Made by a program: the position numbers and the translations under genes. This document shows, one piece after another, positions 1 to 37,493 of a stretch of 37,493 nt of DNA. The notes below the pieces were generated by a model, which did not search any database, was not told the origin of the DNA, and worked only from the letters and a program-made list of their open reading frames with translations. The stretch is from a virus. The first letter of the stretch is position 1. Every line of letters begins with the position of its first letter. The DNA lies in the IMG/VR virus record IMGVR_UViG_3300046817_000309, positions 1 to 37,493 of that record, one strand, 5' to 3'.

Positions 1-132
1 CTTTTGGGGCGGGGGCTCTTAGCTGTGGGCGAAATGGGATAGTACGGGGGGTACGACCCAAATGTCCGTTTCGGGGCGTTCAGGGTGGATCGTCCCTTAC
101 GACCCTTTCGCGCGGCTATGCACGCGAATGAA

Positions 133-174
133 TGGACATATCGGACATATGGTATAAGCGTGGACATATCGGAC
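133..174 (+). repeat. Direct repeat pair TGGACATATCGGAC
   Basis: The 14-mer TGGACATATCGGAC occurs at 133-146 and exactly again at 161-174, 28 bases from start to start. Its core ATATCGGACAT also occurs inverted at 257-267, and a degenerate copy (CATATCGGGCAT) lies near 451-462. Spaced repeats of this size ahead of an operon are typical of protein-binding iterons or operators. Which protein binds cannot be told from sequence. Confidence 0.6.
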
Positions 175-279
175 TGTATATATTCATCGGACTGAGAGTG
201 TGGCGAACCGGATTTCTTTTGCACCATTTGTCCCAGCGTGAGCCACGGCGTCCCTTATGTCCGATATGCGCAGTGATAG

Positions 280-296
280 CCTGGCCGGAGGCCAGG
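280..296. repeat. 7-bp hairpin CCTGGCC-gga-GGCCAGG
   Basis: This is a perfect 7-bp inverted repeat with a 3-nt loop in the non-coding leader. There is no T-tract on either side, so an intrinsic terminator is not well supported. It may be a structural element or chance. Confidence 0.35.
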
Positions 297-493
297 GAAC
301 GGACGAAACGGACAATCCCCTCATAGCGGCCTAGAGTGACCGGAAACGGACATTCGTAGCCTTTTGACAAAATCGGACGATCCGGGCGTTTGGGATGAAC
401 CGACATAGATGGTACAGATCGCATGAAAAGTGCGCATCGGCTCCGTTCGCCCATATCGGGCATCCTGGGCATTTCGCCCAAAAAGGAGCAAAA

Positions 494-1180
494 GTGTCAA
501 ACGAACGCATTTCGGAGATCGTGACCGATTTCAGTGAAAAGGTCGCAAACTTCGCAGTTCAGGCAGAAGCGGCCAAAGCGACCCAAAAGGTCGTAAAGGC
601 GCTTACGGCACTATCCGATGCAATCGGGTCCGAAACGGTCGAAGCCGGTCAAGTCACCCTAAATGGGGACGAACTGGCCGAAGCGGCCGAAGTGCTCAAA
701 GAGCGCGAACTGGACTTCACGGACATTCGGAACGAACTGGTCAAGTCGGCCAAAACGGTCCAAGTGTTCAAAGAGTCCGAAGTGCTCGAAGAGGACGACT
801 CGGACATTGCCGACAAAGCACTCGTTTTGTGGGAAACGGTCAAGCCGAGCGCGGTGGTGCGTTTCGCCCAAAAGGGTGAATCCGTGCAAAACCGGCAAAG
901 CAACCCGGACTTCGCATTTCCGATTTACGCAAAGTGTGAACTTTGCGGGGAAACGGTCCGGACGGGCGAAAGGTCCGGAGTGACCGATTGGAACAGTTTG
1001 CGGCACTACGCGCAGCGCCACGGGCAGAATGTCCACGTTGCGCCAGAGTTCCGTTCTGACTCAAATGTCCAAAACGCGTGGTTGGCGGCGAAAGCGGCCT
1101 TCGAGTCCGGAATGACCGAAGTGTCCGTGTCCGGAAACGACCAAATCCCCGGATTCGACCTGATTGCGCAGAGCGCGTAG
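494..1180 (+). CDS. Putative C2H2 zinc-finger protein
   Basis: This 228-aa protein is not from a family I can name. I place the start at GTG 494 because AGGAG lies 7 nt upstream; the open frame extends further up to 395 but without a ribosome site. Residues 1-120 are acidic and probably helical (Ala/Glu/Lys/Val-rich). Residues 148-176 carry C148-x2-C151 followed by H171-x4-H176, a C2H2-like finger. A DNA- or RNA-binding role is therefore plausible but not shown. It is the first gene of the rightward block and sits directly behind the repeat-rich leader. Oddly, the gene itself is full of AAACGGTC words (633, 753, 834, 951), the same vocabulary as the leader. Confidence 0.7.
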   Translation: MSNERISEIVTDFSEKVANFAVQAEAAKATQKVVKALTALSDAIGSETVEAGQVTLNGDELAEAAEVLKERELDFTDIRNELVKSAKTVQVFKESEVLEEDDSDIADKALVLWETVKPSAVVRFAQKGESVQNRQSNPDFAFPIYAKCELCGETVRTGERSGVTDWNSLRHYAQRHGQNVHVAPEFRSDSNVQNAWLAAKAAFESGMTEVSVSGNDQIPGFDLIAQSA

Positions 1181-1234
1181 TTAGTCCGTTTTCGGCAGTA
1201 CGTCCTGTAATGGCCGATGCGCACCTTTCATGTT

Positions 1235-1298
1235 ATTTGTCCCGGATGCGCGCGGACAAATCGCCCGTTTCGGTCAAAAGTGCCGAGAACGGGCGATT
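1235..1298 (+). promoter_or_regulatory. Two overlapping inverted repeats (leader RNA candidate)
   Basis: ATTTGTCC at 1235-1242 pairs with GGACAAAT at 1254-1261. A second, perfect 11-bp stem pairs 1259-1269 with 1288-1298. The two stems share three bases, so they would compete in RNA. The element lies in a 194-nt gap between genes and about 60 nt before a very strong ribosome binding site. There is no T-tract, so it is not a simple terminator. A switch-like leader or an operator is possible. Confidence 0.4.
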
Positions 1299-1358
1299 CC
1301 GTGCGTCTGCTCTCAGTTGGGGAGTCGCATCCGAGTATCGCAACAGTCCAAGGCCGCG

Positions 1359-1369
1359 AAAGGAGGTGA
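1359..1369 (+). promoter_or_regulatory. Strong ribosome binding site
   Basis: AAAGGAGGTGA is close to a full anti-SD match. It lies 8 nt (from the end of AGGAGG) before a TTG codon at 1375, and this fixes the start of the short zinc-ribbon gene that follows. Confidence 0.75.
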
Positions 1370-1374
1370 AACGA

Positions 1375-1515
1375 TTGCAATGTGAGATGTGTTTCCAGAG
1401 GACCGCAGACGAATGGGTTCTCGTGGAAGAGGACTACGAAGTCGAGCTGTGTATCGAGTGCATCGCAGAGTTGACGCACGCGGGCATTTCCGCCGAGATA
1501 ATGGAAACGGACTGA
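1375..1515 (+). CDS. Small zinc-ribbon protein (46 aa)
   Basis: The TTG start is chosen from the ideal upstream Shine-Dalgarno. The product is 46 aa with C3-x2-C6 and C26-x2-C29, the spacing of a four-cysteine zinc ribbon, and an acidic stretch between the knuckles. Such mini ribbons are common in actinobacterial phage early regions, usually without known function; they may bind host transcription or translation factors. The stop is 2 nt before the next ATG, so it is the first gene of a coupled group. The longer upstream reading of this frame crosses the hairpin region and lacks a ribosome site. Confidence 0.7.
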   Translation: MQCEMCFQRTADEWVLVEEDYEVELCIECIAELTHAGISAEIMETD

Positions 1516-1517
1516 CA

Positions 1518-1733
1518 ATGAGCAACATTCCCCAGGACGACTGGAACGAGATTCGTCTCAATCCTGTAGTCCAACGAGCAGAGGAAGCGATCCGCGTGGC
1601 CGTGTTCTTTAGCGAGAACCCGGTTGAGTGGATTCTCTCGCAAGACGCGACTCTACTGACCGCGCGGCTCTCGGCTGCGCGCGTGCAAGCTCTCATCACG
1701 ATTCGTAAAGCTAGACGGAAGGAGGTGGAATGA
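1518..1733 (+). CDS. Hypothetical protein, 71 aa
   Basis: The ATG start lies 2 nt after the previous stop. The protein is mostly helical by eye, with a hydrophobic middle segment and a basic C-terminal tail (RKARRKEVE). The end overlaps the next ATG in an ATGA arrangement, and the next gene's ribosome site (AAGGAGGTG) lies inside its last codons. I do not recognise the family. The coupling on both sides is the main evidence that it is real. Confidence 0.65.
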   Translation: MSNIPQDDWNEIRLNPVVQRAEEAIRVAVFFSENPVEWILSQDATLLTARLSAARVQALITIRKARRKEVE

Positions 1734-2059
1734 AACACGAATGTAAAACGAGTGACGGTGTTGTCATCGTTCTTGGATTACGAGTCCGAGACTACGATCA
1801 CCGCATCGGCATGGTCGTTGAAGCTCCGCATGACTACGAGTTCAACGACGAAGTGTGCTGGCCTCGTCTCCACCACAACGGACATTGGTGGGGCGTCTGC
1901 ACGGACAGCGAAGGCCACAAGCATGTTATTGGCGAGTGCCGCGCGACAGGCCACTTCGATGGCAGTCGTATGACGACTCGGTTTGGTCCCGTAGATTACG
2001 CGGGAATCTTGTCCGACTACGACGCAAACAAAGCGGCAATCGAACGCAATCAATCGTAA
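1730..2059 (+). CDS. Hypothetical protein, 109 aa
   Basis: It starts with ATG inside the ATGA overlap, with AAGGAGGTG at 1719-1727 as ribosome site. The N-terminus looks like a small beta-barrel: short strands, then an aromatic and His-rich core around residues 47-66 containing HHNGHWWGVC. It resembles SH3-like or CAP-Gly-like small domains in character only. No catalytic motif is visible and no family is recognised. Confidence 0.7.
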   Translation: MKHECKTSDGVVIVLGLRVRDYDHRIGMVVEAPHDYEFNDEVCWPRLHHNGHWWGVCTDSEGHKHVIGECRATGHFDGSRMTTRFGPVDYAGILSDYDANKAAIERNQS

Positions 2060-2091
2060 TAGGTGCAAATCACGAAAGGTGCATTCACGAG

Positions 2092-2292
2092 ATGCTACAA
2101 CCTAGTCCAATCCTATGGTCCGTTTGGATCGCCAACTTTGAGTCTCCGTCCGTTCGGGACGGAGACTTCGTGCGTCTGAACATAAGTGCGCCTTGCCGGC
2201 GAAGTCTGGTGGCGGCTTTGAGAGACGCGGAAGCGATGGCAACTCATCCTTCCGTGCTGATGGTCGATCTCGTTCCGATCTGTGTGAACTAA
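2092..2292 (+). CDS. Hypothetical protein, 66 aa
   Basis: I place the start at ATG 2092, preceded by GAAAGGTG about 11 nt upstream. The frame is open much further upstream but there overlaps the previous gene. The alternation of hydrophobic and charged residues suggests a small alpha/beta fold. The function is unknown. Position between two convincing genes and lack of alternatives support it. Confidence 0.55.
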   Translation: MLQPSPILWSVWIANFESPSVRDGDFVRLNISAPCRRSLVAALRDAEAMATHPSVLMVDLVPICVN

Positions 2293-2302
2293 AGGGGAAA
2301 CG

Positions 2303-2530
2303 ATGGAACTAACGGAAGGGATGCGGTACCGTGTTCGCTACAAGCTTGAGCGAGCTAGGTACGAAATGGTCGCTGACTTCATCGGTTGGGAACGGAACCT
2401 CCATATCAAGACGTTCTGGAGCCTCCGCCCGGCCGCTGGCACGACTACCCTCGACTTCTCGTGGATCGAGAGCGCGATTGAGGCTCCCGCTGTCGAGGTG
2501 TCGCTACCGAAGCGGGTGAGGGTCCGATGA
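2303..2530 (+). CDS. Hypothetical protein, 75 aa
   Basis: ATG is preceded by AAGGGGAAACG. The protein is short and probably beta-rich, with alternating patterns such as RYRVRY and TTLDFSW and a basic C-terminal end. It overlaps the following lipoprotein-like gene by 4 nt, so the two are probably translated together. I recognise no family. Confidence 0.65.
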   Translation: MELTEGMRYRVRYKLERARYEMVADFIGWERNLHIKTFWSLRPAAGTTTLDFSWIESAIEAPAVEVSLPKRVRVR

Positions 2531-2772
2531 TGAAACGGTTCGTAGGCATCGGGATTGCGATTACCGCATTCAGTTGCTCGCCGACGACGAGTCCAAAGGG
2601 CCATCCGCCTGTCACGGAACGAGCCCCTGTTTCGACTACAACAGTCCAAGGCAGCGAATCCGTACCAGCCATCGCCGCGTGTACGAGCGCCGGCTATCGA
2701 ATCGTGACTGATCCACAGACCGCACAACGGTTCGGTCAGTGTTATGTCGCGCCGACGAAGGGAGGGAGGTGA
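2527..2772 (+). CDS. Putative small lipoprotein
   Basis: The 81-aa product starts with a basic residue pair and a hydrophobic segment (residues 5-15) followed by AFSC at residues 14-17. This approximates a lipobox, with Cys17 as the would-be acylated residue. The mature part is Ser/Thr/Pro-rich, as in exported linkers, with two more Cys near the C-terminus. If exported it would be anchored on the outer face of the membrane, where phages place superinfection-exclusion proteins; that role is inference. It overlaps the preceding gene and its end carries the GGAGGGAGGTGA ribosome site of the next. Confidence 0.6.
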   Translation: MMKRFVGIGIAITAFSCSPTTSPKGHPPVTERAPVSTTTVQGSESVPAIAACTSAGYRIVTDPQTAQRFGQCYVAPTKGGR

Positions 2773-2779
2773 AACGTAT

Positions 2780-2920
2780 ATGGAAACGGTTCTTGGTGTC
2801 ATTGTCACGATACTGTTTGTCGGTTTTGCACTCGTGGCTGTCCTGAGACTCGCTTTATACGCGTTCGGAGTCAAGGAGAAACCTGACAACGACACGAAAC
2901 TATTCGACGACTGGAAGTGA
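2780..2920 (+). CDS. Single-span membrane peptide (46 aa)
   Basis: ATG follows the strong ribosome site GGAGGGAGGTGA. Residues 4-29 form one long hydrophobic segment, and the C-terminal 17 residues are charged and soluble (ending LFDDWK). It follows a lipoprotein-like gene, so the pair may act together at the membrane. Holin, exclusion factor or accessory peptide are all possible. Confidence 0.65.
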   Translation: METVLGVIVTILFVGFALVAVLRLALYAFGVKEKPDNDTKLFDDWK

Positions 2921-2932
2921 AAGGGGTCAGCG

Positions 2933-3301
2933 GTGCAAGACGAGAAGATGTGGACTTCACGGCAGATCATTGATGCCGTGTTCAACTACAACGGAGGTTG
3001 CTCGCCCGGCAAGACGGACTTCCTCCGTACAATGGGCATTGAGATGGAACCGCGCCGAGAGACGACTGATCTAGACGGCATCTATGTCGTGAGATTCCCG
3101 GTCGATGTGCGGGTAGACGCGCTCCACAACTATTGGGGCAACAGTTCAACCGTTTCGCAGGCTGCGGCTCGGATCATTGGTGAGAATCGCCATCTCGCGG
3201 GTGCGAACTACGGCATGTTGCGCGTTGGGGAGGTGAAAGCGCGAAGGACTCCGAAGGCGAAGCTTGTCACGATGAGCCCGCCGCCGGGGCCGCCCTTCTA
3301 A
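2933..3301 (+). CDS. Hypothetical protein, 122 aa
   Basis: It starts with GTG at 2933; AAAGGGGTC lies upstream. The N-terminal half could form a helical DNA-binding-like fold (SRQIIDAVFNYN, then KTDFLRTMG). The C-terminal quarter is basic (KARRTPKAK) and ends in a Pro/Gly tail. I do not recognise it. It is the last gene before a structured 105-nt gap. Confidence 0.6.
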   Translation: MQDEKMWTSRQIIDAVFNYNGGCSPGKTDFLRTMGIEMEPRRETTDLDGIYVVRFPVDVRVDALHNYWGNSSTVSQAAARIIGENRHLAGANYGMLRVGEVKARRTPKAKLVTMSPPPGPPF

Positions 3302-3381
3302 GGCGAGTTCTCCATCCACCTAGCGCTCGCCTAGAGCGTTTGGCATCGGGGCGCGACCCAGGGGTCGTTATCTCGATGCCA
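3302..3381 (+). promoter_or_regulatory. Structured intergenic element
   Basis: The 105-nt gap contains GGCGAG (3302-3307) pairing with CTCGCC (3326-3331). An outer 8-bp stem, 3341-3348 with 3374-3381, encloses a small GC hairpin around 3354-3367. A strong ribosome site (AAAGGAGGTGA) follows at once. There is no T-tract, so a processing site, leader structure or operator fits better than an intrinsic terminator. Confidence 0.35.
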
Positions 3382-3406
3382 TTCGCTGTAGACGAAAGGA
3401 GGTGAT

Positions 3407-3565
3407 ATGGCACGAGTATGGATTGACACGGTTACAGGCACGTGGGGAGTCTGCGATGGCTCGCTTGTGATCGTCGAAGTCACGGAAGGTCAGATTGAAG
3501 CCCTCGGCGAAATGTCGGATAGCGACATTGCGGATGTGGGTCTAAAGGAAGGACGGCCCGTTTGA
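3407..3565 (+). CDS. Hypothetical protein, 52 aa
   Basis: ATG lies just 3' of AAAGGAGGTGAT, one of the best ribosome sites in the window, which suggests high expression. The protein starts with short predicted strands (ARVWIDTVTGTWGV) and has an acidic C-terminal half. Its stop overlaps the TTG start of the next gene (TTGA). I do not recognise the family. Confidence 0.7.
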   Translation: MARVWIDTVTGTWGVCDGSLVIVEVTEGQIEALGEMSDSDIADVGLKEGRPV

Positions 3566-3906
3566 CAGAGATACTCAACCTAACGGGCCATCCACTTGTA
3601 TTGAAACGTCGGGCCGGTGCGGCAGAAGTCCGTATCAAGAGTCACGGCCGTGTACGAGTGGAAGCCAACTATATAGAAGACGAGATGATTGAGGTCGGGA
3701 ACGGTATCCGTATCCCGATCTTACTTACGTCTAACGGAGATACTTTCTCGTTACCCGCACCCGAGGACGGGAGATTGATTGTCGTCTCGGGTTTGGTTGC
3801 GGGGAGAGTCCGTAGACGTGATGTGTTAGCACCAGCCCGGCTCGCGCGCGAAGGAGGCCAAGTCGAATTCGCCCGAGCCCTGATGAGATACGGAGAACGA
3901 CATTGA
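3562..3906 (+). CDS. Conserved phage-type protein beginning NLTGHP
   Basis: The TTG start overlaps the previous stop; AAGGAAGGACGG provides the ribosome site. The 114-aa protein opens with the pattern LNLTGHPLVL, ends in FARAL and has a central VSGLVAGRVRRRDVLAP. I recognise this as the architecture of a small uncharacterised protein found in actinobacteria and their phages (LTPHxI...VVSxLVA...RxDLL.P). That assignment is from memory. It is probably beta-rich and cytoplasmic; its role is unknown. Confidence 0.65.
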   Translation: MTEILNLTGHPLVLKRRAGAAEVRIKSHGRVRVEANYIEDEMIEVGNGIRIPILLTSNGDTFSLPAPEDGRLIVVSGLVAGRVRRRDVLAPARLAREGGQVEFARALMRYGERH

Positions 3907-3983
3907 TTATTCCGATTGTCGTGTTGTGTGCATTCGGTCTGTTCGTCTTAATGGCGACAGCGTTAGGGAGGAGTAGGACGTAA
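3903..3983 (+). CDS. 26-aa single-span membrane peptide
   Basis: TTG at 3903 overlaps the previous TGA, with CGGAG upstream. The peptide is almost wholly hydrophobic for residues 2-21 and ends with GRSRT, a typical tiny membrane peptide with a positive cytoplasmic end. Its stop overlaps the ATG of the next gene (TAATG), and that gene's ribosome site (GGGAGGAG) lies inside it. Coupling on both sides is the main support. Confidence 0.55.
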   Translation: MIIPIVVLCAFGLFVLMATALGRSRT

Positions 3984-4375
3984 TGCCGAACAACTCTAAG
4001 GCGGAAGTGGAAGCCAAGCGGGAGAAGGTTCTTGCCTATCTCGCGGCCCACGGTCCGTCGAGGGCAGTTGACATTCAGAAGCGAACCAAGGCATCAACCG
4101 CAATGTTGGGAAACATGCGGAAGCAAGGGATGGTCGCTCTCGACTACACACCGAACGGCCGTGGTAGCGGTAAGGCCGGCGGTACGTGGAAATGGCGGCT
4201 GCCATCGAAGGACGACACAAACGGAAATGGGGCAATGCGTGAACCGTCCCTCCGTGAGAAACTCAGTCAGACGCAGAGGATCGCCTCCGCTTCCGAGACT
4301 CTGTTCGGAAAAGGCGGCCCGAAGGACTATTCCGTCTACCTCGCCTGGGTAGACTTGACGAAGGAGATGATGTAA
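3983..4375 (+). CDS. Winged-helix-like DNA-binding protein
   Basis: The 130-aa protein has a helix at about residues 6-23, then a likely helix-turn-helix (about 26-48; VDIQKRTKASTAMLGNMRKQG), then a wing-like segment (MVALDYTPNGRG...TWKW, about 50-72). This matches the order of MarR/IclR-like winged helices. The C-terminal half is Ser/Lys-rich with a final amphipathic helix. It may be an early transcription regulator of the phage or of the host; the target is unknown. Confidence 0.6.
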   Translation: MPNNSKAEVEAKREKVLAYLAAHGPSRAVDIQKRTKASTAMLGNMRKQGMVALDYTPNGRGSGKAGGTWKWRLPSKDDTNGNGAMREPSLREKLSQTQRIASASETLFGKGGPKDYSVYLAWVDLTKEMM

Positions 4376-4378
4376 CAC

Positions 4379-4753
4379 GTGCCAGCGATTGATAAGCGGA
4401 TCGCAGCTCTGGACGAATCGTTCCGGAACTGCCGTCGGAACCGTCACTTCTATCGAGAGACGGGACCGTTCCAACACACGGAGGGAGGCACGCAGTACGT
4501 CGTGATCGTGAAGATTTGTCAGACCTGCGATCACGAAGTCCACGAATACTACAACCGACGAGGTGAGTTCTACTTCGCTCGTCCGTACTATCCGGACGGC
4601 TACCTCGTCAAGTATACGGACAAGGAGAAAGAAGAAGGCGTCAGACTAGGACCGCGAGCTATCGCATCCTACGAGATTCGGCAGGTGGCGAAGGAACGGT
4701 CGTCCCTGCCGCGTCTACGTGAGGGGGACGCCTCGCCGCGACAAGCTAGATGA
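4379..4753 (+). CDS. Zinc-ribbon protein with YPDGY motif
   Basis: It starts with GTG just after the previous stop; 124 aa. The order is C18 and H23, then C47-x2-C50, then a strand-rich region with NRRGE and YYPDGYLV (about residues 59-76). I recognise this order (Cys/His, CxxC, then an YPxGY segment) from a very widespread small protein of actinobacterial phages, function unknown. This is one of the better host indicators in the window. The next 109 nt hold a structured element rather than a gene. Confidence 0.65.
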   Translation: MPAIDKRIAALDESFRNCRRNRHFYRETGPFQHTEGGTQYVVIVKICQTCDHEVHEYYNRRGEFYFARPYYPDGYLVKYTDKEKEEGVRLGPRAIASYEIRQVAKERSSLPRLREGDASPRQAR

Positions 4754-4756
4754 TCG

Positions 4757-4825
4757 GGTGGGGGCGAAGCACCACGTAAGAGAGGGTCAGGGTCAACTCG
4801 TGATGGTCCTGCCTCCGCCCCCACC
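4757..4825 (+). ncRNA. Structured RNA element candidate
   Basis: A 10-bp GC-rich stem pairs 4757-4766 with 4816-4825. Within it, ACCACG (4771-4776) can pair with the CGTG..GGT segment at 4799-4807, giving a nested structure of about 69 nt. It occupies most of the gap between two genes. No T-tract follows (ACCTTTCAATACG), so it could be a weak terminator, a regulatory leader for the downstream zinc-ribbon gene, or a small stable RNA. Confidence 0.4.
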
Positions 4826-4862
4826 TTTCAATACGTAACAGTCGATAACGAAAGGCCAGCTC

Positions 4863-5051
4863 GTGCCGAAAGAAAAGTGGCTCGCTTGGGGGGTATGCGT
4901 TAACCCGTCTTGTGGGCATTGTGGCGATATGGACTGGCGCGAAGACGACGAGAAGAAGCAATACGCCGTCTGTCCAGAGTGCGATCACGAGATCAGCGCA
5001 GAAGAGATGCCAGAATCACGAGAGGACCGGGAGAAACGGATGGGTTTCTAG
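4863..5051 (+). CDS. Small zinc-ribbon protein (62 aa)
   Basis: GTG start, with AAAGGC upstream. Cysteines lie at 12, 17, 20, 37 and 40, in the form C-x4-C-x2-C ... CPEC, a clear zinc ribbon with an acidic insert and charged C-terminus. The function is unknown. Its TAG stop overlaps the GTG start of the next gene by one base. Confidence 0.7.
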   Translation: MPKEKWLAWGVCVNPSCGHCGDMDWREDDEKKQYAVCPECDHEISAEEMPESREDREKRMGF

Positions 5052-5251
5052 TGGGAAAGAAATACGTGATCGGTGCGCACGGCGAGAAGGTTGCTGTCGT
5101 GCTCCCGATCCAGGGCGATTACACGCCAGAAGAGGCGATCGAAGCAGCCGCACAGTTGACCGTTATCGCGGCACTTGTGGGGTATGCGGGAGAGCCTGAA
5201 CTGGCGGAGGAAGCGTTAATAGCCGCCATCGAGAGAATCTGGAGTTCGTAG
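5051..5251 (+). CDS. Hypothetical helical protein, 66 aa
   Basis: I choose GTG 5051 as start because it overlaps the previous stop (TAGTG); the frame continues upstream only inside the previous gene. It begins with short strands (KKYVIGAHGEKVAVVLP) and continues as an Ala/Glu-rich helical region. I recognise no motif. The gene is embedded in a coupled run. Confidence 0.6.
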   Translation: MGKKYVIGAHGEKVAVVLPIQGDYTPEEAIEAAAQLTVIAALVGYAGEPELAEEALIAAIERIWSS

Positions 5252-5252
5252 A

Positions 5253-5630
5253 GTGGACAGAAATCTCGTAGCCGACGAAGTGTGGAGGGATCGCATCAAA
5301 GCGATCTGCGCGAGCATGGAGTATCGCGACTGGACGATTACCTATGATTGCGGAGTAATCATCCATCCGCCGGGTCGCCGAGTGCCAGACTCGTATGGAC
5401 GACCTCACTTCATTCAGAACTTCTACGACTTACCTACCGTGAACTCGTCGATGAGTAACAACGAGATTGTGCGGAGGATTCTCGCCTATATCCTCGCCTT
5501 GGAGGAACACGAAGTCTTTGAACACGTGAGATACGACGGCCAGCCCGTCATCAATCCGCATAAAAGCCCCGCTATCGACCATTTCCGCCGCCGCGACTAC
5601 TTCGTCCACCAGGTCGAACATTGGAAGTAA
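5253..5630 (+). CDS. Hypothetical protein, 125 aa
   Basis: GTG starts 1 nt after the previous stop. The product mixes aromatic and His residues (HPPGRRVPDSYGRPHFIQNFYD; HFRRRDYFVHQVEHW at the C-terminus), with a helical centre (residues 66-86). The His-rich composition could indicate a metal site, but the arrangement matches nothing I know. The end overlaps the next gene by 10 nt. Confidence 0.65.
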   Translation: MDRNLVADEVWRDRIKAICASMEYRDWTITYDCGVIIHPPGRRVPDSYGRPHFIQNFYDLPTVNSSMSNNEIVRRILAYILALEEHEVFEHVRYDGQPVINPHKSPAIDHFRRRDYFVHQVEHWK

Positions 5631-5878
5631 ACGGCGGGGCGCGCAACTGGACGGAATGTCCTGGGTCGGGTCAGGAGGCGCGATGGATCGCCCACCCGGT
5701 CGCGAGCGAAATCGAGATTCCCATTTGTGCCGTTTGCGGTAAGAATGGGATCAAGACGACAAGCGCCGGGAACGTCCCACGACACGTCGATATCAAGGCA
5801 CGACAGGCCCGTGATTACGCCGCCGAGTTCGAGCGGCGTAAGGAACGGAAAGAGTCAGGAGAGGATATTCGCCTATGA
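5621..5878 (+). CDS. CPGS-type zinc-ribbon protein, copy 1
   Basis: TTG start overlapping the previous gene; 85 aa. It shows CPGS at 13-16, then C36-x2-C39-G-K, then GNVPRH at 50-55. This is the pattern of a small zinc-binding family I associate with actinobacterial phages (CPGS...CxVCG...G.V..H). The C-terminal third is a charged helix. The next gene is a shorter paralogue, so the pair arose by tandem duplication or serial acquisition. The function is unknown. Confidence 0.7.
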   Translation: MEVNGGARNWTECPGSGQEARWIAHPVASEIEIPICAVCGKNGIKTTSAGNVPRHVDIKARQARDYAAEFERRKERKESGEDIRL

Positions 5879-6066
5879 AAGAGGAACGGAGAGGCGGAGC
5901 TAGGGATTATCCCGTCTGTCCAGGGTCGAAGCTGCCGCCGAGCGATATGCGCGGCCGGTGCCAAGTTTGCGGAAAGTTGTTACGAGTCACGGAAGGAGGG
6001 AAAGTTCCGCGACATAAGCCGCTATCCGAAGTCGTTCAGAAGTGGAGAGAAGATGAACGAGAATAA
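5875..6066 (+). CDS. CPGS-type zinc-ribbon protein, copy 2
   Basis: It starts in an ATGA overlap with copy 1; 63 aa. It repeats the layout of the previous gene: CPGS at 15-18, C29-x2-C32-G-K, GGKVPRH at 41-47, then a charged helix. The distance between CPGS and CxVCGK is shorter than in copy 1 by a deletion of about ten residues. A zinc-binding role is likely; the partner is unknown. Confidence 0.7.
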   Translation: MKEERRGGARDYPVCPGSKLPPSDMRGRCQVCGKLLRVTEGGKVPRHKPLSEVVQKWREDERE

Positions 6067-6406
6067 CATGGCGTTCTACAAGGACCAGATGACGAAAAGG
6101 CCACGGATCGTGATGAAGACGAGCGAGCTACTCCGTAAAGCTAAGGCTGCTCTCTTGGAGATGGGCTGGACGAAGAACACAGCCAGGGACGAGTGGGGCC
6201 GTCATTGCGCGGTCGGAGCCGTTCTCCTGTTCGACGCCGAAACCAAGACGCAAGCCGAGGCGAGAGACTTCCTTTGCACCGCGTGTCCTGGGGTCGAGGA
6301 CGATATTGTCCGATTCAACGACAGAAGGACGACAACATTCAACGACATCATGGACGTGTTTGATCGTGCCGAGAAGCTCGCGTTGATCGACGAAGAGGGA
6401 GTGTAG
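6053..6406 (+). CDS. DUF6197-like protein
   Basis: The 117-aa product shows LLEMGWTKNTARDEWGRHCAVGAVLL, then IVRFNDRRTTTFNDIMDVFDRA. The combination of a GW..........G..CAVGA block, an (F/W)ND..RT block and a terminal DRA helix matches the DUF6197 family, common in actinobacteria and their phages. Its biochemical function is not known to me. It overlaps the previous gene by 14 nt. A possible internal start at Met6 would shorten it slightly. Confidence 0.65.
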   Translation: MNENNMAFYKDQMTKRPRIVMKTSELLRKAKAALLEMGWTKNTARDEWGRHCAVGAVLLFDAETKTQAEARDFLCTACPGVEDDIVRFNDRRTTTFNDIMDVFDRAEKLALIDEEGV

Positions 6407-6612
6407 TGTCCGTAGTCGCAAGAATCACAATGACCGTCAACGTCACGGATACGATGATCGAGGATTTCGGCATCGAAACGGACGTCGGCGAAGAAGTGGA
6501 CGAAGACACCCTGCACGACGCGATCATGGAGGACTTCGTTGGCGACCCCATCGAGTTCATCCATCGCTGCGGCGATAGCGTTGAGCCCGTCACCGTGGAT
6601 ATCATCGCATGA
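6406..6612 (+). CDS. Acidic hypothetical protein, 68 aa
   Basis: GTG overlaps the previous TAG. After a strand-like N-terminus (VVARITMTVNVTDTM) the protein is very acidic, with Asp/Glu making up much of residues 20-55. Small acidic phage proteins often mimic DNA or block basic host proteins, but nothing here shows that directly. It overlaps the next gene's ATG. Confidence 0.65.
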   Translation: MSVVARITMTVNVTDTMIEDFGIETDVGEEVDEDTLHDAIMEDFVGDPIEFIHRCGDSVEPVTVDIIA

Positions 6613-6836
6613 AGAGAACGGGTCAACTTGCAAACGACCAAGTCCTGAATCAGATTCGTGATATTCATACGAAGATCACGACGCTGAATAACGACCCGTC
6701 CTTCATCGTGTGGGTGAAGGATTACCCGGACGTCGTGGAGTCGCTACGGCAAGCACAGCAGTTGTTCTACGAGCTGCGTGCGGGTCGTGTCCTAGACCAT
6801 GCCGCGAGAAAGGAAGCGGCTGAAAGGCAAGAATGA
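6609..6836 (+). CDS. Hypothetical helical protein, 75 aa
   Basis: ATG in an overlap with the preceding stop. It is helical throughout by eye (residues 7-25, 37-58, 62-75), with no Cys and no membrane segment. It resembles a small helical bundle or coiled-coil adaptor. I do not recognise it. The end overlaps the membrane-peptide gene that follows. Confidence 0.6.
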   Translation: MKRTGQLANDQVLNQIRDIHTKITTLNNDPSFIVWVKDYPDVVESLRQAQQLFYELRAGRVLDHAARKEAAERQE

Positions 6837-6979
6837 ACTGGTTCGCGTATATTGGACTATTCGTCATTGGCGCCGTCATGCAGGTGATTGCGTGGCGTCG
6901 CCATGACGGACAACTCGGCCACAAGGCCGTGTTTCTGATCGTTATTGCAAGCGTGCTCGCAATCACACACCCGTTCTAG
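6833..6979 (+). CDS. Two-span membrane peptide, holin-like
   Basis: The 48-aa product has two hydrophobic segments, residues 2-20 and 31-48, joined by a short basic/polar turn (WRRHDGQLGH). A hairpin of two spans with a charged loop is the layout of class II holins and of small exclusion peptides. No endolysin is adjacent; the amidase is about 7.3 kb downstream, so a holin role is inference. Its ATG lies in the GAATGA overlap with the preceding gene. Confidence 0.55.
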   Translation: MNWFAYIGLFVIGAVMQVIAWRRHDGQLGHKAVFLIVIASVLAITHPF

Positions 6980-7027
6980 ATCGCCTACGGGCCAACGATG
7001 TAAGGGAGGACAACATAGGAGGAAGTA

Positions 7028-7690
7028 ATGCGAAAATGGTTATTGATAGGCGTGGTCGTTATCGTTGGATTCGCTACTATGGCCGCTAAGTGCGCGCCGG
7101 TAGACGTTTGGGGAGCGTCGATACAATCAGTTCTATCGCTCTCAAAGCATAGCGACGTCAATGCGACCAGCATCATTACTCCAAGTATTGGAGGCCCGAG
7201 CACGAGGGAGTTATGTCAGTCGTATCCGACGCAAGTGCCGAATCGTACTGACTACTGCCGAGTCTTTCACGGGATCGAAGATATTGATTCTCGTGACTGG
7301 CTCGTTACAATCACGTTGAACGGAGGAACGCCGAAACTCCCTGGTCCCGTGTCCTCATACGACCCTAACTACGGCTGGACAATCACAACGAGCGAAGGTA
7401 CGACATTTGAGAACTGCCAGAACGCGAATGTATCGAGTCCCAATCCGGGGCTCGTCATGCGTTGTGACTTCTTAGTGACGAATCAGTTCTTCGCCAACGG
7501 TAATCCCGGTCAGGGATTGCAGCTCTCGTATGTGCTTGACAAGTTGTGGAACTGGAACCACTACGAACTCTCCGCAGATAAGAACTGTGCGGGGGCGATT
7601 GCAGCGTTGTGGGCTAGTGCCTTGACTGCGATAGTGACGTACAATCTGCTAAGTGACTGTTCCGACACGCCGTGGAACGGACAGCCATAA
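7028..7690 (+). CDS. Secreted Cys-rich protein
   Basis: ATG follows the excellent ribosome site AGGAGGAAGT. The 220-aa product begins MRKWLL then a hydrophobic core (5-20), a signal peptide probably cut near AAKC (19-22); Lys before Cys22 argues against a classic lipobox. Seven cysteines (22, 63, 77, 130, 146, 187, 211) suggest disulfides outside the cell. A second hydrophobic stretch spans about 188-207. The gene stands slightly apart (48-nt gap, own strong ribosome site) and is followed by a strong terminator. Such isolated exported proteins in phages are often host-envelope modifiers or exclusion factors; nothing proves that here. Confidence 0.65.
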   Translation: MRKWLLIGVVVIVGFATMAAKCAPVDVWGASIQSVLSLSKHSDVNATSIITPSIGGPSTRELCQSYPTQVPNRTDYCRVFHGIEDIDSRDWLVTITLNGGTPKLPGPVSSYDPNYGWTITTSEGTTFENCQNANVSSPNPGLVMRCDFLVTNQFFANGNPGQGLQLSYVLDKLWNWNHYELSADKNCAGAIAALWASALTAIVTYNLLSDCSDTPWNGQP

Positions 7691-7711
7691 AGTAGCAAGG
7701 ACGCGAATAAT

Positions 7712-7751
7712 GAGAAAGGCCCGGAGGAACGAATCCCTCCGGGCCTTTCTC
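7712..7751. terminator. Strong bidirectional intrinsic terminator
   Basis: A perfect 16-bp stem (7712-7727 with 7736-7751) closes an 8-nt loop. The stem has an A-rich foot and T-rich end on each strand (GAGAAAGGCCC / GGGCCTTTCTC), so it works in both directions. It ends the rightward block after the secreted-protein gene and would also end leftward transcription from the promoter at 7852-7881. Confidence 0.85.
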
Positions 7752-7846
7752 ACGCCTTAACCGTCCAACACGCAGCGGCCCCGAGCCGTCCTCTGTGCCT
7801 GACCAGGGGGAGTCTCACGTACCCCTGATCGGCTACGCCACGGGTC
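7712..7846 (-). ncRNA. Predicted leftward small RNA (~135 nt)
   Basis: A consensus minus-strand promoter (-35 TTGACA, 18-nt spacer, -10 TATAGT) would start RNA near 7846. The bidirectional terminator would end it near 7712. Between them lie a 9-bp hairpin (one G-U; arms about 7821-7829 and 7799-7808) and a smaller GC hairpin around 7775-7790. The only minus-strand open frame here has no ribosome site and an arbitrary-looking protein. No tRNA features (T-arm, anticodon arm, CCA) are visible. It is best read as an orphan phage small RNA. Confidence 0.5.
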
Positions 7847-7851
7847 CGATC

Positions 7852-7881
7852 ACTATACAAAATCCCGCTCGATCTTGTCAA
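7852..7881 (-). promoter_or_regulatory. Leftward sigma70-type promoter
   Basis: On the minus strand TTGACA (7881-7876) is followed after 18 nt by TATAGT (7857-7852). Both boxes are near consensus. It points toward the terminator only about 100 nt away, so its product is a small RNA rather than an mRNA. Confidence 0.65.
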
Positions 7882-7904
7882 GCGTCCAGGAAAATCTTCA
7901 CAAG

Positions 7905-7948
7905 TGCGAACATGGGAACACAAGAAATGTTGTGTTCGCATGTTCGCA
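7905..7948. promoter_or_regulatory. 19-bp near-perfect palindrome, operator-like
   Basis: The arms 7905-7923 and 7930-7948 are complementary over 19 positions with a single G-G mismatch, around the 6-nt centre GAAATG. The inner TTGTGTTC and outer CATGTTCGC elements are themselves repeated motifs. It sits between the leftward promoter and the rightward promoters, as expected for a dimeric regulator's site, although as RNA it would form a hairpin followed by GTTTTC. A repressor site, origin element or terminator remain possible. Confidence 0.6.
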
Positions 7949-7962
7949 GTTTTCACGAGTAG

Positions 7963-7991
7963 TTAGACCCCTCCTGCCGTCCTGTTATCAT
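7963..7991 (+). promoter_or_regulatory. Weak rightward promoter candidate
   Basis: TTAGAC and TATCAT are separated by 17 nt, just downstream of the palindrome. The -35 box is poor. Listed because the spacing is right and the position is sensible; it may be chance. Confidence 0.3.
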
Positions 7992-8092
7992 ACACGTCGC
8001 TGTCAAGCGTGGGGTCTGACCTGCTAAAACACGTACAGCGGTCTCGATCTCAGGTTGAGGGTAGCGGACTGTGGCGCGCGGCCAGGTTCCCA

Positions 8093-8121
8093 TTGACACG
8101 GCCTACCGCAGAGAGTAGTAT
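8093..8121 (+). promoter_or_regulatory. Rightward sigma70 promoter of the recombination operon
   Basis: TTGACA (8093-8098), a 17-nt spacer and TAGTAT (8116-8121) make a near-perfect housekeeping-type promoter. Transcription would start near 8128, about 30 nt before the first gene. It implies that this operon is read by host RNA polymerase without phage help. Confidence 0.75.
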
Positions 8122-8159
8122 TCATAGTCCATGACCGTCCTCATCGAATCGAGTCTCCA

Positions 8160-8600
8160 ATGGCGGAATATAGCGCGGACCGTTTCTACGTCGACGCCAC
8201 AGATGGGCGCGGCAATAGAGAAAAGGTCCAAATCACTATTCCGCCAAGCCTATACCACGAGCTAGGCAATATGATGGCTGCGCGGACCGTGCCGGATTAC
8301 CGCACGATGGCTGACTTCTTCCGAGACGCGGCTATTCATCGTCTCCATTATCTCAAAGAGAACGACTTCGAGTTGACGCCAGCGCAACTGAACATGCTGG
8401 CGATCCTCCGGTCGTCTAGCGAGCTACAGGCAGAGAAGAAAGTTCTAGACGTACTGAATGAGAACGTCGAGAACTACCGCACCCTTCTCGCTGGATCGAA
8501 CCAGCTAGAGAAACGTGTGCTTCGTGACCGCATCCAACGTGACTTGGACACGCTGACGATGCCGTCAAGACTCCGTAGTGCGCTAGAAGAACTTCTGTGA
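8160..8600 (+). CDS. Ribbon-helix-helix-type DNA-binding protein
   Basis: The 146-aa first gene of the operon has a likely RHH fold: strand 22-28 (KVQITIP), helix 29-42 and helix 47-66 (TMADFFRDAAIHRLHYL). The C-terminal 80 residues are helical and could mediate oligomerisation. RHH proteins are usually dimeric repressors or partition-like proteins. As promoter-proximal gene next to a large palindrome it is a natural candidate for an autoregulator of the control region; that is inference. No clear Shine-Dalgarno precedes the ATG, so the start rests on the short leader. Its stop overlaps the helicase GTG. Confidence 0.6.
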   Translation: MAEYSADRFYVDATDGRGNREKVQITIPPSLYHELGNMMAARTVPDYRTMADFFRDAAIHRLHYLKENDFELTPAQLNMLAILRSSSELQAEKKVLDVLNENVENYRTLLAGSNQLEKRVLRDRIQRDLDTLTMPSRLRSALEELL

Positions 8601-10192
8601 CTTCCGATAAGACGCTTCAACTCATTAACGACGCCCGGAATCGGGCGATCAGTCGCGTCAATCCCAAGTTACAGGACTTGCCGTCCTGGGCTAGCAACTT
8701 TCGACCGCATCAGATTGTCGCGGTAAAGTCGATCATGGCTGCGTTTGAGGACAATGATGTTGTCGTATTAGACGCGCCGACTGGTACGGGTAAGACGTTA
8801 ATCGCTGAGACGGTTAGGAGGTTGTTAAATGTACGGGCGTTATACGTGTGCTCGTCGAAGCACCTTCAAGATCAGTTCGCGGATGACTATGATTACGCCG
8901 CCGTGCTTAAGGGACGGACTAATTACGTCCCGGCAGGGGCCGTGGCTGATTGGGCGGGAGCCACATGCGGGGATTGCGGTGGGGATAACTGTTCCTTGTG
9001 CGAGGACGCCGCCTCGTGCCCATATACGATGGCGAAGACGCGGGCATTGGCTGAACCTCTGGCAGTAGTTAACACGGCCTATGCGCTGACAGAGTGGAAT
9101 AGCCCGTATTCCGTGTTCAGTGGGCGCGGGCTAGTGATCGCAGACGAAGCCGACACACTAGAAGGGGAGATGTTACGTTATGTTGGAGTGGAAATCGGAC
9201 GAGCCCGTTGTATGCGGTACGGGTTATCTGAACCTGCAAAAGTCACTGTTGCAGCTTCTTGGCGAGAGTGGATGGACAGCGCAGTTCCCCGACTCGTTAC
9301 TAAGAGGCGTAACGTTCAAGGCAACAGTCTACGGGCCGTCAGGGAGAAAGCTTACCTTACGCGGCTCATTGGAAAACTCAAGGGAATCGCCCCGCAGCTA
9401 GAGGACGGGTGGGTCTACACCGGCAAGAACGGCAACATCTCGTTCAAGCCGATCCGAGTGGACGAGCTAGGGGAGAGAACGTTATGGAGGCACGGCCGGA
9501 AATGGTTGCTAATGAGTGCGACCATTATATCTGCTGGCGATTTGCTTACGAACTTAGGTTACGAGGCGAATTGGGCAGCCGTCAATGTTCCATCCGTATT
9601 CCCGAAGCAGAATCGTCCTGTCATAGTCCAACCGTCCGCCGATATGTCAAGGAAGGCGAATGAATCTACTGCGCTTGTACGAACACTACTCCCTATCCTT
9701 GGAAAGCACCGTAGCGAGCACGTGCTGTTGCATTGCGTGTCGTACCAACTTGCTGAATATCTTCATGGCGAACTGGTTGGACGCTGCGGAGAGATTGGAA
9801 TGGGATGCTCCACTTATACGGGATCAGATGGAAAAGCTGACGCTCTCGCTCGATTCGGAGAGCAAGGAGGCCACCTGCTCATTGCTCCGTCTTTGGATCG
9901 CGGGGTCGATCTCCCCGACGAACAATGCCGAGTCGTAATCATCGCCAAAGTGCCGTACCCGTATCTAGGCGATCGCCAGGTTAACGCGCGGCTGCATAGT
10001 AAGGGCGGGCAGGTTTGGTATAACGTCCAGACTGTACGGAGTATCGTCCAGATGACAGGTCGAGGCGTTCGGCATGAGGACGACTGGTGCGTTAGTTACA
10101 TCATTGACTCGCAGTTCAACAACTTGTGGAGCAGAGGGAGGGGTCTATTTCCGTTATGGTGGAAGGAAGCAATGGAATGGAAACGTGCGTAA
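8597..10192 (+). CDS. DinG/Rad3-type Fe-S DNA helicase
   Basis: The 531-aa superfamily 2 helicase would unwind DNA 5'-3' using ATP. Motif I APTGTGKT is at 60-67 and the Walker B DEAD box at 183-186 (IADEAD). Between them lies a Cys cluster (C124, C127, C132, C135, C141) fitting the 4Fe-4S domain of XPD/DinG proteins. Motif VI (QMTGRGVRHEDD) lies near the C-terminus. It is shorter than cellular DinG (about 700 aa), as usual for phage versions. The GTG start overlaps the preceding stop (GTGA). It probably serves recombination or replication with the nuclease and ATPase genes downstream. Confidence 0.85.
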   Translation: MTSDKTLQLINDARNRAISRVNPKLQDLPSWASNFRPHQIVAVKSIMAAFEDNDVVVLDAPTGTGKTLIAETVRRLLNVRALYVCSSKHLQDQFADDYDYAAVLKGRTNYVPAGAVADWAGATCGDCGGDNCSLCEDAASCPYTMAKTRALAEPLAVVNTAYALTEWNSPYSVFSGRGLVIADEADTLEGEMLRYVGVEIGRARCMRYGLSEPAKVTVAASWREWMDSAVPRLVTKRRNVQGNSLRAVREKAYLTRLIGKLKGIAPQLEDGWVYTGKNGNISFKPIRVDELGERTLWRHGRKWLLMSATIISAGDLLTNLGYEANWAAVNVPSVFPKQNRPVIVQPSADMSRKANESTALVRTLLPILGKHRSEHVLLHCVSYQLAEYLHGELVGRCGEIGMGCSTYTGSDGKADALARFGEQGGHLLIAPSLDRGVDLPDEQCRVVIIAKVPYPYLGDRQVNARLHSKGGQVWYNVQTVRSIVQMTGRGVRHEDDWCVSYIIDSQFNNLWSRGRGLFPLWWKEAMEWKRA

Positions 10193-10229
10193 AGGTAGAC
10201 GTAGGAACCGACACAACGAGGAGTGGACA

Positions 10230-10931
10230 GTGACAGACGAAGAGGAACTTTGGGGTACGGATTCGGGGCTGGTAACGGATTACGAGGGCGTGATCGCCGA
10301 TGCCTTCTTCCAACTGAACAGCGAGTCACAGTTCGGTGACCCGCAGACTCAGTTGCGGTTGAAGTTCGCCACGACTGACGACAAGGTTGTGGAGGAACGG
10401 TGGAACTGCGGGCCGGATTGGGTGAGCAACGACGGTGGAGAAACCGTTACGCATCCAGGCGGGAAGAAGAAGTTCAACCAGAATGCGCAGGCCGGCAAGT
10501 TCGTGAAGGCGGCTATGGAGGCGATGCTTCAAGAGTTGACCATCGACGACTTGAAGGCTCGTGGGGCGCCCACAACTGCGAAGACTTGGCTCGGCCTGCG
10601 ATTCTTCATGGAGGCAACGACGAGCAGCGGCAAGAATCGAACGACCGGCGAGGACTGGTCGTCCACAAAGAACTACCCCACGAAGTTCATGGGGATGGGC
10701 GAAGAGACGAGTGGAGAGGTCGGGGTCGGGACTGTCGCACTGATCCCGTCTGATCCGTTGGAGCGTCTGACCGGCGATAACGTCGCCAAGGTGACGCTAC
10801 TCGCAAAGACGTTGCCTTTTGGCGAATGGTTGGATAAAGTAATGGAAGTCGAAGGAGTGTTGGGGAACGACGAGTTGGTCGCCCTACTCCCCGACGAGTC
10901 CGGTCTATACACGACACTGAGGGAGAAGTAA
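10230..10931 (+). CDS. Possible ssDNA-binding/recombination accessory protein
   Basis: I choose GTG 10230 because GAGGAG lies 6 nt upstream; the frame continues back into the helicase gene but without a start signal. The 233-aa product has strand-rich segments (AFFQLNSESQFGDPQTQLRLKF), a KKFNQNAQAGKFVKAAMEAML helix and GLRFFMEA. Genes of this type lie near Sak4 and Cas4-like genes in many actinobacterial phages and are sometimes annotated as SSB-like. I cannot confirm an OB fold by eye, so the function is tentative. Its stop is immediately followed by the next ATG. Confidence 0.5.
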   Translation: MTDEEELWGTDSGLVTDYEGVIADAFFQLNSESQFGDPQTQLRLKFATTDDKVVEERWNCGPDWVSNDGGETVTHPGGKKKFNQNAQAGKFVKAAMEAMLQELTIDDLKARGAPTTAKTWLGLRFFMEATTSSGKNRTTGEDWSSTKNYPTKFMGMGEETSGEVGVGTVALIPSDPLERLTGDNVAKVTLLAKTLPFGEWLDKVMEVEGVLGNDELVALLPDESGLYTTLREK

Positions 10932-11450
10932 ATGACGGCTACAGAGACGAAGGAGAAGGGCAAGCGGTCCGTCCAGTACGGCATCATGGACGTTCAGGAC
11001 TCGCTCCCGGCGAAGCCTGCCGGTCAGACTCGCCCGAGCCCGCTGATGGTCACAGTCCAGGACGTTATCGACAACCCGACGTATGTCGGCAAGGCGGTCT
11101 GCATCGCGGTCTACGACTCAAAGACGGCTTGTGGGGCCGCGGCGAATGTTCTTCGTCAGCGTTTCGGTCGCTCTGCGAAGGTGAAGGGCGTTGAGTTCGC
11201 GACCCGGAAGCACACGGTCACGGACCCGGAAACGGGCGAAGTCGTGGACAAGCACGGCCTGTGGGTGATTAACCGTCCCGATCAGATCGTTCCTGGCGAA
11301 CTGGAAAAGCACGAAGCCGCTGAGGCCGCGCGACTGACAAAGCTTGCCGACAAGGCAGCCGCGAAGAAGGCTGCGGACGCAAACGGAGGCTCTGTGGCTA
11401 CCGCACCGGCCAGTGGGAGTAAGGCCCAAAAGGCTGCCGCGAAGGGCTGA
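10932..11450 (+). CDS. Hypothetical protein with Ala/Lys-rich tail
   Basis: ATG directly follows the previous stop; GGGAGAAG serves as ribosome site. Residues 38-125 form a compact alpha/beta-like domain (MVTVQDVIDNPTYVGKAVCIAVYDSK ... GLWVIN). Residues 130-172 are a long helix then an Ala/Lys/Ser/Gly tail like histone H1 ends. The tail could bind nucleic acid nonspecifically. It is the last gene before a terminator, and pairs with the preceding gene in size and position. The family is not recognised. Confidence 0.65.
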   Translation: MTATETKEKGKRSVQYGIMDVQDSLPAKPAGQTRPSPLMVTVQDVIDNPTYVGKAVCIAVYDSKTACGAAANVLRQRFGRSAKVKGVEFATRKHTVTDPETGEVVDKHGLWVINRPDQIVPGELEKHEAAEAARLTKLADKAAAKKAADANGGSVATAPASGSKAQKAAAKG

Positions 11451-11454
11451 GATC

Positions 11455-11512
11455 GAAACAGGGAGGGAGTGAGGACCAGGTAACCGATACTGGACCGCTC
11501 CCTCCCTGTTTC
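11455..11512 (+). terminator. Intrinsic terminator, 15-bp stem
   Basis: GAAACAGGGAGGGAG (11455-11469) pairs perfectly with 11498-11512. The 28-nt loop holds a small nested hairpin (CCAG/CTGG), and TCATTTTGGG follows. It probably reduces or ends transcription after the preceding gene. Downstream genes may rely on read-through, since no new promoter is obvious before 11530. Confidence 0.7.
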
Positions 11513-11529
11513 TCATTTTGGGAGGCGTG

Positions 11530-11730
11530 ATGGGAGAGTGGATCGCCGCCGTTTATGAGGGTGAACCAACCGTGACCGCGCATTGCCGGTCATGTAAATG
11601 GTCAACTCTGACGGAGCCTTACGACAATGCCGCTTCACACACGATGTGGAGCGGCCATAAAACGTTTGTGGCAAAGATTCAGGCGACATACTTTGAGCCT
11701 GAGAAGATGACGGTGAAGGAGAAGCCGTGA
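11530..11730 (+). CDS. Small C2H2-like zinc protein (66 aa)
   Basis: ATG 11530 is preferred, with GGGAGG 4 nt upstream; a TTG at 11518 in the same frame is possible. C19-x2-C22 and H37-x5-H43 form a plausible C2H2 zinc site, and a Trp follows the second Cys. A similar C-x-C-G-W ... H-x-H arrangement occurs in the gene at 14170. The function is unknown. It overlaps the nuclease gene's GTG by 4 nt. Confidence 0.65.
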   Translation: MGEWIAAVYEGEPTVTAHCRSCKWSTLTEPYDNAASHTMWSGHKTFVAKIQATYFEPEKMTVKEKP

Positions 11731-12686
11731 GGGTGTATCGCGCGTCAGGGTTAGGCGGGTGCATGAAGGCGCAGATCGCTCAACATCTAGAGTATCGCGC
11801 CGTTGACACGTCTAAACAGATGGAGAACTTCGCTAACGAGGGGGAACTTCACGAGGATGACGTCGTCCGAAAACTAAAGACTGTGACGCATCGTCAGGAG
11901 TCCGTATCGTTCGGAATATCGAACGCGTTCGATATCGTCGGCCATATCGACGGCATCTACTACGACGATATCCGTGACGAACAGTTCCTTCTAGAAGTCA
12001 AGTCCATGAGTAAAGACGTCTGGCGGGAGTTCACGGATAAGGGTTGGGACACGCCCGGCCATATTCAGCGGTACAAGTGGCAGATTAGCGTCTACATGCT
12101 AGCGACCAAACTGCCGTGTTACTTCGTTGCTAAGAACCGGAACGATGGACGACTACACACTGAGATCATCCGGGAACCGTTCTATACACAGTCCGAGATC
12201 ATCTTACGTGTCGTAATAATGGAGCGGGCGGTCAGGAAGGGTGAGCTTCCTAACGAGTGTGACGTCAACAACTTCCCCTGCCCGTACTTCTACTTGGAGG
12301 AAGTGGACCCCGTTGATCTAGCGGAGGACGAGATTCTTGACGCACTTGCTGAGATGTACGAAGAGGCCCGACTGGACGTCAAGATCGCGGAAGGTCGCCA
12401 GAAGGAAGCACGCAAGGCTCTGGACGCGGGTATGGGCGACCGGGAGAAGGTAGAGACGGAGAAGGCTAAAGTTACGTACTATCAACGTAAAGGAAAGAAG
12501 TTCGACCTGGCTAAAGCGAAGGAAGAGTTAGGCGAGGAAGTTGTCGAAGGTCTAATGACGCCGACGCAATATAAAGGGCTTCGCGTCACGATAAAGGAGG
12601 ATCGTGAGTCAGGACGGGGAACGGAAGTGGGAGCCAGTGAAGCCGATGAACCTGGGGGAGACGACAGCGGAGGTGCAACTGATTAA
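11727..12686 (+). CDS. Cas4/RecB-like PD-(D/E)XK exonuclease
   Basis: The 319-aa nuclease would resect DNA ends to give single strands for annealing. Seen motifs are C12, E40-x-H42, the GHIDG acidic residue D75, the LLEVK motif with E90 and K92, the Q119-containing helix (KWQISVY), and C178 and C185. This is the RecB-family core, with a Cas4-like cysteine set (C12 plus C-terminal Cys; C131 may contribute), so an Fe-S cluster is possible but the spacing is not canonical. Residues 195-290 are a long charged helical region. The last 27 codons are Gly/Asp-rich and overlap the next gene in another frame. Confidence 0.75.
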   Translation: MRVYRASGLGGCMKAQIAQHLEYRAVDTSKQMENFANEGELHEDDVVRKLKTVTHRQESVSFGISNAFDIVGHIDGIYYDDIRDEQFLLEVKSMSKDVWREFTDKGWDTPGHIQRYKWQISVYMLATKLPCYFVAKNRNDGRLHTEIIREPFYTQSEIILRVVIMERAVRKGELPNECDVNNFPCPYFYLEEVDPVDLAEDEILDALAEMYEEARLDVKIAEGRQKEARKALDAGMGDREKVETEKAKVTYYQRKGKKFDLAKAKEELGEEVVEGLMTPTQYKGLRVTIKEDRESGRGTEVGASEADEPGGDDSGGATD

Positions 12687-12960
12687 TGACGCGTACCATA
12701 TGCAGCGGCGACTCGCTGACCATATCGAACACGTCAAGGAACATCTAGAGAAGGGCGACTATCCGAACGTCGTCTATCATCTCGTTATTATCCAACTCGC
12801 GAGTCTCGCTGTCGCTGAGGAAATGGTGCGGCTATTGGTCAGTAACGCGGAAATGGCTGAGCTTGTCGCTACTTCCGCTGGTGGGCTTGGTGGGATGGTT
12901 GCCGTCACGATCCGGGACTTGCAGACGATGAAGGTGGAGGAAGCGTATGAATCTGATTGA
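12604..12960 (+). CDS. Hypothetical helical protein, 118 aa
   Basis: GTG 12604 is preceded by AAAGGAGGA, a strong ribosome site, which supports this start despite an 83-nt overlap with the nuclease gene. The protein is helical: residues 22-50 charged, 57-83 hydrophobic and Ala/Leu-rich (not a clear membrane span), then an Ala/Gly segment. I do not recognise the family. It overlaps the next ATG. Confidence 0.65.
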   Translation: MSQDGERKWEPVKPMNLGETTAEVQLINDAYHMQRRLADHIEHVKEHLEKGDYPNVVYHLVIIQLASLAVAEEMVRLLVSNAEMAELVATSAGGLGGMVAVTIRDLQTMKVEEAYESD

Positions 12961-13258
12961 GTGGGTCATTGAGGAAAATAAGTACGTGCGGGCTAAGGTG
13001 GAAGTGACAGGTCGTAGGCCCGCAGATTACCTGTCAATGGACCCAAGTAGCGCGGAAGACAATAACTTCTGGCGGGATATCTGCATGTACGTACGTCGAG
13101 CTACCATTTTGGGCCTGGATACCGCCGCTGGGCGTCAGGCGATTGGGAAGGGCTACATGGTGTATAGCGCGTACTTGGAAGCGGTAACAAATATGTACGG
13201 CCCGATGCCTGTCGGGGGTATGCCGTCCGGAGTGGTTATCGAAGATGCTGCGATCTGA
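12947..13258 (+). CDS. Hypothetical protein, 103 aa
   Basis: ATG overlaps the previous gene by 14 nt, after GGAGGAAGCGT. The protein has an N-terminal strand-helix region, a central helix with the basic CMYVRRATI, and a Gly/Pro-rich C-terminus. It sits directly before the Sak4-like ATPase and overlaps it by 14 nt, so it may work with it. No motif is recognised. Confidence 0.6.
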   Translation: MNLIEWVIEENKYVRAKVEVTGRRPADYLSMDPSSAEDNNFWRDICMYVRRATILGLDTAAGRQAIGKGYMVYSAYLEAVTNMYGPMPVGGMPSGVVIEDAAI

Positions 13259-14006
13259 CGGCCCGCGTGAACGCGTCCTTCTTATGGGCGGGTGGGGCGT
13301 TGGTAAGAGTTATGCTGCCGTCGCCCTCGCTAAGTACCTCAGGCAGACCGGATCGGACGCTATCGTCTACGTCATTGACACGACCTATGAGGCCGAACGG
13401 AACTTCATCGACTGTGGCGATAACGTCGTCATTCATCAGGTGGAGGAATGGGACGACTACTTGAAGGTCGTGAAGGAAATTCGTGAAGTGTCAAGGTCGC
13501 AGGACTGGCTTGTTGTTGACCGGCTTGACGAAGTGTGGGAGAAGGCGCAAGCTGGCTACAGCGAGAAGGTGTTTGGCAAGGAGATAGACGAGTGGTTCAT
13601 CGAGTATAAACGGGACCACGGCGAAGGCCATGCGTTCAGTGGAGAATACGGCACTAACTGGGGCATCATTAAGCGGATGCACGCGGCCTTCACGACTGAG
13701 GTGTTGAGGTTCAAGGGGAATGTTCTCGTTACCACAACTGCGGAACCTGTTGTCGAGCCAAATAGGGACGGCAAGGGCGGCGATGACAAGGACGTCCGCG
13801 CCGAGTTCGGGAAGTTCGGTGTCCGTCCCGGTGGGGAGAAGAGGAACGGCTTTAAGTTCCATACGATCCTACTGTTAGCTGAGGCGCGGCAGGGATCGTG
13901 GATTTACACAACGATCCGAGATCGTAGCCGCGAACAACAGAAGGGGAAGAAGATGACTGACTTCGTCGTGAGCTATCTCGTAGGAGTCGCCGGATGGAAA
14001 CTGTAG
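13245..14006 (+). CDS. Sak4-like RecA-fold ATPase
   Basis: The 253-aa NTPase has Walker A GGWGVGKS (15-22) near the N-terminus and Walker B WLVVD (88-92). The RecA-type core lacks extra DNA-binding domains. Length, early Walker A and context (next to an exonuclease and helicase, in a phage) match Sak4-type annealing proteins, which form filaments on ssDNA and support recombination. A generic AAA-24-type ATPase is the alternative. Its 3' end overlaps a small gene. Confidence 0.7.
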   Translation: MLRSDGPRERVLLMGGWGVGKSYAAVALAKYLRQTGSDAIVYVIDTTYEAERNFIDCGDNVVIHQVEEWDDYLKVVKEIREVSRSQDWLVVDRLDEVWEKAQAGYSEKVFGKEIDEWFIEYKRDHGEGHAFSGEYGTNWGIIKRMHAAFTTEVLRFKGNVLVTTTAEPVVEPNRDGKGGDDKDVRAEFGKFGVRPGGEKRNGFKFHTILLLAEARQGSWIYTTIRDRSREQQKGKKMTDFVVSYLVGVAGWKL

Positions 14007-14173
14007 AGTTGAGACTAACCGCCCATCAGTTCAACTTCGTCATTGACGTGCTACAGGACTTAGCGAGAGAAGCCGTCCGTGGCGATCCGACAAAGGTGGG
14101 CTATCGGGCGAATGTTCAGCGGGAAGCGAACGACCTCGTCGACGTGATGCTACAGCAAAGGATGGGATTGTGA
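13994..14173 (+). CDS. Small helical protein, 59 aa
   Basis: ATG overlaps the ATPase gene by 13 nt; AGGAGTC lies upstream. The peptide is helical and starts METVELRLTAHQFNFVIDVLQDL, a pattern seen in small phage proteins of unknown role that follow recombination genes. The stop overlaps the next GTG (TTGTGA). Confidence 0.55.
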   Translation: METVELRLTAHQFNFVIDVLQDLAREAVRGDPTKVGYRANVQREANDLVDVMLQQRMGL

Positions 14174-14331
14174 CTCATCAGATCGTCCGAATGTCTAGCG
14201 GGGACGTCTCGTCCATCGAGTGTGAGTGTGGATGGAGCGCCGCCGCGTCGAACCCGATTCCGCTTTTCGAGGAATGGCATGACCATCGTTGTGACACCGT
14301 AGGGGAAGACGAGGAAGCTAATGCCGGTTAG
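14170..14331 (+). CDS. Small zinc-binding protein, 53 aa
   Basis: GTG overlaps the previous stop. C18, C20, H37, H39 and C41 form a compact Cys/His set (ECECGW ... WHDHRC), suggesting zinc binding. The acidic tail (VGEDEEA) ends inside the start of the amidase gene, with an 11-nt overlap. It resembles the protein encoded at 11530 in having a Trp right after the first Cys pair. The function is unknown. Confidence 0.55.
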   Translation: MTHQIVRMSSGDVSSIECECGWSAAASNPIPLFEEWHDHRCDTVGEDEEANAG

Positions 14332-15007
14332 CAGAGTAACGATCCATCATCGTGGAGGCGGCGCGCCCGCTAACGGTCCGTGGGGAGGTAGTGAGCCGTA
14401 CAGTATCCTGATCGGGATAACGGAGAACACCGTCCAGCAACCGCCAGAGACGTCCTGGGCGACCGCGGGTTATAACCACGTCAGTTACGACGTTTGTCTG
14501 TCCGGGAACCGTAATATCCAGCCAATATCGGACGGAGACTTAAAGCTACTCCATGACGCTTATACGTTAGGCGTTGAGCGTGGCTGGATCGTTCCGAACC
14601 CGATAGTCTACCCGCATGGAACGATCAATAAACCACCGCCGCCGTATCCGACAGGTAGCTCGCCCACAGAATGCCCTGGGACGCTAACTATCGCACGTTG
14701 GCCTCAGGTTGTTAACGCGTTCTCAGGTTCAACTCAACCCGTACCAGGAGATGACGATATGCCCGCAGACAAGGACTTCGTCGACGCCTTCTCGAATAGC
14801 GAAGGGTCGTGGAAGCTACAGTACGATGGTGGCGTGGAGACGGTCCGTGGACCGTTCTACGGCTCCTACTTCACCTTGGACCCCTCCGTCCGCAATGATC
14901 CGACACGGCGTTTCCTGACCATCTGTGCTGCGTTGAACGGGCTACGCGGATATAGTCTCGTGAGTGTAAAGGCAGGCGAGGTCTACTCGTTCAATACACC
15001 ACGATGA
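14321..15007 (+). CDS. N-acetylmuramoyl-L-alanine amidase endolysin
   Basis: The 228-aa protein would cut the amide bond between muramic acid and the stem peptide to lyse the host. Residues 1-130 match the amidase_2/PGRP fold of T7 lysozyme: VTIHHRGG (zinc ligand H9 or H10), YNHVSYDVCLSG (51-62), then YPHG with H99 and TECPG with C118 as the remaining ligands. A Pro-rich linker leads to a C-terminal domain (about 143-228) of unknown type, presumably for cell-wall binding. It lies inside the recombination operon rather than a lysis cassette, with no holin beside it. No signal peptide is seen. Confidence 0.8.
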   Translation: MPVSRVTIHHRGGGAPANGPWGGSEPYSILIGITENTVQQPPETSWATAGYNHVSYDVCLSGNRNIQPISDGDLKLLHDAYTLGVERGWIVPNPIVYPHGTINKPPPPYPTGSSPTECPGTLTIARWPQVVNAFSGSTQPVPGDDDMPADKDFVDAFSNSEGSWKLQYDGGVETVRGPFYGSYFTLDPSVRNDPTRRFLTICAALNGLRGYSLVSVKAGEVYSFNTPR

Positions 15008-15008
15008 C

Positions 15009-15668
15009 GTGCATGTATCGTCCACGGAACCTAAGATACTACGTGAGCTAGGTACGGCCTCAACGCTGCCCGAGAAATACGGCGCAGACTTCCTTATGGT
15101 TACACGCATCGGGTTAGTAGGCGTCCAACGAAAGGAAGTGAGTGATCTAATCGCGAGTCTCCAAGACGGTAGGTTGAGTAAAGAACTAGGACAGATGCGG
15201 TCGCTGGCGCTAGGCGTCGTCATTATCGAGGGGGTACCGCAATGGTCGCGGGATGGCTACTTGTTGAGTGCGAGATCGTTTCGGAAGAGTCAATGGGATG
15301 GCGTCTGTTTCTCTATCCAGGCGGAAGGACTATGGTTGGTCCGCACGTCGGGAGTCTCAGAGACGGCGTCATCTCTAGCGAGTCTAGAGAGTTGGTTATC
15401 CAAAGAGAGGCACGGGATACGGACGCGCCCAAAGGCAAACGGCGCGTGGGGAACGGCCGATAATCGTGAGTGGGGGATTCACTTGTTACAGTCATTCCCA
15501 GGCATTGGCGCGGATACAGCGGCCAATATCTACGACTATTTTGAGGGCGTCCCGTTGATCTGGCTGGTTAATGCGCTACAGTTACAGGAAGTGAAGGGCG
15601 TGGGTAGGGGCCGCGCCGAGAAGATGTTTGAATCGTTACGGAGAACTAGTGGGAATACAGAGACTTAG
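15009..15668 (+). CDS. ERCC4-type nuclease with HhH motifs
   Basis: GTG starts 1 nt after the amidase stop. The 219-aa product begins with an ERCC4 nuclease core: D27, then VGVQRKEVSDLIASLQDGRL (37-56). The C-terminus carries two helix-hairpin-helix motifs (FPGIGADTAA at 163-172; VKGVGRGRAEKM at 195-206), as in XPF/Mus81/Hef proteins. Such enzymes cut branched DNA. The usual ERK catalytic triplet reads Q40-R41-K42 here, so the Glu is replaced and activity is uncertain; this may also be a subfamily trait. It fits the recombination module. Confidence 0.75.
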   Translation: MHVSSTEPKILRELGTASTLPEKYGADFLMVTRIGLVGVQRKEVSDLIASLQDGRLSKELGQMRSLALGVVIIEGVPQWSRDGYLLSARSFRKSQWDGVCFSIQAEGLWLVRTSGVSETASSLASLESWLSKERHGIRTRPKANGAWGTADNREWGIHLLQSFPGIGADTAANIYDYFEGVPLIWLVNALQLQEVKGVGRGRAEKMFESLRRTSGNTET

Positions 15669-15909
15669 CGTGAAGAACGTCCGGAAGATGGCGAGACTGA
15701 CGGGCCTGGACTTGCAGATGGTGTGGGCGGGTAGTGCCGCTCACGGCCCCTGGCGTTATGCGCGGGACTACGACGACAACCACTACGACATTAACGTGAA
15801 GACGGGCGAGTGGAAACCCGATCCGGACCAATGGCATACGTCGTCCTGCCCCGGTCACGAGAACTACAATCCGGAGGAATGGGAACGTGCCGAACCTATC
15901 GCTGATTAG
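15649..15909 (+). CDS. Hypothetical protein, 86 aa
   Basis: I prefer GTG 15649 (CGGAG upstream) over a TTG at 15628 in the same frame. The product has a basic helical N-terminus (RLSVKNVRKMARLTG) and an aromatic/acidic second half (WRYARDYDDNHYDINVKTGEWKPDPDQW), ending with a CPGHENYNPEEW segment. No family is recognised. It overlaps the ERCC4 and methylase genes at its two ends. Confidence 0.55.
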   Translation: MGIQRLSVKNVRKMARLTGLDLQMVWAGSAAHGPWRYARDYDDNHYDINVKTGEWKPDPDQWHTSSCPGHENYNPEEWERAEPIAD

Positions 15910-16849
15910 GTGGGCGGGCGGCAAGGGGCGTCAACTTGACGACCTCTTGCCGTTCATCCCTAACACAAAGATATACGTGGAACCGTTCGGCGGAGGTGGG
16001 ACGGTCCTCCTGAATAAGTCGCCGAGTCCCATTGAGGTCTACAATGATCTGGATAGATCGCTCGTCAACCTGTTCTTAGTGTTGAGGGACGAGGACAAGT
16101 TCGACCGTTTCGCTGGGATGCTCCATTGGACGCTGTATTCGCGTGAGACATTCTTGGGCTCCCTCGACTGTGAGAGCGAGCCCGACGACGTACTTGCAGC
16201 CGTAAAGTTCTACACGATGCTCAATCAGTCAATCAGCGGGAAGCGTCTCGCGGGCAAGTCGGATTGGGCCAGAGCGAAAGTAGACAATCTTGCGGATAGG
16301 TGGGTTCTACGCCAAGAAAAACTCGGATGGATTCGTGATCGTCTTGCCAGGGTTCAGATCGAAAACCGAGACGCTCTTGACATACTTAAAGCATGGGACT
16401 CCCCCGGAACGGTCTTTTATTGCGACCCACCGTACGTACTTGAAACCAGGCGTAAAATCAAGTATTACGCAGTCGAGCCAGGTGACGATTACCACGTTCA
16501 GTTGGTCGAGTCGCTCGCGCACGTCAAAGGTGCCGTCATCCTCAGCGGATACCTTCACCCGATCTACAACAGATTAGCGGACTTCGGATGGTCAGCGGAT
16601 AGCTACAGTCAGACCGCGAATATGACGATCCATAAAGTCGGCGCGGAGCGAGATGAACGCCGTGAAGTAGTGTGGCGTAACAAGCAGGCGATGGCGTTCG
16701 GCATCAAAGTGCCGTTGCCGCTTGATTTTGGTCCCGCCGGCGTGGTAGCTCCTTCTACAGTGACCGTGGAGCCGCCGCTGGAAGGTCCGTGGGGTGATCG
16801 GCCCATCGAGCTAGACGAGGCCGGAGAATGGGAATCAGAGGTGTTCTAG
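15887..16849 (+). CDS. dam: D12-class adenine-N6 DNA methyltransferase
   Basis: The 320-aa enzyme would transfer a methyl group from SAM to adenine N6. Motifs are WAGGKG (9-14) and EPFGGGGTV (32-40) for SAM binding and the catalytic DPPY at 180-183, in the D12/Dam order. The likely site is GATC by family, but that is not shown. The last 50 residues form a Pro/Glu-rich tail beyond the usual 270-280 aa length. GTG start. It ends the rightward operon and converges on the minus-strand block. Phage orphan methylases usually protect DNA from host restriction. No cognate restriction gene is seen. Confidence 0.8.
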   Translation: MPNLSLIRWAGGKGRQLDDLLPFIPNTKIYVEPFGGGGTVLLNKSPSPIEVYNDLDRSLVNLFLVLRDEDKFDRFAGMLHWTLYSRETFLGSLDCESEPDDVLAAVKFYTMLNQSISGKRLAGKSDWARAKVDNLADRWVLRQEKLGWIRDRLARVQIENRDALDILKAWDSPGTVFYCDPPYVLETRRKIKYYAVEPGDDYHVQLVESLAHVKGAVILSGYLHPIYNRLADFGWSADSYSQTANMTIHKVGAERDERREVVWRNKQAMAFGIKVPLPLDFGPAGVVAPSTVTVEPPLEGPWGDRPIELDEAGEWESEVF

Positions 16850-16856
16850 GCGATGT

Positions 16857-16874
16857 TCACGCTGAGCGGCGTGA
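16857..16874. terminator. Weak hairpin at the convergent junction
   Basis: TCACGC and GCGTGA form a 6-bp stem with a 6-nt loop overlapping the minus-strand gene's stop codon. There is no T-tract. It is the only hairpin at the meeting point of two long opposing operons, so it may be a poor terminator or chance. Confidence 0.25.
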
Positions 16875-17156
16875 CTTCCACCTACGGAAAGCAAAGGCAC
16901 AGTCGCGCGTACAGAAGCGACACCTGAACCCTTGTGTACGCTCTTTCTGCACCCGCGCTGCAAAATCCTCGCCGCACCAGTCGCATTCCCGCATGATGAA
17001 CGTACCGTTACGATATGGGATGGACTGCGCGTAGTTGGCGGGCTCGCGATTCGGTGTCGCCTTGATCCGGTCCACGTGAGCGTAGTAGTCCGGAAACTCG
17101 CGGCGTAGCTGTTCCGTAACTATAGCGAGGGCCGCTCGGACGTCCTCTGGCTCCAC
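16857..17156 (-). CDS. Zinc-ribbon (treble-clef-like) protein
   Basis: I place the start at GTG 17156, 1 nt after the stop of the membrane peptide and behind GGAAA; the open frame continues upstream over that gene. The 99-aa product has a helical N-terminus (DVRAALAIVTEQLRREF) and a C-terminal block CDWCGEDF ... RCRFCTRDCAFAFRRWK. The C-x2-CG-x-F ... C-x2-C-x3-C-x-x-A-x-R pattern is a common phage/bacterial zinc ribbon, probably nucleic-acid binding. It is the last gene of the leftward operon. Confidence 0.6.
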   Translation of the reverse strand: MEPEDVRAALAIVTEQLRREFPDYYAHVDRIKATPNREPANYAQSIPYRNGTFIMRECDWCGEDFAARVQKERTQGFRCRFCTRDCAFAFRRWKSRRSA

Positions 17157-17157
17157 G

Positions 17158-17253
17158 CTATTTCCGCTTAAGTAGCCTGTACGTGAGATAGACCGCGAGA
17201 GCACTCCCGTCGAAGATCGCGACTATTGCCGCAAGACGGAGCCAGTGTCCCAT
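17158..17253 (-). CDS. 31-aa single-span membrane peptide
   Basis: ATG overlaps the stop of the regulator gene (TAATG read on the minus strand). The peptide has one hydrophobic segment (residues 4-26, LRLAAIVAIFDGSALAVYLT) and a basic end (LLKRK), so a C-terminal positive cytoplasmic tail is likely. A longer frame covering the same bases is the shadow of the regulator gene. At the end of a late operon, a small lysis or membrane role is conceivable. Confidence 0.5.
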   Translation of the reverse strand: MGHWLRLAAIVAIFDGSALAVYLTYRLLKRK

Positions 17254-17507
17254 TACGCCTCTATTGCATGTTCCGAGTCGTAGGCGCCGAGTATGTCGTC
17301 CGGGTTGCATTTCAGGACTTCGCAGAGCCGGATCACGTGATGGGCCGGGATCGCCCGTTTCCCTAACGCGTACTCTGAGAGCCGCGATGGTGCCATGCCG
17401 CAGGCTACGGCTACAAAGTAGTTCGGCCGGTTCTGCGGCTCCATGAGGATCGCGCGTAGCTTCGTCGTTGTCGTAGGTTCCCACGGTGTTCTCCGACTGT
17501 CGCCCAT
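17253..17507 (-). CDS. Cro/C1-type helix-turn-helix regulator
   Basis: The 84-aa protein has an XRE-type domain: TTKLRAIL (17-24), the HTH PNYFVAVACGMAPSRLSEYALGKRAIP (about 29-55), and the terminal helices HHVIRLCEVLKCNPDDIL. This would bind DNA as a dimer. It starts directly after the 1343-aa virion gene, 2 nt from its stop, so it is expressed at the end of the late operon rather than in a lysogeny region. It may shut off early transcription late in infection or act on host genes. Confidence 0.7.
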   Translation of the reverse strand: MGDSRRTPWEPTTTTKLRAILMEPQNRPNYFVAVACGMAPSRLSEYALGKRAIPAHHVIRLCEVLKCNPDDILGAYDSEHAIEA

Positions 17508-17509
17508 CT

Positions 17510-20500
17510 CTACAGCACCTTCCGTTTCCGCTGCTTCGGCTTCTTCTCCACCGCTTTCGGGGCGATACCTGGGAACAGCTTATCGTAGTTGTCGATGTAG
17601 TTCGCTACCTCATGCGCAGGGTAGAGGTAGCCTTCAAACGGTACCGTCTCGAACGTCCGGATGCCAGCCGTGTTACCAGTCGCGAGGGCATTCGCTACAG
17701 CCGATTGTGCGTCCCGGAACTGGCCGGCGGCCGCTTTAGCGCGAACGTCATAAATGTTGATAGGAGCGATCGCGAACGGCATGTTGAGTTCCTGCCAGAA
17801 CGCCCGCTGATACGCCTCAGGGTTCGACTGTTTCAGCTTCCGCATTGTATCCGTAAAGAGTAGGTAATGGTCGAGTAGTTCGACCTGCGGAATGAACGAC
17901 GACGCAAAGTCGAAGATGTTCAACTTCGGCCTCGTCGCAACTGTCGTCCCGGTGTACGCGTCGTATGTGAAGTTTTGGTGGAGGGACGGCGTGCCCGTGG
18001 ACGGGTTTATGCCCATCGCTTTGAGAGCCGTCTGGTATTCAGGCGCCATTCCCATGAGGAAGCCCGTCATCGAGAACACGCTTGACATTGAGCGGAACGG
18101 ATTCAGGTTGCTGATATCCACGGACTTCTTGTTACCGAACGGATCTACGCCGCCAAACAGGAGCAGTTTCGAGAGCCGTCCAGGGTCACCCGTCTGGTTC
18201 GTGTCCTCCATGTTAGAGGCCAGGTTCGCGAGGATTGCGGCGCGTAGAGGGTGATCGGCCGGATACGTGAGGACGTACTGTAGGATATGCTTCGTGAACG
18301 TCCAGAAGGGAAAGACTTGCCGTACCACTGTCCGCTCAAACGGTGTCAGGTTATCCACGTTAATGAGCGTCTTGTTGACGAAGGCAATGGCATCTTCGTT
18401 CGTGGCCCCATGCCGCATCTGGTGAAGGTAGACGCCCGCACGGTAGAAGTCCGTGGTCAGGTTCTCTAGGTCGTTGATATTCTGCTCGACGTTGACGAGT
18501 CCCTGCCGCGCCTTCGACTGGCGCCACAGTTCGCCGAACTTCATCCCAGAACGAAGCTCCATGATGTTATCGACGCGTTCCTCGTACATACCCTTTTGTA
18601 CGGCATCCGCGCCCTCCTGCCACATAGGGGCGGGAACATCTAGGCGAAGCTGCTGAATCTCGTCCGCGATCTTGCCATCCTTCGCCAGTTTGAATACGGT
18701 AGGCGCGTGCGACAGCATCTCTATGAGCGCACCAGGCTCCCGCAGCGTCGTCATTACAAGGCCGCCGAGCCCGACGTGTACCATATGCCGCGGTCCAGTT
18801 AGAACACTAACTTTGAAGATACGGTGCGCAGGGTCTAGGACCGCTTTAAACGGCATCCTATTCCCCTCCATAAGCTGCGTTAAGCCTTTGGAAACCGCTC
18901 GTGGCATGATGTACGTCTCGCCAGCCTTACCCTTCCACGAATCTACCCACTTATACGGATCGAACGGCACGTACTCTTCCGTCAGATGGGACATTGCGTG
19001 GACGCCGTACCGCTTCTCCATATCCGCTTGGACGTCCGCCATATTGTGGATCAGACCCGACTTGTTCATCAGGTAGTCCACGAATTGCCGCGTGGCTTCC
19101 GTTTGTAGGTAATCGACCGCATGAGCGGATAGTACGGCCCTAACGTCCAGCACCATCGGCGAGAAGTCAAAGATACGAGCGCGCGCAGATTTTGGCTCTA
19201 GAATCTTCGTAGGGAACGGTCTAATCTCGCCGAACGTCATCTTATCGTAATGCTTGTATTCAAGCTCGTGCATCCAGATCGGGTCGAAACCCGCCTTAGA
19301 CATTTGCACCCAATCGTTGAACGCGTTCTTCTCTACTCGTCCTAGTACCTTAGACCCGACTACCGCTTCTAAGTCTTCGCGCGTCTGCGCGCTGGACAGG
19401 TGAGTCGTGAGGTCTTGGTACGCCTGGTGCAGTTCCGCAAGACCTTCCGCGAGGCCGGCGCCCTGCGTCTGGTTTTTGAGTTCCCGCGCCGACTTGAAGA
19501 AGTCGTCTGTCGCGTTTCGGATCAGGGCACCGCGCGCCTGCTCGTGGACTAGCGGATAGAAACGGTCAGGGGCGTCTCGCGTCAAGGCCGTATAGTGAGC
19601 TTTCTCCGCCTTTGCCGAGATGGACTTCCGCGCCTCTAGATCAGTCATCGCCGACGTATACGCCTCTTTGGCCTTCGCGAGTCGATCCACGGCCCCGGCC
19701 GCAACCTTAGACTTAGTGCCGAGTGCGTACGCCTGATCGTAAAGGTAGTTACGGTAGGCTTCCTGTGCGGCTGCTCCCGGACCTTCCCGTCGTAGCTGCG
19801 TTCCGAGACGTGCTAACGCCACCTTGATATCCTGCGGCTTACCAGCCGCGAATGCCCGTTCAACCTTGTCGTAGTATTTCGCGTGTGGTCCCGTTATCCC
19901 CTGACGAATGAAATCCTGGGCAGCATTGTAAAGCGCACCCGCGGAGGAAACGGTCGAGGGCCGTTTCGCTGCGTCCGCCGCAGATTCCCCATACTTGGCG
20001 TACGTTGTCGTTTTCCCGGAGGCTTCTCGTTGGGCTCGTTCGACGGCATCTTTAGCCTTTGTTAGCTTATCCGTGAAGATTTGGACTGCTTTTGCGGCCT
20101 GCTGCGCCTTCTCGTAGGTCCGGTAGACGCGGCTAGACCGGGCGTAGATTTCAGTCTTTCCCGTGATAGGATTCTCGATCGGCACGTTCAGTGAGGGACG
20201 ATCGTGCGATCCGGGCAGAACAGCCTTTCGCGGTACCGTTGACTTCTCTTGCCACTTATCCGAGTATTTACGGATCGCCTGTAGCTGCGCGCCCTCGCCG
20301 GGCTGATAGACACGATTCGGCACCGCGTCTTTGGCGATATAGCCGGTAGTGGCGTCGTAAGAGATATCGCCGGGCGTGACCCGAACTTCGTGTACCATAT
20401 CCTTTAGATACGGGACTATCTCGTCGCCGAACTGACTTTTCGCGTACGCCATAGCCTCACCGGGCGACCAGAAGATTTGCTGGTTAGTCGCGATCGGGTT

Positions 20501-21541
20501 CGCCGTGACGATACCTGACGCGCCATTGAAGTTAGGGTCTGATCCGAGCGAATAGGCTGTGACGTCACGTCCGGGAGGTACGTTTTGAAGAAGGGATTGG
20601 ACGTCTCCGTCTGCGGCCGCGATCTGGTTAGGCGACGGGGCAGGGACCGCCTCTAGCTCGTATCGAGCGTTATATGCCTGGGCGTCGATAACGAGCCGCT
20701 GAGACTCTTCCGCGGATAGCGCCTTCCCAATGAGCCCCGCGTCCTTTAGCTCCGTGATACCTTCCTTGGCGAACCTCCGAGCATAGACTCGCGCAAGTTG
20801 GTTATAGGCCGTCCATACGGGCCGGAACTTCTTCGCGTACTGTGAGAGAGGGCCGTTCGAGTTCTCTAGGAACGACTGGAAACGATCCTCTAGTCCTGTC
20901 TTCCGCGCTATCGCCTGGATCGGGTGACCTTCCTTCATTGCCGCCATAGCCGTCCCGGCCTCTGCCTCGTCCGCGCCGATCGTTAGGAGCTTCGACCCGG
21001 CGGATACGATAGGCAGGACTGAGAGGAAGTCGTTCAGCGGGTGCTCGGAGATGCCTTTCCAGCCGCCTGAGATAGCGAACGCGCCTGGTACTAGCGCCCC
21101 AACGATAGGAGCTGCCTCGACCTGCTGTGCCGCATCCGTGATCTTCATACTCCCAAGATCGCCTAACGCTGCGCCAAGGTGAGGTGCAATCTCTGCCCAC
21201 TTATGCGGATTGATTATGTCCGCAGCTTCGTGGACAAGTCCCGGCATGAACGATCGAACGTCCGTTGTGAGGTCTTTCCCAACGTTCGCGGCCATCGACA
21301 TTGGATTCCAGTCGAAGCTACCGCCTGTCGCTTTCGGTGTCGTCACCTGGCCCGTATAGGCCGAGTGAACCATTGAGATGATTTCTTCCTCAGGCAACGG
21401 ACTACCACCGTCAATGAGGCGTTTCAGGTCCGTCCGCGCTAGCTCCGTCGCCGGCTTGGAATCCATGCCCGCGCCCGTCAACATCGAGATACGACGCTGC
21501 CATTTGAGCGCTTCGGATTGGAGTTCCGGAACGGTCGGCAT
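17510..21541 (-). CDS. Large internal virion protein, 1343 aa
   Basis: This is the longest gene of the window. By position (after the transglycosylase-bearing gene) and size it is probably an ejection/inner-core protein that passes into the host with the DNA. The N-terminal 200 residues contain Ala/Gly-rich segments. Residues about 480-720 are Lys/Ala/Glu-rich helices, likely coiled coil. Residues about 925-1190 include VSVLTGPRHMVHVGLGGLV and VVRQVFPFWTFTKHILQYVL, which resemble the conserved C-terminal part of phage polyvalent/internal proteins (LPD38-like). No enzymatic motif is certain. The Lys-rich end (KKPKQRKRKVL) is notable. Confidence 0.6.
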   Translation of the reverse strand: MPTVPELQSEALKWQRRISMLTGAGMDSKPATELARTDLKRLIDGGSPLPEEEIISMVHSAYTGQVTTPKATGGSFDWNPMSMAANVGKDLTTDVRSFMPGLVHEAADIINPHKWAEIAPHLGAALGDLGSMKITDAAQQVEAAPIVGALVPGAFAISGGWKGISEHPLNDFLSVLPIVSAGSKLLTIGADEAEAGTAMAAMKEGHPIQAIARKTGLEDRFQSFLENSNGPLSQYAKKFRPVWTAYNQLARVYARRFAKEGITELKDAGLIGKALSAEESQRLVIDAQAYNARYELEAVPAPSPNQIAAADGDVQSLLQNVPPGRDVTAYSLGSDPNFNGASGIVTANPIATNQQIFWSPGEAMAYAKSQFGDEIVPYLKDMVHEVRVTPGDISYDATTGYIAKDAVPNRVYQPGEGAQLQAIRKYSDKWQEKSTVPRKAVLPGSHDRPSLNVPIENPITGKTEIYARSSRVYRTYEKAQQAAKAVQIFTDKLTKAKDAVERAQREASGKTTTYAKYGESAADAAKRPSTVSSAGALYNAAQDFIRQGITGPHAKYYDKVERAFAAGKPQDIKVALARLGTQLRREGPGAAAQEAYRNYLYDQAYALGTKSKVAAGAVDRLAKAKEAYTSAMTDLEARKSISAKAEKAHYTALTRDAPDRFYPLVHEQARGALIRNATDDFFKSARELKNQTQGAGLAEGLAELHQAYQDLTTHLSSAQTREDLEAVVGSKVLGRVEKNAFNDWVQMSKAGFDPIWMHELEYKHYDKMTFGEIRPFPTKILEPKSARARIFDFSPMVLDVRAVLSAHAVDYLQTEATRQFVDYLMNKSGLIHNMADVQADMEKRYGVHAMSHLTEEYVPFDPYKWVDSWKGKAGETYIMPRAVSKGLTQLMEGNRMPFKAVLDPAHRIFKVSVLTGPRHMVHVGLGGLVMTTLREPGALIEMLSHAPTVFKLAKDGKIADEIQQLRLDVPAPMWQEGADAVQKGMYEERVDNIMELRSGMKFGELWRQSKARQGLVNVEQNINDLENLTTDFYRAGVYLHQMRHGATNEDAIAFVNKTLINVDNLTPFERTVVRQVFPFWTFTKHILQYVLTYPADHPLRAAILANLASNMEDTNQTGDPGRLSKLLLFGGVDPFGNKKSVDISNLNPFRSMSSVFSMTGFLMGMAPEYQTALKAMGINPSTGTPSLHQNFTYDAYTGTTVATRPKLNIFDFASSFIPQVELLDHYLLFTDTMRKLKQSNPEAYQRAFWQELNMPFAIAPINIYDVRAKAAAGQFRDAQSAVANALATGNTAGIRTFETVPFEGYLYPAHEVANYIDNYDKLFPGIAPKAVEKKPKQRKRKVL

Positions 21542-22492
21542 CTACTGACCAGGGACGGTCGTACCGGGGGCGGCCTGGGGCATGAGGCCCGCCAGGAGGC
21601 TGTTCGCCGAGGTGGAGGCATTCGTACCCAGGATGCCGCTCGACTGCCCTCCTAGGGCCGCTGAGGTGGGGTCGATGAGGCCGTAGGCGTAGAGGTTCTG
21701 AGCCGCCGACCCGAGGGCAAGCTGCCGGTTCCCGATCGTTGTCGCTGCACCTACCGCGTTGTTGACCATGTTGTAGTACGGGGTGTTCAACGCCGCCTGG
21801 TTCGTCACGTTACCCAGGAGTTTATAGAGCGGAGCCTGCTCTGACGCGTTCGCTGCCATGAGCTTCGTGATAGGCGAGTTCTGCTGCCCGGTCGCCGAAG
21901 CAATGTTATTGATCGCGCCCTGCCATTGGGACATATCGCCCTGAATCATGTTCGCCATCTGGCGTTGGATCGGCATGACGTAATCTTGCGTGTATTCTTG
22001 TAGCTCCTGTTTCGAGTAGGCGGGATAGACCTTATTTGGGTCTACGGTGGGCGCTGCCGCGGGCTTATTCTTATCTGCCGCCGCTTTCGCTGCCGCGTCT
22101 GCTGCCTGTAGACCCGCGATCGTATTGTCACCGGCGGATGCAGGTTGCTTCGCCTGCCACTCCTTCATTAGCTGGTCGGACAACGCCCCGTAGCCAGGGT
22201 CCGCCCACTTCTTCTGTTCGCCGAACCCTTCCGCGAACGGATTCAGTTGCTGGTGTTGTACGTCACTAGGAGAAGACTGACCCCATTGCCACGTGATGTT
22301 CTTGTTCTTTTCCAGCAGACCGCCGAGCGCCGTCTGTTCGTCCTTACTCATCCCCGCACGGTCCATGACCATCGACTGTAGCTCAGGATGCGCCGCGAAA
22401 TCTCTCCACGAGACTGTGTACCAGCCGCCCTTTGTTTGCGGATCAGGGACGCGGATACCCTCGTATGAGATAACTCTATGCTCTGCTACCAT
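21542..22492 (-). CDS. Internal virion protein candidate, 316 aa
   Basis: It lies between the transglycosylase gene and the 1343-aa gene, and its stop codon immediately precedes the ATG of the latter. The protein is Ala/Gln/Asn-rich, with a low-complexity Ala/Lys segment (about 125-150; QAADAAAKAAADKNKPAAAP) and a long helical centre. Such composition and position fit a second ejection protein of a short-tailed phage. No domain is recognised. Confidence 0.6.
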   Translation of the reverse strand: MVAEHRVISYEGIRVPDPQTKGGWYTVSWRDFAAHPELQSMVMDRAGMSKDEQTALGGLLEKNKNITWQWGQSSPSDVQHQQLNPFAEGFGEQKKWADPGYGALSDQLMKEWQAKQPASAGDNTIAGLQAADAAAKAAADKNKPAAAPTVDPNKVYPAYSKQELQEYTQDYVMPIQRQMANMIQGDMSQWQGAINNIASATGQQNSPITKLMAANASEQAPLYKLLGNVTNQAALNTPYYNMVNNAVGAATTIGNRQLALGSAAQNLYAYGLIDPTSAALGGQSSGILGTNASTSANSLLAGLMPQAAPGTTVPGQ

Positions 22493-22495
22493 CGC

Positions 22496-23803
22496 CTATC
22501 CCGTCGGAGTTGTAGGGTAGTTCTGTGTCGCGGTTGAACCTCCACCGCCGCCTCCAAGGCCGTAGACGCCTTGTGGCGGCGGAGCGATCGAACCGGACAC
22601 TAGCGCACCCATAGAAACGTCTGTGCTGGCGATCGCCGCGGCGAGGTCGGCTTCGGTCATCTGCGACTGGTAACCCATCTGCTGTAGCGTGTTAGAGAGT
22701 CGTGTCTTAATCTCCTGCGCCGAAATGCCGTACCGCTGAGCGAGAATGTCCAGGTTCTTGTTCTGATCGCGCAGATTCGTCATCTGCTCCTGGAACTGAA
22801 TGTTCTCAGAGCGCTGCGTCAGGCCAAGGGACCGTTCTTGCCGCGAGATGCCAGAGAGCGCGGACGCTTCCTGTTGCCGCTCTAGCGTCGTCTGATCGCG
22901 GTTACCCTTAGAGAAAGTAGACCCGGACGCTGCCGCATTCGCGGACTGATCCCGGAACATCTGCGCATACTGACGCTTCGTATCCGTCTCGGACTGGTGC
23001 ATCCCCTGTAGCGTTAGGGCGTTCTGTTGCAGTTGGATATTGTGAAGCTGCGGATATTCCTTGCCGAGACGAGCTAGCTGGCCGCGCTGGATACCCAACG
23101 ACTGCTGCGAGAGGCCAAGAAGCTGATTCTGGAACCCCGCTTCCTCCTGCGCGAACTGGCTATTCAGTCCCGCCATCGCTTGGTTAAGAACGGACTGCTG
23201 CTGTAGGTCTGACTTGTTGATCGCGTCCTGAGTTATCTGCGGCGCATTCTGTTTGAGGTTCTCTGCCGCATTACCTTGGAGCGTTCCGCCAGCAGCCTGA
23301 GATGCGATTAGTAGATCCGCGTCCGGGATACCTGTACGCCACGAGTTAGGGTCGTTCGGGTTCTTCTCCCAGGGCCGTAGACCCTGCGACTTATCGAGCG
23401 CCGCCGCAGCCCGAATATCGTTCAGAGGGTTGCCGTATAGGTCGTTATACGCATTCCCGCCGAGTTGAGCTTGAACCGCCTGGCCGTGGATATTCTGCTG
23501 TTGGCTTGGTCCGCTCCCCTGTGAGCCGCCCGGACCGTATCCCCACCCTAGGTTCTCTTGGAACAGTCCCGTCGAGAAGTAGTCGCCGGTAGACCCACGA
23601 TTCCCAGATTCTGCCGTCGACGAGTAGCTCGACTCTCGACCCGCGATCGCTGTCAACGCCTCGGCGTCGTGAGGGGAGACGCCCTGAGCGATCAGTTGAT
23701 TGTAAATCCACTGCGGGTTGACCGCGCCCGCCGATCCCATCCCAACAGGCGGCTTCGCGGGGGCTTTCGGCTTAGGTGGAGTTGGCGCGAGTCCAGGAGG
23801 CAT
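22496..23803 (-). CDS. Virion transglycosylase/ejection protein
   Basis: The 435-aa protein starts with a Pro/Lys-rich segment, then a lysozyme-like SLT domain (about 29-155). It has IAGRESSY with the probable catalytic Glu57, STGLFQENLGWGYGPG (76-91), and the AAAALDKSQGLRPWEK helix. It would open peptidoglycan at infection. Residues about 185-400 are Gln/Leu-rich coiled coil (NLDILAQRYGISAQEIKTRL), and the end is Gly-rich. Order and composition match the ejection proteins of T7- and P22-like phages. Confidence 0.75.
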   Translation of the reverse strand: MPPGLAPTPPKPKAPAKPPVGMGSAGAVNPQWIYNQLIAQGVSPHDAEALTAIAGRESSYSSTAESGNRGSTGDYFSTGLFQENLGWGYGPGGSQGSGPSQQQNIHGQAVQAQLGGNAYNDLYGNPLNDIRAAAALDKSQGLRPWEKNPNDPNSWRTGIPDADLLIASQAAGGTLQGNAAENLKQNAPQITQDAINKSDLQQQSVLNQAMAGLNSQFAQEEAGFQNQLLGLSQQSLGIQRGQLARLGKEYPQLHNIQLQQNALTLQGMHQSETDTKRQYAQMFRDQSANAAASGSTFSKGNRDQTTLERQQEASALSGISRQERSLGLTQRSENIQFQEQMTNLRDQNKNLDILAQRYGISAQEIKTRLSNTLQQMGYQSQMTEADLAAAIASTDVSMGALVSGSIAPPPQGVYGLGGGGGGSTATQNYPTTPTG

Positions 23804-23806
23804 GAT

Positions 23807-24511
23807 CTACTCGTCCGAGAAGGCGTACAGCCATTGCGGGACCGAGCCCGTCTGAGTCTGCACGTAGCGGCCATTGTCGTGAGCTTGACGCGTCACGTCG
23901 ATCATGTATTGGAGGTCGTTGTCGTATAGCGACTGGAACACCTGCCATTGCTGATCTCGCATTTTCAGGAGAGCCCGTGCACACGCATACTTGACGAGTA
24001 AGTCTTCCCACCCTTGCGGGACGTTTAGCAGCTTAGCGGCGTCTGTGCCGTCTGTGAGTAGATCCGCGGGCATGGCGTAGTAGAAGATATTGAACGATCC
24101 CGGCGAGGCTGGCACGGGGTAGAACTGAATCGTCATCGAACCCGGTGCGCCCCAACACGCATAGTTCGATGGGAACGAGTTCTGTACGAGTTGGTTAATC
24201 CCCCAAATCTGATCCAGCTCGTCGTACGTGGACGCGCCGATCGGATAGACGAGAGTGGAATTCTCGGGGACGAATTCGCAACGGTGTACCCGGATCACGT
24301 CTAACGGCAGGTTATACTTCGCCTGCCCGGCGATGGCGTCTAATGTCGAGTTAAACGATTGGAGCACTTCCGCGCGCCTAGCAATATCACGGACGCCGTC
24401 GTTGATATATTGGAGTAGTTCCGGGTCCGACCAGTATCGCGAGTCTACGTTCGTCTCGTCGAGTTGAGCCCGCGTGTCGGCCAAGGAAGAGGCGAAGGTC
24501 TTCGTGCTCAC
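23807..24511 (-). CDS. Head-tail adaptor protein
   Basis: GTG start behind AGGATC. The 234-aa product begins with a helical LADTRAQLDE...RYWSDPELLQYINDGVRDIARR, the pattern of podoviral tail tubular A/gp4-like adaptors: an N-terminal helix with WSD.EL..YIN....I. A beta-rich middle (YPIGASTYDELDQIWG) and a C-terminal helix region follow. It would bind below the portal and extend the tail channel. The neighbours, a nozzle-like gene and the ejection proteins, agree. Confidence 0.7.
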   Translation of the reverse strand: MSTKTFASSLADTRAQLDETNVDSRYWSDPELLQYINDGVRDIARRAEVLQSFNSTLDAIAGQAKYNLPLDVIRVHRCEFVPENSTLVYPIGASTYDELDQIWGINQLVQNSFPSNYACWGAPGSMTIQFYPVPASPGSFNIFYYAMPADLLTDGTDAAKLLNVPQGWEDLLVKYACARALLKMRDQQWQVFQSLYDNDLQYMIDVTRQAHDNGRYVQTQTGSVPQWLYAFSDE

Positions 24512-24533
24512 AAGACGATCCTAACGTAGATTG

Positions 24534-24611
24534 TCAACCTCGCAACACTTTCATCAAGGCGATTACACCGAGTTCGATCGCGACTATGAGGTAGAACGTG
24601 GAAGTGGTCAT
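24534..24611 (-). CDS. 25-aa single-span membrane peptide
   Basis: ATG is preceded by AAGGATC with tight spacing. Nearly all of residues 3-22 (STFYLIVAIELGVIALMKVL) form a hydrophobic segment, ending in the basic RG. It fills the only gap between the adaptor and the C1q-like genes, and its sequence also contains the region just upstream of the adaptor's GTG. A tiny holin-like peptide or a chance frame are both possible; the good ribosome site favours a gene. Confidence 0.4.
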   Translation of the reverse strand: MTTSTFYLIVAIELGVIALMKVLRG

Positions 24612-24619
24612 AGCGATCC

Positions 24620-25240
24620 TTAGACGTTAATCATGTTGTTCGGGATCGGCGCACACCAACGAACGTCGAGTTGTTCGACCGTAAAACCGTTATTACCTGC
24701 CGCAGAAATCTGACCGAGAAGTTGGATCAGATCATTAGCGTGAAACTCTAAGCCGCGTGTCCCAAATACATACCGTGTGGGGAGCACGGCAGGAGCTACA
24801 CGGTTCGCGAAGTAGTAACGGATAGCGAAGCCGGACGCGTTTAGGAGCGTAGCAAAGACGGGGGCGCCGAATCCACTGTCAGACGTTGGGGCGCCTTGGA
24901 GGGTACCCGCCCATTCAAAGAGTTGGGCAGAAGTATTCGCGAGGATAGAGCCCACAATATCGTAGATGCCGTCCCAGGGGATTCGGATGGACGTTGACGC
25001 GGTAGGCCCGACCATGTTGTATCGGTCGTAGATAGGGGACGAAGTAGGCTGCCAGATAAATGTCACGTTTGCGCCGGGGGCGCCAAGAGGATGCGCGAGT
25101 TGCGCTGAGAAGGTCGTGACGGCCGGCGTGTCTAGGAGCGGCTGCCGCTGCCCCTTCATCCAGTTCGGGTCCGTCTTCTGTTTCAGATCACGGTATGGGA
25201 TTGTGCCAGTACGTGATGGACGGTTATGCTGGATCGGCAT
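24620..25240 (-). CDS. C1q-like jelly-roll virion protein
   Basis: 206 aa. The first 60 residues are basic and linker-like (HNRPSRTGTIPYRDLKQK). From about residue 77 it reads as a small jelly roll: TSIRIPWDGIYDIVGSILANTSAQLF, the W.GIY...G.I pattern of C1q/TNF-like virion domains, and a final strand VEQLDVRWCAP. Such domains decorate capsids or form tail tips and could contact the host surface. It is the best candidate for receptor contact in this window, though weak. Confidence 0.5.
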   Translation of the reverse strand: MPIQHNRPSRTGTIPYRDLKQKTDPNWMKGQRQPLLDTPAVTTFSAQLAHPLGAPGANVTFIWQPTSSPIYDRYNMVGPTASTSIRIPWDGIYDIVGSILANTSAQLFEWAGTLQGAPTSDSGFGAPVFATLLNASGFAIRYYFANRVAPAVLPTRYVFGTRGLEFHANDLIQLLGQISAAGNNGFTVEQLDVRWCAPIPNNMINV

Positions 25241-27015
25241 TAGTTCACCTGCGCCTGATGGCCGATCGAGCCAGCCTCGTGATAACCAACGACGATCTCG
25301 TCAACAACTGGAAGGTTCCCGTTATTATTGAAGATGAAAAGGGCCGGTTGGATATGACGGGCTCGCACGCCACACGTCGCACGGAACTTCCAAGTGCCAT
25401 CGTTATTAGACGGGCTCGGAGTGAAGTTGCCAACGAATGCCATCTGACCGTCGATCGTCGCAAGATAGATCGCGATTGTAACGTCAGCAGTATCCGCCGG
25501 TATGGCGCCTAGAGAGATTTCAACTGACGTGATATCGACCGTCTCGTAACTGACGGCTATAGGCTGCGAGAGCCATTCCATTATCGAAAGGTGACCCGTT
25601 GCCTGCGTGGGACGGTACTGGTAGATTTCGATACGGCCCGAGTTGCCGATCGCGCTCGTAACACCGTAGAGAACGGCCTGGCTTGTTGGCGATGCCTTAA
25701 AGAAGGTGAGCGGAACCGTCTGATACGGGACTTCTAACGCCCACCAGTTCTGGTGAATGGAGTCGAAAACGGCACCGCCAGAGAAGATCACAAGGTTATT
25801 GTACGCTTGAACGGAGCAGGTGATACCGGAGCCGCCATTAGTAGCAACATTCTGCGTCAAAGGCTTGATCGCGCCTTGGACGTTACCTGCACCGCCGCCC
25901 CCAGGGAAGCCAAGTCGCTCAGCCGTAGACCCACCATTCCACGCGTACGGCCCATCATCCGTGAAATAGACGAGGCCAGATTGTGACCATGCCATTTCGG
26001 ATACGTGAGTACCCGTTCCTTGGACTGCCGGAAGCCGCGTGATCTGTGGGGCGTAGATATCGCCCTCAATGAGCAGGGCGCCACCGTACTGTTTGACGAT
26101 GATTAGCTCACCGTACGTGAGGCTGCCCCAAGCTCCGAACGTGTTCGGATTCTGCGGGTCTACAATCGTATCTGTCGTCGTAGGTGTTAACGAGACACTG
26201 TTCGGCGGGTCTGTATTCCGGACACGCTCGTTAGTAAAGACGCCGGCGACGTTGGCGGGGAGGCCAAACGCATGTTGCTGCTCGCAGAATCGGAGGACTC
26301 GGCCGTTGTGGGCAACGATCTGACCTCCTAGTAACAGCGCCGCATTGTTGACAGCACCCGTTTCCTCGAATGCCGTGTCAGTGTTTACGGCGTTGGGGTC
26401 AGGCCAGACGTCGTAAAACATGATCGAGCCGTCTGTGTGGGGTTCGCCCGACGTCCACTCCCAAAACAGTTCGGGGCCGCCAGGAGTAGCGAAGGCAGCG
26501 CGCTTACCACGTGACAGAAAGTGGGTGATGCCTCGCGACGGGCCAGCTACAGCGAGAGTACCGATCAGAGACTTGACGAGGATACCATTACGAAAGATAC
26601 GTAGACAGTCCCGAGGCGTGTTGTTCAGGGTATGGACCCATACCCAAGTCTCGTCCGTCTGAGGATTACCTGCTGTCTGCACCGCGGGTACAACGTCAAA
26701 CCCTGCAACGTCAATGAACGTGTCGCCGGCGGGGAGCGCGTTTATCGTGATCGGGTTATCCCAACGGAGGATCGGTAACGGAACAAGTTTCCCTTGATCG
26801 TTCGCGTAGCAACCGCGCGTATAGAAGTCTGTGACTGTAGGGGGTTGTGGCGGTGCTAACGGGACTTGTGTATGGTACGCGGCTTCACCAGGACGTTTCG
26901 CGCTAATGATACTCGGCATTGGGCCGCCACCCGTATTAACACGGTAGTCAGCGGTGATGCCTGGCGAGAAGTCATTGATACGCAGATATTGCGTATTCTC
27001 GTTATCGCGCGGCAT
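25240..27015 (-). CDS. Tail nozzle-like protein (beta-propeller), 591 aa
   Basis: It is beta-rich throughout with repeated motifs: ELFWEWTSGEPHTDGSIMFYDVW (184-206), GGQIVAHNGRVLRF (231-244), ELIIVKQYGGALLIEGDIYAPQITRLP, and SGLVYFTDDGPYAWNGGSTAERL. Strand blocks containing G...Y..N or W..D look like propeller blades. Size, position (two genes from the adaptor) and composition fit the tail nozzle/tail tubular B class of short-tailed phages. It overlaps both neighbours by a few bases. Confidence 0.6.
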   Translation of the reverse strand: MPRDNENTQYLRINDFSPGITADYRVNTGGGPMPSIISAKRPGEAAYHTQVPLAPPQPPTVTDFYTRGCYANDQGKLVPLPILRWDNPITINALPAGDTFIDVAGFDVVPAVQTAGNPQTDETWVWVHTLNNTPRDCLRIFRNGILVKSLIGTLAVAGPSRGITHFLSRGKRAAFATPGGPELFWEWTSGEPHTDGSIMFYDVWPDPNAVNTDTAFEETGAVNNAALLLGGQIVAHNGRVLRFCEQQHAFGLPANVAGVFTNERVRNTDPPNSVSLTPTTTDTIVDPQNPNTFGAWGSLTYGELIIVKQYGGALLIEGDIYAPQITRLPAVQGTGTHVSEMAWSQSGLVYFTDDGPYAWNGGSTAERLGFPGGGGAGNVQGAIKPLTQNVATNGGSGITCSVQAYNNLVIFSGGAVFDSIHQNWWALEVPYQTVPLTFFKASPTSQAVLYGVTSAIGNSGRIEIYQYRPTQATGHLSIMEWLSQPIAVSYETVDITSVEISLGAIPADTADVTIAIYLATIDGQMAFVGNFTPSPSNNDGTWKFRATCGVRARHIQPALFIFNNNGNLPVVDEIVVGYHEAGSIGHQAQVN

Positions 27016-27307
27016 TAGCTAACAACGCCTGGATGAAGTTACGTTCCTCAGTGAGAACATTCCGCTCGGCCTCAGCCTTCGCTAGCTCGATCGTATGCTT
27101 CGCCGCGGCGTAGGAGGCGGTGCGATCTTTGATAGACGTAGAAAGGTCTGGCGCTAAGGCCAGCCACGTCTCGCTCTTGATCGTCAGTTCCTCAGAACGG
27201 AGGAAGCCGATCTGGTCGAACGCGTTCATTAGCTCTAGCGTTACGATCGCGAGCTTCGCGTTCAATTGACCCTTCGTCATATCCAGATAGACAGCCGGAT
27301 CGCGCAC
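27002..27307 (-). CDS. Helical structural-module protein, 101 aa
   Basis: GTG start. The product is almost fully helical (LNAKLAIVTLELMNAFDQIGF; then a coiled-coil-like Ala/Glu/Lys segment to the end). It lies between a small beta-rich gene and the nozzle-like gene and overlaps the latter by 14 nt. It might be a neck or chaperone component. The family is not recognised. Confidence 0.55.
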   Translation of the reverse strand: MRDPAVYLDMTKGQLNAKLAIVTLELMNAFDQIGFLRSEELTIKSETWLALAPDLSTSIKDRTASYAAAKHTIELAKAEAERNVLTEERNFIQALLANAAR

Positions 27308-27316
27308 GTGACCTCA

Positions 27317-27679
27317 TCATTCCTGGAAGCCCCAAATGGACGCGATGACATTCGTGTTACCAGCGCCGAAGGACGGTACGGATAGCTGAATGGCTACGGC
27401 TAGTGCTGATGCAGGGAGGGGCCGCGGGAAGTTGATAATGAGCGGCACGATCGAAGTGGTCACTCCCGCGGGTACAGCGATGATGAAGGAGAGAGCGGAC
27501 GGGAGTCCCGTTAGTGTAGCCGTCACCACGGCGGCTCCCGTCGCGCCTACCCCCGTCACGCAGATACCCGCGACGTACGTCATCTTGCCGGTTACTCCCG
27601 CAAGAGTCGCCTGAGCAAGAGACGCGGCACCAGAGCCCGATGCCTCAGTGTCGTAGGTTGAATACAGTACGCCCGGCAC
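27317..27679 (-). CDS. Small beta-rich virion protein, 120 aa
   Basis: GTG start immediately 3' of the preceding gene's stop. Ala/Gly/Thr/Val-rich strands fill the protein (GKMTYVAGICVTGVGATGAAVVTATLTGL), ending IASIWGFQE, with few charges. This fits a beta-sandwich minor structural protein, possibly capsid or neck associated. No named family is assigned. Confidence 0.55.
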   Translation of the reverse strand: MPGVLYSTYDTEASGSGAASLAQATLAGVTGKMTYVAGICVTGVGATGAAVVTATLTGLPSALSFIIAVPAGVTTSIVPLIINFPRPLPASALAVAIQLSVPSFGAGNTNVIASIWGFQE

Positions 27680-27681
27680 GT

Positions 27682-28257
27682 TTACTCCGTGGTCAGGTCG
27701 ATAGGTTCTGCGCCGGCCCAGGGCGAGGTCGTGTGCTCGTCGGGCGTCGACTCGTCAACGGGAATGTTGGCTGAGTCATCGACGGGCAAGGCGTCGTCGT
27801 CCAGTCCTGAGATTTCCAATAGCTGCGCAACCTGCCGCTCCAATGTCCGAATCTTCTCCTGCTGCGCGGCCGCATCATTCACTGTCGTCGACGCTGCCGT
27901 GGCGTGAGAGCCTGTCGGGTCGTCGTAGGCCGTGAAGATACGCTCGTCATCCATCGTGGAGAACTCGATCTTGGGAATGTCTTCCCAAACGCGGAGTCCC
28001 GGACCCGACCCAATGTTCCACATACGTTGGACACGGCCCACTTCTACCTGCCGTGCCGCTACACCCGTGGTAACACCGTTCGGCATACGGATGACTTGGT
28101 ACTGATCGAGAATGGAACGCGGATCACCGAAATGATTCATCATCCACGGGAAGGTAACAACCTTCATCTCGAACGGCTTGAACTTCGTCCCGACGACGTC
28201 AACCTCGTGCTCCGAGTTGTTACGCGCCTTAACTAGATCGTTCGGCGTGAGTTCCAT
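27682..28257 (-). CDS. Structural-module protein with coiled coil, 191 aa
   Basis: The first 110 residues look beta-rich (VVGTKFKPFEMKVVTFPWMM...). The segment AAQQEKIRTLERQVAQLLEI (129-148) is a short heptad coiled coil, and the tail is acidic and Pro/Thr-rich. It lies between the decoration protein and a small beta-rich gene. It could be a tape-like connector or minor head protein. The family is not recognised. Confidence 0.55.
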   Translation of the reverse strand: MELTPNDLVKARNNSEHEVDVVGTKFKPFEMKVVTFPWMMNHFGDPRSILDQYQVIRMPNGVTTGVAARQVEVGRVQRMWNIGSGPGLRVWEDIPKIEFSTMDDERIFTAYDDPTGSHATAASTTVNDAAAQQEKIRTLERQVAQLLEISGLDDDALPVDDSANIPVDESTPDEHTTSPWAGAEPIDLTTE

Positions 28258-28259
28258 GA

Positions 28260-28772
28260 TTACGCCGGACGGAGGAATGCGCGGATGGTGCTGTTGGCGT
28301 CCTTCGCTGCCGCGGCTTCCAGAGCCACGCCGAAGATCGTGCCAATATCACCAGCGGCAGGAGCGGCGTTACCCACCGCCTGCTTCAATACCGCAGCCGT
28401 TTGCAGGAAAGAGTTCGCCGCAGCAACGCCAGCGCCCACGTTCACACGCGCGCACCCGGCAAAGCAAACCGGGACTGTAGCACCTGCCGCGAACAACTGA
28501 GACGACGTCGAAGCATCGCTCGTAGCCGAGACAGCACCCGCGACGAGTGGAGACTTAGCACCAGCCGTCGTTGTGACTGCACCCGTGATCGAGTTCTGCG
28601 CACCGGCCACTACCGCTGGCATCTGACCCGCGGAGTTGTCGATGATAACAACGTCTCCGTGTTGAAGGACGGCACCGCTGTTATTGAAGCAGGCAAGAAC
28701 CTTCTGCTCCGCGGCACCCGTGTTCGTCAGTCCGAAAACGCCGAGTGGCGCTTCAAGCAACTTGTCTGTCAT
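28260..28772 (-). CDS. Capsid decoration protein (DUF2190-like)
   Basis: The 170-aa product is Ala/Gly/Val-rich. It shows GDVVIIDNSAG..., SITGAVTTTAGAKSPLVAGAVS, FAAGATVPVCFAGCARVNVG and a final EAAAAKDANSTIRAFLRP. The order GDVV...G...VTGV.....G....V...G resembles DUF2190/decoration-type proteins that stabilise phage capsids. It follows the major capsid gene with an 8-nt gap, the typical place. The assignment is by pattern and position. Confidence 0.6.
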   Translation of the reverse strand: MTDKLLEAPLGVFGLTNTGAAEQKVLACFNNSGAVLQHGDVVIIDNSAGQMPAVVAGAQNSITGAVTTTAGAKSPLVAGAVSATSDASTSSQLFAAGATVPVCFAGCARVNVGAGVAAANSFLQTAAVLKQAVGNAAPAAGDIGTIFGVALEAAAAKDANSTIRAFLRPA

Positions 28773-28780
28773 TACGACTC

Positions 28781-29782
28781 CTACGTGAGTGTTACGAGCT
28801 TAAGCTGACGGACGTTGTTCGCAGAGCAAAGGTTCCCGGCCCACAGGATCAGCGAGGTCATCGCGTCCTGGTTGACGGGCTCCCGGAAGTCCTTCATCGT
28901 GAAGTCGGCCCGCGGGTTCACGTACAGGTACAGGTAGTCCTCGTTCAAGAAGAACATATGTCCCTGGCCGCCAACGCCGTTACCGGGAATGTGCGGGTCC
29001 ACCGCGACCGGAACGTTGTTGAACAGCAGGTTCGTGAACCCGGCCTGACCGAGAAGTTCGTCAACCGCGGACGGCTGAACCGGGAACGCCTGGTTCGCTT
29101 GAAGCAGCGCCCAATATGCGTTGTACCGAAGCTGGTCCGTGACGATAATGGTGGGGTGGCGCGCACCCATCGTCGCGTTACCAAAGGCCGTTTGCATCAC
29201 GGCGAGGGTGAGCGCGCCACCGACGGCGGTAACTTGGCCGTTCCACCACGTATTGGATGCTCGGGCAAGACCACCGTATGTCGCGGCCGTTGTACCCGTG
29301 GAAGCAGCCCCGGTCCAGGCGTGCGTACCATCGTCTACAGCCGCGTCAATGCCGTCGATCTGCTTCAAGTTCGTCTGTGACGACCAGACTCCCTTGCCGA
29401 GAATATCGGCGAGTTCTGTCTGCGCGTTCTCAAAGTAGAACGACAGGAAGTTAACGATCGCTTCCGGCGAGTCCGCCCGGATCAGCGTCAACCCGTCAAC
29501 TGTCACCGGAACGTATGCCTGCTTCCAGTCGAAAGCAGCGTTCTTCACAGTGTCGTTCGGCGCCACGTCCAGGAGGTCGAAGCCCTGGTACGCACCACCG
29601 TTCACGAACTGAGTGAACACCAGCGGGATTTCGATTTGTAGCCCGCCTTGCAGAACCTTCTTCGCCCGCGCATTCAAGCGGAAGAACAAGAGGTTGGACT
29701 GATAGATGTTGTCCACGAGCGTCGGCATAATGTACCGACGGCTAATGGAGTTAATCTCGTTTGTGCCGAACGGCGTTGCCAT
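28781..29782 (-). CDS. Major capsid protein
   Basis: 333 aa. The N-terminus MATPFGTNEINSISRRYIMPTLVDNIY is a typical capsid start. A central helix region with EAIVNFLSFYFENAQTELADI would be the spine-helix area of an HK97-type fold. The block ARHPTIIVTDQLRYNAYWALL, then FNNVPVAVDPHIP and FFLNEDYLYLYVNPRADF near the C-terminus, recalls capsid proteins in which target strands precede a final P-domain. It lies between scaffold and decoration genes, as expected. I do not see a cleavage site for a protease, and no protease gene is apparent. Confidence 0.75.
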   Translation of the reverse strand: MATPFGTNEINSISRRYIMPTLVDNIYQSNLLFFRLNARAKKVLQGGLQIEIPLVFTQFVNGGAYQGFDLLDVAPNDTVKNAAFDWKQAYVPVTVDGLTLIRADSPEAIVNFLSFYFENAQTELADILGKGVWSSQTNLKQIDGIDAAVDDGTHAWTGAASTGTTAATYGGLARASNTWWNGQVTAVGGALTLAVMQTAFGNATMGARHPTIIVTDQLRYNAYWALLQANQAFPVQPSAVDELLGQAGFTNLLFNNVPVAVDPHIPGNGVGGQGHMFFLNEDYLYLYVNPRADFTMKDFREPVNQDAMTSLILWAGNLCSANNVRQLKLVTLT

Positions 29783-29786
29783 TTAC

Positions 29787-30746
29787 CTACTCCGTTTCAG
29801 TGGACTGGCCCATCATTCCCGCCACTTCCGCAATCATCGCGGCTCGACGGTCCTGAGCATTGACGATAGGAACGCCCTTGGGAACGCTCCCGGAACTCCC
29901 CGAGATGCCCGCCAACTTCTGCTTCCGGCGAGTTGACTTAGCTCGGTCTGCTACCGCGGTCTCGATTTCTCGTTCGCGGAATGTGGGATCGAAGTAGTAA
30001 GCGATCTCAAATGCTCTCGCGAACGCCTGACCGCGATCACGAGGGGCAGTCGCGCCAGTCAACGGGTCGATACCTTGGAGCAATCCAGGGACCACGTTCA
30101 ACCGTCCTGCAACTGCTGCGACTCTATCCATCTCGTCAGGAGTGAGGTGATGGGTGGTCGCGAACTCTTCCTTCTTGACGTTCAAGATATGGGTAACTTC
30201 CTCCGCCTCACGATTGAACGTGACGTCGGACAGTTCCCGGATTCGTTGTTCTGCCGCAGCTAGAGATTCCCGCTGTTGCTGTGCTGCGTCGTACAACGCC
30301 TTGATCGTCGGGTCTTCCAGATCGGACTCGTCGATCTCTGGCAACGCGGGCGCCCCACCCGCGGGAGCGTGAGTGGAAGGCGCTCCCGCGGGTGGGTTAT
30401 GGATGCGCTCTTCCAGTAGCTTGTAAAGCTCCGGGTCGCCTGAAAGAATCGCCTCGAATTGTTTGTACGACTTAGCCTGACCACGCGTTAGAGTGACGCC
30501 TGGCTCTACCTCAATGACGTCGTCGTCAGTCTGAGGTGCGGCCTCGGGAGCAACGGGAGGTTCAGACTCATCTTCACCATCGTCATCGCCGCCATCTTCC
30601 TCTTCATCTTCTTCCTCTACTTCGGGTTCGCCCTCTACCTCTTCTTCGCCAGTTTCCTCTTCGTCCTGCGCCAAGGGACCAAACTTGTCCTCTACGTACG
30701 CAAGAAGATCGGCCTCTAGTTCGACGCCGTCGTCTGCCATCGTCAT
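29787..30746 (-). CDS. Scaffolding protein
   Basis: 319 aa. Residues 25-60 are a run of Glu/Asp (about 30 acidic residues). A helical part follows (SYKQFEAILSGDPELYKLLEERIHNP), a Pro/Ala/Gly linker (116-137), a helix-rich centre (QQQRESLAAAEQRIRELSDVTF), and a basic C-terminus (DRAKSTRRKQKLAG). Strong acidic N-terminus, helical centre and basic end are classical scaffold traits; the basic end would bind the capsid. The linker's DNA contains a perfect 16-bp inverted repeat. Confidence 0.75.
   Translation of the reverse strand: MTMADDGVELEADLLAYVEDKFGPLAQDEEETGEEEVEGEPEVEEEDEEEDGGDDDGEDESEPPVAPEAAPQTDDDVIEVEPGVTLTRGQAKSYKQFEAILSGDPELYKLLEERIHNPPAGAPSTHAPAGGAPALPEIDESDLEDPTIKALYDAAQQQRESLAAAEQRIRELSDVTFNREAEEVTHILNVKKEEFATTHHLTPDEMDRVAAVAGRLNVVPGLLQGIDPLTGATAPRDRGQAFARAFEIAYYFDPTFREREIETAVADRAKSTRRKQKLAGISGSSGSVPKGVPIVNAQDRRAAMIAEVAGMMGQSTETE
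30354..30396 (-). repeat. 16-bp inverted repeat inside the scaffold gene
   Basis: Perfectly complementary arms 30354-30369 and 30381-30396 surround an 11-nt loop in the Pro/Ala/Gly linker part of the scaffold gene. The mRNA would form a very stable GC-rich hairpin. It may tune capsid-to-scaffold ratio or slow ribosomes between domains, or only reflect PAG codon usage. Confidence 0.6.
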
Positions 30747-31117
30747 CCCTGTCCTCCTTGCGCTCCGAGGACGCGCCTTAGTTCATCTGGATTTGGTCCG
30801 CCACTAGGACCGGGCGGTCCACCTGGACCTCCCATACCGGCTGCTCCGCCCGCTTGCAAACCTACCGGGCCTCCGCCTCCGCCGGGTGCGATCGAGTTAC
30901 CTCCGCCTGGCCCACCTGGGGGTCCGCCCGGTCCACCGCCGCCGCCTATTGCGTGTTGCGTGGACTCCTTGATTTTCCCAACGATAGCGTGTTGGATTTG
31001 CGTGAGGAATCCCACGTCAGCGTCCTGTGCCGCCATCAACGATCCGAGTTCGCCAAGGATCATCTGTAGACCCTCGTGCATTGAAGGCGGGACCGCGGTG
31101 TTGGGCTTGGGAGGCAT
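30743..31117 (-). CDS. Gly/Pro-rich hypothetical structural protein
   Basis: 124 aa. Residues 1-57 are helical (GLQMILGELGSLMAAQDADVGFLTQIQHAIVGKI), after which the protein is a Gly/Pro repeat (GGPGGPPGGPGGG; GGPGGPPGPSGG) and a short helical end. The repeat resembles collagen-like tracts, though not strict G-x-y. Its end overlaps the scaffold ATG (ATGA) and its start follows the 50-aa gene with no gap. It may be a head-assembly cofactor; a role is not known. Confidence 0.6.
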   Translation of the reverse strand: MPPKPNTAVPPSMHEGLQMILGELGSLMAAQDADVGFLTQIQHAIVGKIKESTQHAIGGGGGPGGPPGGPGGGNSIAPGGGGGPVGLQAGGAAGMGGPGGPPGPSGGPNPDELRRVLGAQGGQG

Positions 31118-31270
31118 TTACCGTGACGACCGTCTTGACATTCGGAAGCCGCGCCCAGGGTTCATCCGCTTCATGCGCCCACCAGCTTTTGACGTCTGAG
31201 AAATGGCGCGCGAAATGTCCTGTGTTCCTGACGGCTTCTGCGAACCAAAGTATCCGCCAAAGCCTGCCAT
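31118..31270 (-). CDS. 50-aa basic Arg/Gly/Ser-rich peptide
   Basis: ATG lies 2 nt after the preceding stop and the TAA is followed at once by the next ATG. The N-terminus is Gly/aromatic (AGFGGYFGSQKPSG), and the second half is strongly basic (GGRMKRMNPGRGFRMSRRSSR). It belongs to a coupled run of tiny genes between portal and scaffold, so it is probably a virion or assembly peptide. No family is recognised. Confidence 0.6.
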   Translation of the reverse strand: MAGFGGYFGSQKPSGTQDISRAISQTSKAGGRMKRMNPGRGFRMSRRSSR

Positions 31271-31272
31271 GA

Positions 31273-31413
31273 TTACGGCTTCACTTCCTTAGCCGCCTCA
31301 GCCTGCGGGCCGATCGCGTCGATGCCGATTTCATTACCGTTCGCACGGGACGTAGTATGTCCCATGCGCATGAACTGGTTCGTGCCCTTCTTGAAGTTAC
31401 CTTGTGCGGGCAT
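31273..31413 (-). CDS. 46-aa mixed-charge peptide
   Basis: ATG follows the preceding stop directly (TAGATG), and GGAGAAAG gives a fair ribosome site. The N-terminal half is basic (NFKKGTNQFMRMGHTTSRANG), the C-terminal half acidic and Ala-rich. It is less basic than its neighbours, but in the same coupled run. Function unknown. Confidence 0.6.
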   Translation of the reverse strand: MPAQGNFKKGTNQFMRMGHTTSRANGNEIGIDAIGPQAEAAKEVKP

Positions 31414-31485
31414 CTACTTTCTCCGTCCTCTGAGATTCTTTCCGACCGACACGCGCTTGCCGGAACGAGCGTGGTGCATCCTCAT
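31414..31485 (-). CDS. 23-aa strongly basic peptide
   Basis: The ATG is preceded by GGAGGGG, a strong ribosome site, and starts 2 nt after the previous stop. Of 23 residues 9 are Arg or Lys and 2 His, with no acidic residue (HHARSGKRVSVGKNLRGRRK). It would bind nucleic acid or other polyanions. It is too short for most gene finders and is clearly coupled to both neighbours. Confidence 0.6.
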   Translation of the reverse strand: MRMHHARSGKRVSVGKNLRGRRK

Positions 31486-31487
31486 GG

Positions 31488-31577
31488 TCAACCCCTCCGC
31501 GCAGAACGCTTGTGCTTTCGCGTGTGATGCTGCGGGTGGCCGTGGGCAAACCCGACTTTCTTAGCGTTGACTGCCAC
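31488..31577 (-). CDS. 29-aa Lys/Arg/His-rich peptide
   Basis: GTG overlaps the previous TAG (TAGTG on the minus strand). The peptide has 8 Lys/Arg and 5 His and no acidic residue (FAHGHPQHHTRKHKRSARRG). The His content is unusual and could bind metal or act in pH-dependent binding. It is part of the same run; the ribosome site is moderate (AAGGGA upstream), with coupling compensating. Confidence 0.55.
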   Translation of the reverse strand: MAVNAKKVGFAHGHPQHHTRKHKRSARRG

Positions 31578-31642
31578 TAGTACCGCCGTCCCTTCCGCGA
31601 CTTCTTACGGGGATTCCCCGCTCTTGCCGCTAGCGCTGGCAT
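31577..31642 (-). CDS. 21-aa strongly basic peptide
   Basis: ATG is 5 nt after AGGAGG, a perfect ribosome site. Eight of 21 residues are Arg or Lys, with no acidic residue (ARAGNPRKKSRKGRRY). It follows the GNRA-type hairpin and overlaps the next start by one base. DNA or RNA binding is the obvious guess. Confidence 0.55.
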   Translation of the reverse strand: MPALAARAGNPRKKSRKGRRY

Positions 31643-31668
31643 TGAGTCCTCCTAGTTACGCATTGTTC

Positions 31669-31690
31669 GCGGGGGAGTCGCCTCCCCCGC
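31669..31690 (-). promoter_or_regulatory. GC hairpin with GNRA tetraloop
   Basis: On the minus strand GCGGGGGAG pairs with CTCCCCCGC around the tetraloop GCGA (9 bp). GNRA loops are very stable RNA caps. No T-tract follows, so it is not an intrinsic terminator. It lies between the 13-aa and 21-aa genes, where it could stabilise or punctuate the late mRNA. Confidence 0.6.
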
Positions 31691-31696
31691 TGGAAC

Positions 31697-31738
31697 TCAC
31701 TTGCCCCGCTTGTGATGCCGACCACGCCGACGTGCCAT
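31697..31738 (-). CDS. 13-aa Arg/Lys/His-rich peptide
   Basis: The ATG has a good ribosome site (AAAGGTGGTGAT) in front. The encoded MARRRGRHHKRGK has 7 Arg/Lys and 2 His in 13 residues. At this length a chance frame cannot be excluded, but the ribosome site, position and similarity in composition to three following genes argue for a real peptide. Confidence 0.4.
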   Translation of the reverse strand: MARRRGRHHKRGK

Positions 31739-31778
31739 CCAGATCACCACCTTTCAAGGTAGGTCCGTAGTATGGCTC

Positions 31779-32018
31779 TTACAGATAGTCCATGTTGTTC
31801 GCGACGGCAGGGTTGTCGTAGTCGTGATCCTGTCCGCCGTACTCGCCGCCGAAATCGGCTTCGTCGCATTCAAGAACGTTCCGCCGGTCGATGCTATTCA
31901 TCTCTTCGCCGGTTTCCGTGTTCGGGTTCCAACCGAGACGACCTGCACTCCCTTGACGGAGGATCGCCCCGTCAGGGCCGTTCAGCGGCTTGCCATCGGG
32001 AGGTTTCGGATATCCCAT
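31779..32018 (-). CDS. Hypothetical acidic protein, 79 aa
   Basis: ATG follows AAGGATC. The N-terminus is Gly/Pro-rich (GYPKPPDGKPLNGPDG), the rest acidic with aromatic residues (CDEADFGGEYGGQDHDYDN). It lies after the portal gene and before the basic peptides, so an acidic-basic pairing between products is conceivable. No family is recognised. Confidence 0.5.
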   Translation of the reverse strand: MGYPKPPDGKPLNGPDGAILRQGSAGRLGWNPNTETGEEMNSIDRRNVLECDEADFGGEYGGQDHDYDNPAVANNMDYL

Positions 32019-32063
32019 ACGTTGATCCTTACGTGAGTGGCAACGAGATGCCAGTGGAATTTA

Positions 32064-33869
32064 TTAGCTCCGTTGTGACCGTTGGCGCGTCCCTCCCGGA
32101 ACGCCTCCCATGATTCCTTTCTGCATCTTCTCGTACTTGCGGTCAAGCAGTTCCTTAATATGTGGGTACTGATGCGCTTCTAGGACCGCTTGGTCGTCGA
32201 TCACCTGCATAGCGAACAGCTTATCCGCCTCATTGATACGCGACTGCCGTGACGTTGGCGCCGACGCTCCCGCACGAACCTGAATGATGTATTCGAGAGG
32301 CGTGTCGCCAGACTTAGACGGAAGAAGGAAGTGGTTCTTGAACAGAACCATCGCGGTCTTCTCGCCGTCAGGGCCAATAATCGCCATGACACGCTTCTGA
32401 TCGTAGTTGTCGATGATGAGGTCCGCGAGTTTCCGAGCACAACGTTCGATTGTCGCTTCTAGATTCGACAGTGAACCTCGGATACGTACGAACGCAGCCT
32501 CTTGAACCGAGTTAACTACCTGTGCTGCGGACCGTTGGTTCGGCTGATGGCCTTTTGTGACGCCACTTAGACCGCTCGTATTCTCGATACGGTTGATCCA
32601 GAACTGTACGAGGTCCATAACGAGAGGCGGCATGTTCGGCGGAGTCAGCCAATCCGGCTTGTTCTGCATCGCCTGGACACCATTGATCGTTAGGCGTTGC
32701 CCAGGACGATTAATGATCGGGACTCTAGACGTGCCAGAGTTCGCGGACTCAACGAAGATCGGGTTACCGATCAGTTCCGTGTTCTGTTGCAACATCGAGA
32801 GTAGGCGATTGATATAGATTTGCGGGTACGCCAAATGATCGACGAGTGCTAGACCGTAGAAATCTCCGACGTCATCAGCGACATACCGCTCATAAGGATG
32901 CTGCGCGTGACTCCACAAATCCTCAGCGAACTCGTCCATGAGGATTTCGCCCTTAGCCATGATGACAACACGCCATCTCGACGTAACGTGCTTCTGTGAA
33001 TCGGGGCGCTGTTTCTTCGGGAGGTCTTCGTAGTCGTCGTACCAGATTTCATTCTCGCGGAGCCAGAACTCGTAGACGACAATCCCCTTATCAAAGTCCG
33101 AACCTTTAGAACGCGTGGGTCGTCCATAGCGTCCGATCACAGATGCACCGGGCGAAGAGAACGTTCCGCTACCTGGAATCTGTCCTGCATTAGCGAACGG
33201 CGTACGGTTAGAGTCAGATTGGAGTTGCGGCTTCTCGTCGATCTGTAGATCGGTGCCGCCGCCTGCCTCTAGCGGAAGGCGTGACTCCGGGTAGCGACGT
33301 TCGATCTCGTCGAGACTCATCCGCTTAGCTTCGACGCAATACATCATATCGTCAAGAGACGTTGCTTGCGGGTCTACATAGAACGACCAGGGATCGACTC
33401 GGAGCGGCTTAGCGTTCCCCATGCCGCCGGCGAGTTCCTGATCCCATACGTTCTTGAAGATGCCGACGCCGTAAACCATCGAGTCCCACACGACGAGTTT
33501 CTCTTGCGCCTCGTAGTTCTCAACGATCCAGTTCGTGTAGAGGATCGCGGACAGATCATTCGCGAGGTTCGACTGGTAATCAAAGTACGGTGAGTGCGGG
33601 TCCGCAGACGGCAGACAGTCAATCGAAATGTTGTTGTCAAGCATCCACGAGACGATCGACGAACAAGTCGGGTAGATTTCCGAGGACCGCGGTGACGGTT
33701 GCCATGCGGCGATCCCCTGCGTGTTCATCCGGTTATTAACAAGCCGCCAGTTCCGATTCCACCCGTCGTGGCGCGCGCGACGTGAGTCTCGCGCCCGAAC
33801 GAATAGCTGACGTAGACGGTTAATCAGTTCCATATCCTGGTCGGAATACATTACGTTAGTCGTTGCCAT
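32064..33869 (-). CDS. Portal protein
   Basis: 601 aa. Seen features are an N-terminal helical region (MELINRLRQLFVRARDSRRARHDGW), AILYTNWIVENYEAQEKLVVWDSMVYGVGIFKNVWD (107-142), LRVDPWSFYVDPQATS, a wing-like insertion (about 195-275), and the stem-region YPQIYINRLLSMLQQNTELIGNP. A GVTKGHQPNQRSAAQVVNSVQEAA helix and a crown-like C-terminus complete it. The YG.G....W and .DP......P.A blocks are typical of phage portals. It would form the dodecameric DNA gate and nucleate assembly. Stop and start neighbours are small virion genes. Confidence 0.8.
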   Translation of the reverse strand: MATTNVMYSDQDMELINRLRQLFVRARDSRRARHDGWNRNWRLVNNRMNTQGIAAWQPSPRSSEIYPTCSSIVSWMLDNNISIDCLPSADPHSPYFDYQSNLANDLSAILYTNWIVENYEAQEKLVVWDSMVYGVGIFKNVWDQELAGGMGNAKPLRVDPWSFYVDPQATSLDDMMYCVEAKRMSLDEIERRYPESRLPLEAGGGTDLQIDEKPQLQSDSNRTPFANAGQIPGSGTFSSPGASVIGRYGRPTRSKGSDFDKGIVVYEFWLRENEIWYDDYEDLPKKQRPDSQKHVTSRWRVVIMAKGEILMDEFAEDLWSHAQHPYERYVADDVGDFYGLALVDHLAYPQIYINRLLSMLQQNTELIGNPIFVESANSGTSRVPIINRPGQRLTINGVQAMQNKPDWLTPPNMPPLVMDLVQFWINRIENTSGLSGVTKGHQPNQRSAAQVVNSVQEAAFVRIRGSLSNLEATIERCARKLADLIIDNYDQKRVMAIIGPDGEKTAMVLFKNHFLLPSKSGDTPLEYIIQVRAGASAPTSRQSRINEADKLFAMQVIDDQAVLEAHQYPHIKELLDRKYEKMQKGIMGGVPGGTRQRSQRS

Positions 33870-33972
33870 TACGCCGCCTATCGCACTTCGGACAGATGTA
33901 AACGGGGACAGGAAGAGAGAGGTGGAAGATGCCGAGCCATATGCGATCGCGCCCGCACATATAGCACTTCAC
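33856..33972 (-). CDS. Small zinc-ribbon protein, 38 aa
   Basis: GTG overlaps the TGA of the preceding gene (GTGA). C3-x2-C6 and C27-x2-C30 form a clean four-Cys ribbon (KCYMCGRDR ... ICPKCDRRR). The end overlaps the portal ATG by 14 nt. It is not detectable by length-based gene calls. The function is unknown; the basic C-terminal end suggests nucleic-acid contact. Confidence 0.65.
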   Translation of the reverse strand: MKCYMCGRDRIWLGIFHLSLPVPVYICPKCDRRRNGND

Positions 33973-34121
33973 TTACGAGTATTCCTTTTGGCGTGGCGCT
34001 TAGCCTTTCGCTTATGGTACGGCAATCCTTTGCCTGTGCCGTACTTATCAGACCAGCGTTGGGCGATATCAGGGTGCTCCGCCCACATGAAACGACGTTG
34101 GGCTTCCGATTCAAACGGCAT
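33969..34121 (-). CDS. SEAQRRFMW-type small phage protein
   Basis: The 50-aa product starts MPFESEAQRRFMWAEHPDIA, continues QRWSDKYGTGKGLP and ends in a run of Lys/Arg/His. I recognise the opening (F.S.AQ.RFM...HP.IA..W) as a small protein widespread in tailed phages, often near structural genes and of unknown function. The ATG overlaps the preceding stop, and the end overlaps the zinc-ribbon GTG. Another reading frame over these bases lacks such conservation. Confidence 0.75.
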   Translation of the reverse strand: MPFESEAQRRFMWAEHPDIAQRWSDKYGTGKGLPYHKRKAKRHAKRNTRK

Positions 34122-34486
34122 TAGAGAAAAAGGAACGTCCAGTGGAAACCAATACCGGCCGTTGGTATCGTGAATCCAAAGGTGGGCACCGCACCTGAAC
34201 CGCTAGGCAAAACAGGAAACATGCACGGTCCAGCCACAGTCACTCCTGTATCCGTCGTCGGCCCTTTCAACTGATACGTACCCAAGTAGTTCGGATCGGG
34301 GATAATGAGACAGTACGCAAAGCCTGTCGCCGGCCCGAAGATGTTAAAGAACCCGCCAACAGGAAAGTTCGTCTGTATGGTGGCGCCTAATGGATTCGCG
34401 ATACTGATAGCTTCAAGAATCCCTTCTAGTGAGAAGTCGTTCTCCCCAACGTTCGGGGCTGCGCGCGCTTGCAGATTTAGAGCCAT
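34121..34486 (-). CDS. Beta-rich virion protein, copy 2
   Basis: 121 aa, clearly related to the gene upstream on the same strand. Both share an (N/S)PLG block, (F/Y)C(F/L)(V/I)IPxP, (W/Y)QLKG and a D(I/T)G pair, and end in a short hydrophobic strand. Here the end is FHWTFLFL. It is probably a small jelly-roll decoration or tail protein. ATG start inside the end of copy 1. Confidence 0.6.
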   Translation of the reverse strand: MALNLQARAAPNVGENDFSLEGILEAISIANPLGATIQTNFPVGGFFNIFGPATGFAYCLIIPDPNYLGTYQLKGPTTDTGVTVAGPCMFPVLPSGSGAVPTFGFTIPTAGIGFHWTFLFL

Positions 34487-34833
34487 ACGAGTGTAAACAC
34501 CTGATCCGTTCCTGCGGCTAGGCCGATACCGAAACCCGGAGTCGTGTTACCTGGGAACCCAAATATCGCGGGTTGTGACGCAAGCATTGGAATACCTATG
34601 TCGCCGCCAATACCTTTCAACTGCCATTGCTGCGTGTTGGCTGGCGGAGGTATGACGAAACACATCGTCCCGATCTGAGAGGCAGACGGAGACACCAGAG
34701 TCGTGTTATTCTGGACAACGACTTGCCGCTGGATTTGTCCTAGCGGACTAGCAATCCCCCACTGCGTGTTAACTTTCATCGACGGACCGAGTGTCGTCAA
34801 AAAGTCAGCGTACGACTGTAACTGAACGATCAT
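34477..34833 (-). CDS. Beta-rich virion protein, copy 1
   Basis: The 118-aa product resembles the next gene: SPLGQIQRQVVV, MCFVIPPP, QQWQLKGIGGDIGI and FTLVWL at the end align with it in order. The two overlap by 10 nt. Both look like small beta-sandwich proteins, maybe head decoration or vertex proteins, made as a diverged pair. No named family. Confidence 0.6.
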   Translation of the reverse strand: MIVQLQSYADFLTTLGPSMKVNTQWGIASPLGQIQRQVVVQNNTTLVSPSASQIGTMCFVIPPPANTQQWQLKGIGGDIGIPMLASQPAIFGFPGNTTPGFGIGLAAGTDQVFTLVWL

Positions 34834-35183
34834 TGAAGTCGCTCCAACTCTGCATCTGAGTGAGACGCTGCCTCGGCCATCTTCCGCCCCTCGTCTGGAT
34901 AGATCGGCTGGAAGTTCCGCTCAATCCCATCCTTGTCCGTCATCTTACGGGCATTCAGCGCGAGCTTCTGCTCGAAGTCGCGGGAGCCCTTACAGACCTC
35001 GCCGATCGTGTGATTGAAGTACGCATCGGGAGAAGGTGGGGCGACTTGTGGCATTGAGACGATCCGGACAAGCGCGCCTTGGCATCCAGGCATTCCGCAA
35101 GCTGCAAGTGACTCACCGATACGCCGGAACTCTTGCGTCTCATACGTTCTCAGACAGAGCGCGCAACGGTACTCAAACCACAC
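34830..35183 (-). CDS. FmdB-like zinc-ribbon protein
   Basis: 117 aa. The N-terminus MWFEYRCALCLRTYETQEFR with C7-x2-C10, then C29 and C34 (AACGMPGCQG), follows the FmdB-type regulatory ribbon pattern, found in many phages and bacteria. The rest (FNHTIGEVCKGSRDFEQKLALNAR) is helical and charged. It is expressed next to the large terminase; FmdB-like proteins in such places are unexplained. The ATG overlaps the terminase stop by one base. Confidence 0.65.
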   Translation of the reverse strand: MWFEYRCALCLRTYETQEFRRIGESLAACGMPGCQGALVRIVSMPQVAPPSPDAYFNHTIGEVCKGSRDFEQKLALNARKMTDKDGIERNFQPIYPDEGRKMAEAASHSDAELERLQ

Positions 35184-36793
35184 TAGCTAACCTCCAACTC
35201 GTTGAGCCAGTCCTGGTTGACGAGATCGCGGAGTATATGCGAGTCGTCTTGATCTTCTAGGAACGGTCCATCGGCTCGGGAGGCTGTTACCGCGATAGCT
35301 AGAGCCGTCACTGAGTCGTCGTGGACGTCCGGGTCGGCGTTACCCCATTCTCCATTGGGGCGAACGACGTAATCACGTAGCTGATCGTAGGTGATCTGGT
35401 CGTGTATCTTCAACGAGCAGTCTACGATAAGCCGCGTCAGTACGCCGATCATCCAGGACTTACGCTGCCAGTTTGTGGACCAGCCGAAGGCGTTAAATCC
35501 CTTAGCTACACGGTCAGGAGAACGGTGCATCCAGATAGACGGGTAGCCGCGATTAATGATAGTAGCAATAGTCGCCTGACCGCCGCCTTCCACCTCCGGA
35601 CATAGCGTGGCGTAGTTGTAGAACTTGCCTATGCGGATCATCTCGTCGGCGAACGTCATAGGGTCACAACGCCCGTGCCATACCGCGACCTGTTCAAACG
35701 TCTTACGGTTGATTACTTGTATGCAGGCGGGGTCGCCTTCCACAACGAGGGAGGGGTCGCCACTAACAAAATAACGATCCTGTCGCGTATCACCGGATCG
35801 TGGCGCCTTAAAGATGACAAGGTTCCCCGAGGGCTCGTTGATAAACTTGACGTTGCCGTTCTGCAAGTCATGGAGGACGCCACGGAATCCCTTCTCTTTC
35901 ATCATGCACTCACGGAGACGCGAGTAAGGGAAGATAGGACGGCCAGTCGTGATGAACGCTTCCTCTGCGGTGCTCGGATACTCCTGCATGAAGTAGTCGA
36001 GGTCGCCAGACGCCCGGTTAATGATCGCCCATCGCCGCCACGCGAGGTTCTCGTAGGATGCGCCTATCTTCAAGAGCGCTCGCTCTTCGGCGTCTAACTC
36101 TGAGCGGACTGTCAACGTGGTAGGCATCGCATACTCAGGATGCCGGTACCACGGAAAGAACACAGGGATATATTCAGATTCGCCGTGCTCGGCCGCTTGC
36201 CACGTTTTATGGAACCAGTTACCTACGCCGTTAGCCGTCGATTCCAGAATAACGATAGTTCCATGCTTATTCGGAATAGTCTGGTTGAGCCCCACCATAA
36301 GCGCCTCGGGGTCGCTGTAGAACGCACACTCAGATGCGTGAACAGCATGGAGCGTAGACCCGCGTCCGGATGCCACGTTCTTTGCAGTCGCGACTTTGAG
36401 GTGACTTCTAGTTTCAATCCACGATAGTTCACGGCGCGTTGCATATTTGAGAGTGTAGTACGGCTTTAGGGGCCACGTCTCCCAATACATTTTTGTCTTC
36501 TCAAACAGCCCAGCGGACGCTTCGTTCTCGTGCGCAATAACAAGACCGTTTGTTCCGGGATGGATGAAGGCCCAGTTAAAGAGAATGCCTTCCGTGGCCG
36601 TCGAAATGCCAAGCTGACGCGCTTTGAGGACAACAATACGGACGGGCTTACCCGCATTATATTGAGTTTCGATGGCGTCACAGAACTCCCGCTGCGCCCA
36701 CGCGAAATCCCCGTCGATGGGGAAGCGTTCGGTTGTAAGCCCCTTAGTCTGAATCGTCAGTTCGCGGAGCAATGGCCGCAACTGGAGCGGCAT
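35183..36793 (-). CDS. Terminase large subunit
   Basis: The 536-aa motor would pump DNA into the procapsid and cut concatemers. The ATPase part shows a Walker-A-like LKARQLGIST (56-65), Walker B with the catalytic Glu at LHAVHASE (E155) and motif III ILESTAN (182-188). The nuclease part has RYFVSGDPSLVVEGD, LCPEVEGGGQATIATII and the final HDDSVTALAIA. ATG follows GAGG. It overlaps the previous gene by 50 nt, so the two are coupled. A downstream alternative start is not obvious. Confidence 0.9.
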   Translation of the reverse strand: MPLQLRPLLRELTIQTKGLTTERFPIDGDFAWAQREFCDAIETQYNAGKPVRIVVLKARQLGISTATEGILFNWAFIHPGTNGLVIAHENEASAGLFEKTKMYWETWPLKPYYTLKYATRRELSWIETRSHLKVATAKNVASGRGSTLHAVHASECAFYSDPEALMVGLNQTIPNKHGTIVILESTANGVGNWFHKTWQAAEHGESEYIPVFFPWYRHPEYAMPTTLTVRSELDAEERALLKIGASYENLAWRRWAIINRASGDLDYFMQEYPSTAEEAFITTGRPIFPYSRLRECMMKEKGFRGVLHDLQNGNVKFINEPSGNLVIFKAPRSGDTRQDRYFVSGDPSLVVEGDPACIQVINRKTFEQVAVWHGRCDPMTFADEMIRIGKFYNYATLCPEVEGGGQATIATIINRGYPSIWMHRSPDRVAKGFNAFGWSTNWQRKSWMIGVLTRLIVDCSLKIHDQITYDQLRDYVVRPNGEWGNADPDVHDDSVTALAIAVTASRADGPFLEDQDDSHILRDLVNQDWLNELEVS

Positions 36794-37079
36794 CTACAAC
36801 CTCGCCGAGTTCTCTCATGGAATGGAACAAGCGCTCAACGGCTATCTTAGCCTCTTGCTCCGTACTTGTGAAGTCCTTACCTAGAGAACGTGTCGCGCCT
36901 GACAGTACCGAACGGATTATGGCGAGTTTCTGATCCGCGAGGCCAAACTGCAACATCACCTTCGCTTCTTTTAGCCCCTCGATTACAAGATCGCGGACCA
37001 TTTCGGAAAGAACTTGGTCGATCGCGACTGTTTCTGTAACCGTTTCGCGGACAATAATGTCGATTTTCTGTTCAGCCAT
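36744..37079 (-). CDS. Small terminase subunit candidate
   Basis: 111 aa, helical (DQVLSEMVRDLVIEGLKEAKVMLQFG; SLGKDFTSTEQEAKIAVERLFHSM) with an acidic tail. Its place directly before the large terminase is the usual place of the small subunit, but the N-terminus shows no clear helix-turn-helix, so the call rests on position. A second possibility is an unrelated accessory gene. It overlaps both neighbours. Confidence 0.4.
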   Translation of the reverse strand: MAEQKIDIIVRETVTETVAIDQVLSEMVRDLVIEGLKEAKVMLQFGLADQKLAIIRSVLSGATRSLGKDFTSTEQEAKIAVERLFHSMRELGEVVDAAPVAAIAPRTDDSD

Positions 37080-37401
37080 CCCCGTTTTCCAAGTCTAGGT
37101 TCCGCCAACGCTCGATATGCACTAGCAATGGGGAACGCATCGCATACCCCAACGGGACTATTTGCTCGCGATACTTCGCTGGAATCACGAGAACGACCTC
37201 AACATCGCCATGATTATTGAATCTGACACCCGACGCCTTCAACATCGCGGGGAATGTCGTCTCAGTGAAGTGTACGTCCTCAGCTAGCGCCGGGAAGTCG
37301 AACTTGTTCCGCTTTTCCGCCGGATTTCTTACATTTCGTCTTGTGCTGGCGAGGTCGGGGTCCACCCACCCCTCAACGGCATCCCGTTCTGTTGAATCCA
37401 C
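37072..37401 (-). CDS. Hypothetical protein, 109 aa
   Basis: GTG at 37401 has GGAG 8 nt upstream, which supports this start even though it lies inside the preceding gene by 73 nt. The core (VEVVLVIPAKYREQIVPLGYAMRSPLLVHIER) looks like a compact alpha/beta domain. The C-terminal end is acidic and overlaps the next ATG. No family is recognised. Confidence 0.55.
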   Translation of the reverse strand: MDSTERDAVEGWVDPDLASTRRNVRNPAEKRNKFDFPALAEDVHFTETTFPAMLKASGVRFNNHGDVEVVLVIPAKYREQIVPLGYAMRSPLLVHIERWRNLDLENGDG

Positions 37402-37493
37402 TCGTCCATCTCCACGTCAGGCATATACGGACCGGCTGATCTTGGCATTTCCGTTGGCATTTCCTGCTGCTCGACCTGAATTTGCGGCTGCTC
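37329..37493 (-). CDS. Partial Gln/Pro-rich protein (start beyond right end)
   Basis: The right end of the window cuts this gene; the visible 54 residues are the C-terminus. The part is Gln/Glu/Pro/Met-rich (QVEQQEMPTEMP) and ends with WTPTSPAQDEM. The start lies beyond the window. No function can be given. Confidence 0.5.
   Translation of the reverse strand, partial: EQPQIQVEQQEMPTEMPRSAGPYMPDVEMDEWIQQNGMPLRGGWTPTSPAQDEM

Follow-up and report, generated by a model that had tools for sequence, protein, structure and literature searches.

The head operon of this virus raises the question of what a row of very small, mostly basic peptides is doing between the genes for the portal and for a putative scaffold. 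The window, that is, the whole stretch of DNA analysed, is a virus record of 37,493 bases in which the late genes lie on the minus strand, in the order portal, 79-aa gene, six tiny genes (13, 21, 29, 23, 46, and 50 aa), 124-aa gene, 319-aa gene, and capsid. The portal protein (601 aa, 32064..33869, minus) matches the P22 portal family PF16510 (E 8.4e-29) and the portal family phrog_156, and the major capsid protein (333 aa, 28781..29782, minus) matches the major head protein family phrog_9953 (E 1.6e-57); the window also matches an SU10-type adaptor (PF24175) and a terminase. The 319-aa protein (29787..30746, minus) gave no family match and is designated a putative scaffold on account of its location just ahead of the capsid gene and its strongly acidic composition (74 D/E, 29 K/R). 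The original prediction placed the tiny genes between portal and scaffold, which holds for their location, although they are not the immediate neighbours of either. Upstream lies a 79-aa acidic gene (31779..32018, minus), with a similar-sized acidic gene here in most relatives, and the last gene before the scaffold is a 124-aa Gly/Pro-rich one (PDAD...NPDELRR; 30743..31117, minus), which is kept in relatives and is similar in position to p46 of Mx8.

All six predicted ORFs were located on the minus strand. The cascade begins with a 13-aa gene (MARRRGRHHKRGK, "F1"; 31697..31738), followed by a 21-aa cationic gene (MPALAARAGNPRKKSRKGRRY; 31577..31642), a 29-aa cationic, His-rich gene with a GTG start (31488..31577), a 23-aa cationic gene (MRMHHARSGKRVSVGKNLRGRRK; 31414..31485), a conserved 46-aa gene (KKGTNQFMRMGHT...KEVKP; 31273..31413), and a 50-aa basic gene with 11 K/R and one acidic residue (31118..31270). 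Start codons were picked by Shine-Dalgarno (SD) site and coupling. The tight coupling that had been predicted is observed: from the second gene onward, neighbours are spaced by -1, +2, 0, and +2 nt, the first value being a 1-nt overlap of the GTG start of the 29-aa gene with the stop of the 21-aa gene, and the 124-aa gene abuts the 50-aa gene at 0 nt. The sole gap in the cascade, of 54 nt, separates the 13-aa and 21-aa genes. Good SD sites precede the 13-aa (GGTGAT), 21-aa (AGGAGG), and 23-aa (GGAGG) genes and are weak in the other three. As predicted, the first four products contain 7, 8, 8, and 9 Lys+Arg and no Asp or Glu. Their description as His-rich applies to the 13-, 29-, and 23-aa products (2, 5, and 2 His) but not to the 21-aa product, which has none. 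Similarly, the term protamine-like is appropriate in that they are polycationic, but not in a pure sense, as the middle genes are two-part in design: their N-terminal half is less charged and their tail polycationic. The 46-aa product is a different kind of peptide, conserved and nearly charge-balanced.

Bacterial DNA commonly contains very short ORFs, and the cascade might consist of chance ORFs in a GC-rich spacer. However, when the whole 37.5-kb window was scanned for ORFs with an ATG start, an SD site 4 nt or longer, a length of 10-62 aa, K+R of at least 25%, and D+E of at most 5%, only five qualified, four of them within the cascade (one of these begins at a start codon inside the 50-aa gene). 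In 500 dinucleotide shuffles of the 521-nt core, with GTG starts allowed, the mean was 0.25 and the maximum 2, compared with 4 observed. The codon-position bias and the conserved order, start, stop, and composition described below also argue against chance, and the shuffles and the conservation in relatives together rule it out for practical purposes. The lack of conserved start, stop, and composition in relatives had been named as what would refute the original prediction; this conservation was looked for and is present, and on this point the prediction was not refuted.

With regard to relatives, no close relative of the window was found in the phage isolate collection, and the portal query found no relative in bacterial or archaeal genomes that would point to a host or provirus. 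Using the portal as the query, we obtained relatives from uncultured IMG/VR records, first 6 and then 35 aligned loci, some of which are identical or near-identical contigs (e.g., L012-L014); those with a full cascade are all metagenomic. Their portals are 37-72% identical to that of the window. A cascade of the same kind occupies the same position in nearly all relatives whose DNA spans the interval, and the gene order is shared: the portal is followed by an acidic gene, the 11-16-aa gene, further cationic genes, the 46-aa gene, a gene of 120-150 aa, the acidic scaffold, and the capsid.

The first gene has an 11-16-aa counterpart in nearly all relatives (MARRRGRHHKRK, MARRGRKHGRRGRK, MARRGRRHHRK, and similar), with synonymous codon changes and mostly preceded by a G-rich SD site. 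It reads as a longer form in L011 and L017 and is replaced in L030 and L032-L037 by a 24-25-aa gene with a GGRKHGRKGR end. The 46-aa gene is present in every relative that is long enough, with the consensus KKGTNQFMRxGHT...DLKP, and residues R16, G18, T20, and G26 are invariant in the alignment of 23 sequences (A3). Between these two genes lie 0-5 more cationic genes, which change rapidly, most relatives having 2-6 cationic genes per genome. Relatives of the 21-aa gene are found in L008, L009, and L010, those of the 29-aa gene in L009 (6167-6259) and L010 (6696-6803), and those of the 23-aa gene, which share an R-V-x-V-G-R core, in L008, L010, L028, L023, and L029. Similarly placed basic genes correspond to the 50-aa gene in L008 (84 aa), L009 (56 aa), and L010 (57 aa, before the 46-aa gene). 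The first and the 46-aa genes are conserved, and the genes between them vary fast in sequence and number while keeping their design. As a separate observation, the first genes of L009 (5995-6030) and L024 (4994-5029) encode an identical 12-aa peptide with 35 of 36 bases identical, despite the L024 portal being only 42% identical to that of the window; DNA-level constraint or transfer is possible.

A search with a DNA pattern for the first gene recovered known loci and two new, more distant members, L077 and L081, in which the first gene, a 46-49-aa gene, a 129-149-aa gene, an acidic scaffold, and the capsid are present and an acidic gene replaces the cationic ones; a repeated-hit group in the same search was judged to be chance. 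With the capsid as bait, first-gene-like genes were found down to approximately 45-52% capsid identity (L103, L104, and L106), and the same criteria gave none in L101, L102, and L107. No cascade was seen among loci with approximately 30% capsid identity, nor in Mx8, 45A6, and ppBjS10J-1, which led us to reject a property of the whole capsid family; the cascade therefore characterises a single lineage of uncultured, short-tailed phages. Some of its members have a small gene with a strongly acidic product inserted in the cascade beside the 46-aa gene, namely L005 (4018-4407), L026 (9529-9720), L029 (6401-6574), L077 (748-1008), and L081 (376-600).

In DNA alignments of close groups, the tiny cationic genes had 196/182/281 substitutions at the three codon positions and the 46-aa gene had 68/59/180, counts in which the within-group pairs are not independent, so that the associated p-values are too small. 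Protein-guided pN/pS was 0.14-0.55 across all families, computed on pairs at least 50% identical, which lowers pN. In L015, L018, and L021 the first-gene peptides are identical and the codon differences are synonymous only. Substitutions are concentrated at third codon positions, and the peptides are therefore selected. The genes are real, selected at the protein level, fixed in place and order, bipartite cationic, and coupled.

Composition is kept far better than sequence. Across 76 cascade genes in 25 loci, the products average 39% K+R, 1.5% D+E, and 15% Gly, with no Cys, and 53 lack any acidic residue. K/R of at least 25% combined with D/E of at most 5% is found in 63/76 cascade genes and in 7/130 other similar-sized ORFs of the same stretches, a descriptive comparison given that the cascade set was picked partly by eye, by SD site and by coupling. 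In the middle genes (41 non-redundant), the N-terminal half has 21% K/R and 41% hydrophobic residues, compared with 46% and 12% in the C-terminal half (Wilcoxon, 2.6e-7). A candidate N-terminal docking motif, R/K-G-S/G-x-I/V-P, gave 3 hits against 0.18 expected, with a shuffle maximum of 3; the hits are too few to make a shared motif more than suggestive. An AlphaFold model of the 46-aa peptide, made with 23 relatives, had a mean pLDDT of 60 and no secondary structure and was of no use for a fold search.

Of the 41 non-redundant middle genes, 34 have Arg as the penultimate residue. In a separate codon count, a penultimate Arg is encoded by AGR in 27/41 cases where the next gene follows within 4 nt and in 3/26 where none follows (p 1.2e-5), and AGR makes up 26/195 Arg codons inside the genes. 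The AGR codons of the cationic tail thus double as the SD site of the directly adjoining gene. The cationic tails cannot be put down to SD requirements, since CGN codons predominate at interior Arg positions. The C-terminal Arg as a mere by-product of the embedded SD site was likewise rejected: the choice of codon is such a by-product, but the penultimate Arg persists where no gene directly follows (26/30), mostly with a CGN codon, which indicates that the Arg tail is also selected as protein.

Tailed phages are usually assumed to pack bare DNA by motor force and small cations, and protamine-like proteins are used by many eukaryotic dsDNA viruses. Our preferred explanation, which we consider about evenly balanced between right and wrong, is that the cascade gives a tailed dsDNA phage a set of internal head peptides that are intrinsically disordered and packaged with the DNA. 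The peptides would be made by relay translation within the head-assembly operon; the less charged N-terminal half would dock either on the acidic scaffold or on the interior surface of the shell, so that the peptides are built into the prohead, the Lys/Arg-rich C-terminal tail would contact the incoming DNA and offset part of its charge, and the peptides may exit with the DNA at infection. Entry into the head, the docking partner, DNA binding, and ejection are steps that we infer. At assumed copy numbers of 120-420, the 32 net charges of the first four peptides would neutralise approximately 5-18% of the phosphates of 37.5 kb. The place in the head operon, the neighbouring strongly acidic scaffold, the gene order, the composition, the bipartite design, the third-position excess, and the precedent of T4 count for this explanation. 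On the other side, cascade charge does not covary with scaffold acidity (Spearman 0.04, 14 loci), no conserved docking motif clearly passed its test, and peptides of 11-16 aa are too short for a separate docking half; retention of the first gene in L077 and L081, where other cationic genes are almost absent, counts against bulk neutralisation. A truly protamine-like core evolved by one lineage of tailed dsDNA phages, in which the products of a micro-peptide gene array (the shortest gene of 11 codons) enter the head together with the genome and make packaging less costly in energy, with the tail codons of one gene serving as the ribosome-binding site of the next, is a possibility that we put forward tentatively.

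None of the 48 peptides of at least 20 aa had a meaningful match in Pfam, NCBIfam, or PHROGs, and a profile of the 46-aa gene and two tested peptides retrieved nothing meaningful from PDB sequences. The prohead protease site of T4 contains Glu (L/I-x-E), and no such site is possible in the 53 peptides lacking an acidic residue. The closest working model would nonetheless be the T4 internal proteins, by analogy and not by relationship. These are three small, basic proteins of approximately 300 copies each, which bind DNA in low salt and enter the prohead via a 10-residue N-terminal capsid-targeting sequence (PMC9026906), co-purify with the core protein gp22, and vary between relatives (PMC9026906; PMC7697877). 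The likenesses are several small basic proteins per phage, in the head module and poorly conserved between relatives, and, as a proposed shared design, an N-terminal targeting segment with a basic body (PMC9026906, PMC7697877). In contrast, the T4 proteins are approximately 8-20 kDa and have their targeting peptide removed by the prohead protease, whereas the cascade peptides are 11-60 aa, mostly lack acidic residues, and have no sequence match to them: no homology to IPI, IPII, or IPIII was found for the 48 peptides in PHROGs, Pfam, and NCBIfam.

The J protein of phiX174 (Microviridae) is likewise a tiny DNA-binding peptide that guides the genome in the capsid (PMC13386984). It is the product of a single gene in a virus with single-stranded DNA and no tail, and the window, with its matches to a P22-type portal, an SU10-type adaptor, and a terminase, is not a ssDNA microvirus. 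The basic part of J is N-terminal and its capsid-binding part C-terminal, the reverse of the order in the cascade peptides, where the basic tail is C-terminal. Adenovirus VII and mu arise from cleaved precursors. Together with baculovirus P6.9, they are basic, protamine-like, DNA-binding proteins of dsDNA viruses (PMC4189039, PMC6163548) but belong to eukaryotic viruses of other capsid lineages, with no family match here. A protamine-like composition, i.e., rich in Arg/Lys, with few acidic residues and of low complexity, is found in the cascade at the averages given above. A recognisable family is encountered only in distant relatives, namely phrog_2423, a 56-57-aa basic phage protein that has a cationic tail and sits at the position of the cascade in L030 and L032-L037; it differs in being longer, in its conserved N-terminal sequence, and in being scattered in unrelated phages. 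The window peptides have no phrog_2423 match, and a relative in L035 does. The sequence of this type in L030 and L032-L037 is MPLKSGSSxKT...HPQKQA..., and proteins resembling it occur here and there in phages of Acinetobacter, Caulobacter, and Pseudomonas. For SU10, a well-studied phage whose adaptor is related, the analysis relied on major bands cut out of gels (PMC9509320), an approach that could easily miss peptides of cascade size.

The 54-nt gap contains a perfect 9-bp hairpin (GCGGGGGAG-GCGA-CTCCCCCGC; 31669..31690, minus), which has no Rfam match. In most relatives the matching gap also holds a strong GC-rich hairpin, with arms unrelated between loci (L004, L006, L010, L016, L020-L023, L026, and L028-L035), usually directly behind the first gene and with free energies of -18 to -62 kcal/mol (z down to -6.5 in mononucleotide shuffles); it is weak or absent in L009 and unclear in L018 and L024. 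An intrinsic terminator was rejected, as none is reported there and no T-run is present. The hairpin could plausibly separate portal from capsid expression by marking a point at which the mRNA is processed or its stability changes. In a further explanation, it would combine with the Arg-rich first gene into a regulatory leader or mRNA processing point that keeps low-copy portal apart from high-copy capsid expression, with peptides that are RNA-binding or incidental. The recurrence of the hairpin with unrelated arms and the use of C-terminal AGR codons as SD sites suit such an RNA-level device, which we nevertheless regard as improbable, given that selection acts on the peptide sequence itself, that the penultimate Arg is kept, mostly as CGN, without a directly following gene, and that one or two other genes separate the first gene from the hairpin in L023, L026, and L029.

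Two further explanations concern the site of action of the peptides. They might be unpackaged assembly factors, binding the acidic scaffold or portal as counter-ions or chaperones, tuning scaffold density or release and leaving with the scaffold. The cascade is flanked by the portal on one side and on the other by a scaffold carrying about 50-74 acidic residues, the coupled arrangement runs into the scaffold and capsid genes, and the conserved members are the first and the 46-aa genes, all of which fit. The absence of covariation between cascade charge and scaffold acidity, however, bears on this role as well, and Mx8-type phages, with related capsid proteins, manage without a cascade; we consider it unlikely. 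Somewhat less likely still are host-directed peptides, made late or injected, that hit ribosomes, the nucleoid, RNA polymerase, or restriction enzymes. The fast evolution and shifting number of the middle genes would suit an arms race, and T4 IPI, with its anti-restriction role, is a precedent (PMC9026906). Against this, it is composition and not sequence that is kept, always within the head operon; the middle genes lack Cys and Trp; and no other known family was matched in Pfam, NCBIfam, or PHROGs. The originally suggested action on host ribosomes has lost ground in particular, as ribosomal protein profiles (bL34, bL36, bTHX, and others) in Pfam and NCBIfam had no match at E<=1 among the 48 peptides and the genes are tied to the head module only.

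Conserved, fast-changing cationic micro-peptides in a phage head operon make charge neutralisation by phage peptides directly testable. They also represent a conserved family of genes of 11-16 codons beyond the reach of standard gene finders, which supports the earlier expectation that the cascade would easily be missed, and a compact trick by which the basic tail of one gene encodes the ribosome-binding site of the next. In L044 (MW202825.1), a phage deposited in GenBank whose capsid is a distant match, two basic ORFs of 13 aa that lack annotation and have good SD sites (MYKKHKRSRKTRR, 3412-3453, and MARKARKTRKGRK, 3531-3572) lie directly behind the portal gene. In L040 (Stenotrophomonas phage BUCT555), a 52-aa basic protein (3050-3208; 14 K/R, 3 acidic), annotated only as hypothetical, is encoded by a gene that overlaps the end of the upstream putative portal gene. 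Within the window, a 1343-aa late-operon protein (17510-21541, minus), which had no match in PHROGs or Pfam, ends in a basic tail (KKPKQRKRKVL) and is possibly an ejection protein.
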